In this document: in pieces, positions 1 to 64,000 of the stretch
Layout of the letters: every line of letters starts with the position of its first letter
Position numbering within the stretch: the first letter of the stretch is position 1
Assembly (NCBI RefSeq): GCF_900636535.1
Contig: NZ_LR134289.1
Coordinates: 2,108,001 to 2,172,000 of the forward strand
Direction: 5' to 3'
Length of the DNA stretch: 64,000 nucleotides
Origin: Chryseobacterium gleum
GTDB lineage: Bacteria; Bacteroidota; Bacteroidia; Flavobacteriales; Weeksellaceae
Translations under genes and position numbers: made by a program
Notes under the pieces: model-generated
The model's database searches: none
Told to the model about the DNA's origin: nothing
Seen by the model: only the letters and a program-made list of their open reading frames with translations

Positions 1-651
1 TCCTTCTTTATTCGCTAACCGTATAGCGGCATTATCATTCCCTTCATTATCCTCACCATCACTTAGCAGAACAACTTTTCTGGACCCCTTGCTTACATTT
101 TTAAACTTTTCAACAGCAGCCTGCATTCCCTTCAGAAAATCAGTTCCCTGAATCTGCATGGAGCTTGTTTCAATACCGCTGATATAGGTTTCTGCTGAAT
201 TATAATCTGTGGTAAGAGGCATTATCGACATCGCATTTCCGGCAAAAATGACAATCCCGATTTTGTCATTATTCATTTTCTTCATAGTAGCCATCATCAG
301 ATTTTTAGCTTCTGTAAGACGGCTTGGATCTATATCTTCTGCATTCATAGAGTTGGATACATCCAGCATAAAAATCACATTGTTCAGTTTCTGAGTGCTT
401 TTCACCTCTTCTGAGCCATTCAGAAGATCAATGATAGAGAATATCAAAAATAATGTTGCCAATAAATACAATGCAGGAAAATACCTTGTAAATCCTGATT
501 TCTTTTCAAATAAATTTTCATGAAACTGACTGGCTGCAAAAATTTCTCTTTTTTTATTTCTCCATTTTAAAAAACGGATCAAAAAGGAAGCTAACAGCGG
601 CAGAAGCAACAGTAAAAATAAATACCAATAATTTCCTAAAGACCAACTCAT
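1..651 (-). CDS. batB: BatB-like VWA-domain membrane protein, C-terminus beyond window
   Basis: Partial: the 217 N-terminal residues are present and the frame stays open to base 1. Two hydrophobic segments (about 7-25 and 58-76) precede a von Willebrand A domain with a MIDAS motif DVSNS at 97-101 and SDGED at 197-201. Family knowledge: BatB sits in the inner membrane with a periplasmic VWA domain and belongs to the Bacteroides aerotolerance operon; the biochemical role is unsettled. Its ATG shares one base with the batA stop (TGATG), so the two are probably translationally coupled. A BatC TPR protein or BatD would be expected next, outside the window. Confidence 0.9.
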   Translation of the reverse strand, partial: MSWSLGNYWYLFLLLLLPLLASFLIRFLKWRNKKREIFAASQFHENLFEKKSGFTRYFPALYLLATLFLIFSIIDLLNGSEEVKSTQKLNNVIFMLDVSNSMNAEDIDPSRLTEAKNLMMATMKKMNNDKIGIVIFAGNAMSIMPLTTDYNSAETYISGIETSSMQIQGTDFLKGMQAAVEKFKNVSKGSRKVVLLSDGEDNEGNDNAAIRLANKEG

Positions 652-1643
652 CAGCTTAAAATTTTATAAAACACCCATCTCAACAATGCATCCAATACCA
701 GCATTCCTAAAGCAATCCAGAGAAATATCTTAAAATATTCTTCATAATTGTAAAGCTTGGAAACTTTCACATCAGATTTTTCCAGCTGGTTAATCTCATC
801 GTATACTTCTTCAAGACTGCTGTTTGAAGTAGCTCTGAAGTACTTTCCTCCTGTAGTCTGTGCAATTTCTCTCAAGGTATTTTCATCAATCGTTACCTCT
901 GTTTCAGTAAAGACAAGATCTCCAAAGATGTCCTGTGATGTTGGCATCAGGGCATAACCATTGGTCCCGATTCCGATTGCATATACCTTTATATTATTAT
1001 TTTTTGCCAGTTCAGCAGCTACCTGTGGAGGAATCGCATTCTGAATATTGCTTACTCCATCCGTCATCAGGATGACTACTTTACTTTTAGCCTTACTTTT
1101 TACCAGGTGATTTACGGCAACAGAAAGACCTTCTCCAATCGCTGTACCTGGTTCAAGACCCGCAGAATTAAGATTTTTAATCTCATCAATAACAACCTGA
1201 TGATCTGAAGTAACAGGAACTTTTGTAAATGCCTCCGCAGCATACGCTACAACTCCTATCCTGTCATTGGGACGTTTCTGAACAAATTTTACAGCAATAT
1301 CTTTCAATGCAGTGATACGATCAGGATTTAAATCCTTTGCAAGCATACTTAAAGAAACGTCAATAGATAACATAATATCGACTCCCTTTGTATCATCCCT
1401 GTCCTGAGAAATCGTAAATGTTCTCGGCCTTGCCATTGCAATGATCAAAGCGGAAAGTATGATATATTTTGAGATTTTCAATAAAAAAAGCACCCCCTGG
1501 ATACCACCACTGTGATCCATATTCTTTACTGTAGGCACCTTTATGCCTTTTCTTTTCTTTCTCCCGATATCTTTAATCAAAAGTGGGATAAACAGCAGAA
1601 AAAGCAGTAAAAACCACGGACTGTAAAACTCAAAATTAAACAT
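651..1643 (-). CDS. batA: BatA-like VWA-domain membrane protein
   Basis: 330 aa, full length for the family. Hydrophobic segments lie at about 8-23 and 57-71, the VWA domain at about 88-280, and a C-terminal membrane segment at about 307-325. The MIDAS residues are visible: DVSLS at 95-99, GTAIGEGL near 167-174, and TDGVS at 194-198, so metal-dependent ligand binding is expected. It overlaps the upstream gene by 8 bp and the batB start by one base, so it belongs to a tight operon. Function is inferred from Bat operons: VWA partner of the MoxR ATPase at 3971-4975, acting at the cell envelope, probably in stress tolerance or complex maturation. Confidence 0.92.
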   Translation of the reverse strand: MFNFEFYSPWFLLLFLLFIPLLIKDIGRKKRKGIKVPTVKNMDHSGGIQGVLFLLKISKYIILSALIIAMARPRTFTISQDRDDTKGVDIMLSIDVSLSMLAKDLNPDRITALKDIAVKFVQKRPNDRIGVVAYAAEAFTKVPVTSDHQVVIDEIKNLNSAGLEPGTAIGEGLSVAVNHLVKSKAKSKVVILMTDGVSNIQNAIPPQVAAELAKNNNIKVYAIGIGTNGYALMPTSQDIFGDLVFTETEVTIDENTLREIAQTTGGKYFRATSNSSLEEVYDEINQLEKSDVKVSKLYNYEEYFKIFLWIALGMLVLDALLRWVFYKILS

Positions 1644-2532
1644 CCTTTCTTAAGTTTTCGAATTCTAGATCTTTGGATGATCTTTTCACAAAATCCCTGA
1701 TATTGGCAAAATCTCTCTCCATGGTCTCCTGATCAGGGAAAGTTTTGGCAAATTTCACGAGATCTCCTCTCTGGAATACATCTTCCACAATTTTTTCGTT
1801 GTCCTGGGAGATTGTGTTATTCTTTTTCATGACATCAATAAGATCATCTGTAAGAAGGACATCTGCCGGAAGATGGTATTGTTTTGTAATGAAGTTTCGG
1901 GAAATATCAATCAGTTCCACATAAAACGATCTGAAGTTTCCTCCTTCAATATATTTTTTCTTTTTAAGTGAGTCAAGTTCTTTTAAAGTCTGATTGGTAG
2001 CTACTACCGGTGCGCTTTTGGATTTCCTGCCCCATTTTACAAACATGATAATGGCAATAATTATTGCAATACCAGCCAATGCAGCCAGAATATAAAACTT
2101 ATAAAGCTCCCAGTAATCCTGCGGCTCAAGCTTCACCTCTTTATTTTTCATGATATCATTAATCTGGTCAGCTTTCTGAGCAGTATTAATGACATCTATT
2201 TCGTATGGAATCGTTTTAAGGATCTTATCACCCACTTTGAATTCCAGTTCCGGAATGGTAAATTTCCCTTCGTCAAAAACAGCAAATTCTATTTTTCTTT
2301 CATAGGTATTGGCAGATTGCCCGATACTGTCTTTGGTTTCTTCAAAATGAAAAGGGAGCAGCTCATTCTTCGGAGCTGAAGTAACCTGCTGCCCATTAAG
2401 GTTGTCAATCTTTATAGTAATATGATTGGTTTCTCCCAGGGCAAGGGTTTTCTTTTCTACGTTAGAGGATAATATCTGTGAAAAAGCATTCGCACAGATC
2501 AGAAAGGATAATATTAAAAGTATTTTTCTCAA
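1636..2532 (-). CDS. BatD-like membrane protein of the Bat operon
   Basis: 298 aa. An N-terminal signal peptide (1-18, ending near AFSQ) is followed by a beta-rich periplasmic region (about 20-115), one membrane segment (about 146-165), then a charged cytoplasmic part (about 170-298) rich in lysine and glutamate. The shape resembles BatD fragments and DUF4381 proteins, which usually lie between DUF58 and batA genes; assignment rests on architecture and position, not on a diagnostic motif. It overlaps batA by 8 bp. Probably a partner or anchor of the VWA proteins. Confidence 0.7.
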   Translation of the reverse strand: MRKILLILSFLICANAFSQILSSNVEKKTLALGETNHITIKIDNLNGQQVTSAPKNELLPFHFEETKDSIGQSANTYERKIEFAVFDEGKFTIPELEFKVGDKILKTIPYEIDVINTAQKADQINDIMKNKEVKLEPQDYWELYKFYILAALAGIAIIIAIIMFVKWGRKSKSAPVVATNQTLKELDSLKKKKYIEGGNFRSFYVELIDISRNFITKQYHLPADVLLTDDLIDVMKKNNTISQDNEKIVEDVFQRGDLVKFAKTFPDQETMERDFANIRDFVKRSSKDLEFENLRKDV

Positions 2533-2588
2533 TGTTAAAATAATAAAGGCAGCTGCCTCATGTTTTTTAGTTATGGACTGATCCTATT

Positions 2589-3458
2589 TTATTTTTTCTG
2601 AAAGTAATTATACAATAATTTTGAATAATCTGAACCGGTAATGATATTCATAAAACCTGCAGAACTGGTGGCAAAGTCCTCTTCCAAAGCTCTCAGCTTT
2701 TGTTTCTGAGCTTCTGCAAAGGTATACCGCCATCTTGCACTGGAAGTATTGGCCCAGATTTCCTTTCCTGTTTCTGCATCGTGCAAAAGAACATATCCTA
2801 CGTCAGGAATTTCATTATCCTTTTCATCATAAATACGCATTCCCAGCAGTTGATGTTTCTTTGAAGCCACTCTCAGCATTTTGGAATCATAAGCATCTTC
2901 AAAGTCTGAAAATAAAAACACCAGAGATTTTCTTTTAAAAATCCCCATCATATATTCCATTGCTTTGTCTATTTTAGATTCTGCCGGAACATAATCTGCA
3001 GTGAGAATATTACTGATGATGGAAAGGATATGTTTTCTACCTTTTTGAGGAGGAATTACTTTATATACTTTATCAGCAAATAAAATCAGCCCTACTTTAT
3101 CATTATTACCTGCCGCTGAAAATCCTAAACTGGCGGCAATTTCTGCCACATATTCTCTTTTCAGCTGAACTTTCGTTCCGTAATCCATGGAAGCAGAAAT
3201 ATCAACGAGAATCATCATCGTCAGCTCTCTTTCTTCTTCCATTACCTTAACAAACGGTTCACGAAAACGTGCGGTTTTATTCCAGTCGATTCTTCTTATC
3301 TCATCACCAAACTGATAAGGACGCACTTCAGAAAAAGTCATCCCCTGCCCTTTAAAGGCGCTATGATATTGCCCCATCAAAGCAGCTTCCGTCTTTTTCC
3401 TGGTCCGGATTTCAATCTGCTTTACTTTTTTTACAATATCTTTTATCTGCATAGACAA
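2589..3458 (-). CDS. DUF58 domain protein of the MoxR/Bat operon
   Basis: 289 aa. The DUF58 signature is clear: a GDEIRRIDWNKTAR-type motif at about 51-64, then a VWA-like fold with DISAS at 86-90. No signal peptide or membrane segment is visible, so the protein is probably cytoplasmic. DUF58 proteins are regular partners of MoxR AAA+ ATPases and are thought to act with the VWA proteins. A 54-bp gap containing AT-rich 'GTTTAAA' type repeats separates it from the GNAT gene upstream, and 56 bp separate it from the next gene. Confidence 0.9.
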   Translation of the reverse strand: MSMQIKDIVKKVKQIEIRTRKKTEAALMGQYHSAFKGQGMTFSEVRPYQFGDEIRRIDWNKTARFREPFVKVMEEERELTMMILVDISASMDYGTKVQLKREYVAEIAASLGFSAAGNNDKVGLILFADKVYKVIPPQKGRKHILSIISNILTADYVPAESKIDKAMEYMMGIFKRKSLVFLFSDFEDAYDSKMLRVASKKHQLLGMRIYDEKDNEIPDVGYVLLHDAETGKEIWANTSSARWRYTFAEAQKQKLRALEEDFATSSAGFMNIITGSDYSKLLYNYFQKK

Positions 3459-3512
3459 GTTTAAGGTTTAAATTCAAAGTTCAATATTCGGGTTTCGGAA
3501 TCCGGGTTTGGG

Positions 3513-3971
3513 TTAATCTTTAAACTCAATGGATACGTTCGACCACTCGTTGTCAAACTTCGTACTGTATTTTTTATAAAAATTGATAGCGGGTTCATTC
3601 CAATTCAATACCTGGAACACCATTCCGCTGTAATTATTTAATTTCCCATGTTTCAGCGTCGCATCAAACAGTTTCTTTCCGATCTGCTTTCCTCTCAATC
3701 TTTCCGTTACTACAAGATCTTCAAGGTACAGCCTTCTTCCTTTCCATGTTGAATATCTGTCATAATACAATGATATTCCGACTATTTCTCCTTCATACTC
3801 TGCTACAAAAGCTCCCCAAACCGGAGAGGTTCCAAAACCATCTTCAGTAAATTCGTCCAGCGTCACTGTCACCTCGTGCAGCGCTTTTTCATATTCTGCC
3901 AGTTCTCTGATTAAATCCAGCATAGGAGCACAGTCAGCCACGACTGCTTTTCTGATAATTACTTCACTCAT
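3513..3971 (-). CDS. GNAT family N-acetyltransferase
   Basis: 152 aa with a complete GNAT fold: the acetyl-CoA pyrophosphate-binding loop RGKQIG is at 93-98 after the conserved 'LEDLVV' strand, and WNEPAINFYKK is near the C-terminus. The length and sequence style match the diamine/thialysine acetyltransferase (SSAT-like) subgroup common in Bacteroidetes. The substrate cannot be read from sequence. Its ATG overlaps the moxR stop (TAATG), so it is cotranslated with moxR and interrupts the otherwise standard moxR-DUF58 order. Confidence 0.88.
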   Translation of the reverse strand: MSEVIIRKAVVADCAPMLDLIRELAEYEKALHEVTVTLDEFTEDGFGTSPVWGAFVAEYEGEIVGISLYYDRYSTWKGRRLYLEDLVVTERLRGKQIGKKLFDATLKHGKLNNYSGMVFQVLNWNEPAINFYKKYSTKFDNEWSNVSIEFKD

Positions 3972-4975
3972 TACGGTGCCTGGATTTTTGCTAAGATTCT
4001 GTTGATAATTTCTTCTGTTGAAATTTCTTCGGCTTCAGCTTCGAATGTTAAGCCCATTCTGTGTCTCAATACATCTTTGGCCAATGCCTTTACATCTTCC
4101 GGAATTACGAATGCTCTTCCTTTTAAGAATGCATAGGCTCTTGAAGCAATAGCAAGGTTAATAGACGCCCTTGGAGAAGCACCGAAACTGATATAATTTT
4201 TAAGTTCTGAAAGACCATAGTTCTCAGGATAACGGGTGGCAAATACCATATCCAGAATATATTTTTCAATTTTTTCATCCAGATAGATCTGGTTGATCAA
4301 TTCTTTAGCATCTACAATGTCCTGAAGGGAAATAACTGGCTTCACAGTCGGCTGATGTGAAGTAGAAACCATTCTCATCACCTGTCTTTCATCTTCAAAA
4401 GCAGGATAATCGATCGTGCACTTCAGCATGAAACGGTCACTCTGCGCTTCAGGCAGCAGATAAGTTCCTTCCTGATCAATCGGGTTTTGGGTTGCCAGCA
4501 CCAGGAATGGCTTTGGTAGCTTCATGGTTTCATCACCAATAGTTACCTGCTTTTCCTGCATTACTTCCAGAAGTGCAGACTGTACTTTGGCCGGCGCACG
4601 GTTGATCTCATCTGCCAGTACAAAGTTCGCAAATACAGGACCTTTTTTTATAGAAAAATCATTGTCTTTGATATTATAAATCATGGTTCCCACTACGTCT
4701 GCAGGAAGTAAATCCGGTGTAAACTGAATTCTTGAAAACTCTCCGTGAACAGCATCTGCCAATGTTTTTATCGCTAAGGTTTTAGCCAGCCCAGGCACGC
4801 CTTCAAGAAGAACGTGACCGTTTCCTAAAAGCCCAACCAAAAGACGGTCTACCATGTATTCCTGTCCAATAATAACTTTATTGATTTCCTGTCTCAGAAG
4901 AGAAAATAAGTAGTTTTTTTCTTTTACTTTTTCCGTCAATTGGCGGATATCTTCAGCTTGATATATCTCTGACAT
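3971..4975 (-). CDS. MoxR family AAA+ ATPase
   Basis: 334 aa from the chosen ATG at 4975 (N-terminus MSEIYQAED). An in-frame ATG at 5020 would add 15 residues, but these look non-conserved. The Walker A GVPGLAKT lies at about 59-66, Walker B with DEIN at about 122-125, and sensor motif ATQNP follows; the C-terminal lid is present. MoxR ATPases act as chaperone-like machines with VWA proteins; this one heads the Bat operon and is the likely motor for BatA/BatB. A -7-like element (TACCTTGC) is visible on the minus strand near 5081-5088. Confidence 0.93.
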   Translation of the reverse strand: MSEIYQAEDIRQLTEKVKEKNYLFSLLRQEINKVIIGQEYMVDRLLVGLLGNGHVLLEGVPGLAKTLAIKTLADAVHGEFSRIQFTPDLLPADVVGTMIYNIKDNDFSIKKGPVFANFVLADEINRAPAKVQSALLEVMQEKQVTIGDETMKLPKPFLVLATQNPIDQEGTYLLPEAQSDRFMLKCTIDYPAFEDERQVMRMVSTSHQPTVKPVISLQDIVDAKELINQIYLDEKIEKYILDMVFATRYPENYGLSELKNYISFGASPRASINLAIASRAYAFLKGRAFVIPEDVKALAKDVLRHRMGLTFEAEAEEISTEEIINRILAKIQAP

Positions 4976-5226
4976 AGCTTGATTTAAAATAAGTGGTAAA
5001 TTTCTGATAAATACTTGCATTAATCAACATAATAAATGCCATTTTTGAGTTAAAGTTTGTTAAAAATTCCTGTATTGATGCAAGGTAACGAATTGCTGAA
5101 GGCTTAAAACTCAATAAGATTATCCGTTTTTTTCATAAAAATATATAAATTTTGCTTTAATCACCCGTTCAAAAATTGTCATTTCCAGTTTATTAAACTA
5201 TTTTTGGTGATTAAAAATTTTGCAAA

Positions 5227-5697
5227 ATGAATTATCATTTTCAAGCGCACAGACAGGTAAGAAAAAACCTTTTAGATATCCTCCAGAACACATCCCATGA
5301 AGATCTGATTCTGATTCCGGATGGCTTCAACAACAATATTTACTGGAATATTGCACATACGGTTGCCACACAGCAGCTGCTGCACTATTACCTGAGTGGA
5401 AACCCGTTCCGTATTGATAAATATTGGATTGAAACCTACAAAAAGGGAACTTTGCCCAATTTAAATGTTCAGAAATCAGAAGTGGAAGATCTGGAATTTT
5501 TACTTACAGAAACTTCAAAGATTTTAATGAAGGATTATGACAGTGATTTCTTCTCAGATTACACGCCCTACACCACAAGTTTCGGAATGGATCTGAAAAG
5601 TATTCAGGATGCCATTATCTTCAACAACATGCATGAAAGCCTTCACTACGGATATGTGATGGCACAGAAAAGAGCAATTTTAGGAGAGAAGTATTAG
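5227..5697 (+). CDS. DinB/YfiT superfamily protein
   Basis: 156 aa, four-helix DinB-like fold. The three histidines expected to bind a divalent metal are H44 (in NIAHTV), H136 and H140 (in HESLHYGY). Some DinB proteins are thiol-dependent transferases using bacillithiol or mycothiol. A bacillithiol-type reductase is encoded at 14200, so this is possible but unproven. The gene is divergent from moxR with a 250-bp AT-rich gap. A weak TTTTG element lies only a few bases before the ATG, hinting at a very short leader. Confidence 0.8.
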   Translation: MNYHFQAHRQVRKNLLDILQNTSHEDLILIPDGFNNNIYWNIAHTVATQQLLHYYLSGNPFRIDKYWIETYKKGTLPNLNVQKSEVEDLEFLLTETSKILMKDYDSDFFSDYTPYTTSFGMDLKSIQDAIIFNNMHESLHYGYVMAQKRAILGEKY

Positions 5698-5702
5698 CTC
5701 TT

Positions 5703-5727
5703 AGTTTAAAGTTTAAAGTTTAAGGTT
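5703..5727 (+). repeat. AT-rich heptamer repeat, left flank of four-helix-bundle gene
   Basis: Three near-identical units of GTTTAAA/GTTTAAG lie directly before the ATG at 5728. The reverse complement of this block closely matches the block at 6148-6172 behind the gene, so the gene is bracketed by inverted copies. Related units occur at 3462-3515 and 9148-9187. Confidence 0.75.
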
Positions 5728-6120
5728 ATGGGAACTATTAATAGATTTGAGGATTTAGAGATATGGAAATTATCCCGACAGCTTTGTCATGAGATTTATG
5801 AAATTATTGAATCTACCAACCTTAAAAACAATTTTAAACTTTGTAATCAAATCGATGGATCTTCAGGATCAGTAATGGATAATATTGCTGAAGGATTTGA
5901 AAGAAACGGTAACAAAGAATTTATACAATTTCTTTCTATCGCGAAAGCTTCCTGTGGAGAAACCAGATCACAACTGTATCGGGTTTTTGACAGAAGTTTT
6001 ATTTCGCAGGAAAAATTTGAAACATTAATTGAGCAGACTGAAACGTTAAGTAAAAAGATCAGCTCTTTTATAAAATATTTAAATACAACAGATTTAAAGG
6101 GAACAAAGTACAAACTTTAA
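5728..6120 (+). CDS. Four helix bundle protein (S23/IVS family)
   Basis: 130 aa, no signal peptide. The family hallmarks are visible: an early RFEDLEIWK stretch, the [16 protein letters not shown] helix at about 46-60, and [10 protein letters not shown] near 74. The family (TIGR02436-like) includes proteins encoded in 23S rRNA intervening sequences and shares its fold with the Avd accessory proteins of diversity-generating retroelements; free-standing copies have no settled function. Here it is free-standing, with no reverse transcriptase nearby. It lies between inverted AT-rich repeats (5703-5727, 6148-6172), which suggests insertion as a unit. Confidence 0.88.
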
Positions 6121-6147
6121 ATTCAAAAACTTTAAACATTAAGCTTT

Positions 6148-6172
6148 GAACTTTAAACTTTGAACCTTAAAC
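6148..6172 (-). repeat. AT-rich heptamer repeat, right flank of four-helix-bundle gene
   Basis: Units of ACTTTAAAC / ACTTTGAAC / CCTTAAAC, the inverse of the block at 5703-5727. The wider run of such units extends from about 6110 to 6175 and ends 15 bases before the rlmB start. Confidence 0.7.
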
Positions 6173-6189
6173 AAAATTTTAACAACTCA

Positions 6190-6939
6190 ATGAAAGACGA
6201 TTTTATTTTCGGGCTGCGTCCCGTGATTGAAGCAATTGAAGCGGGAAAAACGATTGACAAGATCTTTGTGCAGAATGCACTTCAGGGTCCTATTTATGCT
6301 GAATTAAAGGCCATTTTAGCGAAAAATAAAATCCGTCCCAATTATGTTCCGGTTGAAAAACTGAACCGTTTTACCAGAAAAAACCACCAGGGTGTGGTTG
6401 CTTTTATTTCGGATGTACCGTTTCATAAAGTGGAGGATATTGTTCCACAGTTATTTGAACAGGGAAAGACGCCTTTTCTTTTAATTCTGGACAGACTTAC
6501 TGATGTAAGAAACTTCGGTGCGATCTGCAGAACTGCAGAATGCGTAGGAATAGATGCGGTGATCATTCCTGAAAAAGGTGCTGCCCCAATTAATTCTGAC
6601 GCCATAAAAACTTCAGCAGGAGCTATCTATAATATCAAAATATGTAAGGAGAACAATCTTGCACACACTGTAGATTTCCTTCAACAAAGCGGTATTTCAG
6701 TGTATGCGGCCAGTGAAAAAGCTCAGAAATTAATCTATGATGTGAATATGACTGAGCCTTGTGCTATCGTGATGGGAAATGAAGAAACCGGAATTTCCAA
6801 AGAAGTGCTGCATCATGCTGATGAAAAAATAAAACTTCCTATTGAAGGCAAAACCCAATCTCTGAATGTTTCTGTGGCTTGTGGAGCGATTTTGTATGAA
6901 GCGGTAAGACAGAAAATGGCTGTGATACCCAATCTGTAA
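6190..6939 (+). CDS. rlmB: 23S rRNA (guanosine-2'-O-)-methyltransferase RlmB
   Basis: 249 aa. The ATG at 6190 (MKDDFIFGLRP) is preferred over an upstream in-frame TTG because the homologous region begins with the substrate-binding 'FGLRPVIEA' segment. SpoU/TrmH knot motifs are intact: motif 1 DVRNFGAICRTA at about 105-116 (catalytic Asn and Arg), motif 2 IVMGNEETGIS, and motif 3 LNVSVACGAILYE. Family function: 2'-O-methylation of a guanosine in 23S rRNA with S-adenosylmethionine. Only 3 bp separate it from the next gene, so the two may be cotranscribed. Confidence 0.92.
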   Translation: MKDDFIFGLRPVIEAIEAGKTIDKIFVQNALQGPIYAELKAILAKNKIRPNYVPVEKLNRFTRKNHQGVVAFISDVPFHKVEDIVPQLFEQGKTPFLLILDRLTDVRNFGAICRTAECVGIDAVIIPEKGAAPINSDAIKTSAGAIYNIKICKENNLAHTVDFLQQSGISVYAASEKAQKLIYDVNMTEPCAIVMGNEETGISKEVLHHADEKIKLPIEGKTQSLNVSVACGAILYEAVRQKMAVIPNL

Positions 6940-6942
6940 ATT

Positions 6943-8064
6943 ATGAAAATACAATCACTTTTACCCTTATTTTTTGCTCCGTTTATTTTTAATGCACAGA
7001 CCAAAAAAATAGCAACAGACAACCGTCTTACAACTGATCTTGACAAGATGGTACAGAAAGAAGCTCTTGCGTATATGCAGGATCCTGCACGTGTAGGACT
7101 TTCAATAGGTGTTTTTAAAGATGGTAAAAGTTATTTTTATAATTACGGAACAACAGAAACAGGAAAACAGGAACTTCCGACTTCCAAAAGTCTGTACGAG
7201 ATTGCATCCATCACCAAAACATTTACCGGAACTCTTCTGGCTCATGCTTTGGTGGATGATAAAATCAAAATGAATGACGACATCCGTAAATATCTGGGCA
7301 GAGATTATCCTAATCTTGAATTTGGAAAGCATCCGATAACGATTGGCAACCTTACCAATCATTCTTCAGGACTGCCACAGTTTTTACCGGATCAGTCAGA
7401 GACCTTCAAAAAGCCGATGGACTCAGTGGCAATACTGCTGTCCGATTTTTATAAAAACTATTCAAAGGAGAAGTTTTATGAAGATCTTCATCAGGCAAAA
7501 CTGGATTTTGTTCCGGGCTTAGAGTATAAATATTCCAATACGGGAACACAAATCGCAGGAGATATCCTGGAAAAAGTATACCATAAAAGCTATGCAGATC
7601 TCCTTGCAGAGTATATTACAAAGCCTTTGAAAATGAATCATACTATTGTTGGTACGAATTCTGCACAACGATTGACCGGTTACAACGAAAAAGGAAAGGT
7701 AATGCCCAGGAATTTCACCACTATTTTTGCTCCGGCCGGGGGAATTATATCTACTACAGAGGATCTGGTGAAATACATGCAGTATCATCTGGATGAGAGT
7801 AATAAGTATGTAAAAGCATCCCATACTCCTCTTGTAAAAAGTGAAGGAGATGCCATTGGATTATATTGGAGGTTACATACCTATGAAGACGGAACCCAAA
7901 CCGTTTATCATACGGGAGGTACATTTGGCTTTTCGAGTGTCCTTCAGATTTATCCGTCAAAAAATATGGGAGTGGTAGTGCTTTCTAACGAGTCGGATGG
8001 AGAATCCCAGGGAAAACTGCAGGATATTGCAGATAATTTATTAAGAAACAGTAGTAAAAAATAA
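6943..8064 (+). CDS. Serine hydrolase, class C beta-lactamase-like
   Basis: 373 aa with a signal peptide (about 1-18, ending FNAQ). The catalytic SxxK is SITK at 89-92, the Tyr motif is YSN in EYKYSNTG (about residue 197), and HTGG (about 325) takes the place of the KTG box. This is the beta-lactamase/D-Ala-D-Ala carboxypeptidase/esterase fold, probably periplasmic. The family is broad, so the substrate (peptidoglycan peptides, esters or D-peptides) is unknown and antibiotic resistance should not be assumed. It follows rlmB by 3 bp. Confidence 0.88.
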   Translation: MKIQSLLPLFFAPFIFNAQTKKIATDNRLTTDLDKMVQKEALAYMQDPARVGLSIGVFKDGKSYFYNYGTTETGKQELPTSKSLYEIASITKTFTGTLLAHALVDDKIKMNDDIRKYLGRDYPNLEFGKHPITIGNLTNHSSGLPQFLPDQSETFKKPMDSVAILLSDFYKNYSKEKFYEDLHQAKLDFVPGLEYKYSNTGTQIAGDILEKVYHKSYADLLAEYITKPLKMNHTIVGTNSAQRLTGYNEKGKVMPRNFTTIFAPAGGIISTTEDLVKYMQYHLDESNKYVKASHTPLVKSEGDAIGLYWRLHTYEDGTQTVYHTGGTFGFSSVLQIYPSKNMGVVVLSNESDGESQGKLQDIADNLLRNSSKK

Positions 8065-8075
8065 AGTTAAAATTA

Positions 8076-9125
8076 ATGAGAAACATTGCAGCGCTTGCGC
8101 TTATATCATCAATAGCCCTTGTATCTTGTAAAAAAGAAACAGCAAAAATAACAAAAGTAGATCCTAAAACAGGAAAAACAGTAACTGTAGAAGTTCCTGC
8201 TGATTCTGTAGCGAAAGTTTCAGAAAATCCTGCCATCAAAGATTCTGCAGGCGTTATTACACAGACTTTTAAGCTGGAAAAAGGAAAGACCTATCCTCTT
8301 ACCACATATCAGAGAGATGTAAAGACAATGACAGATCCTCAGGGAAAATCGATCACTGCAACCAGCGAATCTACAGACGAGATGAACTTCGTGGTGGATG
8401 ATATTAAAGGAAATGTATATGAAATGACTCTTAACCTTGTAGCAAAGAGAAGTTCTCAGTCTGCACAGGGAAAAACTGTAGTAGTGGATACCAAGCTTCC
8501 TCTTCCTAAAGAAGATGAACTTAAAATGATCTGGAATGTCAACAAAGCGCTTACCGGAAACAAACTTCAGATGAAGATGGATACCAAAGGGAATGTAATT
8601 TCCATTACAGGATTTGATGCTGTTTACACAAAAGTAGGTAACGCAGTAGGGACACTTATTAAAGATGCCAATGAAAAAGCAAGCGTAGTAGCAAGCCTTA
8701 AAGAATCATTCAATGAAAAAGTATTGAAAGATCAGTTTCATAAAAACCTGATGATTATTCCTAAAAAAGGAGTGAAAATCGGAGAAAAATGGTCTACTTC
8801 TGAAAATGCTGATGCCAGCGGAGCAGTAAAGGTAACTTCCAATTATGTATTGAAAAGTTTAGGAAACGGAGCTGCAGAAATTGCGGTAACCGGAGGTATT
8901 CCTAAAAAGACAGAGAAGAAAGCTCAGGGACCTATTACGCACAGCCTGAGCAGTGAACTGGTTCAGAACGGAACCATTAAGTTTGACGAAAGCACTGGAT
9001 GGATCACCAACCAGAATATCAACGTAAAAACAACTCAGATTGAAACCATTTCGGATGGAAAACAGTCTCAGTCTATGAAAAGCGTTTCCAATTCTTCGGT
9101 AATGGTCAACCCATCTGCTAAATAA
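8076..9125 (+). CDS. DUF6263-like lipoprotein
   Basis: 349 aa. A lipoprotein signal ends in LVSC with the lipidated cysteine at residue 18, followed by KKE. The rest is a hydrophilic, beta-rich domain without transmembrane segments; GEKW near two thirds of the length and repeated TKG/GNV turns resemble DUF6263 family proteins of Bacteroidetes. It starts 11 bp after the serine hydrolase, so both could act in the envelope from one transcript. The molecular function is unknown. Confidence 0.7.
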   Translation: MRNIAALALISSIALVSCKKETAKITKVDPKTGKTVTVEVPADSVAKVSENPAIKDSAGVITQTFKLEKGKTYPLTTYQRDVKTMTDPQGKSITATSESTDEMNFVVDDIKGNVYEMTLNLVAKRSSQSAQGKTVVVDTKLPLPKEDELKMIWNVNKALTGNKLQMKMDTKGNVISITGFDAVYTKVGNAVGTLIKDANEKASVVASLKESFNEKVLKDQFHKNLMIIPKKGVKIGEKWSTSENADASGAVKVTSNYVLKSLGNGAAEIAVTGGIPKKTEKKAQGPITHSLSSELVQNGTIKFDESTGWITNQNINVKTTQIETISDGKQSQSMKSVSNSSVMVNPSAK

Positions 9126-9137
9126 CTTGAATAAACA

Positions 9138-9171
9138 TTCAGGGTTTGAAATATAAACTTTAAACCCTGAA
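9138..9171 (+). terminator. Inverted repeat between lipoprotein and DUF4834 genes
   Basis: TTCAGGGTTT (9138-9147) pairs with AAACCCTGAA (9162-9171) around a 14-base loop. An AT-rich run follows but there is no strong U tract, so this may be an attenuator or a processing site rather than a full terminator. Confidence 0.5.
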
Positions 9172-9187
9172 CTTTAATTTTTAAATT

Positions 9188-9418
9188 ATGAAGTACATTC
9201 TTGAGTTAGTACTCACTGCCATTATTATTTTCTTTGTCTGGAATATTCTGAAAAGAATTTTCTTTAAGACTTTTTACAGCTATCGCTTCAACAATGAAAA
9301 CCAGAATAAGAGACAGCAGGACATACACAACTCGAACAAGAATAACAAAAAGAACCTTAACTGGGATGCAGAAACTGTAGACTATGAAGAGGTAAAAGAG
9401 AGTAATGACAAAAGGTAA
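9188..9418 (+). CDS. Small membrane protein, DUF4834-like
   Basis: 76 aa. One hydrophobic N-terminal segment (about 4-22) is followed by basic and aromatic residues, then a polar, lysine/asparagine-rich tail ending in acidic residues. It matches the layout of DUF4834 proteins, which in flavobacteria sit next to YfhO-type genes, as here (31 bp upstream of the 846-aa gene). Function unknown; its conserved linkage suggests a partner of the YfhO protein. Confidence 0.7.
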   Translation: MKYILELVLTAIIIFFVWNILKRIFFKTFYSYRFNNENQNKRQQDIHNSNKNNKKNLNWDAETVDYEEVKESNDKR

Positions 9419-9449
9419 AAATTCCAAGAAATAAAAGATAATAACCAGC

Positions 9450-11990
9450 ATGGCAAAAAATAAAAACTTAATTTATATTGCAGTTTCATTAGTAGTATTT
9501 ATAGTTTTAGCATTTTTATATTCCACTCCTGTATTTTCAGGGAAACAGCTTTTCCAGCATGACATCGTGCAGTACAGAGGAGGTGCAAAAGAACTGCTTG
9601 ATTATAGAGCCAATACCGGAAATGAAACCTATTGGAGTGACTCCATGTTCGGAGGAATGCCGACTTATCAGATGGGAAGCCAGTTCAAGGGTGATATCAT
9701 CAAAAAAATTGACAGCAATCTGAATTTCATGCCAAGGCCGGTCAATTATCTCTTCCTGCTGTTTGCAGGTTTTTTCCTTTTGGGAATGGTAGTAGTCAGA
9801 AACTGGAAGTACGCTCTTCTGGGCGCTACGTTTTTCGGACTTTCGACTTATTTTTATATTATTATCGCAGCGGGACATAATGGTAAAGTAAATACCATTG
9901 AATATTTTGCACCGCTGTTAGCCGGAATTTTACTGGTTTATATCAGGAAACAATACATCTGGGGATTCATCGTCACGACCCTTTTTATGGGGCTTCAAAT
10001 CGCGGCCAATCACCCGCAGATGACGTATTACCTGTTCCTTGCTCTGGGATTCTTATTCCTTTCTGAACTGATCAGAGCTATTCAGAAAAAAACACCGATG
10101 AAGCATTTTCTTATTTCATCAGGAATTATTGCGGCAGCATGTGTTATAGGAGTGGGTATGAATTCACAGAGAATTATGGCCAATTCAGAATATGTAAAAG
10201 AAACCGTTCGTGGAAAGCAGATTCTGGATAATGACAGCCATACTTCAGGAAAATCCGGAATGGATAAGGAAAGCATGCTGATGTGGAGCTATGGACGAAT
10301 GGAAACTTTAAACCTTTTCATCCCGAGATTAATGGGTGGCGGAAGCCAGGAGCCTGAAGGCAAAGAAATCATGAACAGAGTTCAGGAACTGGTTCAGGAA
10401 AATGTAGGTTCACAGGCTGAAATGGACAGAATTTCCAAAGGCTTCAGCGGCGTAACTTACTGGGGAGACCAGCCGGGAACATCAGGACCTGCTTATCAGG
10501 GAGCGATTGTATGTTTCCTTGCTTTATTAGGATTCTTTTTTGCCTGGAAAAAATACCGTTACTGGATTCTGGGAGCTTCTATCCTGACTATTTTACTGGC
10601 GTGGGGAAGTAACTTTATGCCATTGTCTGATTTCTTTATCGACTATGTGCCGTTCTATAATAAATTCAGAGCTCCTTCTTCAATCCTGGTTGTGGTAGAG
10701 CTATTATTCCCATTAATTGCCATTCTGGGATTATACAGATTCTTTACAGATGAAAAACTGACTGAAGAATACAAACAGAAAATCCTTCTTTATGTGGGAG
10801 GAGGAACTTTAGGCTTTTTATTGATTCTTTTAATCTTTGGAAAGTCTTTATTAGGCTTTGCTACAGAAAACGAAAAGACTTATTTCCCTCCTTTCCTGCT
10901 TGACTATCTAGTAGATGAAAGATATAAACTGTTCAGAATAGATGCGATAAAGGCATTCATTTATGTGGCAATTGCTGCTGCTGCACTATTCCTGACTTTA
11001 AAGAAAAAGCTTAATCAGAATATTGCGTTGGTTGTCATCGGAGTTGTAAGTTTATTTGATCTCTGGAGCGTAAACAAGCGTTATTTAAATGACGAAAACT
11101 ACGTAGATAAAATCTTTGCTGAAAATCCTTTCCAGACAGAAAGCTCAGATCTGCTGGCGGAAAAAGTTCAGGGAAATCCTAATCTGGAATCTATTTTATC
11201 CAATGTCAACATTAACAAAACATTGGAAACCATTGCTGAAAAAGACAAAACTCACTACAGAATTTACAACCAGACACTGGGTGTAACCAGTGAGACCAAT
11301 ACTTCTTATTTTAAAGCTTCTATCGGTGGTTACCACGCTGTAAAACTAAGAAGGTATGATGATGTATTAAATGAATATATCAATAGCATCGACAGTGTAA
11401 AAACGCCTAATGTATTAAACTTACTGAATGCTAAGTACATGGTTTTCGGCGGTCCTGACCAGCCACAGGTTGTTCCTAATCCAAAAGCCAACGGAAATGC
11501 ATGGTTTGTAAGTGATTTAAAATTTGTAGATAGCCCTAACCAGGAAATTAAATCTATTGGAACAATTGATAACAAAAAAACAGCTGTCATTGCTTCATCT
11601 GACAAATCATATTTTGATAATAAACCAGTTCAGGCAGATTCTACAGCATTTATTAATCTTACGAAATACCAGCCAAACGAACTTGAATTTAAATCTCAGT
11701 CGAAAACCCCTCAATTGGCAGTATTCTCTGAAGTGTATTATCCTCACGGATGGAAAATGTTTGTAGATGAAAAAGAAGTTCCTTACATCAAGGCAGATTA
11801 CTTGCTTCGTGCTGTGCATGTTCCTGCAGGAAACCATCATATCAGAATGGTATTTGAACCTGAAGTGATTGAAAAAGGAAAATGGCTTTCTCTTCTTTCA
11901 TTTGGATTATTTATCCTGTTGGCTGCATTTGGAATTTTCTGGATGAACAAAAACAGGAAAAAAGAAATTGCTGCTGAACAAAGTATTTAA
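9450..11990 (+). CDS. YfhO family multi-pass membrane protein
   Basis: 846 aa. About a dozen membrane helices lie between residues 8 and 540, starting with a helix at about 8-27, with a large outside loop after the first helix (YRGGAKELLDYR, SMFGGMPTYQMG). The C-terminal soluble part (about 560-810) ends with a beta domain containing SEVYYPHGWKMFVD and a final helix near 815-835. These are features of the YfhO/GT-C-like superfamily, thought to transfer sugars from lipid carriers to cell-envelope polymers. A glycosyltransferase gene follows, supporting a surface-glycan role; the actual acceptor is unknown. Confidence 0.85.
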   Translation: MAKNKNLIYIAVSLVVFIVLAFLYSTPVFSGKQLFQHDIVQYRGGAKELLDYRANTGNETYWSDSMFGGMPTYQMGSQFKGDIIKKIDSNLNFMPRPVNYLFLLFAGFFLLGMVVVRNWKYALLGATFFGLSTYFYIIIAAGHNGKVNTIEYFAPLLAGILLVYIRKQYIWGFIVTTLFMGLQIAANHPQMTYYLFLALGFLFLSELIRAIQKKTPMKHFLISSGIIAAACVIGVGMNSQRIMANSEYVKETVRGKQILDNDSHTSGKSGMDKESMLMWSYGRMETLNLFIPRLMGGGSQEPEGKEIMNRVQELVQENVGSQAEMDRISKGFSGVTYWGDQPGTSGPAYQGAIVCFLALLGFFFAWKKYRYWILGASILTILLAWGSNFMPLSDFFIDYVPFYNKFRAPSSILVVVELLFPLIAILGLYRFFTDEKLTEEYKQKILLYVGGGTLGFLLILLIFGKSLLGFATENEKTYFPPFLLDYLVDERYKLFRIDAIKAFIYVAIAAAALFLTLKKKLNQNIALVVIGVVSLFDLWSVNKRYLNDENYVDKIFAENPFQTESSDLLAEKVQGNPNLESILSNVNINKTLETIAEKDKTHYRIYNQTLGVTSETNTSYFKASIGGYHAVKLRRYDDVLNEYINSIDSVKTPNVLNLLNAKYMVFGGPDQPQVVPNPKANGNAWFVSDLKFVDSPNQEIKSIGTIDNKKTAVIASSDKSYFDNKPVQADSTAFINLTKYQPNELEFKSQSKTPQLAVFSEVYYPHGWKMFVDEKEVPYIKADYLLRAVHVPAGNHHIRMVFEPEVIEKGKWLSLLSFGLFILLAAFGIFWMNKNRKKEIAAEQSI

Positions 11991-12006
11991 TCTGTTAATT
12001 GCACAA

Positions 12007-12048
12007 TGAGATTCTTCACTGCGCTTCGCTGCGTTCAGAATGACAGAG
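12007..12048 (+). repeat. Palindromic repeat of the 'CHSERSE' type
   Basis: The stretch reads TGAGATTCTTCACTGCGC then TTCGCTGCGTTCAGAATGACA. Translated on the minus strand it yields CHSERSEAQ, the well known false peptide produced by a dispersed extragenic palindrome found in many bacteria. The core CGCAGCGAAGCGC is partly self-complementary. It fills the gap between the YfhO gene and the glycosyltransferase. Confidence 0.8.
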
Positions 12049-12066
12049 AGTATTTAAGTTAAGAAA

Positions 12067-13377
12067 ATGGAACAGAAAAAAATACTGATTATCACCTATT
12101 ACTGGCCTCCTGCGGGAGGTCCTGGTGTTCAAAGATGGCTGAAGTTTGCGAAATATCTGCCTGAATTCGGCTGGAAACCTATCATCTACACTCCGGAAAA
12201 TCCAAGCTATCCATTGCTGGATGAAACCTTGATGAAAGATGTTCCTGAAAATATAGAGATCGTAAGAACCAAAATATGGGAGCCTTATCAGCTTGCTGAA
12301 AAGCTGAATAAAAGCAACAAAAAATTTAAAGCCGGACAGTTTGATGTCGGAAAAAACCAAAGCTGGAAATCCAAACTTTCAATCTGGGTAAGAGGTAATT
12401 TTTTCATTCCAGATGCCAGGGTTTTCTGGGTAAACCCTTCCGTTAAATTTCTGGAAAAATACCTGAAAGAAAATAACATCGGTACGGTTGTAACCTCAGG
12501 TCCTCCCCACTCTCTCCATCTGATTGGTTTAGGGCTTAAAAACAAAATGCCTGAGCTTAAATGGATTGCTGATTTCCGTGATCCATGGACAGAAATTTCC
12601 TATTACAAACATTTGAAATTGACCAAAAGTTCGGATAAAAAGCACCGCCAGCTGGAAAGTGCCGTATTTAGGAATGCAGATATTACCTTAGCGACAAGTT
12701 ATACTGATGCAGAAAATTTCAGAAAAGCAGGAGCCAATGCGGTTTGTATTACCAATGGATTTGATGAAAGTGATTCTGGTAAAAAAGCAGAAGGGCAAAA
12801 TATTGAAAAGGCAAATTTGCAAATCAGACAGGCATTTACTCTAAGTTATATTGGGGTTTTGGAGCAGCTCAGAAATCCGGAAAACCTTTGGAAGGCTCTG
12901 GATGAGCTTATCAGAGAACATGCTGAATTTGCGGCTGATTTCAAATTGAAATTCGTAGGAAGAATTGATGATAAAATTCTAAAATCCATCGAAAATTCAA
13001 GCCTTAAAAATCATATTCTGAACCTTGGATATCTTGCTCATGGGAAAGCTGTAGAAGAGATGCAACATTCGGATATGCTTCTTATAACCAACTTTCCGAA
13101 TGAGTCTTCAAGAGGGATTATTCCGGGAAAAATATTTGAATATCTGGCATCAGGAAAACAGATTCTCTCATTCGGTCCGGACAAGGCTGATGTTGCCAAA
13201 ATCCTGGAAGAAACCCAGGCAGGAAAACATTTTGGGTATCAGGACACAGAAATGGTCAAAAAATTTATTCTGGAAAAATTTGATCTTTGGAAAAACGGCG
13301 ATCTTCTTGAAAACACTCAGCATATTGATCAGTTCTCAAGAAAAAATCTGACCCGCCAACTGACTGAAATTTTATAA
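12067..13377 (+). CDS. Glycosyltransferase, GT4-like
   Basis: 436 aa, soluble, GT-B type. The N-terminal half has a glycine-rich start (PAGGPGVQRW, about 13-23) followed by VVTSGPPHS and ADFRDPW motifs. The C-terminal half carries a nucleotide-sugar binding region with IPGKIFEYLASGKQIL, typical of family 4 and related enzymes, including a Glu of the EX7E-like region. The donor and acceptor are not readable. Together with the preceding YfhO gene it suggests a cell-surface glycan role. An AT-rich inverted repeat follows the stop. Confidence 0.85.
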   Translation: MEQKKILIITYYWPPAGGPGVQRWLKFAKYLPEFGWKPIIYTPENPSYPLLDETLMKDVPENIEIVRTKIWEPYQLAEKLNKSNKKFKAGQFDVGKNQSWKSKLSIWVRGNFFIPDARVFWVNPSVKFLEKYLKENNIGTVVTSGPPHSLHLIGLGLKNKMPELKWIADFRDPWTEISYYKHLKLTKSSDKKHRQLESAVFRNADITLATSYTDAENFRKAGANAVCITNGFDESDSGKKAEGQNIEKANLQIRQAFTLSYIGVLEQLRNPENLWKALDELIREHAEFAADFKLKFVGRIDDKILKSIENSSLKNHILNLGYLAHGKAVEEMQHSDMLLITNFPNESSRGIIPGKIFEYLASGKQILSFGPDKADVAKILEETQAGKHFGYQDTEMVKKFILEKFDLWKNGDLLENTQHIDQFSRKNLTRQLTEIL

Positions 13378-13387
13378 TATAAAGAAA

Positions 13388-13427
13388 GAAGTTAGAAGCT
13401 GGAAGTTTACTTACCACTTCTAACTTC
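13388..13427. terminator. Inverted repeat between convergent genes
   Basis: GAAGTTAGAAG (13388-13398) pairs with CTTCTAACTTC (13417-13427). It lies between the convergent glycosyltransferase and lipoprotein genes and touches the stop codon of the latter. It is AT-rich and lacks a long U tract on either side, so termination is plausible rather than sure. Confidence 0.5.
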
Positions 13428-14068
13428 TATACGGTCCACTGGTCATTTATAACAGCAACCAGATAATATTTCCCCTGAAATTCTTCAAATACAAAACGTA
13501 GTGTTTTCCAATCCATATTACCGGATTTTTCGGTTCCTTTGATGTAATTTTCTGTGAAGTCATCTTTAGGATATATTTCCTTTAAATTATTCAGGGAATT
13601 ACCACCACCGATGAATTTATTCAATGAATATTGTGATGCTGTAAAATCTTTAGAAAAAACCCATTTCCCAAGATAATCATTGATCGTTGCTTTATAAGGA
13701 TCTCCGGAACCATCATGCGCTCCCCAGGTAAACAAAGTTTTGGTAGGTTGATATTTTTCAAAATCTGCTTTGGAAAAATGTTTGTCTTCTTTCAGATTAA
13801 CGAAAGCATACATTGAAAAACGGATTCCTTTTTGCGGGTGAATCAGGGAAGCAAAAGTAACATAGTCTTTAGCTTTAAGCGTTTTCAGAACCTCATCATT
13901 AGTCTGTTTCAATACAGCTTCTTTATTGACATTAGTCTGAGTGGTACCGGCACCGTCTGTTTTATTTTGTGCGATGGAATCTATCTCATTCGGAACAGGT
14001 TTTCCAGCTTCTTTCTTACAGGCTACAATAAGGCTCATGACAAATACAGCAATCAATAATTTTTTCAT
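13427..14068 (-). CDS. Predicted lipoprotein of unknown function
   Basis: 213 aa from the ATG at 14068 (MKKLLIAVFVMSLIVAC, lipid cysteine at residue 17). An upstream in-frame start at 14122 would put 18 residues in front of the signal peptide and is rejected. After a low-complexity linker there is a globular domain with LIHPQKGIRFS and WGAHDGSGDP. A C-terminal EFQGKYYLVAVINDQWTV strand resembles proteins predicted to sit in the periplasm or outer membrane. I do not recognise a named family. Confidence 0.65.
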   Translation of the reverse strand: MKKLLIAVFVMSLIVACKKEAGKPVPNEIDSIAQNKTDGAGTTQTNVNKEAVLKQTNDEVLKTLKAKDYVTFASLIHPQKGIRFSMYAFVNLKEDKHFSKADFEKYQPTKTLFTWGAHDGSGDPYKATINDYLGKWVFSKDFTASQYSLNKFIGGGNSLNNLKEIYPKDDFTENYIKGTEKSGNMDWKTLRFVFEEFQGKYYLVAVINDQWTV

Positions 14069-14199
14069 ATTTAAGGTTTTGCAATTGGTAGAAAACACCA
14101 AATCTGATGCCAAGCGGAACATGATATAAAGAGATAAAGACTATGAGAGTTGAGGAGTTTTGGCTTCTCATTTTAAAAATTACATCGTACATTTGTTAG

Positions 14200-15171
14200 A
14201 TGGAAATGTTGGATATTCTGATTATCGGGGCCGGACCCATCGGCTTAAACTGCGCTCTTGAGGCTCAAAAAAACAATCTTAGTTATACAATCATAGAAAA
14301 AGGAACCATTGTGAATTCTCTTTACAATTATCCTTTGTATATGCGTTTTTTCTCCACTGCTGAAAAGCTGGAGATTGCTGAGATTCCATTTATTTCTACT
14401 GCTCCAAAACCTGGAAGGCAGGAAGCTCTGGAATACTATCAGGGAATTGCCAGACAAAAAAAACTGAACATCAACCTGTATGAAAAAGTGATAAATGTCT
14501 CGAAAAAGGATAAAATATTTGAGATCAGGACTTCCAAAGCAAACTACCAGGCTAAAAATGTAATTATTGCTACCGGATTTTATGATATTCCAAACCTGAT
14601 GAATATTCCGGGTGAGAATCTTCCTAAAGTTAAGCATTATTATACCGAACCTTATCCTTACGCAAAACAGAAAATTGTGGTGGTAGGATCCAGTAATTCT
14701 GCTGTGGATGCTGCATTGGAAACATACAGAAAAGGAGCTGAAGTAACGATGATCATCCGTCATTCTGAAATTTCAAAAAGTGTAAAATATTGGGTAAAAC
14801 CAGATATTGAAAACAGAATTGCGGAAGGAAGCATTAAAGCCTATTTCAATGCTGAAATGGTCGAGATTAAAGAAAATACAGTAGTTTTTAAAGATGAAAA
14901 AGGAGAAATTCATGAAATCGACAATGATTTTGTACTGGCCATGACAGGTTATCTTCCGGATTTTGAATTTCTTAAAAACTCAGGAATTGAACTCAACGGA
15001 GACTGTCTGAATCCATTTTACAATCCTGAAACCATGGAAACCAATATTTCCAACCTCTATCTTGCAGGAGTTGTATGCGGAGGAAAAGATACTCATTTAT
15101 GGTTCATTGAAAATTCCAGAATTCATGCGAATATGATCATCAATACCATTCTTTCAAGATCTTTATCATAA
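14200..15171 (+). CDS. YpdA/Bdr-type bacillithiol disulfide reductase
   Basis: 323 aa flavoprotein. The first Rossmann motif GAGPIGLNCA is near residues 10-19 (FAD), and a second, VVGSSNSAVDAALE near 165-178, binds NADPH. GVVCGGKDTHLWFIENSRIHA near the C-terminus is typical of YpdA. No CxxC redox pair is seen, as in YpdA and unlike thioredoxin reductase. Known role of the family: reduction of bacillithiol disulfide in Firmicutes and Bacteroidetes. The start may instead be the ATG two codons later. A strong bidirectional terminator follows. Confidence 0.85.
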   Translation: MEMLDILIIGAGPIGLNCALEAQKNNLSYTIIEKGTIVNSLYNYPLYMRFFSTAEKLEIAEIPFISTAPKPGRQEALEYYQGIARQKKLNINLYEKVINVSKKDKIFEIRTSKANYQAKNVIIATGFYDIPNLMNIPGENLPKVKHYYTEPYPYAKQKIVVVGSSNSAVDAALETYRKGAEVTMIIRHSEISKSVKYWVKPDIENRIAEGSIKAYFNAEMVEIKENTVVFKDEKGEIHEIDNDFVLAMTGYLPDFEFLKNSGIELNGDCLNPFYNPETMETNISNLYLAGVVCGGKDTHLWFIENSRIHANMIINTILSRSLS

Positions 15172-15188
15172 ATGGTTTATAGATATTA

Positions 15189-15231
15189 AAAAAGGTTCGG
15201 GCAATTTCTACGAAATTGCCCGAACCTTTTT
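15189..15231. terminator. Bidirectional rho-independent terminator
   Basis: A perfect 19-bp stem (15189-15207 with 15213-15231; core GGTTCGGGCAATTT) closes on the loop CTACG. A/T tracts at both ends allow termination of the convergent reductase and MFS genes. Confidence 0.92.
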
Positions 15232-15249
15232 GATTTAAAAGTAAAAGCG

Positions 15250-16488
15250 CTATATTATCTCTTCTTCTACCTTATTTTTATCTTTAAGCATCCAAGGAAT
15301 AATAAAGTAGAAACCAATGGCAATAACCATGGCCAATACTCCGGTTCCAATCCATAATGTATTAAAACCTAACTTTTCCGCAATCAGTGTTCCTATGTAA
15401 GGTGTGACGATAAATGCAATGGAAAAAGACATTCCGTTCAATCCCATATAAGCACCTTTATTGTTATCCCCTGAACGTAATGCTGTAATGGTTGACATAA
15501 AAGGAAGTGTCCATATTTCTCCCACACAGAGTAAAGTCATAGACAGGACAAGTGTAATCATACTGTAATCAAAAGCAAGCATGGCATAAGAAAATCCGCA
15601 AAGGAATGTTCCTATCAGCATGGTAAAAGCTAATGTAAAATATTTCTCAGCAATCTGTACGAGCCCCATTTCCAGAAGTACAATCAGAAAACCGCTGTAT
15701 CCCAGGATATATCCGATATTTTGTTGGCTCAGGTGAGCCACATCCTTATAAAATATGGTTAATGTACTGAACAGCTGGAAAAAGCATATCGAAAACAGCA
15801 TGCAGAAGGCACAGTAAATCAAAAATTTCCCATCTCTGTATGGAGAATTTTCTTTTTTAATAACAATTACGTCTTTTACCTTTTTGGCTTTCTCTCTGGC
15901 TAATTTTGCACGATCCTTAAAGAACCAGATATATAGTAAGCCTGCCAGCAAAGCAGCTAAGGCGTTACTGAAAAACAGGAATTCATAAGAAATAGCGGAT
16001 AAAATACCACCCAGTGCAGGACCAATAGAAAACCCAAGATTAACGGCCATACGATTAAGCGAGAAAGCCCTTGTAATATTTTCAGGTTTTGCATATTTTG
16101 TGATGGCCACTGAGTTTGCGGGACGGAATGTTTCACTTACAATACTTTGAGCCAGAATAATTCCTGCCAACCCTGCTTCTGTTGTAAAAAGCGGAATCAG
16201 GCAGAATAAAGGAACACTGAGCAGCAAACTCAAACTCTGTACCCTGTACTCACCTATTTTATCTGTGATCATTCCACCCAACCACGATCCGATAACGGAA
16301 CCTATTCCGAAAAAGCTCAGTACAATTCCTGAATTTTCAATACTGAAATGTAAATGATTGGTCATATAAACTCCCAGAAACGGAAGTACCATAGAACCGG
16401 CTCTGTTGATGAGCATTACCAACGCCAGCATCCAGCTTTCCTGCGAGAGTCCTTTGAAAGAACCCGTATATACGCTAATTAATCTCAC
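15250..16488 (-). CDS. MFS transporter
   Basis: 412 aa, 12 predicted membrane helices with a cytoplasmic central loop rich in lysine (about 192-215). Helix 2-3 loop GGMITDKIGEYR (about 75-86) matches the MFS signature G-x3-D-R/K-x-G-R/K. The overall form is that of drug:H+ antiporter-type exporters (MdtG/YhhS-like). The substrate cannot be inferred. It is divergent from the AraC-type gene at 16726 with 237 bp between them, so the regulator might also control this exporter. Confidence 0.88.
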   Translation of the reverse strand: MRLISVYTGSFKGLSQESWMLALVMLINRAGSMVLPFLGVYMTNHLHFSIENSGIVLSFFGIGSVIGSWLGGMITDKIGEYRVQSLSLLLSVPLFCLIPLFTTEAGLAGIILAQSIVSETFRPANSVAITKYAKPENITRAFSLNRMAVNLGFSIGPALGGILSAISYEFLFFSNALAALLAGLLYIWFFKDRAKLAREKAKKVKDVIVIKKENSPYRDGKFLIYCAFCMLFSICFFQLFSTLTIFYKDVAHLSQQNIGYILGYSGFLIVLLEMGLVQIAEKYFTLAFTMLIGTFLCGFSYAMLAFDYSMITLVLSMTLLCVGEIWTLPFMSTITALRSGDNNKGAYMGLNGMSFSIAFIVTPYIGTLIAEKLGFNTLWIGTGVLAMVIAIGFYFIIPWMLKDKNKVEEEII

Positions 16489-16725
16489 AATAATATTTGG
16501 GGTGTCATTTGAAAATGCAAAATTAGATAAAAATAACTCAAAAGCCTTTATTTAAACCTTTTTTTATAAAACATATTCATAAAACCATTTAAAACAACTA
16601 TCTCAAATAATTTTTTAATACATAAAACCCAAATGCTTTTATAAAAAACGTAAATTGCAGTAACAACAGGAGTTTTAAACTAAAACTTCTTAAAAACACC
16701 ATAAAAACTTAATCAATACGTAAGA

Positions 16726-17604
16726 ATGCTTACCTACGAAAATTTACATGACACGTTATCTTTTTACAGTATTGATTGCTGCCAATCCTACTATATTTCT
16801 TCCGGAAAACCGATTTTCAAATTTCCGAAGTCTCCTTTCAGAATGGATTACTATGCTCTGTGCATTTGTACCGCAGGTGAAATCAATATTGAGATAGACC
16901 GACAGAAATACAGGGTAGACGCTCACAGCTTTTTGATCGCTGCACCTTCTACGATTGTGAAATTTGGAAAAGCAAGTAACGATTTTACAATGAAACTGCT
17001 GTTCTTCGACAAAAATTTTCTGATTAAAAATATTTCCAATCCTTTTATCATTGAGAAAATGAATCTTTTTTCCAAAGGTTCATACAGTATTGTAAAAACC
17101 ACTGCAAAAAATTCTTTATTGCTGCAGAACCTTCTTGATTATCTTGACAAAAAATCCAAAAAACAGGGTAAATTCACTGAAGAAATTATTCGTACCATTA
17201 TATTCAATCTATTGCTTGAAACTGCTGAGATTATAGAACAGGAAAACGCTGCAAATCCGGAAAGGGAAGAAGGAAAAAAAGATCTTTATCTGAAATTCGG
17301 TAAACTGATCCGTGAAAATATTACCAGAGAACGAACGGTTCAGTTTTATGCGGATCAACTTCACGTTTCCAATAAATATCTCATCGAAATCATTAAGAAA
17401 GCAAGCGGAAAAACACCTCATGAGGTTATTGATGAAGCGCTGCTGAAAGAAGCTTATGTCATGCTTGGAAATCCGGATGTCACAATCTCAGAAATAGCCT
17501 TTGAACTTCAGTTTAATTCAGCTTCAGCTTTCGGCCGCTTTTTCAAAAAGCACACTACACTTTCTCCTTCAGAATATAGAATTAAAGAAAATATCCAGTC
17601 ATAA
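16726..17604 (+). CDS. AraC family transcriptional regulator
   Basis: 292 aa. The N-terminal half is a cupin-like sensor domain (about 20-160) without known ligand residues; the C-terminal 100 residues contain the double helix-turn-helix, with HVSNKYLIEIIKKASGKTP as the first and ISEIAFELQFNSASAFGRFFKKHTTLSPSEYR as the second, the latter a good match to the AraC signature. The gene ends 89 bp before oleate hydratase, and two phased repeats lie in that gap, so activation of ohyA is a good inference. Confidence 0.9.
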   Translation: MLTYENLHDTLSFYSIDCCQSYYISSGKPIFKFPKSPFRMDYYALCICTAGEINIEIDRQKYRVDAHSFLIAAPSTIVKFGKASNDFTMKLLFFDKNFLIKNISNPFIIEKMNLFSKGSYSIVKTTAKNSLLLQNLLDYLDKKSKKQGKFTEEIIRTIIFNLLLETAEIIEQENAANPEREEGKKDLYLKFGKLIRENITRERTVQFYADQLHVSNKYLIEIIKKASGKTPHEVIDEALLKEAYVMLGNPDVTISEIAFELQFNSASAFGRFFKKHTTLSPSEYRIKENIQS

Positions 17605-17608
17605 GAAT

Positions 17609-17638
17609 TTGGGGATAATAATTCTGAACTTGGGGATA
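17609..17638 (+). promoter_or_regulatory. Two phased direct repeats, probable AraC-type operator of ohyA
   Basis: TTGGGGATA occurs at 17609-17617 and again at 17630-17638, 21 bp apart (two helical turns). A -7-like TACCTTTA is at 17661-17668, so the second copy abuts the expected -33 region. The geometry fits an AraC-type activator; the link to the gene at 16726 is inference. Confidence 0.6.
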
Positions 17639-17693
17639 TACATCGCTTTCAGAATAGAGGTACCTTTATATTGTTAATTAAAAACAATAAAAG

Positions 17694-19622
17694 ATGAGTA
17701 CGATCAATTCAAAATTCGATAAAGTTTTAAATGCCTCTGACCAGTTTGGAAATGTAAACCACGAGCCGGATTCAAGCAAAGAAGTTCAGATTAACACTCC
17801 TGAAAAAACGATGCCTTTCTCCGATCAGATCGGAAACTATCAACGTAATAAAGGTATTCCTTTACAGTCTTACGAAAACAGTAAAATCTATATTGTAGGA
17901 AGCGGAATTGCCGGCATGTCTGCCGCTTACTATTTCATCCGCGATGGCCGTGTACCCGGCAAAAATATTATTTTCCTCGATCAGCTTAACGTTGAAGGCG
18001 GATCTCTTGATGGAGCCGGCAACGCAAAAGACGGCTATATTATCCGGGGAGGAAGGGAAATGGATATGACCTATGAAAATTTATGGGACATGTTCCAGGA
18101 TATTCCTGCTTTGGAGCTGCCTGCACCTTACAGTGTATTGGATGAATACCGCCTTGTTAATGACAACGACCCGAATTATTCCAAAGCAAGACTCATTCAC
18201 AACCAGGGACAGATCAAAGATTTCAGTAAGTTCGGACTTGAGAAAAAAGATCAGCTGGCAATTGTAAAACTGTTGTTGAAGAAAAAAGAAGAGCTAGACG
18301 ATCTCACGATTGAAGATTATTTTTCTGAATCTTTCCTCAACAGTAATTTCTGGTTCTTCTGGCGTTCTATGTTTGCCTTCGAAAACTGGCACAGCTTACT
18401 GGAACTGAAACTTTATATGCACAGGTTCCTTCATGCCATTGACGGAATGAAAGACTTCTCATGCCTGGTATTCCCGAAATACAACCAATATGACACCTAT
18501 GTAACTCCACTAAAAAACTTCCTGGTAGAAAAAGGTGTACAGATTCAGTTTAATACCCTTGTAAAAGATCTTGATATTCATATTAACACGGAAGGAAAAA
18601 CCGTAGAAGGAATTATTACTGAACAAAACGGAGAGGAAGTAAAAATACCAATCAGTAAAGAGGATTACGTTATTGTAACTACCGGCTCTATGACCGAAAG
18701 TACTTTCTACGGTGATAACAATACCGTTCCTGAAGTTACAATAGATAACAGCAGCGCAGGACAAAGTGCCGGATGGAAACTCTGGAAAAATCTTGCCGCG
18801 AAATCTGAAGTATTCGGGAAACCTGAAAAATTCTGTAGTCATATTGAAAAATCTTCCTGGGAATCTGCAACCTTAACATGCCGTCCTTCTGCTTTTACAG
18901 AGAAACTAAAAGAACTGTGTGTAAATGATCCTTATTCAGGAAGAACTGCTACAGGAGGAATTATTACCATTACAGACTCCAATTGGGTGATGAGTTTTAC
19001 CTGCAACAGACAGCCGCACTTCCCTACTCAGCCGGATGATATCCTTGTAGTTTGGGTGTATGCTTTACTGATGGATAAAGAAGGTAATTATATCAAAAAA
19101 ACTATGCCTCAATGTACCGGAAACGAGATTCTTGCCGAGTTATGCTACCACCTTGGTATAACAGACCAGCTGGATAATGTTACTGAAAATACCATTGTAC
19201 GTACAGCATTCATGCCTTATATCACATCTATGTTTATGCCAAGAGCGATGGGAGACCGTCCGAGAGTGGTTCCTGAAGGATGTACCAACTTAGGTCTTGT
19301 AGGACAGTTTGTAGAAACCAATAATGATGTTGTATTCACCATGGAAAGCTCTGTAAGAACTGCAAGAATAGCTGTTTACAACCTGCTTAACCTTAATAAA
19401 CAGGTTCCGGACATCAATCCACTGCAGTATGATATCAGACATTTATTAAAAGCGACTCAGGCTCTGAATGACTATAAACCTTTCTTAGGAGAAGGAATTT
19501 TAAGAAAAATATTAAAAGGAACTTACTTTGAACACATTCTGGTAAACCGCCCGGAAGAAAAAGAAGAACACGAATCTTTCTTAACCAGATTTCAGGAATG
19601 GGTAAAAGGAGTAAAAGATTGA
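17694..19622 (+). CDS. ohyA: Oleate hydratase
   Basis: 642 aa. Adds water to the cis-9 double bond of oleic acid, giving 10-hydroxystearate; FAD serves a structural role. FAD-binding GSGIAG is at 69-74. The residues known to be catalytic in the Elizabethkingia enzyme, E122 and Y241, are present at the same numbers (in GGREMDMT and LKLYMHRF). Length is normal for the 67-kDa myosin-cross-reactive antigen family. It stands downstream of an AraC regulator and upstream of a hydroxyacyl-CoA dehydrogenase, a context for unsaturated fatty acid detoxification or use. Confidence 0.96.
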
Positions 19623-19670
19623 AAATATTAGCTTACAAAACAATAGTTTTAAAGTAGTACATACTTTATT

Positions 19671-19826
19671 TTTAACGCAAAGGTTTAGAATTATAATAAT
19701 GTATTAGAGGGAGCAAAGAAGAGAATCAACAAGTTGATTTGATGAAGCGTATAACTTTGCGAAGCAGATTTATCTGCCTTTGCCCTCTTGAAATAATAAT
19801 CAGTTTTTATAAATCTTTGCGTTAAA
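19671..19826. mobile_element. MITE-like palindromic element, 156 bp
   Basis: The ends are perfect 12-bp inverted repeats: TTTAACGCAAAG (19671-19682) and CTTTGCGTTAAA (19815-19826). The inverse match continues imperfectly inward, with AGAGGGAGCAAAG on the left facing CTTTGCCCTCT on the right, so the RNA or single strand would fold into one long hairpin. It has no ORF. No clear target-site duplication could be fixed by eye. It could be a non-autonomous element or a structured regulatory RNA. Confidence 0.6.
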
Positions 19827-19868
19827 AAAACAAACAACTATTCTAAAACAGATATAAAAATAAATCTC

Positions 19869-20765
19869 ATGGATTTTAAAAACATAACAATAGCAGGAAG
19901 CGGCGTATTAGGATATCAGATCGCCTTTCAGACTGCTTATCAAGGTTTCAAAGTTACTGTATATGATATCAATGATGAAGTATTGGAGAAAGCCAAAGGT
20001 AAATTCACCACTTTAAGTGAAGCTTATAAAAAAGATGTGGGTGCAACGCAGGCACAACTTGATGCTACATTTAAAAATATCAGTTATTCATCTGATCTTG
20101 CTGAAGCAGTAAAAGATGCTGATCTTCTGATAGAAGCAGTTCCCGAAGATCCAACCATTAAAACAGAATTTTACCATAAGCTGGCTCAGGTAGCCCCTGA
20201 AAAAACGGTATTTGCAACGAATTCTTCTACCCTTCTGCCGAGTCAGTTTGCTGAAGCTACAGGCAGACCGGAAAAGTTTGTAGCCCTCCATTTTGCCAAT
20301 GAAATCTGGAAGCACAATACAGGAGAGGTAATGCGGCATCCGGGAACTTCACAGGAAGTATTTGATTCGCTTATCAGATTTGCAAAAGCAATTGGAATGG
20401 TAGCACTTCCTATCCAAAAGGAACAACCCGGGTATATTGTCAATTCATTATTGGTTCCGTTGCTTGGCGCTGCAGTCAATCTCTGGGTAGATGAAGTCTC
20501 AGATATAGAAACAATCGATAAGACATGGATGGTCGCCACCGGAGCACCAACCGGCCCTTTTGGAATTCTGGATGTTGTAGGAATCACAACCGCTTATAAT
20601 ATCAATAAAATGGAAGCTGAAGAAACTCAGGATCCACTAAAGATAAAAGCCGTTGAAAAATTAAAAGAAGAATTTATTGATAAAGGAAAACTGGGAGTAT
20701 TGACCGGGGAAGGATTTTATAAATATCCAAATCCCGCCTATCAGGACAAGGATTTCCTGAAATAA
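19869..20765 (+). CDS. 3-hydroxyacyl-CoA dehydrogenase
   Basis: 298 aa, about the length of single-function enzymes (HADH/FadB2/PaaH type). The NAD-binding GSGVLGYQIA motif is at about 10-20, then VYDIN (acidic residue for NAD). AVPEDPTIKTEF and FATNSSTLLPSQFA carry the catalytic region and the His in ALHFANEIW, where H-x-F is conserved and the following Glu is expected; PGYIVNSLLVPLL lies in the C-terminal domain. It oxidises (S)-3-hydroxyacyl-CoA in beta-oxidation. The MITE-like element separates it from ohyA, so co-regulation is uncertain. Confidence 0.88.
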   Translation: MDFKNITIAGSGVLGYQIAFQTAYQGFKVTVYDINDEVLEKAKGKFTTLSEAYKKDVGATQAQLDATFKNISYSSDLAEAVKDADLLIEAVPEDPTIKTEFYHKLAQVAPEKTVFATNSSTLLPSQFAEATGRPEKFVALHFANEIWKHNTGEVMRHPGTSQEVFDSLIRFAKAIGMVALPIQKEQPGYIVNSLLVPLLGAAVNLWVDEVSDIETIDKTWMVATGAPTGPFGILDVVGITTAYNINKMEAEETQDPLKIKAVEKLKEEFIDKGKLGVLTGEGFYKYPNPAYQDKDFLK

Positions 20766-20801
20766 AATATCATACTTTAATATTTTAAGCTATTAAATAA
20801 T

Positions 20802-20832
20802 AAAAGCAGGACTTGTATGAAGTCCTGCTTTT
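20802..20832. terminator. Bidirectional terminator
   Basis: AAAAGCAGGACTT (20802-20814) pairs perfectly with AAGTCCTGCTTTT (20820-20832) around GTATG, between the convergent dehydrogenase and glnS genes. Confidence 0.92.
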
Positions 20833-20855
20833 GTTTTATGGTCTATTCCTGAAAA

Positions 20856-22529
20856 TTATTCAGGTTTATAAGAATCTTTCAAAGTTACCGTACGGTTAAA
20901 TACCAGGGTTTCATCTGTAGAATCCTGATCTTTTGTAAAATATCCGATTCTCTGGAACTGTAATGGTTCTCCCACCGCAACGTCTTTCAGACTTGGCTCA
21001 GCAAATCCTTTTACCGTTGTTACAGACTCAGGGTTGATGAAGTTTAAGAAATCCACATCTTTTTCCGCATCAGGCTGCTCCACTGTAAAAAGTTGGTTGT
21101 AGATTCTTACCTCTACCGGAATAGCATGCTTTGCAGATACCCAATGTAAAGTTCCTTTCACTTTTCTTAAGCTTTCTTCTGTTCCGCTTCCTGACTTACT
21201 TTTTTCATCATAAGTAGCATAGATTGTAGTAATTTCTCCATTTTCATCCTTTTCTACTCTCTCCGCTTTAATGATATAAGCTGATTTCAAACGAACTTCT
21301 CCGCCTAATTTAAGTCTGAAGAATTTATTGTTCGCTTCTTCTTTGAAGTCTTCCCTTTCAATATATAATTCTCTTGAGAACGGAATTTCTCTTGTCCCTG
21401 CATTTTCCTGTTCCGGATTATTTTCAGTTTCCAACCATTCTTCTTTGTCTTCCGGATAGTTTTCGATTACTAATTTCACCGGATCTACCACTGCCATCAC
21501 ACGCTTGGCAACCTTATTCAGATCTTCACGCACGCAGAAATCAAGCAACTGAATTTCGATAAGGTTTTCTCTTTTCGCTACTCCTACTTTCTCAATAAAA
21601 TTTCTGATAGAAGTCGGTGTAAATCCTTTTCTTCTCATCCCTGAAATAGTAGGCATCCTTGGATCATCCCATCCGGTTACTACCCCCTCAGCTACTAATC
21701 TTTGAAGCTTTCTTTTGGAAGTAATCATGTAGGAAACATTCATCCTTGCAAATTCTCTCTGCTTGTTTTTAACCTTTCCTTCTTCATAAACCTGATCTAA
21801 ATACCAGTTATAAAGCGGTCTGTGGTTTTCAAATTCCAAAGAACAAAGTGAATGCGAAACCTGTTCTATATAATCGGATTCACCATGGGCCCAGTCATAC
21901 ATCGGATAAATTTTCCATGCTGTACCTGTTCTGTGGTGAGGTTTATTCAAAATTCTGTACATCACAGGGTCACGCATATTCATGTTAGGCGAAACCATAT
22001 CGATCTTTGCACGAAGAGACATTGAACCACTTTCAAATTCTCCGTTTTTCATTCTTTCGAATAAATCTAATGATTCTTCAACAGGACGGTTTCTGTATGG
22101 AGATTCAATTCCCGGTTCTGTAGGATTTTTTCTCTGCTCCGTAATCACTTCAGACGGCTGCTCATCTACGTAAGCTTTTCCTTCTTTAATTAACTGAACT
22201 GCCCAATCGTAAAGCTGCTGGAAGTAATCAGATGCGTACAAAACTTTATCCCATTTGAAACCCAGCCATTCAACGTCTTTCATAATAGAATCTACGAATT
22301 CCTGCTCTTCTTTTTCAGGGTTCGTATCGTCGAAACGAAGGTTAACGGGAGCATTGTATTTTTCGCCCAGTCCAAAGTTGATGCAGATCGCTTTTGTATG
22401 ACCTACATGCAGATAACCATTGGGTTCAGGCGGAAAACGGAAACGGATCTGATCTCTTTTCAGACCGTTTGCCAGATCATCTTCAATAATTTGCTCAATA
22501 AAATTGAGTGATTTTTTTTCTTCTTCCAT
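20856..22529 (-). CDS. glnS: Glutaminyl-tRNA synthetase
   Basis: 557 aa from the ATG at 22529 (MEEEKKSLNFIEQ). An upstream TTG at 22553 is rejected because it sits almost at the predicted transcription start. Class I synthetase motifs are visible: PEPNGYLHVGHTKA (HIGH box, near 40) and MTSKRKL-type KMSKS box (ITSKRKLQRLV, near 265). WAHGESDYIE and the C-terminal beta-barrel anticodon-binding domains are present. It charges tRNA-Gln directly, so the organism does not rely only on the amidotransferase path. Confidence 0.97.
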   Translation of the reverse strand: MEEEKKSLNFIEQIIEDDLANGLKRDQIRFRFPPEPNGYLHVGHTKAICINFGLGEKYNAPVNLRFDDTNPEKEEQEFVDSIMKDVEWLGFKWDKVLYASDYFQQLYDWAVQLIKEGKAYVDEQPSEVITEQRKNPTEPGIESPYRNRPVEESLDLFERMKNGEFESGSMSLRAKIDMVSPNMNMRDPVMYRILNKPHHRTGTAWKIYPMYDWAHGESDYIEQVSHSLCSLEFENHRPLYNWYLDQVYEEGKVKNKQREFARMNVSYMITSKRKLQRLVAEGVVTGWDDPRMPTISGMRRKGFTPTSIRNFIEKVGVAKRENLIEIQLLDFCVREDLNKVAKRVMAVVDPVKLVIENYPEDKEEWLETENNPEQENAGTREIPFSRELYIEREDFKEEANNKFFRLKLGGEVRLKSAYIIKAERVEKDENGEITTIYATYDEKSKSGSGTEESLRKVKGTLHWVSAKHAIPVEVRIYNQLFTVEQPDAEKDVDFLNFINPESVTTVKGFAEPSLKDVAVGEPLQFQRIGYFTKDQDSTDETLVFNRTVTLKDSYKPE

Positions 22530-22563
22530 TAAAGTAGCTTTTGTTTTTAGCAAAAAAGTTTTA

Positions 22564-22571
22564 CAAAGTTA
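22564..22571 (-). promoter_or_regulatory. -7 promoter element of glnS
   Basis: TAACTTTG on the minus strand fits TAnnTTTG and lies about 35 bases upstream of the glnS ATG. No clear -33 TTG at the usual distance was found. Confidence 0.5.
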
Positions 22572-22679
22572 CGGAAAAATAAGCTTTTGTAAAAGTCATA
22601 GTTTAAAACCCTTAATGGTTAGAATTCAATATTTTTCACTAATTTAGGAAATCTAAAACCGTTATAACCAATAACCATC

Positions 22680-23810
22680 ATGGCTGTTTATATCTTAAGC
22701 AACCGGAAAATTGTCCGGCATAAAGGCGAAAAAGTGGACTCTTTTTCCAATGATGAATACTCGATTCCGAATTTCAGGATCGCAAAATGTGATTTTGACA
22801 ATTATCAGGAACCCTCTCTACAGGCTAAAAAGAAAAAGGACTATACCAACAGAAATATTTTAAATTACAAGCTTTTTTCTGAACCTGAAAAGCAAGGGTA
22901 TGAAGAAGTACTGGAAGTTCTGCTGAGCGAAAAAGGAATTAAAGAATCCACTCTTACAGCCAATAATCTTGGCGGAACCCAAAGGATGTTTTATGAATTG
23001 TACAAAAATATGTCTTCCACTAAAGACAGGAGTGACGTCCTGATATTCATCCATGGCTATTTATATGATTTTGATGATGAATTAAAGGCTATTCTGGATC
23101 TAAAAAAAATATTCATTGATAATCCGGCATCTCCTGTAGAACATATTTTATTCGTAAGCTGGCCGGCTTCCAGCAGTATTATTCCGTTAAGCTATTTTGA
23201 TGATAAAGCATCAAGTATCAATTCCGGAACATCCCTGATGAGATTGTTTTATTTCTACACTCAGTTTTTAAAAGATATTTTTTCCAACCGGGATCTTGCA
23301 CCTTGTAATCAAAGAATACATTTTATGGCCCACTCTATGGGAAACAGAGTTCTTCAAAGTATGTTATACAGCCTTAAAAGAGAAAATATTCTTCGTGTTA
23401 TAGACCAAGTTCTCCTTTTAAATGCTGATGTGAGCTATAAAGTATTTGAAGATGCCGAGGATTCATTTAATAAGCTTCCGTTATTGGCCAACAGGATTTC
23501 CATTTGTTTAAACAGACAGGATATTATTCTCGGAGCTTCTCAGTTTACGAAAAATATCCTCACCCCAAGGCTTGGTAAAAATGGTCCGAGCGACATTGAT
23601 CAGTATAAAGATATTGTATCTGTTATCGATTGTACGTTTGTAAAAGATGATCTGCTAAACAGCTTTAAGTATGAAGTAGGAAATCACTGGGGATACCTTT
23701 CCAGCTCTCAGGTTCAAAATGATATCTTCCAGAATTTATATGGAATCGACAGAAATCTTATTACCAACAGATCTAAAGAAAGTGAAAACATTTTCACAAT
23801 TATTTCTTAA
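22680..23810 (+). CDS. Alpha/beta hydrolase, DUF900-like
   Basis: 376 aa, no signal peptide. A loop FIHGYLYDF (about 123-131) and the nucleophile elbow MAHSMGNRVLQ (about 221-231, G-x-S-x-G variant AHSMGNR) place it in the DUF900 branch of serine alpha/beta hydrolases. An Asp near LLNADVSY and the His near GNHWGYLSS complete a plausible triad. The N-terminal 100 residues are an unassigned extension. Substrate unknown. No close neighbour shares its strand, so it appears monocistronic. Confidence 0.75.
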   Translation: MAVYILSNRKIVRHKGEKVDSFSNDEYSIPNFRIAKCDFDNYQEPSLQAKKKKDYTNRNILNYKLFSEPEKQGYEEVLEVLLSEKGIKESTLTANNLGGTQRMFYELYKNMSSTKDRSDVLIFIHGYLYDFDDELKAILDLKKIFIDNPASPVEHILFVSWPASSSIIPLSYFDDKASSINSGTSLMRLFYFYTQFLKDIFSNRDLAPCNQRIHFMAHSMGNRVLQSMLYSLKRENILRVIDQVLLLNADVSYKVFEDAEDSFNKLPLLANRISICLNRQDIILGASQFTKNILTPRLGKNGPSDIDQYKDIVSVIDCTFVKDDLLNSFKYEVGNHWGYLSSSQVQNDIFQNLYGIDRNLITNRSKESENIFTIIS

Positions 23811-24339
23811 TAAATAATTAAAATAGTCCCTGAAAAATGAATTATACGTTAAAAATTAACTAAAAAACAGCAGTATGGCACAATGATTGCTAATTCATTT
23901 ATTAGGGAATTACAATTTTTAATTATGGGACAGATTAAAAAAAGGTTTTCTAATATATTAAACTATATCAAGAAAGCTATTTTCGTGAAAGATGTGATTT
24001 AATTGTGTAACAACCTCTAAATCAACAAAATATTCGATCCATTACTGCCAGGTCCTCCTACAGACCGGATTAAAAAAATTCAAACATTCTGAACAGGAAG
24101 GGATTGCAGATTAAAAAACTGATACTAACCAAATCCATATTCGATAAACTATAATAGGGTTTAATATTTATTATCATAAAATGAGATAAACCAAAACCGC
24201 AAAACGAGAAAACCTTCTCCTCTTGTATGTCACAGTTGACATTCCTTTACTATGTGCTGTGATCATAAGCGCAGGACTATTGTAGGCAAACTACATGTCC
24301 AGATTCGCCTCCACCATTATGCTAAGTAACTTTTAACAG
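23811..24339. other. Intergenic stretch, no clear gene
   Basis: About 530 bases between the hydrolase and menC. No tRNA or credible protein is seen apart from a 25-codon reading frame listed separately. The sequence is AT-rich with a slightly less AT-rich part near 24040-24110; it may hold a decayed gene, but no family could be recognised. Confidence 0.5.
23925..24002 (+). CDS. Possible 25-aa cationic peptide
   Basis: ATG to TAA encodes MGQIKKRFSNILNYIKKAIF and then VKDVI. The peptide is basic (net positive) and would form an amphipathic helix, like small toxins or signalling peptides. Start and stop are simple and there is no proof of expression; chance is quite possible in AT-rich DNA. Confidence 0.25.
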   Translation: MGQIKKRFSNILNYIKKAIFVKDVI

Positions 24340-25344
24340 TTATATTTTGAACCATAGCAACTCATTTTTAAGTTCTAAAACAGATTCAAAATTATTAACA
24401 AATAAAGCTCCAGTGCCTAAACCTTGAGGCATTGGATTTTTTTTGGTAAAAGTATACTGGGCAATAGCATTCAATCCAATATTGCTTTCCAAAGCTGATG
24501 TAATCCACCAACCGATATTCTGATTCTCAGCAAGGAAAATCCATTCATCCGAACCGGAAAATCCTCCAACCAATGCAGGTTTTAAAATAATATATTGTGG
24601 CTTAATTTTTTCTAAAAGCTGTTTCTTTTTTTCAGGGTCAATGATTCCGATCAGTTCTTCATCTAATGCGATCGGAATAGGAGTTTTTGCACATAACTCA
24701 GCCATATCATCCCAGTTACCGGCTTTGATAGGTTGTTCAATAGAATGAATATGTAGATCAGCAAGCTGTTGCAAAACAACTATCGCTTCGTCTTTACTGA
24801 AACCTCCATTGGCATCAACACGCAGTTCCAACTGATCTTTGGAAAATTTCTCTCTTAATTTCTGAAGGATAATGTGTTCAGATTTCCAATCAACCCCGAT
24901 TTTTAATTTGATGCAATGAAATCCTTTTTTCAGCTTATCCTGAATCTGTTCTTCCATATACGCTGCATCTCCCATCCATATCAAACCGTTGATGGTAATG
25001 GCAGATTTTCCTTCGGTAAATTCACTGGGAAAATAAAGATTTCCTCCATTTCTAAGATTCAGAACAGCCTGTTCATAACCAAACCAGATGGATGGAAATT
25101 CTATCAGTTCTTCTTTCAGAAAAGCTGCATCCAGATTGATATTTTCGCACAGCCATTTGAGTTTTTCTTCATAATCAGGTCTGTCATCAAAGCTTAACCC
25201 TCTGAAAACAGCACATTCACCTATTCCTTTTCTACCCTCTTCAGAAACAGTCAGGATAAAGGTCTCCTTATCAAGCAAAACGCCTCGAGATGTTCCACTC
25301 GGGCGTTTAAATTGTAATAAATATTTCAGATATGTTGCTTCCAT
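24340..25344 (-). CDS. menC: o-Succinylbenzoate synthase (enolase superfamily)
   Basis: 334 aa. Enolase-superfamily catalytic residues are in order: KLK at 146-148, metal ligands D177 (RVDANG), E203 (IEQP) and D228 (LDEE), and the second lysine K255 (ILKPALVGG). The muconate lactonizing-type barrel with PALVGGF favours MenC, which dehydrates SHCHC to o-succinylbenzoate in menaquinone synthesis. The start overlaps the stop of fbp by one base (TAATG). No other men genes are in view, so a dipeptide epimerase is a less likely alternative. Confidence 0.82.
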   Translation of the reverse strand: MEATYLKYLLQFKRPSGTSRGVLLDKETFILTVSEEGRKGIGECAVFRGLSFDDRPDYEEKLKWLCENINLDAAFLKEELIEFPSIWFGYEQAVLNLRNGGNLYFPSEFTEGKSAITINGLIWMGDAAYMEEQIQDKLKKGFHCIKLKIGVDWKSEHIILQKLREKFSKDQLELRVDANGGFSKDEAIVVLQQLADLHIHSIEQPIKAGNWDDMAELCAKTPIPIALDEELIGIIDPEKKKQLLEKIKPQYIILKPALVGGFSGSDEWIFLAENQNIGWWITSALESNIGLNAIAQYTFTKKNPMPQGLGTGALFVNNFESVLELKNELLWFKI

Positions 25345-26360
25345 TATTTTACGCTGTCAATTCGCATAAATTCTTCTGCCTTTTCTACCATCTCTACACT
25401 TCCACAGAAGAATGGGATTCTCTGGTGAAGTTCAGTAGGTTCTACTTCAAGAATTCTTCGGAATCCGTCAGTTGCTTTTCCTCCTGCCTGTTCAGCAAGA
25501 AACGCCATTGGATTACATTCGTATAAAAGTCTTAATTTACCGTTTGGAGCCTGTGAGTAAGAAGGGTAAATATAAATTCCGCCTTTCAGCATATTTCTAT
25601 GAAAATCAGCTACCAATGAACCGATATATCTTGAAGTATAAGGACGGTCACCTTCTTCCATCTGACAATATTTTAGGTAATTCTTTACTCCCTGAGGAAA
25701 CTTGATGTAGTTTCCTTCATTAATGGAATAAATTTTACCTGTTTTGGGGAAAGTCATGTTTGGATGAGAAAGATAATAAGTTCCTAAAGATGGATCCAGT
25801 GTAAATCCGTTTACTCCGTTTCCTGTTGTATAAACGATCATTGTGGATGAACCGTAAATAACATATCCCGCTGCAATCTGGTTAACTCCTTTCTGTAAAA
25901 AGTCCTCCAGTTGTACAGGTGTTCCCGGCTCTGTAACTCTTCTGTAGATGGAGAAAATAGTTCCTACAGAAACATTAACATCAATATTGGAAGATCCGTC
26001 CAAGGGATCAATTAGCACCACATATTTGCTTAAATGTCCGTTTTCACCACATTTGATATCAATAAAGTCATCATTTTCCTCAGATGCAATCCCACAAACC
26101 ACCTCTCTCTGAGACAAAGACGTAATAAAAATTTCGTTGGCGATCACATCAAGCTTCTGCTGTTCTTCTCCCTGAATATTCTGGTTTCCTGCAGCTCCTG
26201 TTATATCTACAATTCCGGCTTTATTTACTTCTCTGTTTACCACTTTCGAAGCCAATCTTATTGCACTTAGAAGACGAGAGAATTCACCTGTAGAATACTG
26301 AAAATCGTCCTGCTTATCTATAAGAAATTCTCCTAAAGTCTGTAATGGTTGATTTGACAT
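25344..26360 (-). CDS. fbp: Fructose-1,6-bisphosphatase, class I
   Basis: 338 aa, normal length. The metal and active-site motifs are intact: EE at 94-95 (IASEEND), [10 protein letters not shown] at 118-127, and a C-terminal Glu motif near [16 protein letters not shown], where E and NPMAFL are conserved. It hydrolyses fructose 1,6-bisphosphate to fructose 6-phosphate for gluconeogenesis. It is translationally coupled to menC downstream. Divergent from the aspartate kinase gene. Confidence 0.96.
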
Positions 26361-26620
26361 ATTTTTCTTTTTACGTTTTGCCCAAATTTCGGAAAATTTA
26401 TCGCATTAAGAAAATTTAATTAAAAAAGAGATTAACCATTGTATTTCAAAAAGATACAAGCCAAACACAACATAATACCAGGACATTATTGAAAATCCGA
26501 CCTCCAAATTTGCAGCTTCATGTTCATAAAAAATTCAGATTATTTCATGAATTGTTGATTTTTAAGGAAATCTTAATTCTATCTCCCTGCCGGGCTATTT
26601 CATATCTCGTTGTAAATTTA

Positions 26621-26628
26621 TAATTTTG
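26621..26628 (+). promoter_or_regulatory. -7 promoter element of the aspartate kinase gene
   Basis: TAATTTTG fits TAnnTTTG, 58 bases before the ATG at 26686. Its place rules out the upstream in-frame start at 26626, which would lie within the promoter. Confidence 0.5.
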
Positions 26629-26685
26629 ACGTCCGTAAAAAACTCATGTAATTTTTTATCTAACAATTTTATTTTTAACAATTTA

Positions 26686-27924
26686 ATGAAAATTTTCAAG
26701 TTTGGTGGAGCATCTGTAAAAGATGCTGACAGTGTTAAAAACGTGTCCAGGGTTCTGGAAAGCCAAGGATTTGCCAAATGTTTGCTGGTGATTTCGGCAA
26801 TGGGCAAAACGACCAACGAGTTGGAAAAGGTTGTAGAGCTTTATTTCAAAAAAGAAAACTATCAAACTGAGATTGAAAAGATAAAACAAAAACATATTGA
26901 GATTGCGGAGGGACTTTTCCCTGAAAACCACGCTGTTTTTGCTGAAATTAACCTCTTTTTTGATGATATTGATTCATTTTTAAGAAGAAACAAGTCTCCC
27001 AATTACAACTTTGTATATGATCAGGTGGTAAGCTGCGGAGAAATGATCTCTACAAAAATCGTAAGTGAGTATCTGAATGAGATCCAGTTTACCAATCAAT
27101 GGCTGGATGCCAGGGATTATATAAAGACAGATAATTCATACAGAGAAGGTATGGTAGACTGGACAAAGACTGAAGAATTTATTTCAAATCTTAATCCTGA
27201 AATCTGCTATGTCACACAAGGATTTATTGGATCTGACGAGAATAATTTTACGGTAACATTAGGTAGAGAGGGCTCTGACTACTCTGCTGCTATTTTTGCC
27301 TATTGCTTAAATGCAGAAGCGATGACCATCTGGAAAGATGTACCGGGAGTGATGACGGGAGATCCAAGGAAATTCAGTGATGTAAAGCTGCTTTCCAATA
27401 TTTCCTACGAGGAAGCAATTGAGATGGCTTATTACGGTGCAAGCGTTATTCACCCGAAGACATTGCAGCCGTTACAGCAAAAAAATATTCCTTTTTATGT
27501 AAAATCTTTCGTAGATCCTACCAAAGAGGGAACAAAAGTAGGCGCTTCTGAAAAAAACCAGCAAGAGGAAACTTATATTCTTAAAGAAAATCAGGACCTT
27601 CTGAAAATCTCTACACGAGACTTTTCCTTCATTGCGGAAGACCATATGAGTTTGATTTTCGGATATTTATCCAAATATAAAATTAAAGTTTCCTTAATGC
27701 AGAATTCTGCAATCTCCCTGGCATTGTGCCTGGAAGACAAGTTTAATCATATTGATGAGCTCAACGAAGAGCTTCAAAAAATTTTTAAAACCGAAGCAAT
27801 TAAAAATGTATCTTTATTCACAGTAAGAAATGCGAAGAAGGATCACATTGATCAATTTTACCATGAAAAAAATGTATTATTGGAACAAATTTCCAAGAAT
27901 ACTCTTCAAATGGTAACACAATAA
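26686..27924 (+). CDS. Aspartate kinase
   Basis: 412 aa from the ATG at 26686 (MKIFKFGGASV). The nucleotide-binding KFGGASV is at 4-10; GREGSDYSAA (about 216-225) and WKDVPGVMTGDPR (about 237-249) form the catalytic site; two C-terminal ACT-type domains follow (LLKISTRDF, then VSLMQNSAIS). It phosphorylates aspartate at the start of lysine, threonine and methionine synthesis and is expected to be feedback-controlled through the ACT region. It is a single-function enzyme, not fused to homoserine dehydrogenase. Confidence 0.93.
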   Translation: MKIFKFGGASVKDADSVKNVSRVLESQGFAKCLLVISAMGKTTNELEKVVELYFKKENYQTEIEKIKQKHIEIAEGLFPENHAVFAEINLFFDDIDSFLRRNKSPNYNFVYDQVVSCGEMISTKIVSEYLNEIQFTNQWLDARDYIKTDNSYREGMVDWTKTEEFISNLNPEICYVTQGFIGSDENNFTVTLGREGSDYSAAIFAYCLNAEAMTIWKDVPGVMTGDPRKFSDVKLLSNISYEEAIEMAYYGASVIHPKTLQPLQQKNIPFYVKSFVDPTKEGTKVGASEKNQQEETYILKENQDLLKISTRDFSFIAEDHMSLIFGYLSKYKIKVSLMQNSAISLALCLEDKFNHIDELNEELQKIFKTEAIKNVSLFTVRNAKKDHIDQFYHEKNVLLEQISKNTLQMVTQ

Positions 27925-27946
27925 TATTAATTGCGACTAAACACAC

Positions 27947-29788
27947 ATGAGTTTAATTTCGAAAAACGATCTGATCAAAGCTTCCGGCTTAAACAAAATC
28001 GGGTTCCTTAAGAACCCGGTAGCATCTGCTGTGATGAGCATTGCTAAAATAAATGAAGTAAATAAATTATACGATAAATTAAAAGATAAGGAAGGCAAAG
28101 ACTTTTTCGACTCATTTGTGAGAGAAAGAAACCTAAGCTACGTAGCTTTTGAAGAGGATCTGGCAAAGATTCCGAAAACGGGACCGTTTATTCTGGTTTC
28201 CAATCACCCGCTGGGTGCTATTGACGGAATCCTGATGTGCAAGATCCTGACAGAGGTTCGCCCGGATTTCAAGGTAATGGGGAATTTCCTTTTGGAAAAG
28301 ATCAAACCTATGGAGCCGTATGTAATCGCTGTAAATCCTTTTGAAAACAGAAAAGAAGCTTATAGCAGTTCTTCAGGAATGCGTGAAACACTCAAGCATT
28401 TACAAAACGGAGGCTGCGTAGGTATTTTCCCGGCAGGAGAAGTTTCCAACAAAAATAATCCATACGGAGAAATTTTAGATAAGGAATGGGAAAAAACAGC
28501 ACTTAAGCTTATCAGAATGGCTAAGGTTCCGGTAGTTCCAATGTATTTCCATGCCAAAAACAGCCGGCTTTTTTATCAGGTAGCCAAGCTTCATCCAAAT
28601 TTACAAACCCTGATGCTTCCTGCAGAAATGATGAATGACAGGGAAAAACCTATCAGAATCAGAATTGGACGTCCCATTACAGTAAAGGCAATGGACGATA
28701 TGGAAACAATAGAGGAATTGGGAGAGTTTCTGAAACGTAAGGTTTATATGATGAAATCTTATTATGAGAAAAGAAAATCTCTTGCTCAGAGTATCAATCT
28801 TAAGAACTTATCTGTAAAATTTCCTTTATTGAAGGAAGAAAATATTGTTCAGAATATTATTGATGAAACTCCTCTTGAAGATATCATAAATGATGTTGAC
28901 AAATTGAGAGGAACTGACAAAATGCTGTTCAGTAACGGAAATTACGAGATCTACTTTACGACTTATGAGGAAATCCCTTCTATCATGAGGGAAATCGGAC
29001 GTCAGAGAGAACTTACCTTCCGTGCTGTAGGTGAAGGAAGTAACCTTCCTTTTGATCTGGATGAATATGATAAGCATTACCATCATCTTTTCCTTTGGGA
29101 CAATGGTGAGAAAAAACTGGTGGGAGCCTACAGAATGGCACTGGGTAGAGAAGTAATGAAGAAATATGGCATCAAAGGCTTTTATACAAGTTCTTTATTT
29201 GAATTTGAGCAGGACATCCACCCTTTCTTTAAAAAGGTAATCGAAATGGGCCGTGCCTATATTTGCCAGGAATATCAGCAAAAGCCTCTTCCACTCTTTC
29301 TTTTATGGAGAGGAATTGTACATGTATGCCTGAGAAATCCAGACCATAAATTCCTTATGGGAGGTGTGAGCATCTCGAATAAGTTCTCGGAATTCTCAAA
29401 GTCTCTGATGATCGAGTTTATGCGCTCCAATTATTTTGATTCTGCTGTAGCTCAATATATCACTCCAAGGAATGAGTACAAGGTAAAGCTTCGTGACAGG
29501 GATAAAAACATCTTCTTTGAGGAAATGGAATCTGACCTTAATAAGCTGGATAAGATTATTGATGATCTTGAGCCTGAACTGAGACTTCCTGTCCTGATCA
29601 AAAAATACATCAAACAAAACGCAAAAGTAATTGCTTTTAATGTGGATCCCAACTTTAATGATGCGATCGATGGATTGATGTATATCCGAATCAGTGACCT
29701 TCCGGAAAACACGATAAAACCGGTATTGGAAGAGATGAGCGAACAGATCAGAAAAGAGCAGGAAAATAATCCGGCTGATAATCAGTAG
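27947..29788 (+). CDS. olsF: OlsF-like bifunctional ornithine-lipid acyltransferase
   Basis: 613 aa with two domains. The N-terminal PlsC-type acyltransferase has NHPLGAID (86-93, an HX4D box) and FPAGEVS (161-167). The C-terminal half (about 320-560) is an acyl-ACP-dependent N-acyltransferase of the hemolysin/GNAT type with EMGRAYICQEYQ. This order is that of OlsF, described in Serratia and Flavobacterium johnsoniae, where one protein makes lyso-ornithine lipid and then ornithine lipid. The last ~50 residues are a charged tail. It starts 22 bp after the aspartate kinase. The lipid product is inference. Confidence 0.8.
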   Translation: MSLISKNDLIKASGLNKIGFLKNPVASAVMSIAKINEVNKLYDKLKDKEGKDFFDSFVRERNLSYVAFEEDLAKIPKTGPFILVSNHPLGAIDGILMCKILTEVRPDFKVMGNFLLEKIKPMEPYVIAVNPFENRKEAYSSSSGMRETLKHLQNGGCVGIFPAGEVSNKNNPYGEILDKEWEKTALKLIRMAKVPVVPMYFHAKNSRLFYQVAKLHPNLQTLMLPAEMMNDREKPIRIRIGRPITVKAMDDMETIEELGEFLKRKVYMMKSYYEKRKSLAQSINLKNLSVKFPLLKEENIVQNIIDETPLEDIINDVDKLRGTDKMLFSNGNYEIYFTTYEEIPSIMREIGRQRELTFRAVGEGSNLPFDLDEYDKHYHHLFLWDNGEKKLVGAYRMALGREVMKKYGIKGFYTSSLFEFEQDIHPFFKKVIEMGRAYICQEYQQKPLPLFLLWRGIVHVCLRNPDHKFLMGGVSISNKFSEFSKSLMIEFMRSNYFDSAVAQYITPRNEYKVKLRDRDKNIFFEEMESDLNKLDKIIDDLEPELRLPVLIKKYIKQNAKVIAFNVDPNFNDAIDGLMYIRISDLPENTIKPVLEEMSEQIRKEQENNPADNQ

Positions 29789-29824
29789 GTTTTTAACTTT
29801 ATTCAAAAAAAGTACGATGAATAC

Positions 29825-29855
29825 TTGCTTTGTATACTAAAACTTACTACTTTTG
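29825..29855 (+). promoter_or_regulatory. Promoter of first tRNA-Phe
   Basis: TTG (29825-29827), 20 bases, then TACTTTTG (29848-29855): a textbook Bacteroidetes promoter. The same arrangement precedes the second copy at 30432. Confidence 0.8.
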
Positions 29856-29897
29856 CATCACTTTAAAACAACGAAGTAAGTCAAACAAAAATATAAT

Positions 29898-29970
29898 GGT
29901 TTCTTAGCTCAGTTGGTAGAGCAATGGATTGAAAATCCATGTGTCCCTGGTTCGATTCCTGGAGAAACCA
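29898..29970 (+). tRNA. tRNA-Phe (GAA), copy 1
   Basis: 73 nt cloverleaf. Acceptor stem GGTTTCT pairs with AGAAACC, the D arm includes AGCTCAGTTGGTAGAGC, the anticodon arm TGGATTGAAAATCCA reads GAA, and the T arm is CCTGGTTCGATTCCTGG. The CCA end is not encoded. It is identical to the copy at 30503-30575. Confidence 0.98.
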
Positions 29971-29978
29971 CTTTAAAG

Positions 29979-30003
29979 CCTCTGATTAGTCAGAGGTTTT
30001 TTT
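29979..30003 (+). terminator. Terminator of first tRNA-Phe
   Basis: CCTCTG (29979-29984) pairs with CAGAGG (29991-29996) and is followed by a run of T. The stem differs from that of copy 2, so terminators have diverged. Confidence 0.85.
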
Positions 30004-30431
30004 GTTTTTTTATATTCATGCGATATAATTCCCTGAACCCTCATCAATCTGTCTTTTAAATCAGGTATTCCGTAATAATTGTTTTCTGAAATACTGAAAT
30101 GATGCTCTATCCTTTACTACACTAGTATAAAGTAAACTTTCAGCATTCCATGTAATATCGCCTCAGATTCTCTTCTTCATCACACTGGACTATTTCTAGA
30201 GACTGTTTTTGGGTTCTGTAAATACCTCTAGAGTTTTTACCTGCATTTCTAAAGTGAAGCTTTTATTTCATTTCCTATCTAAGGTGCAACGGGAAATTAT
30301 TATCATCTGAAAAAGTAAAATATAAGAAAAACTGAAAAAAATAATAATCTATCAAAATACTGATGAACAGTACATTGAAATCAAAAACAAGCTATACCAG
30401 GATATTTCTTTAAAAAAATAAAACAAAATAC
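30004..30431. other. Spacer between the two tRNA-Phe genes, no gene seen
   Basis: About 430 bases of AT-rich DNA. No ORF with family features and no second RNA could be recognised; it may be a decayed insertion between duplicated tRNA copies. Confidence 0.5.
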
Positions 30432-30462
30432 TTGCGCGGTATCATAAAATGTTATACTTTTG
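30432..30462 (+). promoter_or_regulatory. Promoter of second tRNA-Phe
   Basis: TTG (30432-30434), 20 bases, TACTTTTG (30455-30462). From -7 through ACGAAGTAA it is the same sequence as upstream of copy 1. Confidence 0.8.
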
Positions 30463-30502
30463 CATCACTTTAAAACAACGAAGTAATAAACAAAAACATA
30501 AT

Positions 30503-30575
30503 GGTTTCTTAGCTCAGTTGGTAGAGCAATGGATTGAAAATCCATGTGTCCCTGGTTCGATTCCTGGAGAAACCA
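30503..30575 (+). tRNA. tRNA-Phe (GAA), copy 2
   Basis: Identical 73-nt gene to 29898-29970, without encoded CCA. A 60-codon reading frame across it is only a by-product of the tRNA. Confidence 0.98.
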
Positions 30576-30579
30576 CTTC

Positions 30580-30611
30580 AAAACCTCTAATTCATTTTAG
30601 AGGTTTTTTTG
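30580..30611 (+). terminator. Terminator of second tRNA-Phe
   Basis: AAAACCTCTAA (30580-30590) pairs with TTAGAGGTTTT (30597-30607), followed by T residues. Confidence 0.88.
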
Positions 30612-30836
30612 TTCTTATATTCATTTCTTAATCGTTTCGGATTTCCATACTATCTTCTGAATCAAAATTACAATTCTTAATCTCTCCGACTTCCTTATAA
30701 CCGACAATTTCGCATCTAAATAAGAAAATTAAAAATATTTAATCACATAAAGAGGAATTATTTAAGATAATTGAATTATATTTAAACATAAACAATTATA
30801 AATAATTATAACAACACCAATCCCAAAAAACAAATC

Positions 30837-33800
30837 ATGAAACATTCAATCATTCCCGAAAATGCTGACAATGAATTTAGCATTCAACAAAGTCAGTTTA
30901 AAAATGTTATTTCTATTTTTAAAGAAGTAAGCCGTTCTTTACCCGAAAAAACAGCAATTATTTCAGAAAGTAAAAGCCTCTCCTACGAAGAACTGGATCT
31001 CCAATCGGATCAACTGGCCTCCTATCTTCTGTCCTTACAATTAAAAAAAGGAACTCCCATTGCTGTCTGCATGTCACAATCTACTGAACGTATTGTTGCT
31101 TTTCTGGCTATACTGAAAGTAGGGTCAGCGTATATTCCTATTGATGGACAATTGCCGGAAAACAGGATTAAAATCATTATCGAAGATTCACAAGCTGAAC
31201 TTGTCATCACTGAAGATCCCTATCTTGACAAATTTGAAGAAACACAGGCTCAATTGATTAATATGAGCCACGGAATTAATGAACCTGCAGGGGATCGGAT
31301 TACAATCAATCCAGATGATATAGATCTGAAGCAGACAGCCTATATTATTTATACTTCAGGAAGTACAGGGATTCCAAAAGGTGTAGAAATTCATCATGAG
31401 GCTTTTTATGCTTTTATTGTATCTTTCACAAAACTTTGGGGTTATTCTGCTAAAGACAGGACACTTCAGTTCAGTTCAGCCGGATTTGATGTTTCTATCA
31501 TTGATATTTGGATTCCTTTGTTTACAGGAGCAACCGTTGTTCTGTATCCTGATAATAAAATTGTTGGAAAACCTTTGCTGGACTTTATTGTTGATCACCA
31601 GATCGAAGTTGTTCCTTTTCTTCCTCCGGCTGTATTGAGCACATTACCAACAAATCTTCCCATCGGAAAGCTCCATACCCTTTCCATTGCAGGTGAAGTA
31701 CCGTCAGAACAAACAGTAAAAAACTGGTGCAACAGAATACGTCTCATTAACGTATATGGTCCTACTGAAACTACCGTAGGTGTTATCACCCATCATTTTC
31801 AGGATGATACCAATCCTCATATTATTGGAAAACCTTTGGAGGGTACCCATATTCATATTCTCAATCAAGATATGGAGTATGTGAATGAAGGTATTACCGG
31901 AGAAATTTATATTGGTGGTATGCAGGTAGCAAAAGGGTACATCAATAAGCCGGCAGAAACCTCAGAAGTATTCATTGATGCACCTGAATGGATGCAGTCT
32001 GATTACGGAATCAGCTACAGATTATATAAATCCGGCGATCGGGGATTCTTGCGGAAAGATGGTAACATTGAGTTTGTAGGGCGTCTGGACGAGCAGGTAA
32101 AATTACGAGGATACAGAATCGAATTAAAAGAAATTGAACATCATATAGGACAACTGGCACAGGTTGCGAATGTGGCCGTAAAAGTACATCGCCCAGACCA
32201 GGGACAGCCTGTTCTTGTTGCATTTCTGGAACTTTATGAAACAGACAAAGAACGTATCACTGCGGAAGATATCCGTGCAAGACTGAAACAAAGTCTTCCA
32301 ACTTATATGCTTCCTGAAAAAATTATTTTGTATGACAAACTTCCCTTGACTATTACTGGAAAAATTGATAAGAGCAAGCTTCATGTTCCCTTACAGCAAT
32401 CCGCAAAAAAGGCAAAGGAAAAAGTAGATACCTCAGATCTTAAACAGGAAATAAAGGAAATATGGATGGATTTACTGAACCTTGATGAAATAAATGAAAA
32501 TGATAATTTCTTTGAATTGGGTGGACATTCTCTGATGCTAGGACATCTGCACGCCCTTTTACCATTTAACATCCAGAAAAGAATATCACTTCCGGAGCTG
32601 TATCAGTTCCCAACCATATCTCTTTTTGTAAAGGAAGCAGAAACCCGGCTGGCACAAAATCAGCTTAGCCAGCAACAGAAAGCCCGTCTTGTGGAACAAC
32701 AGCTTATAAAGGATGCCCAACTTCCTTTTGATTTTGAAATTACCATACAACCTGATCCTAAGATTTTATCTAATCCTTCCACAATTTTCCTCACAGGTGT
32801 TACAGGTTTTGTCGGTTCCCATCTTTTGGAAGAACTCATTCCCCGGAATCCGAATGCTGTTATTTATTGTCTTGTAAGGGCTGAGAACGAAACGTTGGGT
32901 CTGGAACGTATTAAAAGTACTTTTTTAAAATTCAAACTGATATGGAAAACAGAGTATGAGGATAAAATCAAAATTGTTTTAGGTGACCTGACCCAGCCCA
33001 AATTAGGAATTGATGAAGAATTATATGAATACCTTCTGAAAAACATTGAGGTAATTTACCACATGGGAAGTGATGTAAGTTATGTGAAACCTTACGAACA
33101 CATCAAAAAACCAAATGTTGACGGCATGGCGCATATATTACATCTGGCAGTTCATGAAAAAACAAAATTCCTGATCATTTCTTCATCTATAGGAGTTTAC
33201 AGCTGGGGAAGAAGCTTTACAGGAAAAACATGGATGACAGAGGATGATCCTATTGAACAAAACTTACCTGCCGTATGCCGAGATATGGGATATATCAGAA
33301 GCAAATGGGTAATGGACAGTATGGCTTCGAAAGCCCGTGCCAAAGGTCTTCCCCTGATCAATTTCCGTTTAGGGTTTGTAGTTTGCCATGGGGAAACCGG
33401 TGCCACTCCATTAAACCAATGGTGGAGTTCACTGATGCGTTCCTGTATTGAACTAAAAGCTTTTCCATTGGTAATGGGATTAAAAGATGAAGTAATCACT
33501 GTAGATTATGTCTGCAAATCTATTGCTCATATCAGCCAGAATCCGGAGGCAATTGGGCTCAACTTTAATCTGAATCCTTTACCGGAGCATGATCTGTCTC
33601 TTACCGATTTTTGTGTCCGTATCACCGATTACTGCGGACTGGAAATGAAAAGTTTAGATTTTGAAACCTGGTTTGAACAATGGAAACGAAATCATGAAAC
33701 GCCTGTCTATGCATTGCTTTATTTGTTTTCTGATGATGTTCACGAAGGAAAATCGCTGGTGGAAGCTTATGAAAACACCTATTATTTTAAAAGCAGTAAT

Positions 33801-33893
33801 ACAGAACGTTTTTTAGAAGGTTCAGATATCAGACCCGCCATTTTTAATAAGCCGGTTATAGAAGCGTATCTCAGATATATGAAGATGATTTAG
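30837..33893 (+). CDS. Stand-alone NRPS-like protein: adenylation - carrier - thioester reductase
   Basis: 1018 aa. Adenylation domain (about 20-515): A3 TSGSTGIPKG at 173-182, NVYGPTETT at 305-313, catalytic lysine K509 in TITGKID. Carrier domain (about 535-600): DNFFELGGHSL with S565 for phosphopantetheine. Reductase domain (about 645-1018): NAD(P)-binding TGVTGFVG at 653-660 and Y819-x3-K823. There is no condensation domain. By family logic it activates one amino or carboxylic acid, holds it as thioester and releases an aldehyde or alcohol. Hand alignment to GrsA gives specificity residues D-V-I-F-S-A-V-V-G-K, which I cannot assign to a substrate. A phosphopantetheinyl transferase must come from elsewhere. 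Confidence 0.9.
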   Translation: MKHSIIPENADNEFSIQQSQFKNVISIFKEVSRSLPEKTAIISESKSLSYEELDLQSDQLASYLLSLQLKKGTPIAVCMSQSTERIVAFLAILKVGSAYIPIDGQLPENRIKIIIEDSQAELVITEDPYLDKFEETQAQLINMSHGINEPAGDRITINPDDIDLKQTAYIIYTSGSTGIPKGVEIHHEAFYAFIVSFTKLWGYSAKDRTLQFSSAGFDVSIIDIWIPLFTGATVVLYPDNKIVGKPLLDFIVDHQIEVVPFLPPAVLSTLPTNLPIGKLHTLSIAGEVPSEQTVKNWCNRIRLINVYGPTETTVGVITHHFQDDTNPHIIGKPLEGTHIHILNQDMEYVNEGITGEIYIGGMQVAKGYINKPAETSEVFIDAPEWMQSDYGISYRLYKSGDRGFLRKDGNIEFVGRLDEQVKLRGYRIELKEIEHHIGQLAQVANVAVKVHRPDQGQPVLVAFLELYETDKERITAEDIRARLKQSLPTYMLPEKIILYDKLPLTITGKIDKSKLHVPLQQSAKKAKEKVDTSDLKQEIKEIWMDLLNLDEINENDNFFELGGHSLMLGHLHALLPFNIQKRISLPELYQFPTISLFVKEAETRLAQNQLSQQQKARLVEQQLIKDAQLPFDFEITIQPDPKILSNPSTIFLTGVTGFVGSHLLEELIPRNPNAVIYCLVRAENETLGLERIKSTFLKFKLIWKTEYEDKIKIVLGDLTQPKLGIDEELYEYLLKNIEVIYHMGSDVSYVKPYEHIKKPNVDGMAHILHLAVHEKTKFLIISSSIGVYSWGRSFTGKTWMTEDDPIEQNLPAVCRDMGYIRSKWVMDSMASKARAKGLPLINFRLGFVVCHGETGATPLNQWWSSLMRSCIELKAFPLVMGLKDEVITVDYVCKSIAHISQNPEAIGLNFNLNPLPEHDLSLTDFCVRITDYCGLEMKSLDFETWFEQWKRNHETPVYALLYLFSDDVHEGKSLVEAYENTYYFKSSNTERFLEGSDIRPAIFNKPVIEAYLRYMKMI

Positions 33894-33917
33894 TACTAAG
33901 CATTTATAAAGCACCTC

Positions 33918-33944
33918 AAAACCTCTGTTCTTCAGAGGTTTTTT
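33918..33944 (+). terminator. Terminator after the A-T-R gene
   Basis: AAACCTCTG (33919-33927) pairs with CAGAGGTTT (33933-33941) across a 5-base loop, then T residues, before the convergent response regulator gene. Confidence 0.88.
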
Positions 33945-33965
33945 GTTAACCTCTTAAAACAAGTA

Positions 33966-34727
33966 TTAAGTGTTCAGCCAGTTCAGACACTCGGCAATCT
34001 GCGGTTTACTGATAAAAACTTCTGTATTCACTTCCGGTTCAGGAGAAAGTTTCAATTCTACTTTCTGGCTTGAATGTTTGATGATTTCCGTAACTGAATT
34101 TTTATTAATAATAAATTTCCGGTTTATTTTAAAGAAAATTGCAGGATTCAGCTTCTGAATAATATCTTTAATAGTATCATCATAAATATAAGTCTGATGA
34201 TCTTTAGTAGTCAGGAAAAGGTATTTCCCGGAGGCAAAAAAGTAGGCAGTATTATGTTCGTCTATTGATTTTAATTTATTCCCTTCTCTTACCATGAAGC
34301 GTTTCATCACCTCACCTTCTGTCTGGCTTAATGAAGAAATAGATTTAAGTACCGGTTCAGGGTCGAAATTGTTTCTTATGGAGATAAATTTCTGTAAAGC
34401 TTTATGGAGATCCCCCTCTTCAAAAGGCTTCAGAAGATAATCAATGGTAAAATGCCTGAAGACTCTCATGGCATATTCATCAAATGCGGTAATAAAAATA
34501 ACCGGGGTAAAAAGTTCTACCTGTTCGAAGATTTCCAGACTCATCCCATCACCAAGATGGATATCCATAAAAATAAGATCTGCTGAATCTTTCTCAAAAA
34601 AATCAATTGCCTGCTTTTTGGAACGAAGAATAACAGTCTCTGTAACAGGGACTATGCTCTGTATATCCAAAAGATTTTTCAGATAATTAACAGCCAGCAG
34701 CTCATCTTCTATAATGGCAATTTTCAT
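33966..34727 (-). CDS. LytTR-family response regulator
   Basis: 253 aa from the ATG at 34727 (MKIAIIEDELLA). The longer upstream frame is rejected because the -7 element lies inside it. Receiver domain (1-120): phospho-acceptor D55 in FMDIHLGD, acidic pair ED at 7-8, K100 in LLKPF. LytTR DNA-binding domain (about 150-253) with FFKINRKFIINKNSV. A LytS-type kinase lies 7.5 kb upstream on the same strand and is the probable partner; the transport and protease genes between them are likely targets. Its own promoter allows an almost leaderless mRNA. Confidence 0.9.
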   Translation of the reverse strand: MKIAIIEDELLAVNYLKNLLDIQSIVPVTETVILRSKKQAIDFFEKDSADLIFMDIHLGDGMSLEIFEQVELFTPVIFITAFDEYAMRVFRHFTIDYLLKPFEEGDLHKALQKFISIRNNFDPEPVLKSISSLSQTEGEVMKRFMVREGNKLKSIDEHNTAYFFASGKYLFLTTKDHQTYIYDDTIKDIIQKLNPAIFFKINRKFIINKNSVTEIIKHSSQKVELKLSPEPEVNTEVFISKPQIAECLNWLNT

Positions 34728-34734
34728 AACGATG

Positions 34735-34762
34735 CAAAAGTACAAAAAAACCGCTGAAACAA
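34735..34762 (-). promoter_or_regulatory. Promoter of the LytTR regulator
   Basis: Minus strand: TTG (34762-34760), 17 bases, TACTTTTG (34742-34735), and the ATG at 34727. The start of transcription would be within a few bases of the start codon. The element overlaps the U tract of the SusD terminator. Confidence 0.65.
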
Positions 34763-34779
34763 TTAAGTTCAAGCGGTTT
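34744..34779 (-). terminator. Terminator of the SusC/SusD operon
   Basis: On the minus strand AAACCGCT and AGCGGTTT (34748-34755 with 34772-34779) form the stem, followed by seven U residues. It separates susD from the regulator gene. Confidence 0.85.
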
Positions 34780-34806
34780 CCTCTGTATTGAATTTGATAT
34801 GAAGTT

Positions 34807-36126
34807 TTATAAATTAGGGTTATTCTTCTTCGCACTCATTGGATATTCAATGGTATATCGCGGATCATTCTGCTGAAGAATATACTCTTTGCCACTGATG
34901 GTGTGGCTTATTTTTTTCTGATTGGCTCTTCTTAAATCAAACCATCTCTGCCCTTCCAGAGCAAATTCTCTGAATCTCTCAACCAGGATAAAGTTCATAA
35001 ATGCTGTAGAATCCATTGAAGACACTGCATTTTGTACTGAAGTATATCCGTCCGGAGTATATCTGTTTTTTACTACTTTCAGAAGTACTTCTTTAGCTTC
35101 ATTAAGTTTATTTAACTTTAATAATGCTTCAGATTTTATAAAGTACAGTTCAGCGGTTCTGAAAGACACTTTAAATTCTAAACTCCCTCCTTTGATCACC
35201 TTATACTTACTTCCATTTTTTTCAAAATACATGCCAAGCCTTCTGTCGGTCGTAGTATTGTATGAAGAAATAAGCTCCGGAGATGCAAAAGATAAATTCT
35301 TAATAGAATTATCCCAGGTATTGTCCAAAGCCATAATAGATTCTGGGGAAGCATAATGGTTGGGCGGAGTATTTACGGTATTTAAATTAGCAAGATCTGC
35401 TTTTACCGCCAGTACCTGATCTGCATAGTTTAAAGCTTTGTTCCAGTCTCCTTCGTATAGAGCTGTTCTTGCTTCAAAAGCCAGCAATGCAGTTTTTGAG
35501 AACCTGTAATTGACTCCCAGTGGCTGCTTCTGCTCAACCATCAGATCTTCTGCTTTTTTCATATCTGCATGAACCTGATTGTATACTTCCTGTACGGATG
35601 ATGGTTTCAATACCTGTTCAAGATCAATTTCAAGATTAATTGGAACCCCTCTGTCGGTAGCAGCCGTGGCACTGTTGTATGGCTTTCCGTATAAATTTAC
35701 CATATCAAAATACAGATAGGCACGAAGCGCATAAGCCTCTGCTAAAATCTGGTTTTTCTCAGGAGAATCCTGCATAGTTTTGCTTCCCTCATTAATAATC
35801 TGATTCAGATAGAAGTTCACAGAATAAAAGCTTACCCATGGAAATTCCGTAGAGGCCTGATCATTATTTGAATCTTTCCACATGGCAATCTCACGATAAG
35901 AGATAAAATCCGTAGAATTATCATCAATATTCACCTCATCGGTACGAAGGGCTACCAGAGATTTGTGAACAGGATATTTTGAATAGGCAGACGTAAGAAC
36001 TTTCCGGTAATCTTCGGTAGTTTCAGGAATAATTTTTCCTTCAGGCTGAATATCCAGAAACCTGTCACATCCGATATTGATTAAACTGATTGCTGAAAGT
36101 GCTATGATTGTTGTAATTTTTCTCAT
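34807..36126 (-). CDS. SusD/RagB family nutrient-binding lipoprotein
   Basis: 439 aa from the ATG at 36126; an in-frame TTG three codons earlier is not needed. Signal peptide with lipid cysteine C20 (INIGC), then the SusD start motif DRFLDIQPEG. AYALRAYLYFDMVNLYG (near 140) and a C-terminal ERFREFALEGQRWFDLRR segment are typical TPR-containing SusD motifs. It caps the SusC channel outside the outer membrane and captures oligomeric substrate. The gene lies 12 bp after susC. With a metalloprotease gene in the same operon, peptides are a more likely substrate than glycans, as an inference. Confidence 0.92.
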   Translation of the reverse strand: MRKITTIIALSAISLINIGCDRFLDIQPEGKIIPETTEDYRKVLTSAYSKYPVHKSLVALRTDEVNIDDNSTDFISYREIAMWKDSNNDQASTEFPWVSFYSVNFYLNQIINEGSKTMQDSPEKNQILAEAYALRAYLYFDMVNLYGKPYNSATAATDRGVPINLEIDLEQVLKPSSVQEVYNQVHADMKKAEDLMVEQKQPLGVNYRFSKTALLAFEARTALYEGDWNKALNYADQVLAVKADLANLNTVNTPPNHYASPESIMALDNTWDNSIKNLSFASPELISSYNTTTDRRLGMYFEKNGSKYKVIKGGSLEFKVSFRTAELYFIKSEALLKLNKLNEAKEVLLKVVKNRYTPDGYTSVQNAVSSMDSTAFMNFILVERFREFALEGQRWFDLRRANQKKISHTISGKEYILQQNDPRYTIEYPMSAKKNNPNL

Positions 36127-36138
36127 TTTTCTCAAATT

Positions 36139-39100
36139 TTAAAAAGAAACATTAAATCCTACAGTTACCGACTTGGTGATAGGCTGTGCATAAATATTAC
36201 CATACGTTTCCGGATCGAAATATCCTTTATATCCGTTACTGAAAACGAAAAGGTTACGTCCTTCAACGCTCAGTCTCAAACTGGAAATCCCCATAGGATT
36301 GGTAAATTCTTTAGGAAGCGTATATCCTAAACGGATACTGCTGATTCTGATGTAGCTGATCTCTTTCGCCCAAACATCCAATAAGCTGTACGCATTTGAA
36401 CGGTTTCCGGCAAACCATTTATTGGCCATCCATCCATCAGGATTAGCATCCATATCAGGACTCGTAATACCCGGAAGTGAACTTCCTGCTTCATAGATAT
36501 CTCTTGTATAATTTCTTCCTCTGTCCAGCTCCATACCGCGGTAAGACGGAGTTCTCATTACGGTCTGCTTCAGGTTGAATGTCGCAGAAATTGTAAGATC
36601 AAAATTACTTACCTTAAAGGTATTGATAATCCCTCCGGTAAATTTCGGGTCTCTGTCTCCTACATAGGTAAACAGGCTTCTCAGCTCAGCGTTTGAAAGC
36701 TTTGTATCTACCAACTGTCCCGGAAGAAAGTCTGCATATACATCATATAACTTAAAGAATTCTGCTGCCGAAATCTTCTGATCACCTTTCCAGAATAATG
36801 GGTTTCCGTGTTCATCCATTCCTGCAGTTTTCAAAGCAAAAACAGCATTTACAGGAAGTCCTTCTCTTGACGGAAGCAATGAGTTATCACGTGGCTGCTC
36901 ACTTAATACTCTACTTTTGTTATGAGCAAAGTTGATGGTAGTTGTCCACTTGAAATTATCATGATTGATGTTTCTGGTCGATATTGCCAGTTCAAAACCT
37001 TTGTTGGTTAAGCTTCCCCAGTTCATCATCGTATATTCGAACCCGGTTTCAAGAGGGGTTTCTTTCATACTGATCATATCTGTACCTTTTCTGCTGTAGA
37101 CATCAGCGGTAAGGCTTACACGGTTATTGAACAATCCTAAATCAAGCCCTAAGTTGGTATTGGTTGTTTTTTCCCATCTCAGTTTATCGTTCGGAGGGCT
37201 GAGAACATTAATAATTGCTTCTTTTCCTCCCGGAAGAATGGTTGCATCATTATATTCACCAATAAAGAATGGTGATGTATTTCTGTCGATATTTCCCTGA
37301 AGACCGTAAGATGCTCTAAGCCTAAGGTTAGATACCGCAGAAATATTTTTCATAAAGTCTTCTTTCGTTACCAGCCATGATCCTGAAACTGCCCAGATCG
37401 GAAGATATTTATATTTTTTATTTACCCCGAAAAGATTGGTTCCGTCATATCTCACACTTCCAAAGAATGTATACTTCTGGTCGTAAGTATAAGATGCTGT
37501 TGCAAACATGGAAGCATAAGCATTCTCAATTGGAGGATTTTCACGATAGGTTTCATATCTTTTATCTGCTGCAAAACTTGAATTCGGGAAAACAATGGCC
37601 GTAGCTCTTCTGGTCTTCGGATCATATCCGAAAGCTCTTGTAATCGTTGTATTATCTTCTGTTTTACGGATTTCCGTACCGGCCATCAAATCAATCTCAT
37701 GTTTATTGATCTTTGTGCTGTATGCCGCCTGCAATTTCCAGTTGTACTGGAAGAAATCATTATCCCAGTTTTGTTTTACAGCACCAGCCGGCAGAAAGTA
37801 ATTGTATTTACCGTCTTTGTAATAACGGGTATTTTCTTTCATTTTTCTGGTGAAGTAAGTATTCTCTGCTGCGAACTTCTCTGTTTTGTTGGCATCATAC
37901 TGAATCCCTAACTGAGAGGTAAACCTTAAACTTTTTGAAGCTTTATATTCTAAATCTAAAATACCTTTCAAAGAGTTATTTTTCAGCGAATAATTGGTAT
38001 TTTCTCTTTCCTCAAGGAAGTTGAAAGGAATATAACGGTCTTCAAAACCATCCATATCTCTATCATAATTGTAACTTCCATCTGCATTGAAAGGTTTCAT
38101 GTAAGGATTGGCATTCCTTGAATAGTTAACCGGGTTTATTGAAGCATCAGCATCCGTTACAAAAGATGTACGTTCACTTTGTGTTCCGAAAATAGAGATT
38201 CCTGCATTTAACTTATCACTTAATTTGTAATTGTTTTTTAAAGTCAGGTTATACCTTTTAAAACCTGTCCCGATAGTTGTTCCTTCTTCATCATAGTATC
38301 CCAGGGAGAAATAGTAATCTGCACGGTCACTTCCTCCGGAAACACTTAATCCGTATTGTTTGTTGATAGCATTTCTGTACAACAGTTTGCCCCAGTCTGT
38401 ATTGTTGTTTCTTAAACCGTTAATTTGCTGACGGGTGAATGAATTCAACGCGTCAAAACCACCGTTTCTGAAAACATCAAGCTGGTTGTTCTGAGTCAGA
38501 ATTCTCATCACTTCTCCTTTATCTGCACGGTAAGTAAGATCTGCACGTTTGGCAAGCATCAGTTCCAGATCTACTTTTTCAGAAGCATTTAAAAGGTTTA
38601 GTTTATCAAAATCAGGGCGTGCTGTAACAAAAGTATCTGCAGAGAAATTCAGTTTTAAGCTTCCCTTTTTTCCTTTTTTGGTTGTGATGGAGATTACCCC
38701 GTTTGCAGCTCTTGCTCCGTAAATTGCCGTTGCAGCCGCATCTTTAAGGATGGTGATATCTTCAATATCGTTAGGGTTCAAACCTGCAATAGAGAAGTTC
38801 TGAAGCTGGTCAATATTGTCTTTATCCGTAAAGTTAGGCACATCATTTCCTTCCAACGGAAGACCATCGATTACCCATAGCGGATCCTGAGGTCCGGAAA
38901 GAGAAGCTGTACCCCTGATTCTGATTTTTGCAGGACTACCAGGAGCACCGGTTTCGGGAGTTACTGCCACACCAGCAATCTGCCCTGCCAGCATCTGGTC
39001 TACACTGGCCACACCAGCCTGGCTGATGTTGTCCATTTTTACAGTAGAAACTGCTGAAGTCTGCTTGCGCTTTTCAATTTTCTGGTAACCGGTGATAATT

Positions 39101-39468
39101 ACTTCCTGGATTTTATTTTTATCTGAAACTTCAGAAGTCAGTCTGATGGTATAATTCGTTTGCCCTTCATTAAGCTGAATGACCCTGGATTCATAACCTG
39201 GAAAACTTACCAGTACGGATTTTGTATCGGCAGGGATTTCCAGTATGAATTTTCCGTCCTTATCAGTCACTGTACCTACTGATACACTTTCGATAATTCC
39301 TTCCAGTTCTGTTTTTGTAGACACTGACTGTGTCTCGATTTTTATAGATGCACCGCTGATAATATGGGATGTATTGGCATCTTCTATTTTCCCGGTGATG
39401 GTTTTCTTTTGCTGGGCCATTGCTATATTAGCAGCCAAAAGAGGTAAAAGTATTAGAGTTTTTTTCAT
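36139..39468 (-). CDS. SusC/RagA TonB-linked outer-membrane transporter
   Basis: 1109 aa with signal peptide (1-18, ending NIAMAQ). A carboxypeptidase-D-like domain comes first (about 22-115), unusually long because of a roughly 20-residue insertion (around 48-66). The plug follows with VIITGYQK and SVDQMLAGQIAGV, ILKDAAATAIYGARAANGVI, and the C-terminal 22-strand barrel ends in aromatic F. It imports its ligand across the outer membrane with TonB energy and pairs with SusD. It stands 7 bp downstream of the metalloprotease gene. Confidence 0.94.
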   Translation of the reverse strand: MKKTLILLPLLAANIAMAQQKKTITGKIEDANTSHIISGASIKIETQSVSTKTELEGIIESVSVGTVTDKDGKFILEIPADTKSVLVSFPGYESRVIQLNEGQTNYTIRLTSEVSDKNKIQEVIITGYQKIEKRKQTSAVSTVKMDNISQAGVASVDQMLAGQIAGVAVTPETGAPGSPAKIRIRGTASLSGPQDPLWVIDGLPLEGNDVPNFTDKDNIDQLQNFSIAGLNPNDIEDITILKDAAATAIYGARAANGVISITTKKGKKGSLKLNFSADTFVTARPDFDKLNLLNASEKVDLELMLAKRADLTYRADKGEVMRILTQNNQLDVFRNGGFDALNSFTRQQINGLRNNNTDWGKLLYRNAINKQYGLSVSGGSDRADYYFSLGYYDEEGTTIGTGFKRYNLTLKNNYKLSDKLNAGISIFGTQSERTSFVTDADASINPVNYSRNANPYMKPFNADGSYNYDRDMDGFEDRYIPFNFLEERENTNYSLKNNSLKGILDLEYKASKSLRFTSQLGIQYDANKTEKFAAENTYFTRKMKENTRYYKDGKYNYFLPAGAVKQNWDNDFFQYNWKLQAAYSTKINKHEIDLMAGTEIRKTEDNTTITRAFGYDPKTRRATAIVFPNSSFAADKRYETYRENPPIENAYASMFATASYTYDQKYTFFGSVRYDGTNLFGVNKKYKYLPIWAVSGSWLVTKEDFMKNISAVSNLRLRASYGLQGNIDRNTSPFFIGEYNDATILPGGKEAIINVLSPPNDKLRWEKTTNTNLGLDLGLFNNRVSLTADVYSRKGTDMISMKETPLETGFEYTMMNWGSLTNKGFELAISTRNINHDNFKWTTTINFAHNKSRVLSEQPRDNSLLPSREGLPVNAVFALKTAGMDEHGNPLFWKGDQKISAAEFFKLYDVYADFLPGQLVDTKLSNAELRSLFTYVGDRDPKFTGGIINTFKVSNFDLTISATFNLKQTVMRTPSYRGMELDRGRNYTRDIYEAGSSLPGITSPDMDANPDGWMANKWFAGNRSNAYSLLDVWAKEISYIRISSIRLGYTLPKEFTNPMGISSLRLSVEGRNLFVFSNGYKGYFDPETYGNIYAQPITKSVTVGFNVSF

Positions 39469-39474
39469 TGCCGT

Positions 39475-42048
39475 TTATTTGTTTAAAGCCTCTTGTATAC
39501 GAATGATTAAATCTGTGTAATGTGCTCTCGAAGCATCATCACCTCTGTACCTTGTTCTGTTCAGTAAGTCCAGAACCTTCTGAAGTTCTGCTCTCTTGTA
39601 CGTAGTAACCTCAGATACTCTTTTCATGGATGAATAATTGATATTCCTCAAACCGTGATCATCTTCATGAAAATTACAGATGGTCGGGATCTTCAGGTTA
39701 TCATCTGTTTTCAATCCTTTCACTGCCGTTTTCTCAAATAATTTGTTTACTGAAACAATTAAGGCATCCACATAATTTTTCTGTGTCATCTTTTCAAGCA
39801 TCGTAAGGCTTCCTTTTTTACTGAAAATGGCTGTTCTCACCTGATCAAATAAATTCTCAACCGTATAGATTTCGTCTTTTGAGCCGGACATCTGATGTTT
39901 TAATTCATTTTCGAGCAGCCTAAGTAACCTGTCATCCATAAATAAAGAATAGATATTCGCATACTGCATTCCTCTTGCAAGGGTATACGGTGTCTGTTCA
40001 AATGGTCCCATTGGCGAATCTTTTACCGGGTACGTTTTTTCTGTAATCGGATTAAAGAATAACCATTCCGGAAGGTTGATGGCATTTTTAACAAGATAAT
40101 CAACCGCTCTTCTCTGAATTTCTGCAGGAACCGCCTCGTAAGCTTTCTTTTTGTTTCCAAAAACTGTATTGTTCAGGTAAATTCCTCCTACATTCGCCAT
40201 CACATGACCTGTGTACAGATCCCACTGCCCGATTACTCCCAGATACAGTTTTCCGGCATCTGTATAATCTTTACCATCTTCATAGGTCCATTGTAAAAGA
40301 TTATTGATAACCACTTTCAGGTTTTTCATCCCGTATTCACTGGCTTTCATCGCATCATCTCCCAAATCTTCAGACTGTGAACGCGGATCAATAGTTTCAA
40401 GATAGCTCTGCTGTTCTCCATAGAAATACATCGGGTCATCCTGATGTTTTTCAATTAAGTTTTTCAGCGCTTTTTTCTCTGTGAATTCATCCGGATACCA
40501 ACGGTAACCCCATTCTATGGCATATTTATCGTAAAGGCCAATTTTCGGAGTTATGGCTGTAACTCCATCTTCCGGCTGAGCTACGTAATTGTAACGGGCA
40601 TAATCCATAATGGAAGGAGCTGTACCTCCCATTTTGTCTGTGAACTCTTTGGAGCGAAGCGATTCTACAGGAAAAGCAAAGGATGCTCCCATATTGTGCT
40701 TCAGTCCGAAAGTGTGTCCTACTTCATGAGATGAAACAAAACGGATGGCTTCACCCATATGTTCATCACTGAATTTATTTCCTCTTGCTTTTGGATCAAT
40801 AGGCCCTGTCTGAATTCTCATCCAGTCATGAAGAGAAGTCATTACATTATGCCACCAGATAATATCTGCCTCGATAATTTCCCCGCTTCTCGGGTCTACT
40901 ACTGATGGTCCCATTGCATTTGACTTTGGCGAAGCGGCGTAGGTAATCACAGAATATCTTACATCATCAATATCAAAATCTTCATCTTTCTCATCCGGCA
41001 TTTTCGCAATCACTGCATTTTTGAATCCTGCCTGCTCAAACGCCGCCTGCCAGTCATGTACTCCGGCGATGATTTTCTCACGCCATTGTTTTGGTGTCGC
41101 CGGGTCGATATAATAAACAATCGGCTTCTTAGGCTCTACCAGCTCACCTCTTAAGTATTTTTCTTTATCTTCATCTTTGGGTTCAAGATTCCATTTGGTA
41201 ATGAAGAATTTCTCATCCATTTTCTGCTGGTTGTCATTAAATGACCAGTGTTTTTCGGAGAAAAATCCGACTCTTGAATCCGCTACTCTTGGTTTCATCG
41301 GTATTTTAGAAAGCAGAACCAGATTGGTTGTAACTCCTAATGTTACCGGAAGATCTACGCCACCTTCATTGACAGAAGTAGACAATTGAGACTTCACCAC
41401 AAGGTTCTTGGGAAAAGTTTTTACTCCTTCTATATAAGAAAGGCTTGACTTCACAGATCCTCCCAATCCTACATTGGCCAATACATCATTAAAGCTTTTC
41501 TGATTTCCGTCAAAAACTTTATTGACTTTAATCGCTACAGCTGTAGAGTCATTGTTTTGTGCTTCAATATCAAAGACTTCAATGACAGATTCTGAAAAAT
41601 TGTCTTTTACAGATTTTGTAATGGCATCATTTTTTGGGGATGATACCTTAGGTACAACAGTTTTCACCCATACTTTTTTAGCTATAGGATCACGGTGGAA
41701 AGAGATGACTTTATTTTCATAATTCATTCCTTTGTTTAAACCTGCTTCATTCACCTGCATCGGTACCTGAGAAAGCTTGTTGACCACCAAAAACTGGCGC
41801 CCCATTAAGCTGTCAGGAATCTCAAAATAAATATCCGTTTTTACCTGAATGGTATTAAAAAGCCCTTTTTTATAGGTTCCTTTTTTGATCAGGTCTTCAA
41901 TCTTTTTGGTTTTCTTGGAGGAAGAGGTTTCTGTCTTATCCGTTTTTTCTTTGTTGACCTTTACCGTATCTTTATCTTTTTTCTGTGCTACTGCCATTGG
42001 TGAAGCCACAGCAAGACCGAGATACAGTGCAAGCCTGTAATTCTTCAT
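39475..42048 (-). CDS. Zinc-dependent metalloprotease (DUF4953/DUF5117 type)
   Basis: 857 aa from the ATG at 42048 (MKNYRLALYLGL), which gives a proper signal peptide ending SPMAVAQ; the upstream frame to 42114 would precede the promoter. After a charged linker (EKTDKTETSSSKK) the beta-rich DUF5117/5118 region follows. The metzincin-type zinc motif HEVGHTFGLKH is at 441-451 (E442 catalytic; H441, H445, H451 ligands). Probably a secreted or surface protease feeding peptides to the SusC/SusD pair in the same operon, as seen for this gene trio in Bacteroidetes. Confidence 0.88.
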   Translation of the reverse strand: MKNYRLALYLGLAVASPMAVAQKKDKDTVKVNKEKTDKTETSSSKKTKKIEDLIKKGTYKKGLFNTIQVKTDIYFEIPDSLMGRQFLVVNKLSQVPMQVNEAGLNKGMNYENKVISFHRDPIAKKVWVKTVVPKVSSPKNDAITKSVKDNFSESVIEVFDIEAQNNDSTAVAIKVNKVFDGNQKSFNDVLANVGLGGSVKSSLSYIEGVKTFPKNLVVKSQLSTSVNEGGVDLPVTLGVTTNLVLLSKIPMKPRVADSRVGFFSEKHWSFNDNQQKMDEKFFITKWNLEPKDEDKEKYLRGELVEPKKPIVYYIDPATPKQWREKIIAGVHDWQAAFEQAGFKNAVIAKMPDEKDEDFDIDDVRYSVITYAASPKSNAMGPSVVDPRSGEIIEADIIWWHNVMTSLHDWMRIQTGPIDPKARGNKFSDEHMGEAIRFVSSHEVGHTFGLKHNMGASFAFPVESLRSKEFTDKMGGTAPSIMDYARYNYVAQPEDGVTAITPKIGLYDKYAIEWGYRWYPDEFTEKKALKNLIEKHQDDPMYFYGEQQSYLETIDPRSQSEDLGDDAMKASEYGMKNLKVVINNLLQWTYEDGKDYTDAGKLYLGVIGQWDLYTGHVMANVGGIYLNNTVFGNKKKAYEAVPAEIQRRAVDYLVKNAINLPEWLFFNPITEKTYPVKDSPMGPFEQTPYTLARGMQYANIYSLFMDDRLLRLLENELKHQMSGSKDEIYTVENLFDQVRTAIFSKKGSLTMLEKMTQKNYVDALIVSVNKLFEKTAVKGLKTDDNLKIPTICNFHEDDHGLRNINYSSMKRVSEVTTYKRAELQKVLDLLNRTRYRGDDASRAHYTDLIIRIQEALNK

Positions 42049-42096
42049 TAAAATAGTCCGATTCATTCCAAATAGTAAATATCTTAGTTTCAGCCG

Positions 42097-42104
42097 CAAA
42101 GCTA
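42097..42104 (-). promoter_or_regulatory. -7 promoter element of the metalloprotease-SusCD operon
   Basis: TAGCTTTG on the minus strand fits TAnnTTTG and would start transcription near 42091, about 43 bases before the ATG. No good -33 TTG is visible, which fits an activator-dependent promoter. Confidence 0.5.
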
Positions 42105-42177
42105 TAGGTATCATGAATCATATATATAATATTAGGGAGTGAATGGTGATTTTTCGGGAGTGAATGGATTTTTATTT

Positions 42178-43761
42178 TCACTTCAATAAAGGCAAAAAAC
42201 ATATGAAATATTCACCATCTACAGAAATATGAAGAAGATTATTCTTAAAATACCCGTAAATCTGATTCAAATAATCAATTCCAAACTTCTCACCCGGTAC
42301 CGGGTCTGTTTTAGGCTGCCAGGTGTTCTTTACCGTAATCCCATCTTCATCAACAATAATGATAATTTCCAGGGGTTGGTCTATGGTTGCTATATTATGT
42401 TTGGTTGCATTTTCCGTGGCGATCTGAAGGGATAAATACGGAATCCTTTTTTCCAGGCTTGCAGGAGCATTGATAATCAGTTCAAACCTCATCTCTTCAT
42501 CAAACCTGCTTTTCAGAAGCTCCATATACTGCTGTATAAATTTGATTTCCTGAGAAACCGGAACAATATTTTCTTTCGGAGGCACGATCAGATACCGGTA
42601 AATCTTCGAAAGATTCATGGTAAATTTCTGGGCATTCTCTTTATTGATCCCAATCAGCATATAAAGGGAATTCAGTGAATTGAAAAGAAAGTGTGGATTG
42701 ATATTGTTTTTAAGCTGCTGAAGCTGATTGATCACTTCGGCTTTGTGCATTTTTTCGTTTTCTATCAAAAGTAAATTCTTCTCCGACTGTATTTTTTCTT
42801 TTTCCTGATAAGCAAGACTGGTCGCCCTCTGAAATAAAATAAAAACAGTTACAATAAGAAATAACGCTGCCAGGAAAATATAAACGGTATAAGTTTTTAT
42901 CTTATTGAGGTTCTCATCGATGATAAAGTTTACATGATTCACAACTGTGTACCCATCAAAATTATCGGTCTTCAATGGTTTTATAAACCGTGTCACCTCC
43001 ACACCCAGATATTCTGAAATGGCTGTTCCCTTGGTATACCCTGCTTCAGTTTGGCGGGTCAGTGTATCATTGGGTTTGATATCTGTAAAGTCGAAAATAT
43101 TCTTCCCGATATATTTTTTCTCCGGATGGGTGATACAGATTCCTTCTTTGGTAAAAACATAGGCATATGTATTGGAACTTTTGTCAACATTGATAAAATA
43201 TTGATGAAGATCGTCAAGACTTACGGTAGAACCATAATATAATCTGCTTTTATCGGGCAGGACCAAAGAATCATAGCTTATCCAGTACGTACTGTCTTTT
43301 TGAGTCGTCAAAAGATCTTTAAAATGCCCCGGTCCATTATTTTTGAGAACAACAGAATGCCCTTTATCCTTTGTTTTCTTAAAAATACCTGATAACGGAT
43401 TATTACTTTCTGTTTTACCGGAAGCGGCATTTTCATAATAATACCAGCTGTAAGGAAGCAGATTTCTTTTTTTGTTCAGGTCATTTAAAACCGAAGAATA
43501 GTCTTTATAGTTCTTCAATCCGTCTTTCTGGATCAATGCACGAAGGAGATACTGATAATCTTCAATATTTCTGAATTCATGTTCTATAGATTCATACTTT
43601 CGGAAGAATGTTTTCTTGGCAAAATCGTCGGTATTCTTACGGCTGTCTTCGGTAATCAGAAGACTCAAAACGGCAAATGCTGCCACTGCAATGAAGCAGG
43701 CAGATAAAGCGGTAATATAAATGGATTTTTTGGATAAAGCGTGCTTAAAATTAATAATCAA
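42178..43761 (-). CDS. LytS-type sensor histidine kinase with extracytoplasmic Cache-like domain
   Basis: 527 aa. Membrane helices at 13-36 and 290-311 enclose a periplasmic sensor of about 250 residues, which resembles a double Cache domain (VFTKEGICITHPEKKYIGKN at 202-221). The kinase core has H357 in NNINPHFLFNSLNSLY and a reduced ATPase lobe with ATENATKHN. This is the HisKA-7TM/LytS-like kinase group that pairs with LytTR regulators. It is the first gene of the minus-strand locus; the regulator gene is last. Ligand unknown. Confidence 0.88.
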   Translation of the reverse strand: MIINFKHALSKKSIYITALSACFIAVAAFAVLSLLITEDSRKNTDDFAKKTFFRKYESIEHEFRNIEDYQYLLRALIQKDGLKNYKDYSSVLNDLNKKRNLLPYSWYYYENAASGKTESNNPLSGIFKKTKDKGHSVVLKNNGPGHFKDLLTTQKDSTYWISYDSLVLPDKSRLYYGSTVSLDDLHQYFINVDKSSNTYAYVFTKEGICITHPEKKYIGKNIFDFTDIKPNDTLTRQTEAGYTKGTAISEYLGVEVTRFIKPLKTDNFDGYTVVNHVNFIIDENLNKIKTYTVYIFLAALFLIVTVFILFQRATSLAYQEKEKIQSEKNLLLIENEKMHKAEVINQLQQLKNNINPHFLFNSLNSLYMLIGINKENAQKFTMNLSKIYRYLIVPPKENIVPVSQEIKFIQQYMELLKSRFDEEMRFELIINAPASLEKRIPYLSLQIATENATKHNIATIDQPLEIIIIVDEDGITVKNTWQPKTDPVPGEKFGIDYLNQIYGYFKNNLLHISVDGEYFICFLPLLK

Positions 43762-43805
43762 ATTCTATAAATTACGGATTCCTCTACATATAAATTATTC
43801 GTTTG

Positions 43806-43813
43806 CAAAGATA
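43806..43813 (-). promoter_or_regulatory. -7 promoter element of the histidine kinase
   Basis: TATCTTTG on the minus strand, about 45 bases before the ATG at 43761. Confidence 0.5.
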
Positions 43814-43960
43814 TAACAAAGATTTCAGGACTGTAAAGTGATTTATTTATATATTTTAAATATCCGCTAACCGTCAGTTTTTAGCAACCCCTACAATAAT
43901 CAATACAATAGGAAACTGCTGTAAGTATGGTGACCTCCTTATTTTATAATTTCATACATT

Positions 43961-44905
43961 TTATTTGAACAGCCTGCTCATCATAAAATTATTATATTCA
44001 TCTTTTATGGAAGAATTAAAGAGGTCAAATAAATGCAAAGCGCCTGGAATCACCCATAGTTCTGTCTTCACTCCTGCCTTGTATAAGAGTTGAGCATATT
44101 CTATATCCTCGTCTCTCAAAGGGTCTAATTCACAGGCAACAATAGTGGTTTGTGGTAAACTTGAAAAATTGTTGTAACAGGTCAGGTCTGAATATGGAAT
44201 GCTTTTATCTTTATTTTCCTCCCCAAGAAAGTGCAGCCAGGCTGTCTTTGCATAATTTTTATTCCACAGAGGAATATCGGTAAACTCTTCCATTGAAGGA
44301 GTATTCAGCCTGTTATGAATAACAGGATACAGCAAGAACTGATGTTTTATATTTTGAATAGTATGGTCTGCTGCCATTTGAGTTACGGCCGCCGCCAAAT
44401 GTCCTCCCGCACTTGCTCCAAATATGGTAATATCGTCAGGATTAATTCCCAATTGTTTTCCACCGTGTTTTATAATCCATTGTAAAGCATCAAAACCATC
44501 TGAAACAGGAATCGGAAACCGATATTGGGGGGCCAGCCTGTAATCAACAGATATAATGGTTGCACTGAGTTTATCTGTTATTTCGAACATCTGATCATCC
44601 ACCTGCTCAGGCAATCCAAAAACATAACCTCCTCCGTGAAAGTAAAGAAGAACTCTATCCGGTTTGAAATCTTCAGCCTGATAAATATGCAGCCTGATTT
44701 GATATCCATCTTCTGAACCGGGAATAAAAATATCTTTCACAACAATATGATCCGGCTTCTTAAAGGGATGAGCTTTCACAAATTCTTTTCTTTCCTCTTG
44801 AATAATTTCCGGATTATTCAAAAACAAATTTTCATCAATTTCTAATGAATAAGGAACATTATCAATACTATATTTTAAATCACTGTTAATTCTATCAAAA
44901 TTCAT
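43961..44905 (-). CDS. Alpha/beta hydrolase, HSL/acetyl-esterase type
   Basis: 314 aa, no signal peptide. Oxyanion-hole HGGGYVFG at 90-97 and the nucleophile elbow GASAGG with S165 are hallmarks of the hormone-sensitive-lipase family. The Asp of the triad is likely in ACELDPLRDED (about 256-266) and the His in PGALHLFDLF. It cleaves small esters; substrate unknown. It is divergent from an HxlR regulator gene with 142 bp between starts, so the regulator may control it. Confidence 0.9.
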   Translation of the reverse strand: MNFDRINSDLKYSIDNVPYSLEIDENLFLNNPEIIQEERKEFVKAHPFKKPDHIVVKDIFIPGSEDGYQIRLHIYQAEDFKPDRVLLYFHGGGYVFGLPEQVDDQMFEITDKLSATIISVDYRLAPQYRFPIPVSDGFDALQWIIKHGGKQLGINPDDITIFGASAGGHLAAAVTQMAADHTIQNIKHQFLLYPVIHNRLNTPSMEEFTDIPLWNKNYAKTAWLHFLGEENKDKSIPYSDLTCYNNFSSLPQTTIVACELDPLRDEDIEYAQLLYKAGVKTELWVIPGALHLFDLFNSSIKDEYNNFMMSRLFK

Positions 44906-45047
44906 ATTAATTTAAGTATTTTGTTCTACATAGGTGATAAAACTACTTTCAGGCAGTACATCTCCTGTTTTATTTGTAAATTTAACTGATCTATATTCTG
45001 TTTTCCAAGTGAACAAATGATTGTCCGGAACGAACAAAAATGTAAGT

Positions 45048-45410
45048 ATGAGTATTAAAGAATCATCTACCAATAATGAAAATAAAAAAACACTGGAGTA
45101 CAGCTGTTCTGAAATATATGCCGTCAATCTCATCAGTGGGCGCTGGATTCTCTCCATCTGCTACCATCTTAAACATGGAAAGTTAAGATTTTCTGAACTG
45201 AAAGATAAAATCCACAATATTTCAGAAAGAATGCTCACTTTGCAGTTAAAAAAAATGGAGCAGGAAGAACTCATCAGCAAGAAAGTATATGCTGAAGTGC
45301 CCACAAAAGTAGAATATGAACTTACGGAAATTGGCAAAAAATTAATTCCGGTTCTGGATCAGCTGGAACTATGGGGAAACGAGCATAAAAAAATTAAGAA
45401 GAAAAAATAG
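45048..45410 (+). CDS. HxlR family transcriptional regulator
   Basis: 120 aa from the ATG at 45048. The longer frame opens with TTG at 45021, which lacks support. The winged helix region shows NLISGRWILSICYHL-GKLRFSELKDKI-ISERMLTLQLKKMEQEELI, the standard HxlR pattern. There is one Cys near the N-terminus (YSCSE), which in some HxlR proteins senses quinones or aldehydes; the role here is not known. Divergent from the esterase gene at 43961. Confidence 0.9.
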   Translation: MSIKESSTNNENKKTLEYSCSEIYAVNLISGRWILSICYHLKHGKLRFSELKDKIHNISERMLTLQLKKMEQEELISKKVYAEVPTKVEYELTEIGKKLIPVLDQLELWGNEHKKIKKKK

Positions 45411-45572
45411 TTTTACTAAACTACTTTATTATATCCTCATACTTTTATAAAAGTCTGAAGAATCAGAAGTATCTATAAGTCTTAAAATTAGTTAATATCA
45501 TGGTTTGCTCCGCAGATTCGGCTCGCTATATTTTGAAAATTAATTATCTTCGCCTACAAATCTTATTTGAAA

Positions 45573-46748
45573 ATGAAGAAGATCATCTCCGGGATATCTA
45601 TTTTTTGCACCATCGCTGTCTCTGCTCAGGAATCTATAACGTTTCAGGAACTGCCGTTCAAAGATATCATTGCAAAAGCCAAGAAAGAAAAAAAACTGGT
45701 TTTTATTGATGCCTATGCTTCCTGGTGCGGACCGTGCAAAATGATGGAAAAAAATGTCTTCACCCAGAAGTCCGTGAGTGATTACTACAATACCAACTTC
45801 ATTAATGCAAGATTTGACATGGAAAAAGGAGAAGGCAGGGATATTGCTTCTAAATTCGGAGTACGTTCCTATCCTACTTATCTTTTCCTGAACGGTGAAG
45901 GTGAGCTGGTTTCCAGAAATACAGGGTATATGGAAGAGAGCCTGTTTGTAGCTATGGCTCAGGATATCAATTCATCAGGAAATAAGAAAGGTTCTCTTAA
46001 GGACCGCTTTGCCGGCGGTGAAAAAGACCCGGAATTTCTTATCAATATCATGAAGCTTAATGCCAACTCAGATTATGAATTTGCCAAAAAAGCTTCGGAA
46101 AGATATTTCCAGAATAAAAAGAAAACAGAAGAACTCACAAAGGACGAGATTGGTTTTCTTCTTTATTTCGTGAAATCATCAGAAGATATCAATTATCCTG
46201 TTTTTGCATCCAGAAAAGCCGAGATTATTAAATTCCTTCCTGAAGAAACTTACAATGAATTTGATGCTCAGCTGAGATTGGGAAAAATAGTAGAACAGTC
46301 TATTGATGATAAAAATAAGAAAATCAATGATGACTATTTCATGAAAGCTGCCGAACCATTGGTTGGAAAAGAAGCTGCCGCTAAGAAACTTAATCAGACC
46401 AAGCTGAGCTACTATGAGCAAAACAGCAATTTTCCTGAATACGAAAAAGCAGCTTTAGATTATTATAAAAACTCAGATACTTTTGATCCGAATGAACTTC
46501 TGAGAGCAGCATGGATATTTGCAGACCATGTGAAAACACCATCATCATTGAAAAAAGCAACTGAATGGGCAGAAAAATCTGTTATGAGGGGAGAAACTTC
46601 TGAAAACACCTATATTCTTGCCAAACTCTATTACCTTACCGGAAATAAAGAAACAGCAAAAAATTATGCTGAGATGTCTAAAAATATGGCAGTTCAGGGG
46701 AATAAGGATTCTCAACTGGCAGACGAATTATTAAAGCAAATAAAATAA
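45573..46748 (+). CDS. Secreted thioredoxin-family protein
   Basis: 391 aa from the ATG at 45573; a TTG two codons upstream is not preferred. Signal peptide (1-18, ending VSAQ), then a thioredoxin fold with the redox motif WCGPC (C52, C55) and a cis-proline region RSYPTYLF. The C-terminal 200 residues are helical, with TPR-like repeats and no known catalytic motif. Probably a periplasmic disulfide reductase or oxidoreductase (DUF255/TlpA-like). The next gene starts 14 bp later, suggesting an operon. Confidence 0.86.
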   Translation: MKKIISGISIFCTIAVSAQESITFQELPFKDIIAKAKKEKKLVFIDAYASWCGPCKMMEKNVFTQKSVSDYYNTNFINARFDMEKGEGRDIASKFGVRSYPTYLFLNGEGELVSRNTGYMEESLFVAMAQDINSSGNKKGSLKDRFAGGEKDPEFLINIMKLNANSDYEFAKKASERYFQNKKKTEELTKDEIGFLLYFVKSSEDINYPVFASRKAEIIKFLPEETYNEFDAQLRLGKIVEQSIDDKNKKINDDYFMKAAEPLVGKEAAAKKLNQTKLSYYEQNSNFPEYEKAALDYYKNSDTFDPNELLRAAWIFADHVKTPSSLKKATEWAEKSVMRGETSENTYILAKLYYLTGNKETAKNYAEMSKNMAVQGNKDSQLADELLKQIK

Positions 46749-46762
46749 ACATTACATACCGG

Positions 46763-47395
46763 ATGAAATATAAATTATTAGCAGCAGGCATTTTAGCTTT
46801 CCTGTCAGTAAGTACATTAAGTGCGCAGGAACAGGAACAAGGAGGACAGGATAAAAGTTTATACATAAAAGGAAATGCTTTATTTGCTCCCATTGGTATT
46901 TTAAACCTTGGACTGGAAAAACAGATCAGTCCCAAATATACCTTGCAGGGAGATGTTTTCATTTCACCATGGAAATCTTTCGCAGGACATGAATTACAGA
47001 TCTACTCCCTTTCCGTAGAAGGAAGATATTATTTTAAAGAAGCTTTTAAAAACTGGTACTTAGGAGCGAATATTGGTTTTGCAGCTTATAATCTTCAAAA
47101 ATGGAGTTATTGGCATAGCGGATATTTTTATAAGGATAATGGAGATGTCCTTTTAAACACCAATCTTTATCAGAAGGGCTTTAATATTATGCTGGGTATT
47201 ACAGCAGGATATCAGTTTCAGTTATCAGAACGATGGAATCTTGATATTTATGGAACTGTTGGAACATCTCAGGGATTTTATAAAGGATATGATCGCTCTA
47301 CAGGATTGCGCTATGATTCGGCAAAAGAATTCAACAAAAGTGGTGAAATCATTCCGTACAGAGGAGGCGTAATGATCTCTTATAAATTAAAATAA
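46763..47395 (+). CDS. DUF3575-like outer membrane protein
   Basis: 210 aa. Signal peptide (1-21, ending STLSAQ), acidic linker EQEQGGQD, then alternating hydrophobic strands with aromatic ends (GNALFAPIGILNLGLEK, SVEGRYYF, NWYLGANIG). This predicts an 8-strand beta barrel typical of DUF3575 and related outer-membrane proteins. Function unknown. It is preceded by the thioredoxin gene (14 bp) and followed by a small membrane protein (4 bp). Confidence 0.8.
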   Translation: MKYKLLAAGILAFLSVSTLSAQEQEQGGQDKSLYIKGNALFAPIGILNLGLEKQISPKYTLQGDVFISPWKSFAGHELQIYSLSVEGRYYFKEAFKNWYLGANIGFAAYNLQKWSYWHSGYFYKDNGDVLLNTNLYQKGFNIMLGITAGYQFQLSERWNLDIYGTVGTSQGFYKGYDRSTGLRYDSAKEFNKSGEIIPYRGGVMISYKLK

Positions 47396-47399
47396 GACA

Positions 47400-47606
47400 A
47401 TGAAGCTATTCGGAAAAAATCATATGATCATTTTAGCGATCACTTTTGTGATCCTTTTTTTAATGAATTATATCGGAAATGATCTGCCTGATAAATTACA
47501 AAGGGCATTAATGACTGCTTTTGCTGGAGTTGTTGGACTGACTGTGGGACTTTTTATATTAAACAAGGGCAGAAATGATAAAAATCCGCCCCAGAATTTT
47601 GATTAA
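47400..47606 (+). CDS. Small two-helix membrane protein
   Basis: 68 aa with two hydrophobic helices (about 7-25 and 37-56) and a polar tail. No recognised family. Starts 4 bp after the DUF3575 gene, so translation is likely coupled; its stop directly abuts the stop of the convergent NamZ gene at 47607. Confidence 0.65.
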   Translation: MKLFGKNHMIILAITFVILFLMNYIGNDLPDKLQRALMTAFAGVVGLTVGLFILNKGRNDKNPPQNFD

Positions 47607-48803
47607 TTAATCTTCATAGACCACATATCTGGTTCTGATCTTTTCGAAATTTTCCAGATCTGTTTTCCATGAACTTTTGATTTCCTGGATTGATTTTCCG
47701 GCAATGATCTGTTTTCTCAATTCATCAGTTCCTGATAAAGTATCAAACCATAAATTTTTCAGGAAGAAATCCTGCTGGGGATTTTTGTAATTCTTATATG
47801 CTTTGATTACCCATTCAAGATTTAATTCTCTTAGATCTTTAGGGTAATTCGAAAGGTTCTCACCATAGCACAGCTTCCCGTTCAGGAATGGATCTTTAGC
47901 ACCATAGCTTGGTTTTGGTGTAAACTGATAGGGAAGATTTTCCGTCCATGGAGAGCCATAAATCTGAAACGGAAGATCTGTTCCCCTTCCTACAGAAACC
48001 TGAGTTCCTTCAAAAAAGCAAAGGCTTGGATATAAATTGATGGCTTTATCATTGGGTAAATTAGGGGAAGGCTTATCAAGCATCGGATAACGCTGCTTTT
48101 TATGATAATTTTTCATCGGGATGAGTGTATATTTAGCCTGAACACCATTTTTCAGCCATTTTTCACCATTGACCATTTTTCCGTACTCTCCTATGGTAAG
48201 TCCGTATACTACAGGAACTTCATGCAACCCAACAAAACTTGACCATTTTTTCTTCAACACCGGTCCATCAGTATATCCGTCATGAGGATTGGGACGGTCC
48301 AGCACCATAATCTCTACATTATTTTCTGCACCGGCTTCCATCAGATAAGACAAAGTGGAAATATAAGTATAGAACCTCACTCCTACATCCTGGATATCAA
48401 AAACAACGATATCAATTCCGGCAAGCTGTTCCGGTTTTGGTTTTTTATTATTACCATACAGAGAAACAATGGGAATTCCTGTTTTTACATCTACTCCGTT
48501 TTTCACTTTTGCCCCGGCATCGGCATCACCTCTGAATCCATGTTCGGGAGCAAAAATAGAGTTGATTTTAATTCCTTTTTTTACCAAAAAATCCACCAGA
48601 TGAGTTCTGTCACTCATTAAGCCAGTCTGATTTGTTACGATTCCTATTGTTTTGTTTTTCAGCAATGGCAAATAAATTTCAGGCTGATTTGCACCGGTTT
48701 TAAAATCCGGTTGAACTTGAGTCTGAGAATAATATTGGTTGAATACTCCTAAAAAAATTAGGCAAATCAGAAGTAAATTTTTAATTTTGAAATCTAAATT
48801 CAT
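47607..48803 (-). CDS. NamZ-like exo-beta-N-acetylmuramidase (DUF1343)
   Basis: 398 aa from the ATG at 48803 (MNLDFKIKNLLLICLIFL), which gives a normal signal peptide; the frame continues upstream but only as the antisense of the neighbour gene. DUF1343 features: GIVTNQTGL, IFAPEHGFRGDADAGAK (about 85-105), and FDIQDVGVRFYTYISTL. Family knowledge: NamZ releases terminal MurNAc from peptidoglycan pieces, as shown for Bacillus and Tannerella relatives. Its -7 element (TATCTTTG, 48856-48849 on the minus strand) is inside the divergent permease gene. Confidence 0.88.
   Translation of the reverse strand: MNLDFKIKNLLLICLIFLGVFNQYYSQTQVQPDFKTGANQPEIYLPLLKNKTIGIVTNQTGLMSDRTHLVDFLVKKGIKINSIFAPEHGFRGDADAGAKVKNGVDVKTGIPIVSLYGNNKKPKPEQLAGIDIVVFDIQDVGVRFYTYISTLSYLMEAGAENNVEIMVLDRPNPHDGYTDGPVLKKKWSSFVGLHEVPVVYGLTIGEYGKMVNGEKWLKNGVQAKYTLIPMKNYHKKQRYPMLDKPSPNLPNDKAINLYPSLCFFEGTQVSVGRGTDLPFQIYGSPWTENLPYQFTPKPSYGAKDPFLNGKLCYGENLSNYPKDLRELNLEWVIKAYKNYKNPQQDFFLKNLWFDTLSGTDELRKQIIAGKSIQEIKSSWKTDLENFEKIRTRYVVYED
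48782..48789 (+). promoter_or_regulatory. -7 promoter element of the LolE-type permease gene
   Basis: TAATTTTG fits TAnnTTTG and lies inside the first codons of the divergent NamZ gene, 19 bases before the likely TTG start at 48808. Confidence 0.45.
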
Positions 48804-48807
48804 AAGC

Positions 48808-50037
48808 TTGAAATTTCCTTTATATTTCTCTAGAAAAATAGCATTTTCCAAAGATAACAAAAATAACCTTTCAAGGGTTATCATCTTCATTGGCAGGCTT
48901 TCCGTAGCACTAGGAATCATCGTTTCCTTAATTACCGTAGCCACCGGTTTTGGTTCCAAAAAAGCTATCAAGGAGAGGCTGGCAGATTTCAGTGGACACA
49001 TTACGGTAAGATCTACACGGTCAAATTCTTCTTACAATACTTCTGTTCTTGATAATCAGGGACTGAACATTGCAAAGATAAAAGAACTTCCTGATGTAGA
49101 AAGCATTCAGAAATATGTAACAGTAACCGGAATTATGCGTAATGAGCACAATTTCGCCGGAATCATATTTAAAGGAATCGGAAAAGATTTTGACAGTTTA
49201 AGGTTTAAAAAATTCCTTATTGCCGGGACTACTCCGAAAGTGACAGAGAAAGGGTTCAACAATGATGTTGCGATTTCACAGAAAGTAGCCAATGATCTTC
49301 ATCTTAAAGTAAATGACAGTATTGTTACCGTATTTTTAAAAGCCGATCAAAAACCACTTTACCGTAAATTCAGAGTGATCGGAATTTACAGAACTGATAT
49401 CAAGCTCATTGATGAACAATTTGTTATTGGCGGCATCAATCATGCAAGAAAAATTCAGGATATGAAACCTGATGAAATCGGCGGTATAGATATCTTCCTG
49501 AAGAATGTTAATGATATTGACAAAGATTTTCCTGACATTGAGAAGCTGATCGGTTACAAAAATTACGCTGAAAAAGCGACTGAAAAATTCCCGCAGATTA
49601 CCGACTGGATCAGCATTTTTGATACTAATATTGCTTTGATCATCATCATCATGCTGATTGTAGTGGTTATCAATATCATTATGGTTCTCCTGATCCTTAT
49701 TATCGAAAGAACAAATTCTATTGGTCTTCTGAAAACATTAGGCGCAAGCAATTCGCAGATAAGAGCAACCTTCATCAATTATACCCTGATTATTATGATT
49801 CCGGGGCTTTTGTACGGAAATGCCATCGGGTTGGGACTGATTTTAATCCAGAAATTCTTTGGAATCATTAAGCTTAATCCGGAAAACTATTATGTAAGCA
49901 CCGTTCCTGTAGACCTTAATCCAATTGCCATTATATCTATTTCAGTCGGAATTCTTATTATCTCAGGACTGGCTTTGATTATTCCAAGTTACCTGATCAG
50001 TAAAATTTCTCCGGTGAAGGCGATTAAGTACAACTAA
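48808..50037 (+). CDS. LolE/LolC-type lipoprotein-releasing ABC permease
   Basis: 409 aa from a TTG at 48808 (reads KFPLYFSRKIAF), as no in-frame ATG lies near; an earlier TTG at 48739 would overlap the divergent gene much further. One N-terminal helix (about 27-48), a large periplasmic MacB-like domain, then three helices (about 275-300, 325-350, 375-400). FtsX-fold signatures include GLLKTLGASNSQIRATF. It would extract lipoproteins from the inner membrane together with an ATPase encoded elsewhere. Only four bases separate its start from that of namZ. Confidence 0.85.
   Translation: MKFPLYFSRKIAFSKDNKNNLSRVIIFIGRLSVALGIIVSLITVATGFGSKKAIKERLADFSGHITVRSTRSNSSYNTSVLDNQGLNIAKIKELPDVESIQKYVTVTGIMRNEHNFAGIIFKGIGKDFDSLRFKKFLIAGTTPKVTEKGFNNDVAISQKVANDLHLKVNDSIVTVFLKADQKPLYRKFRVIGIYRTDIKLIDEQFVIGGINHARKIQDMKPDEIGGIDIFLKNVNDIDKDFPDIEKLIGYKNYAEKATEKFPQITDWISIFDTNIALIIIIMLIVVVINIIMVLLILIIERTNSIGLLKTLGASNSQIRATFINYTLIIMIPGLLYGNAIGLGLILIQKFFGIIKLNPENYYVSTVPVDLNPIAIISISVGILIISGLALIIPSYLISKISPVKAIKYN
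48849..48856 (-). promoter_or_regulatory. -7 promoter element of the NamZ gene
   Basis: TATCTTTG on the minus strand, inside the 5' end of the permease gene, about 45 bases before the NamZ ATG. Confidence 0.5.
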
Positions 50038-50040
50038 TTT

Positions 50041-50075
50041 GATAATTGATAATTGATAATTGATAATTGATAATT
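50041..50075 (+). repeat. Five tandem GATAATT heptamers
   Basis: Exact repeats of GATAATT, all AT except one G per unit. They begin 3 bases after the permease stop. The 36 bases behind them lead to the DnaA-box cluster; an AT-rich unwinding element is a possible role. Confidence 0.9.
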
Positions 50076-50110
50076 GGAAGTTATTGATTGTCTTTTAGAT
50101 CATTTCAGTT

Positions 50111-50141
50111 TTATCCACAACTTATCCACATGTTATCCACA
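50111..50141 (+). promoter_or_regulatory. Three phased consensus DnaA boxes
   Basis: TTATCCACA occurs at 50111-50119, 50122-50130 and 50133-50141, all in the same orientation and spaced exactly 11 bp, about one helical turn. This is the full E. coli consensus. Candidate oriC segment, or a DnaA-controlled promoter, since the third box covers the expected -33 region of the next gene. Confidence 0.75.
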
Positions 50142-50163
50142 GCGCAGATAATTTTAAAAGCCT

Positions 50164-50171
50164 TATCTTTG
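50164..50171 (+). promoter_or_regulatory. -7 promoter element of the cystathionine beta-synthase gene
   Basis: TATCTTTG, 18 bases before the ATG at 50190. No TTG at -33; that area is occupied by the third DnaA box. Confidence 0.6.
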
Positions 50172-50189
50172 CGCCGCATATAAAACATT

Positions 50190-51182
50190 ATGAAATACGC
50201 AAACAATATCCTTGAAACGATAGGTAATACGCCGCTGGTAAAACTTAACAAAGTGTTAGGTGAAGATTTCCCGGCATTAGTATTGGCGAAAGTAGAGACC
50301 TTCAATCCCGGAAACTCCGTAAAGGACAGAATGGCTCTTAAAATGATAGAAGATGCCGAAAAAGACGGCAGATTAAAACCTGGAGGAACCATTATTGAAG
50401 GTACTTCAGGAAATACAGGAATGGGACTGGCACTGGCAGCGATCATCAAAGGCTACAAATGTATTTTTGTAACCAATTCAAAACAGTCAAAAGAAAAATG
50501 TGATATTCTTCGTGCCGTAGGAGCCGAAGTAATCGTTTGTCCTACTGATGTAAAGCCTACTGATCCCCGTTCTTATTATTCAGTTTCAAAAAGGCTGGCT
50601 AAAGAAACGGAAAACGGATGGTATGTCAACCAATATGATAACCTATCTAACAGAGCAGCTCACTATGAATCTACAGCACCGGAAATCTGGGAACAGACTG
50701 AAGGAAAGCTGACTCATTTTGTAGTGGGAGCCGGAACAGGAGGCACCATCACAGGATGCGGAACTTTCTTTAAAGAAAAAAATCCGGAGATTAAAGTAAT
50801 CGGGGTTGACACTTATGGTTCTATTCTGAAAGAATTCCATGAAACAGGTGAACTTCATTATGATCATGCATATACTTATATTACAGAAGGAATCGGGGAA
50901 GATATCATTCCTGAAAATTATGATATGTCTGTGATTGATCACTTTGAAAAAGTAACGGATAAAGACGGTGCTATCTACGCAAGAAAGCTGGCTAAAGAAG
51001 AAGGTATTTTCTGTGGATATTCTGCCGGAAGTGCTATTGCTTCACTGGTTCAGATGAAAGATCAGTTCACTAAAGATGATGTAATTGTAGTTTTACTTCA
51101 TGACCACGGTTCAAGATATGTAGGAAAAATCTACAATGATGAATGGATGAAGGAAATGGGATGGCTGGAAGAAAGTAAATAG
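50190..51182 (+). CDS. Cystathionine beta-synthase-like PLP enzyme
   Basis: 330 aa of the CysK/CBS fold. The PLP lysine is K45 in NPGNSVKDR; GTSGNTGMG binds the cofactor phosphate partner and GAGTGGTITG the phosphate. Residues like EGIGEDIIPENYD agree with the catalytic core of cystathionine beta-synthase rather than O-acetylserine sulfhydrylase. No C-terminal CBS regulatory domains are attached. It may make cystathionine from serine and homocysteine or act as a cysteine synthase; the exact reaction is uncertain. The upstream region has DnaA boxes. Confidence 0.85.
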   Translation: MKYANNILETIGNTPLVKLNKVLGEDFPALVLAKVETFNPGNSVKDRMALKMIEDAEKDGRLKPGGTIIEGTSGNTGMGLALAAIIKGYKCIFVTNSKQSKEKCDILRAVGAEVIVCPTDVKPTDPRSYYSVSKRLAKETENGWYVNQYDNLSNRAAHYESTAPEIWEQTEGKLTHFVVGAGTGGTITGCGTFFKEKNPEIKVIGVDTYGSILKEFHETGELHYDHAYTYITEGIGEDIIPENYDMSVIDHFEKVTDKDGAIYARKLAKEEGIFCGYSAGSAIASLVQMKDQFTKDDVIVVLLHDHGSRYVGKIYNDEWMKEMGWLEESK

Positions 51183-51223
51183 GCAAAATTGCTAAAAGGT
51201 AAAAAAGCTAATTTATAAATAAC

Positions 51224-51256
51224 AAAAACGGAGCAGGATAATTTTGCTCCGTTTTT
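51224..51256. terminator. Bidirectional terminator
   Basis: AAAAACGGAGCA (51224-51235) pairs with TGCTCCGTTTTT (51245-51256), between convergent genes. Confidence 0.92.
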
Positions 51257-51259
51257 ATT

Positions 51260-51793
51260 TTATGGGTTGACATTTACTTTCTCTTTCAATATATTTTTGA
51301 GAAGACTGTATTCTCTTTCGCTCATTGCTTTTCTGGGAAACATATAACTGTATTTTCCTTCAAGGGAAATAAATTCATGATTACTGTCAAAATACTCAAA
51401 ATCTTTCCATTCACTTGTTTCTTTTTCCCCATCGATATTTACTGTAAAAAAGTTCTTATCAAAACGGATTTCATACACTTTGCATTTTTCCAGATTATTT
51501 AAATAATGATTCACCTGTTTCTTCCATCTTGAAACTTTATTAACACTTACCGATAGAAAAACAGCACAAAGCAAAAAAATAAAGCTTAAAAAGTATAAAA
51601 TACCTGCACTTTCTTTAGTCAAATGATCTTTTAAAAGAAATACAATAAATACGATCACAGCTGCTGCAATAGTGGTAATGGTTTTCCCTTTCGTTGTTGG
51701 TGAAAAAAGCAAGCTACCCTGATTACCGCTAAAATAAATAGCTTCAAAAATCTTTCTGTCCGGTTTTAGGGTAATCACCTTTTCTTCATTCAT
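51260..51793 (-). CDS. YcxB-like membrane protein
   Basis: 177 aa. Two adjacent membrane helices (about 36-54 and 63-83) lie between an N-terminal soluble segment and a C-terminal domain with VNIDGEKETSEWKDFEYFDSN and FPRKAMSEREYSLLKNIL, the typical YcxB-like C-terminal pattern. Function unknown. Its stop lies just beyond the terminator shared with the preceding convergent gene. Confidence 0.75.
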   Translation of the reverse strand: MNEEKVITLKPDRKIFEAIYFSGNQGSLLFSPTTKGKTITTIAAAVIVFIVFLLKDHLTKESAGILYFLSFIFLLCAVFLSVSVNKVSRWKKQVNHYLNNLEKCKVYEIRFDKNFFTVNIDGEKETSEWKDFEYFDSNHEFISLEGKYSYMFPRKAMSEREYSLLKNILKEKVNVNP

Positions 51794-51829
51794 AATTGTA
51801 GGATTTGCTTTAAAAGCTACAAAACTACA

Positions 51830-52132
51830 TTAAATATCTTCATATTGATCATTTATTGCAGAAAGTTTATTCATCAGTTCTCTGTTTCTGCGGTTCAGAG
51901 CATCCAGCTTTTTCAGCATATTATGAATCACTTCAAGACCGGGAAGATTTATTTCAAGATCATAATGCCAGTTGGCAAATTTTTCCAAGTCAGGAAGGTC
52001 TTCATACATCAGGTAATGAATATTATTTTCAATCTGAATGTTCAGCAGCCCATAATCTACAAGTTCATCAAAAAAAGTGACTTCTATATTATATATTTTT
52101 ACGAGTTCTTCCCGTGATATTCTTTCACTCAT
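51830..52132 (-). CDS. cbpM: Chaperone modulator CbpM-like
   Basis: 100 aa. Helical protein of the MerR-like CbpM family: RISREELVKIYNIE at the N-terminus, EDLPDLEKFANWHYDLEIN and a C-terminal coiled region LEVIHNMLKKLDALNRRNREL. In E. coli CbpM binds the J-domain of CbpA and blocks its work with DnaK. The gene follows the dnaJ-like gene by 3 bp, the usual CbpA-CbpM order. Confidence 0.88.
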   Translation of the reverse strand: MSERISREELVKIYNIEVTFFDELVDYGLLNIQIENNIHYLMYEDLPDLEKFANWHYDLEINLPGLEVIHNMLKKLDALNRRNRELMNKLSAINDQYEDI

Positions 52133-52135
52133 AGC

Positions 52136-53050
52136 TTATGAATTTTTTAGTTGTTCAAAAAGTTCTTTCTGCTTTTCAGTAAGGTTCGTTGGCAGTTTCA
52201 CTTCATAGGTTACAAAAAGATCTCCGTGTTCACCTTCTTTTTTATAGACAGGAAAACCTTTTCCCTTCAATCTTACGGTAATTCCGTTTTGAGTTTCCGG
52301 TTTTACTTTGAGATTTACACTTCCTGTAAGGGTATGTACTTTTACATCTCCACCTAAAACAGCGGTGTATAAATCAATCACAACTTTTGTTTTCAGATCA
52401 TCTCCGATTCTTTCAAAATCCGGATCTGCCGGGATATTGAAGGTGATATACAGATCTCCGTTGGGTCCTCCGTTTACGCCGGGATTTCCATGTCCTTTCA
52501 GTTTGATCTGCTGTCCGTCATACACTCCGGCCGGAATGGTGATTCTGACTTTTTTGCCGTTGATATCAAAAGTCTGCTGGTGAGTGGTTGCAGCATCTCT
52601 TAAGCTTAAATTCAGTTCTGCCTGTATATCCTGTCCTTTGAATTTTCCGGATGCCCTTCCTCTTGAACTTCTGCCAAATCCTCCACCTGCTCCACCAAAC
52701 ATGCTCTGGAAGAAATCTGAAAAATCTTCTCCTTCGCCAAAATCCGCACCGGAGAATCCTCCGTTATAGTTTTGCTGCTGATACTGTCTTTGCTGTTGCT
52801 GCTGGGCTTTTTCGTATTCTTCGCCATGTTTCCAGTGTTCTCCGTACTTATCATATTTAGCACGGTTTTCGGGATTACTGAGGACTTCATTGGCTTCGTT
52901 CAGCTCTTTGAATTTCTTCTCTGCTTCTTTATCGCCGAGATTTAAATCAGGATGATGTTTTCTGGCCAGTTTCCGGTAGGCCTTTTTGATATCATCCTGT
53001 GTTGCGTTTTTATCTACGCCTAAAATTTTATAATAATCTATATAAGCCAT
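52136..53050 (-). CDS. cbpA: DnaJ-like co-chaperone CbpA
   Basis: 304 aa. J-domain (1-68) with the HPD at 33-35, then a Gly/Phe/Gln-rich linker (about 80-140) with a poly-Gln run, then the two C-terminal beta domains (DUF/CTDI-II) and no zinc-finger cysteines. That form is class B, as in CbpA. It recruits DnaK and binds non-native proteins. Linked to cbpM by 3 bp. The AT-rich gap before it has no obvious promoter element by eye. Confidence 0.93.
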
Positions 53051-53121
53051 AGAAATGAGGTTTACTCAAATTTATGAATTTTAGGTTTGAAAATTGTATA
53101 ACAGAATGTTAAAAATAAAGC

Positions 53122-53129
53122 TATCTTTG
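53122..53129 (+). promoter_or_regulatory. -7 promoter element of the dicarboxylate symporter
   Basis: TATCTTTG, ending 5 bases before the ATG at 53135. If used, the mRNA would be leaderless or start the protein at the second ATG at 53144. Confidence 0.55.
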
Positions 53130-53134
53130 ATAAA

Positions 53135-54343
53135 ATGCTCTACATGAAAGATGTATTGAAAAACTACTCCGGAATCATATTTTTACTTTTAGGAATCATT
53201 GTTGGAAGCATCATTGGAATTGTTGCTCCCGGCTTTGTGGAATATATAAAACCTTTAGGTGATATTTTTCTTAATCTTCTTTTTGTAAGTGTAGTTCCTT
53301 TGGTATTTTTTGCAGTTTCCAATTCTATTGCCTCCCTGGAACAGCAGTCCAAATTCGGAAAGATCATCCTTGTGATGGCGCTTACTTTCTTATTTTTTAT
53401 TCTCACAGCAGCTGTTTTCACTATTTGTGCAGTTTATCTTTTCCCGGTTTCAGGAATCTCCGGAAGTTCTGAGATTATTTCTGAAGCAGCTAATGAGGAT
53501 ACATGGGGCAACAGAATTGTAAGTTTCTTTACAGTAGGGGAATTCACAGAGCTTTTTTCCAGAAGAAATATGCTGGCTCTTCTTGTATTTGCTTTTCTGA
53601 CAGGATTTGCAGCAAGAAAGACAGGAAAAGACGGGTTACCGTTCAGGGTTTTCATTGCCTCCGGATATGAAGTAATGAAAGAGCTCCTTCTATTGGTTAT
53701 GAAGCTGGCTCCCATTGGATTAGGGGCTTATTTTGCTTATCAGGTAGCAACTTTGGGACCTCAGCTTTTTGGATTTTATGGCAAACCTTTGGGGCTATAT
53801 TATATTGCAGGGATAATTTACTTCCTTGTTTTCTTCTCTATTTATGCGTTTATGGCAAATGGACAAAAAGGAGTGAAAAGCTTTTGGACGAATGCGATCT
53901 ACCCTACTTTAACAGCAATAAGCACCTGCAGCAGTTTTGCAACAATGCCTGCCAATTTACAGGCCGCATCAAAAATAGGGATCCCGAATTCTATTGCCAA
54001 TCTGGTAATTCCCATCGGAACCACCCTGCATAAAAACGGATCATCCATGTCTTCTATCATTAAGATCTATGTGGCTTTCCTGATCATTGGAAGAGATTTC
54101 TTTGACCCTGCCAACCTGCTTTTAGCTTTGGGAATAACCGTTTTTGTGAGTATTGTCGCAGGCGGAATTCCTAATGGTGGATACATCGGGGAAATGCTGA
54201 TGATTTCTGTTTATAAGCTGCCTCAGGAAGCCATTCCTGCGGTGATGATCATTGGAACTTTGGTAGATCCTTTAGCAACAGTGCTGAATGCTGTGGGAGA
54301 CATAGTCGCGGCTATGTTTGTCAGTAGGTTTGTAAAAGTCTGA
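53135..54343 (+). CDS. Dicarboxylate/amino acid:cation symporter (DAACS)
   Basis: 402 aa with eight membrane segments and two hairpin loops. The signature serine-rich loop is STCSSFATMPAN (about 265-276), followed by PIGTTLHKNGSSM, typical of the Glt/DctA fold, including the NMDGT-like site in the TM7 region. It moves glutamate, aspartate or C4-dicarboxylates with Na+ or H+; the substrate cannot be fixed here. An alternative start is the ATG at 53144. Confidence 0.9.
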   Translation: MLYMKDVLKNYSGIIFLLLGIIVGSIIGIVAPGFVEYIKPLGDIFLNLLFVSVVPLVFFAVSNSIASLEQQSKFGKIILVMALTFLFFILTAAVFTICAVYLFPVSGISGSSEIISEAANEDTWGNRIVSFFTVGEFTELFSRRNMLALLVFAFLTGFAARKTGKDGLPFRVFIASGYEVMKELLLLVMKLAPIGLGAYFAYQVATLGPQLFGFYGKPLGLYYIAGIIYFLVFFSIYAFMANGQKGVKSFWTNAIYPTLTAISTCSSFATMPANLQAASKIGIPNSIANLVIPIGTTLHKNGSSMSSIIKIYVAFLIIGRDFFDPANLLLALGITVFVSIVAGGIPNGGYIGEMLMISVYKLPQEAIPAVMIIGTLVDPLATVLNAVGDIVAAMFVSRFVKV

Positions 54344-54370
54344 TTACATTTAACTATTTTCTATTAACCC

Positions 54371-54883
54371 TTGAACTCACTTCTCAAAAGCATTGGCTTA
54401 TATAACAGTCTCACTGTTGATCTCGATATCAACAGCACTGAACTCATACAGAGATTAATGAAAGTCACTTATAAAACCAATACTACTTTCATATCACTGG
54501 AAAAAGATGCTACAATTCCCACACGGTTTGAATACCGCGGAATGATTGATGGCAACAGCTTTACAATCAAAAGAAGAGCAAGATTATTTGACATAAACAG
54601 AAGCAATCCTATATTTCATGGAACTATTTCTGATAAGAACGGTAAATCATCCGTGGTTATAGAATTTTTCCCATCAGGATTTCAGATTTTTAACTGGATC
54701 GTCATCGTATGTTTTTGCTTGGGCGCCGTTTTTGTCAGTATAAAAGGAGACCGACAGGATCATATGCTCGCAATAATCGCATTAGTAATAGGAATTAGTC
54801 AATATTTCATTTTAAAAAGAGGAATTTCAAGAGGCAAATATGAATTTGAAAGAGAGCTTATCTATATTGCTCAAAAGCCTTAA
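54371..54883 (+). CDS. Hypothetical two-helix membrane protein
   Basis: 170 aa if started at the TTG at 54371; the next ATG in frame is about 90 bases later and would remove part of a soluble domain, so the TTG is preferred. Two hydrophobic segments lie near 107-124 and 132-147, after a soluble domain of about 100 residues. No family recognised. Its opposing neighbour is the DUF779 gene with a 9-bp gap. Confidence 0.6.
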   Translation: MNSLLKSIGLYNSLTVDLDINSTELIQRLMKVTYKTNTTFISLEKDATIPTRFEYRGMIDGNSFTIKRRARLFDINRSNPIFHGTISDKNGKSSVVIEFFPSGFQIFNWIVIVCFCLGAVFVSIKGDRQDHMLAIIALVIGISQYFILKRGISRGKYEFERELIYIAQKP

Positions 54884-54892
54884 ATCTTTATC

Positions 54893-55276
54893 TTATTCAC
54901 TACGCTTTACAGGCTCCAGGTTTTCATACTCTTCAGGAGTGAAAAGCCTGTAATGAACCTTAAAGGTTTTTCCTAATGGAGTTTCCAGAGAAAATCCTCC
55001 GGGCCCGAAGCCGTCTGCCACATCCAGAGTAAAATGTGAATATTTCCAGTATTCAAAGAGGTCACGATCTATCCAGAATTCGTGTCCATTGATAGTTCCG
55101 ATCATGGCGTCGTTCATTCTGGGAAAAAATCCTCCTTTTTCGAAACATTGCGGCTGGGTACCTTCACAGCATCCTCCTGCCTGATAAAACATCAGGGGGC
55201 CGTATTGTTCTTCAAGTGTACGAATTACTTCAAGCGCCTGCTCAGTTGCTGAAAGTCTTGATATTTTTGTTTCCAT
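54893..55276 (-). CDS. DUF779 protein
   Basis: 127 aa. The family pattern is clear: GPLMFYQAGGCCEGTQPQCF with a CC pair and conserved GSSDGS-like loop replaced by GCCEGTQP, then VKVHYRLFTPEEYEN at the end. DUF779 genes are usual neighbours of aldehyde dehydrogenases of the AldB/ExaC type, as here. The conserved cysteines suggest metal binding or redox chemistry. Function not known. It is separated from adhP by a terminator, so it may be transcribed on its own. Confidence 0.85.
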   Translation of the reverse strand: METKISRLSATEQALEVIRTLEEQYGPLMFYQAGGCCEGTQPQCFEKGGFFPRMNDAMIGTINGHEFWIDRDLFEYWKYSHFTLDVADGFGPGGFSLETPLGKTFKVHYRLFTPEEYENLEPVKRSE

Positions 55277-55326
55277 TTTCTATTTAATGTGATAAAGAGT
55301 GAACCTAACTTAAAAATGTATAAAAA

Positions 55327-55350
55327 ATCCCGGTAAAATATTTACCGGGA
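55327..55350 (-). terminator. Terminator after adhP
   Basis: TCCCGGTAAA (55328-55337) pairs with TTTACCGGGA (55341-55350); on the minus strand a run of T follows at 55322-55327. Confidence 0.85.
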
Positions 55351-55368
55351 ACCACAACACATCATCAT

Positions 55369-56403
55369 TTAATTTGAGCCGGCAATATCCAGAACAATTC
55401 TGCCATCTATTTGTCCTTTTTTCATCTTATCGAATACATCATTGATATCTTCCAGTTTTGCAGGAGTAACGGTAGCTTTTACCAATCCCTCATTGGCAAA
55501 ATCCAGGGCTTCCTGTAAATCTTTTCTGGTTCCGACAATGGAACCTCTTACGGTGATTCTCTTTAAGACCGTTTCAAAAATCGGAAGTTCAAAAGAGCCG
55601 GGAGGCAAGCCATTCAGAGCAATGGTACCTTTTCTTCTCAGCACATCTATTCCCTGTTTGAAAGCAATAGGTGAAACCGCAGTAATCAATGCGCCGTGCA
55701 TTCCGCCGACTTCTTTATGCAAATATTCTCCAGGATCTGTGTTTTTTGCATTAACTACAAGGTCTGCTCCTAATTTTTTCGCCAGATCCAGTTTATCATC
55801 TGCTACATCAATGGCAGCAACATGCATTCCCATTGCCTTTGCATACTGAACTGCCACATGCCCCAGTCCACCAATTCCTGAAATAGCGACCCATTCACCA
55901 GGTTTTGTTTCTGTTTCTTTCAGTCCTTTGTAAACTGTTACTCCCGCACATAAAATAGGGGCAATTTCCAAAAAGTTAACATCAGATTTTAAATGTCCTA
56001 CATATCTTGAATCTGCAATGACGTATTCTGCAAATCCGCCATCTACACTATATCCTCCATTTTTCTGTGCTTCACAAAGGGTTTCCCATCCGGTGATACA
56101 ATAATCACAGCATCCGCATGCACTGTACAGCCACGGAACTCCTACCGCATCTCCTTCTTTTACAAAAGCTTCGGGTCCGCATGCGACTACAATACCTACA
56201 CCTTCATGCCCGGGGATAAGAGGCATCTTCGGCTTTGCAGGCCAGTCGCCATCCACAGCATGTAAGTCTGTATGACAGACTCCACAGGCCATTACTTTAA
56301 CCAAAACTTCATATCTGCCGGGTTCTCTTACGGGTACTTCTTCTATTTTCAAAGGTTGGCCGTAGCCCTGAACTACCGCCGCTTTCATTGTTTTTGGGAT
56401 CAT
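55369..56403 (-). CDS. adhP: Zinc-dependent alcohol dehydrogenase, AdhP type
   Basis: 344 aa. Catalytic zinc ligands C43 ([10 protein letters not shown]), H66 and E67 (GHEGVG) are visible, and structural-zinc cysteines cluster at 96-110 (SACGCCDYC...LC). The NAD-binding [13 protein letters not shown] is near 175. It reversibly oxidises ethanol or other primary alcohols to aldehydes. It is downstream of the aldehyde dehydrogenase gene in one orientation, with a 208-bp GC-rich element between, so the pair would turn alcohol to acid. The start could also be the ATG at 56388. Confidence 0.93.
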
Positions 56404-56471
56404 ATTTTCTTTTTTGGATTGAGTTATTAGAATTATTAGTTTGTATCTTCATTTCTAAACAGGTAATTTTC

Positions 56472-56600
56472 CTGCGTGAGGGATAGTAAGGGCGGCGAGG
56501 AACGAGCCGGTGCGGAATGAAACGGAGCACCGAAACGAAGTGCAGCCCTGGATAGCCCGACCGTTTTGCCCTGGGAAAAGCCAAGGCAATCGGGCACGTC
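56472..56600. repeat. GC-rich structured extragenic element
   Basis: About 130 bases, far richer in GC than its surroundings. Predicted stems: AGGGC/GCCCT (56489-56493 with 56545-56549) around CGGTGC/GCACCG (56508-56513 with 56527-56532), then GCCCGA/TCGGGC (56555-56560 with 56590-56595) holding an inner TTGCC/GGCAA pair. It has no coding look. I recall similar GC-rich extragenic repeats in flavobacterial genomes, so a dispersed repeat is likely; a structured RNA is an alternative. Confidence 0.6.
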
Positions 56601-56610
56601 CTAAATAATA

Positions 56611-58140
56611 TTAAAAGAAACCTAGCTTATTCTTGTTATAAGAAATCAGCATGTTTTTGGTTTGACGGTAATGGTCGAGCATCATTTTATGGTTTTCTCT
56701 TCCGATTCCAGATTGCTTGTAACCTCCGAAAGGTGCTCCTGCAGGATAAGAATGATATTGGTTCACCCATACCCTACCTGCTTCAATCTGACGGGGAATA
56801 TTGTACAGCTGATGCGCATCTCTTGTCCAGACTCCTGCTCCCAGTCCGTAGATGGTATCATTGGCAATTTTCACAGCTTCTTCCTCGTCTTTGAAAGTAG
56901 TAAACGCCAGTACAGGACCGAAAATTTCTTCCTGGAAGATTCTCATTCTGTTATTTCCTTTGAAGATGGTAGGCTGAATGTAGTATCCGTCTTCCAGATC
57001 TTCCCCCAAATGATTGACATCACCTCCCACAAGCACTTCTGCCCCTTCTTCTTTTCCCAGCTGGATATAGGAAAGGATTTTATCTTTCTGAATCTGTGAA
57101 GCCTGTGCACCCATCATCACGGTTTTGTCCAGCGGATTTCCTACTTTGATTGCTTTTACCCTCTCAATCACCCTTTCAATAAAGGCATCGGCAATACCTT
57201 CCTGAACCAGCAACCTTGAAGGACATGTACAGATCTCTCCCTGATTAAGGGCAAAAAGAACAGCTCCTTCTATAGCTTTGTCTAAAAATTCATCATCTGC
57301 ATCCATTACTGAATTGAAGAAGACATTAGGTGATTTTCCTCCCAATTCCAGGGTCACAGGAATGATGTTTTCTGTAGCATATTGCATTACCAGACGTCCT
57401 GTCGCCGTAGATCCGGTAAATGCTGCTTTAGCGACTTTCGGATTAGTTACAAGGGCTCTTCCGAGTTCTGCCCCAAACCCGTTGACAATATTAACAACGC
57501 CTGCCGGTAAAAGATCTCCGATGAGTTCCATTAAAACCATAATGGAAACAGGGGTACTTTCTGCCGGCTTTAAAACCACGCAGTTTCCTGCCGCCAATGC
57601 CGGAGCCAGTTTCCACACCGCCATTAGTATCGGGAAATTCCATGGGATGATTTGTGCGATCACTCCAAGCGGTTCGTGAACGATTAGGGAAACGGTGTCT
57701 TTATCCAATTCATTATGTGATCCTTCTTCGGCGCGGATCACAGAAGCGAAATACCTGAAATGATCAATAGCCAGAGGTAAATCTGCTGCCAATGTTTCTC
57801 TTACAGCCTTTCCGTTATCAATAGTTTCTACTATTGCAAGGTATTCCAGGTTCTGTTCCATCCTGTCTGCAATTTTATTCAGGATGATACTTCTTTCTGT
57901 AGAGGATGTATTTTTCCATCTCTGAAATGCTTTTGCAGCAGCATCTACTGCCAATTCCAAATCTTCTTTAGAAGAGTGAGCCACCTGAGTAAAGTTTTTT
58001 CCGTCCACCGGAGAGACTACATCAAAGTACTGTCCTTTAACGGGTGGCGTGAATTTTCCGTCGATATAATTATCATATCTGTTTTTAAACTGAGGACGCT
58101 GTAAAAGTGTCGCAGATCTTGGTTCTGTAATAGTGCTCAT
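56611..58140 (-). CDS. Aldehyde dehydrogenase, AldB/ExaC type
   Basis: 509 aa, full length. The NAD(P) site has FTGSTATGR (about 241-249), the general base Glu lies in LELGGKSP (about 267-274), and the catalytic Cys is in [12 protein letters not shown] (about 301-312). GEICTCPSR and the neighbouring DUF779 gene favour the acetaldehyde dehydrogenase II/ExaC branch. It oxidises aldehydes to acids. Divergent from the AraC-type gene at 58322, which is its probable regulator. Confidence 0.92.
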
Positions 58141-58173
58141 ATTAGTTTGTTTTTATTTTTCGTTAATGCCAAA

Positions 58174-58233
58174 TTACACTAAGAAGCCTGAAAGAGTATA
58201 GCACAATCGTATAAAAAAAGTGTAAAATAGTGC
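58174..58233. promoter_or_regulatory. Candidate operator region of the aldehyde dehydrogenase gene
   Basis: In the 181-bp divergent gap, TTACACT (58174-58180) faces AGTGTAA (58219-58225), and a second AGTGCA half-site starts at 58229, 10 bp after the first. This could be a binding site for the AraC-type protein encoded at 58322. Unproven. Confidence 0.4.
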
Positions 58234-58321
58234 AGAGGGTTTAATTTTAGTATTTTATTAACAGCAACATACTGTCAAATTTTCTATATTTGAGTTACCT
58301 CCTTTAGAAAAAAATTTAGAA

Positions 58322-59245
58322 ATGAATAACAATAGTAAGATTTTATTAAATACTCCTGAATTACGCAAGGAAAACCAACTATTGAGTCTTGTTGAAAACC
58401 AGACGAAGTTCAATCTAAACAATTGTGAATTCAATATTTATGAGACTCACAAGGCTGCTTTTGACGTAAAACTGCACTTTGAAAATATTGCATTTACAGC
58501 AATGCTGAGAGGTAAAAAACACATGAAGCTGGATAATAAAACCAGTTATTTTGATTATTATCCGGGAGAAAGCATTCTGGTAGCACCAGGGGAAACCATG
58601 GTCATTGATTTTCCGGAGGCTGATGAAACACCTACACAATGTATTTCTTTAAGCCTAAATCCCGATTTTATTGAAGATTCTCTCAACTATCTGAATTATC
58701 ACCTTCCCAAAGTGGATGAGGCCTCACAATGGAATATTCAGCTGGATGAATATTTTCTGTTTAATAATAAAGCGCTTGCTTCCGCTACCAACAATATTAT
58801 GAGAATTGCGATGGATGATAATTCTCAAAAGGATATCATGGCCGATTTTGCACTGAAGGAACTTCTGATCAGACTGATGCAGACCCAGGCAAGAAGCATG
58901 GTAGAAAAAAATATTGTTAAGAATAAATCCAGAATAGGTTTTGTAGTGGATTATATTAAAACAAATCTGCACCAGAAATTGTCGATTGACAGCATTGCGA
59001 AGCTGGCTTATGTAAGCAAATCCAATTTCTTTAAAATGTTCAAAGATGAGCTGGGAACTTCTCCGAATGATTTTATTTTACAGGAAAGAATCAATAGGGC
59101 AAAAGAGCTGTTGGCCAGCCAGACCAGCATCAAGGAAACCGCTTTTCAGACAGGATTTTCAGATACGAATTATTTCACCAGAGTATTTAAGCAGCTGGAG
59201 GGAGTAACTCCGAAAAGTTATCAGGATAGGATGATGATAAGATAG
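58322..59245 (+). CDS. AraC family regulator, likely of the aldehyde/alcohol genes
   Basis: 307 aa. N-terminal AraC-binding-like domain (about 10-190, with KDIMADFALKELLIRLMQTQAR at its end) of the group seen in AldR/ExaE-like regulators, then two helix-turn-helix motifs in LSIDSIAKLAYVSKSNFFKMFKDELGTSP and SIKETAFQTGFSDTNYFTRVFKQLEGVTP. Divergent from the aldehyde dehydrogenase gene. Ligand unknown; an aldehyde or alcohol is a reasonable guess. Confidence 0.9.
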   Translation: MNNNSKILLNTPELRKENQLLSLVENQTKFNLNNCEFNIYETHKAAFDVKLHFENIAFTAMLRGKKHMKLDNKTSYFDYYPGESILVAPGETMVIDFPEADETPTQCISLSLNPDFIEDSLNYLNYHLPKVDEASQWNIQLDEYFLFNNKALASATNNIMRIAMDDNSQKDIMADFALKELLIRLMQTQARSMVEKNIVKNKSRIGFVVDYIKTNLHQKLSIDSIAKLAYVSKSNFFKMFKDELGTSPNDFILQERINRAKELLASQTSIKETAFQTGFSDTNYFTRVFKQLEGVTPKSYQDRMMIR

Positions 59246-59263
59246 TTCAGTAATGATATAAAA

Positions 59264-59287
59264 AAGAGCCCCATTTCTGGGACTCTT
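59264..59287. terminator. Terminator between convergent AraC and susD genes
   Basis: AAGAGCCCC (59264-59272) pairs with GGGACTCTT (59279-59287), one mismatch. A-runs upstream provide a U tract for the minus-strand gene. Confidence 0.75.
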
Positions 59288-59313
59288 CTTAAAAAATATA
59301 TTAAAATTAAATC

Positions 59314-60774
59314 TTAATATTGATCATTTTGCTTAATGTTCGGGTTTGCCTGGATAGCAGTAATTGGAATTGGCCACTGCCATTTGAAGCTTCCTGCCGG
59401 AAGAGTTTGTGCTACAGCCGGTGTTCCTGTACCATCCGCAAGGTCTCCTTTTCCTGATCTCTGAACAGGAAGATTTAATCTCTTCAATGTATACCATCTG
59501 TCATTTTCAAATGCAAGCTCCAGTCTTCTTTCTTTTAAAATAGCATCTAAAAGAGCCTGTCCTGTTTCTGTACCAGGTGTAAATGTATTATATCTTTCAG
59601 CTCTTAGCTTGTTTAGTAAAACAAGAGCCTGTGCACCATTACCTGTTCTGTAATATGCTTCTGCAATATTCAATAATACTTCAGCTCCTCTTAAATATTT
59701 AATTGAAACAATATTAGCAGGACCTCCGTTTCCTGAATATTTTGTTACATGATTATAGTTTTGTTTGCTATATACACTTGTAGTGAAATAAACAGATTTT
59801 CTCACATCATCATTTGTATATGAAGTATATAGATCATAATCTACAACAAATTCAGATCTTAAGGCAGGAACTGATTGATTATAAGCAACACCCACCGTAT
59901 TTTGTTCTGATGCAGCATTTAATACCTGGAATAAAATTCCGTCCACATTCTTCGTATTATTTTCTTCTTTCCACAGAGCAGTAAAATTTTTCTTTTCAGT
60001 GATACCTGGTGACATTCCCAATGCAAGCTCTCCATATTCTATAGTTTTAGCATAGTCTCCTTTGTACAGGTATACTCTTGATAACAATCCATAGATGGCA
60101 GCTTTGCTCAGTCTTCCTTTATCCGCATCATTTTGTGTAATATTATCAGCACCAAATAATAAATCAGCTATAATCTTATCATAAACCTGCTCAACAGTTA
60201 AATTTCTAGATCCTGTATTATTAAGAGGCTCATATTTTTCAGCGTAATAAATCCCCACACTTGATTTTGCATCTGCAGATTGAGTCGGGATCTTAGAATA
60301 CGCTCTTACAATATCAAAATGTGCTATTGCTCTTAATGCTCTTGCTTCAGCTTCCAAATTCGTTTTCTGTGTTCCGGATAATACACCGTTGTTGATATAT
60401 TTCAAAACAAAGTTAGCTCGGCTGATTACAAGATAGGCAGCACTATACAATCCTGTTGTCTGTGAATTATCTGATGAAAATTCGAAGTTTGATGCCGCAA
60501 AATTGGTATTTCTTCCTGTAGTTACACGAACCAGGTTATCTGTAGTAAGATCACCCATGATAAGTTGATTTCCTGTATCGCCAGTATAATATCCAGCTCC
60601 TTTAAGAGCTGTATAAGCTCCATCCATAGCCTGTCTGAAGGTCTCAGGTCTTGTCATTGCCTGTTCCTGATCTTCATTGATTGATGAGATTTGATCTAAA
60701 TTTCTGTCGCAAGACGTTAACGTAACAAACATGGTTAACGCAGCTAAACTTATTTTTATTATATTCTTTTTCAT
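59314..60774 (-). CDS. SusD/RagB family lipoprotein, second locus
   Basis: 486 aa from the ATG at 60774; a TTG four codons earlier is rejected. Lipoprotein signal with the cysteine at residue 22 (VTLTSC), then DRNLDQISSINEDQEQA. AIAHFDIVRAYSKIP and the C-terminal ILKERRLELAFENDRWYTLKRLN segment mark the RagB/SusD family. It lies 14 bp downstream of the susC gene. The ligand is unknown; no degrading enzyme is in the window to hint at it. Confidence 0.93.
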   Translation of the reverse strand: MKKNIIKISLAALTMFVTLTSCDRNLDQISSINEDQEQAMTRPETFRQAMDGAYTALKGAGYYTGDTGNQLIMGDLTTDNLVRVTTGRNTNFAASNFEFSSDNSQTTGLYSAAYLVISRANFVLKYINNGVLSGTQKTNLEAEARALRAIAHFDIVRAYSKIPTQSADAKSSVGIYYAEKYEPLNNTGSRNLTVEQVYDKIIADLLFGADNITQNDADKGRLSKAAIYGLLSRVYLYKGDYAKTIEYGELALGMSPGITEKKNFTALWKEENNTKNVDGILFQVLNAASEQNTVGVAYNQSVPALRSEFVVDYDLYTSYTNDDVRKSVYFTTSVYSKQNYNHVTKYSGNGGPANIVSIKYLRGAEVLLNIAEAYYRTGNGAQALVLLNKLRAERYNTFTPGTETGQALLDAILKERRLELAFENDRWYTLKRLNLPVQRSGKGDLADGTGTPAVAQTLPAGSFKWQWPIPITAIQANPNIKQNDQY

Positions 60775-60788
60775 AAAGCTATTCAATA

Positions 60789-63584
60789 TTAAAATTCTAA
60801 TTGCAATCCTACCAAGATTGTTCTTACAGCAGGGTAAGTATAAAGGTTATATGCTCCAGGAACGAACAATGCCGTAGATTCTCCGGATCCTACTGAAACT
60901 TCAGGCTCTCCGTGGAACTTAGTCACTGTAAACAGGTTTTGCCCCTGTACGTATGCTCTAAGCTTATTAATTGGTGATCCTTCTCCAAGGAATGCTTTAT
61001 CAAATGTATATCCTAATGTAAGTGATCTTAATCTTAAGTAATCTGATTTTTCAATCCATTGATCAGAGTCACGCATACCGTTTGAGTCAACTTTTTGGAA
61101 CACTCCTGTATCTCCTGGATTCTTCCAAACCTGAGCAGCAGCCTGAGCCATGTTTCTACCCGCAACAGCCAATGTTGGGTCAACAGCAGCAGCATACATG
61201 TTGTTATAAGTATACCCGCCTAACTTGAATGCGAAATCTGCACTGAAATCAAGTCCTTTGTACTGAACGGTAGTACCAAATCCACCAAAGCTTTTTGGGA
61301 ATGGGGATTTATCCGTAAGCGGAACTGCATTCGAAGCGCTATAAACATCAGTTATATTGCCAGCTTTATCGTAATATAATGCTTTTCCGTTACCTGGATC
61401 TACCCCTGCAAATCTAACATTATAGAATACATATGGAGTTTCTCCCACTTTAAGATAAGTATCTCCTAAATTTCTTTCCGACTGGCCATCTGCTAACTTA
61501 TCAAGAACAGACTTCTGGAAAGAAATATTAGCATGTAAGTTCCACTGGAAATCTTTCTGCTTGATTACATCTACACTAAGTTCAACTTCAAGACCTTTCT
61601 GAGACATATCTCCTGCATTGATGTACTGGTAGTATCCACCTTCCTGTTTATCCAAAGGCACAAGCTGTACGAAATCTTTTCTCTTGTTCTGATATACTTC
61701 CACGGATCCACGAACTCTTCTGTTCCACATGGTGAAATCAACTCCCAAGTTGGTAATCGCATTAGACTCCCATTTAAGATTGCTGTTCCCAATAATAAAA
61801 TTACCTTGTGAAAGCGTACTAGGATATGAAGTACCATTAGTACCATATAATCCATAGCTGATATTGTTCACGTTAAAATAATCAGGTAAAGTACCATCAT
61901 TACCTGTTGTACCGTAAGATCCTCTAAGCTTTAAATCATTAATAAAACCACCTTTCATGAAGTCTTCTTTCGCGATATTCCATGCAGCACTTGCAGACCA
62001 GAAAATACCACTTTGGTTATTGGCACCAAATCTTGATGAAGCATCTCTTCTCAATGACCCTGTTACCAAATACTTACCTTCATAATCGTAGTTAAGTATA
62101 CCAGCTAAACTGAATAGAGTATTTCTTACCTTAACTCCAGTAAATGTATTTCTGTCAGATGGTGTTGTAATAGATGGAACATTTATTACAGGTGATTTCA
62201 ATCCATAAGCCCCACCGTTCATTGTTTCGTTGTAGTTATCGTTGTATTCGATAAATCCTAAGAAATCAAAGTTGTGACCTCCATATGATTTTTTATAGTT
62301 AATGGAGTTATTCCAGGTGTAGTTAAACGTGTAGAATGAATTTTTGTTCAATGAACCTGTAGGTACTTTGTTAACTGTAATATCAAGGTTTGAACCTTTT
62401 TTCAGCCACTGGGTTCCCATATACCAATCGAAAAGTCCGTTAAAGTTGGTCTTAAACTTCAGACCATCGATAATTTTATATTCAGCAAATAAAGTTACCG
62501 GAATTCTCAGTCTCTGATCATCTAATCTGTAATTACGGATCTGCTCAACAACGTTAGAACCCGCTCTCATGGTTTGGTTGTAGCTGCCGTCTGCATTATA
62601 AACCGGCTCATAAGGAGCATATTTATACATTGCCCCGAATGGATTCTGCGTATTATTTCTGTCTCTGAAATTCTGTGTTTCCTGATACTGAACTCCAAGG
62701 TTGATACCCACATTCAGCTTTTCGCTCAATTTATTCGTAAATCCGAAGTTACCAGTATATCTTCTAAGACCGTCTATATCTCTGATAATACCATTGTCAG
62801 AATCATATCCTAAAGAGTAATAAAAAGTACTCTCTCTTGATCCTCCTTGTGCACTGAATAAGTAAGACTGGATGCTTGAAGGCTTCAACAAATCTTTTTG
62901 CCAGTTATGATCATAAGCAGCCAATCTGTCCATTTCCTCCTGAGATCTCGGTTTAAATCCAAGATATCCTAATTGGTTCTGGAAATCCATCAACTCTCTT
63001 GAGTTCATCATGGTGTAGTTTTTGTCTCTCAGCTTTTCACTGAAACCAAACTTAGTTTCAAATGAATAGTGAGTTTTTCCAGCCTTTCCGGCTTTAGTTG
63101 TTACAACTACTACCCCATTTGCTCCTCTCGCACCATACTGTGCTGTGGCAGCAGCATCTTTAAGAATTGAAATAGATTCTACGTCGGCAGGGTTGATTGC
63201 ACTGAACTGTCTTGCAGTCATATACATTCCGTTCACAACATAAGTAGGCTCAGAAGAACCACCAACACCGGCAATCCCTCTTACCTGAATGGTAGCAGCA
63301 GCCCCCGGCTGCCCTGTAGTACTTTGTACAAATACCCCTGAAGCTCTACCCTGTAAAGAGTTACCAATAGATGTTGTAGGGGAGTTTCTTCTGATTTCAT
63401 CACCACCAACAACAGCCTGAGCCTGGGTAATTTCATCTGCTTTTTTCTTCTGGTATCCAGTAACGATTACTTCATCGATCTTATTCTCCTTCAGAACAGA
63501 ATCATTCTTAGATTTTTGTGCAAAAGCAGCTTGCCCTAAAAAGAACAAAGCTCCGGCACTTAATACATGTAACTTCACATTCAT
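60789..63584 (-). CDS. SusC/RagA TonB-linked transporter, second locus
   Basis: 931 aa from the ATG at 63584 (MNVKLHVLSAGALFFLG), a better signal peptide than the upstream TTG at 63608. Unlike the first SusC, it lacks the carboxypeptidase-D-like domain and starts the plug right after the signal (DEVIVTGYQKKKA). ILKDAAATAQYGARGANGVVVV and the barrel follow, ending in LEF. It forms the channel for the SusD partner. Regulated probably from a promoter in the AT-rich region upstream. Confidence 0.93.
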   Translation of the reverse strand: MNVKLHVLSAGALFFLGQAAFAQKSKNDSVLKENKIDEVIVTGYQKKKADEITQAQAVVGGDEIRRNSPTTSIGNSLQGRASGVFVQSTTGQPGAAATIQVRGIAGVGGSSEPTYVVNGMYMTARQFSAINPADVESISILKDAAATAQYGARGANGVVVVTTKAGKAGKTHYSFETKFGFSEKLRDKNYTMMNSRELMDFQNQLGYLGFKPRSQEEMDRLAAYDHNWQKDLLKPSSIQSYLFSAQGGSRESTFYYSLGYDSDNGIIRDIDGLRRYTGNFGFTNKLSEKLNVGINLGVQYQETQNFRDRNNTQNPFGAMYKYAPYEPVYNADGSYNQTMRAGSNVVEQIRNYRLDDQRLRIPVTLFAEYKIIDGLKFKTNFNGLFDWYMGTQWLKKGSNLDITVNKVPTGSLNKNSFYTFNYTWNNSINYKKSYGGHNFDFLGFIEYNDNYNETMNGGAYGLKSPVINVPSITTPSDRNTFTGVKVRNTLFSLAGILNYDYEGKYLVTGSLRRDASSRFGANNQSGIFWSASAAWNIAKEDFMKGGFINDLKLRGSYGTTGNDGTLPDYFNVNNISYGLYGTNGTSYPSTLSQGNFIIGNSNLKWESNAITNLGVDFTMWNRRVRGSVEVYQNKRKDFVQLVPLDKQEGGYYQYINAGDMSQKGLEVELSVDVIKQKDFQWNLHANISFQKSVLDKLADGQSERNLGDTYLKVGETPYVFYNVRFAGVDPGNGKALYYDKAGNITDVYSASNAVPLTDKSPFPKSFGGFGTTVQYKGLDFSADFAFKLGGYTYNNMYAAAVDPTLAVAGRNMAQAAAQVWKNPGDTGVFQKVDSNGMRDSDQWIEKSDYLRLRSLTLGYTFDKAFLGEGSPINKLRAYVQGQNLFTVTKFHGEPEVSVGSGESTALFVPGAYNLYTYPAVRTILVGLQLEF

Positions 63585-64000
63585 ATTAACAGATTTTAAT
63601 ATATTCAAGCGACAAATATGTCGATAAATATCTATAACATCAATTCGGTAAATGCTGAAAACTGGCTTCCAGAAAGGAGAGATTCACATCCATACGCAAA
63701 AAATGATGGAAAATCATTTTAATTGTATTTAAAAAATTAACAAAAAAAGAGCTAATTTATATATTAACGGAATTTTAATAAATTTTAAAAATAAAATCAA
63801 TCTACAGTTATTTAAAATATATGGTTGAAAAAATAAATTAAAAATTCAATTTTAACGGAATATATAAACAAAAACACGTATTGATTTTGGCAGAAATAGA
63901 GAAAAAACAAGCTCTTTTTCTTAAATTTTATATAAAAACAGACCTTTACAATCAAAGAATTCTTGTTTTGTGATTGCCTGTGTGGGATTTTGCTCAAAAA
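63585..64000. other. Upstream region of the second susC, no gene seen
   Basis: About 415 bases of strongly AT-rich DNA at the window end. A 61-codon frame on the minus strand has the composition of random AT-rich sequence. A promoter for susC is expected here, but no confident -33/-7 pair was found. Confidence 0.5.

Follow-up and report, generated by a model that had tools for sequence, protein, structure and literature searches.

Three DnaA boxes in strict phase in front of an enzyme gene of Chryseobacterium gleum raise the question of whether this locus is a chromosomal origin of replication or a place where DnaA acts on a promoter. The locus lies in the window, by which we mean the whole 64-kb stretch that was analysed, 2,108,001–2,172,000 of a chromosome that is a single contig of 5,606,922 bases. 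As the first-pass annotation had described, the three boxes are exact TTATCCACA and direct with a start-to-start period of 11 bp, the 2-bp spacers being AC and TG. The TATCTTTG element that it had placed 22 bp past box 3 was confirmed as well (Table 1). The box triplet is single-copy in the 5.607-Mb chromosome even when up to 3 mismatches are allowed, with 0 matches in a backwards control, and base composition lets one expect about 2.7e-9 exact triplets per genome. Exact single boxes occur 112 times in the genome, against 69 expected from base composition and 40 in the backwards control. For single boxes with at most one mismatch, the window shows no enrichment (20 versus a shuffle mean of 21.02), so that it is the triplet alone that is remarkable.

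Table 1. Positions of the sequence features discussed, counted from the first base of the window.
Feature	Position	Strand	Remarks
Five tandem GATAATT heptamers	50041..50075	+	TRF 50039-50076, 5.4 copies, 100% match
DnaA box 1	50111..50119	+	exact TTATCCACA; about -65 to -57 relative to the inferred transcription start
DnaA box 2	50122..50130	+	exact TTATCCACA; about -54 to -46 relative to the inferred transcription start
DnaA box 3	50133..50141	+	exact TTATCCACA; about -43 to -35 relative to the inferred transcription start
Bacteroidota-type -7 promoter element TATCTTTG	50164..50171	+	matches consensus TAnnTTTG
Cystathionine-beta-synthase/cysteine-synthase-like PLP enzyme gene, 330 aa	50190..51182	+	Pfam PALP E 2.2e-73

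The flavobacterial sigma-A −7 element is described as TAnnTTTG located at −12 to −5 (PMC9723704). Counted from this element, transcription would thus start near 50176. Box 3 would then span about −43 to −35 and lie just upstream of the −33 region that it had been thought to cover. For the enzyme gene, hereafter the PALP gene, the best NCBIfam models were CapA cysteate synthase (about 446.5 bits, cut-off 600) and TIGR01137 (431 bits, cut-off 510.25), both scoring below cut-off. We dropped the name CapA cysteate synthase, given the score below 600 and another gene that scores higher. A second PALP enzyme gene at 925,199–926,176 reaches 543.9 bits with the CapA model, which is also below the cut-off of 600.

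GC skew does not turn at the triplet locus, as it should at the origin that the annotation had considered there; the turn is found near 3.51–3.52 Mb, about 1.35 Mb away. Within the window, cumulative skew showed a small local rise at 45–52 kb and fell thereafter. Along the chromosome (40 stretches of 20 kb), positive skew extended from 3.64 Mb across the contig end as far as 0.86 Mb. Between 0.98 and 3.52 Mb most samples were negative and five weakly positive. Denser sampling placed the change of sign near 3.52 Mb, the signs being mixed to either side. When the stretch from 3.48 to 3.56 Mb was followed in 2-kb steps, the minimum fell at 3.518–3.520 Mb, with a nearly equal value at 3.506–3.508 Mb. 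A two-arm fit put the origin at 3.52 Mb and the terminus at 0.90 Mb, the triplet locus lying at 2.158 Mb; the SSE was 0.043 for 3.52 Mb, 0.053 for 3.508 Mb and 0.074 for the triplet locus. In 40 bootstraps of the fit, the 5–95% range was 2.6–3.52 Mb with a median of 3.52. Because the signal from 2.0 to 3.5 Mb is weak and of mixed sign, and because the 5% point of the bootstrap lies as low as 2.6 Mb, the position at 3.508 Mb is a strong candidate and no proof. The 16S matches (seven hits at six places) lie on the minus strand at 3.11 and 3.36 Mb and on the plus strand at 4.12, 4.13, 4.26 and 4.73 Mb, as expected for an origin between them. Partial matches at 3,364,967–3,365,915 and 4,731,345–4,732,535 scored 860, 824 and 116 bits versus 1504–1516 for full copies; in the stretch with the first of these, 5,000 bases were read as N, which may explain the partial match there; an apparent dip in GC at 3.36–3.38 Mb is an artefact of these same bases.

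At the skew turn, a search for further box clusters found nine one-mismatch boxes, none exact, at 3,507,671–3,508,816 (L028, 7671–8816). They are located in rpiB, in the 644-bp rpiB–pgk intergenic region and in the first part of pgk; gidA follows within a few kb, and all three genes were named by eye from translations. The C. gleum genome has 8 boxes with at most one mismatch within 1,100 bp upstream of pgk, compared with a shuffle mean of 0.4. Across 26 genomes (C. gleum and 25 relatives) the same region holds 2 to 8 boxes, and at least four in 21 of them, while mononucleotide-shuffle controls had means of 0.2–0.6 and maxima of 1 to 4. The shuffle maximum equals or exceeds the observed number in L265, L277, L278 and L283, five of the 26 loci hold just 2 or 3 boxes, and at three no rpiB match was found. 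With this the pgk-upstream boxes recur in most of the genomes compared (21/26), whereas the triplet at its gene is confined to 18 of 118 genomes. The rpiB–pgk region at the skew turn is thus probably the oriC of Chryseobacterium, a testable candidate far from dnaA. The single DnaA match of the genome lies at the contig start, about 2.1 Mb from rpiB–pgk across the contig end, and such a distance fits the 649-bp oriC with three boxes predicted for Elizabethkingia meningoseptica, which is likewise described as distant from dnaA (PMC8994065). Two other places were considered and rejected as oriC. A five-box cluster at 2.835 Mb gave a poorer skew fit than 3.508 Mb (SSE 0.066 versus 0.053). Beside dnaA, the 800 bp upstream hold no box within one mismatch when the contig ends are joined, and a two-arm fit forced to this place was unacceptable; DnaA autoregulation is hence not evident here either. 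As regards the triplet together with its heptamers, the skew minimum lies elsewhere, another box cluster is found there, and the heptamers form no unit with the boxes, so that the triplet locus very probably is not oriC.

What the triplet does instead may be read from its distribution in relatives. The PALP gene is present in 117 of 118 Chryseobacterium genomes (C. gleum included), whereas the triplet, with up to 3 mismatches, occurs in 24 of the 118, at 33 places. Eighteen of these places are at the PALP gene, corresponding to 18 of the 118 genomes with our own counted; in the remaining 100, no match within 3 mismatches was found at this gene. A family sample of 246 genomes yielded the triplet (at most 2 mismatches) in 22 genomes belonging to one of 33 genera and added five more carriers at the PALP gene. 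The exact triplet stands at the PALP gene in C. culicis, C. rhizoplanae, C. candidae, C. cucumeris, C. indologenes, C. aquifrigidense and C. panacisoli, among others. The array is confined to part of Chryseobacterium.

In a PALP gene tree of 30 genomes, 17 of the 18 carriers formed one group with no non-carrier inside (support 92/91). The tree genomes had been picked by the PALP gene alone, and a 17-genome group made up of carriers only counters a pure selection effect. The eighteenth carrier, L232, branches outside this group among unresolved lines, for which reason we do not regard a single gain of the array as settled; that it was gained once and later lost or decayed in some lines is plausible but unproven. 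In the 12 non-carrier upstream regions that were read, the core promoter looks much like that of carriers. The gene can thus have a promoter without the array, and close relatives with and without boxes on a nearly identical core promoter provide a natural comparison.

Among carriers, the boxes are strongly constrained. In 18 aligned carriers, only 4 of 27 box columns vary, whereas all 30 columns of the upstream flank do, as do 98 of 129 fourfold sites in the PALP gene. Mean minor fractions in this alignment fall from 0.037 in box 1 to 0.012 in box 2 and 0 in box 3, the upstream flank having 0.285 and the fourfold sites 0.223. Altered boxes in the 23 carriers follow the same order (7 with a changed box 1, 2 with a changed box 2 and none with a changed box 3), counts that do not represent independent events, as the carriers are related genomes found via their similarity to the triplet. 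This relatedness and the way of finding them make the gradient suggestive of a constraint that rises towards the promoter, and no test of it. Box 3 and the −7 element are 22 bp apart in 23 of 23 carriers. The interval between them is, however, also conserved (minor fraction 0.058 in the 18 carriers); the constant spacing hence weighs less, and part of the constraint may be that of the core promoter. The −7 element is without change in all 18 aligned carriers. A public genome scan found TATCTTTG kept in nine of 10 named carriers, some of which duplicate genomes among the 23, and TATCTTTA in C. candidae.

Conservation and position together support the annotation's other proposal, DnaA-linked control of the cystathionine beta-synthase-like gene, with box 3 shifted away from −33. 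We consider it fairly probable that the triplet is a promoter-linked DnaA-binding array outside oriC that modulates transcription of this gene. DnaA would most likely nucleate on the invariant, promoter-proximal box 3 and form a short oligomer that reaches over boxes 2 and 1, the 11-bp period placing the boxes on one helix face. From this site, about −43 to −35 and further upstream and thus just outside the −7 element, DnaA would alter transcription depending on its amount or ATP state. Judged from position alone, activation is slightly favoured over repression. We infer DnaA as the binder, the formation of an oligomer, the effect on transcription and its sign. In more general terms, the array is conserved within a lineage and probably belongs to a known kind of site, either a promoter under DnaA control or a place where DnaA binds.

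Known systems offer partial analogies. The E. coli oriC arrays R5M-tau2-I1-I2 and C3-C2-I3-C1 also have sites exactly 2 bp apart, and this separation is described to put DnaA on the same face and to support cooperative filling (PMC4451416). These are low-affinity sites inside oriC, in contrast to the three consensus sites at a promoter in Chryseobacterium, about 1.35 Mb from its putative oriC. In B. subtilis, several boxes are found outside oriC upstream of genes like sda and ywlC, where DnaA is a transcription factor or is held (PMC4447404, PMC5295017, PMC13220808); sda is activated by it, while several promoters appear to be repressed (PMC4447404). Unlike the B. subtilis clusters, the Chryseobacterium array has three direct boxes at 11 bp, belongs to another gene and phylum and is restricted to part of one genus.

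As the main rival, the array could be a reservoir that titrates DnaA without meaningfully affecting the gene beside it, which we hold to be unlikely though worth serious consideration. The exact consensus of the boxes would suit titration, and B. subtilis has six clusters whose joint deletion advances initiation (PMC5295017, PMC13220808). A second, looser tandem box array recurs within the genus at a DUF2490/TonB-receptor locus. In C. gleum it has two exact boxes at 11 bp and an in-phase TTTTCCACA at 4,530,346–4,530,387 (L046, 10346–10387). Of the 15 triplet places away from the PALP gene, 13 were inspected, and 12 have a DUF2490 or TonB-receptor gene in the flank, one of them assigned through L300; L248 has neither, and the flank at L257 holds only the end of a TonB-receptor gene about 1.1 kb from the array. 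This second array also occurs in genomes without the one at the PALP gene, for example G082 and G084. In nine loci, the distance from its first box to the presumed start codon of the DUF2490 gene downstream ranges from 219 to 345 bp, a variation that suits titration more than promoter control. Also in line with a reservoir, another intergenic region (2,835,067–2,835,531; L044, 15067–15531) holds five exact TTATCCACA boxes in both directions, the most per place among the matches listed. Pure titration would, however, lead one to expect neither the gradient of altered boxes nor the constant 22-bp spacing at the PALP gene, and it is mainly the gradient towards the promoter for which we prefer promoter control over passive titration. 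Elsewhere in the chromosome, three exact boxes are found on the minus strand within 305 bp at 2,726,249–2,726,553, spaced 117 and 179 bp.

PhoB-type operators typically consist of direct repeats at one helical turn (11 bp) abutting the −35 region. The triplet could accordingly be the operator of another regulator, such as a response regulator of the OmpR/PhoB type, whose motif equals the DnaA box by chance. The operators of this type resemble the triplet in having 11-bp direct repeats next to the −35 region; the Chryseobacterium repeat differs in being the DnaA consensus, which it matches exactly three times. We regard this reading as improbable. The pattern TTWTYMACA, DnaA-box-like and not a Pho-type motif, occurs as pairs at the triplet spacing at two loci only in the C. 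gleum genome, few for a response-regulator regulon.

Box variants likewise point to DnaA. Three of the five variant boxes seen in carriers, TTATTCACA, TTATCTACA and TTATCAACA, are also found at the putative oriC upstream of pgk in these genomes; TTACCCACA is absent from these putative oriC boxes, and TTACCAACA, having two mismatches, falls outside the pgk-upstream count with its limit of one mismatch. Among the 132 pgk-upstream boxes, TTTTCCACA is the commonest (55), and exact TTATCCACA accounts for 8. In public genomes, at least 48 of 118 exact-triplet loci among the matches listed contain dnaA within the locus (up to 8 kb; tblastn at E 1e-8 with C. gleum DnaA as query), a lower figure because triplet loci are cut by contig ends; in other genomes, this box geometry is thus a mark of origins. 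Ten of the 118 loci among the matches listed are Chryseobacterium loci with the PALP gene. Domain IV of C. gleum DnaA aligns along the solved E. coli DnaA domain 1j1v, with the signature ggkdhstv versus ggrdhttv.

For promoter control by DnaA, we may speculate on a wider role. DnaA targets outside oriC are known in the cited literature from E. coli and B. subtilis (PMC4447404, PMC5295017, PMC13220808), and titles and abstract openings in the open-access literature named none in Bacteroidetes or Chryseobacterium. Tentatively, and with more doubt than for promoter control itself, one Chryseobacterium lineage may have gained a phased three-box array abutting the core promoter and so have brought a sulphur-amino-acid-type PLP enzyme under direct regulation by DnaA. 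With the DUF2490/TonB array added, this would make up a small, undescribed set of Bacteroidota DnaA targets tying a metabolic gene to the replication cycle.

A locus like E. coli datA or DARS, which would switch the nucleotide state of DnaA (by exchange or hydrolysis, with IHF or Fis as partners) and time initiation, is a very improbable reading. Like those loci, the triplet is a DnaA-box locus away from oriC (PMC5295017) with multiple strong boxes, and it lies mid-replichore, separated from the putative oriC by about 24% of the chromosome. It has only three boxes, all direct, unlike datA with its five, and no array was found at the PALP gene in most of the genus. The chromosomal place moreover belongs to the gene itself: the PALP gene lies 0.23–0.31 of the chromosome from pgk, on either side, in 21 of 25 genomes (fractions for which the sizes of the other genomes were rounded). 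Carriers and non-carriers alike have this place, and we rejected it as a sign of a timing locus.

A chromosomal or auxiliary origin at the triplet locus is hardly tenable: strong boxes do adjoin an AT-rich repeat and the bootstrap of the skew fit has a broad lower tail, but the skew turn and the better candidate at 3.508 Mb, 16S strands that fit an origin between 3.36 and 4.12 Mb, the 100 genomes lacking the array at this gene and the dissociation of heptamers from boxes all speak against it. The five GATAATT units are present as the annotation had noted, with a gap to box 1 of 35 bp, not 36. Coupling of an AT-rich unwinding element to the boxes was examined for these heptamers: in the 30 genomes closest by gene, C. 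gleum included, two or more tandem heptamers accompany the array in 8 of its 18 carriers and are missing in the other 10, while 1 of the 12 genomes without the array has them. One further GATAATT array lies at 2,472,967 of the C. gleum genome, with no exact box within 6 kb among the matches listed. The heptamers look like an ordinary simple repeat, separable from the boxes and no partner of them.
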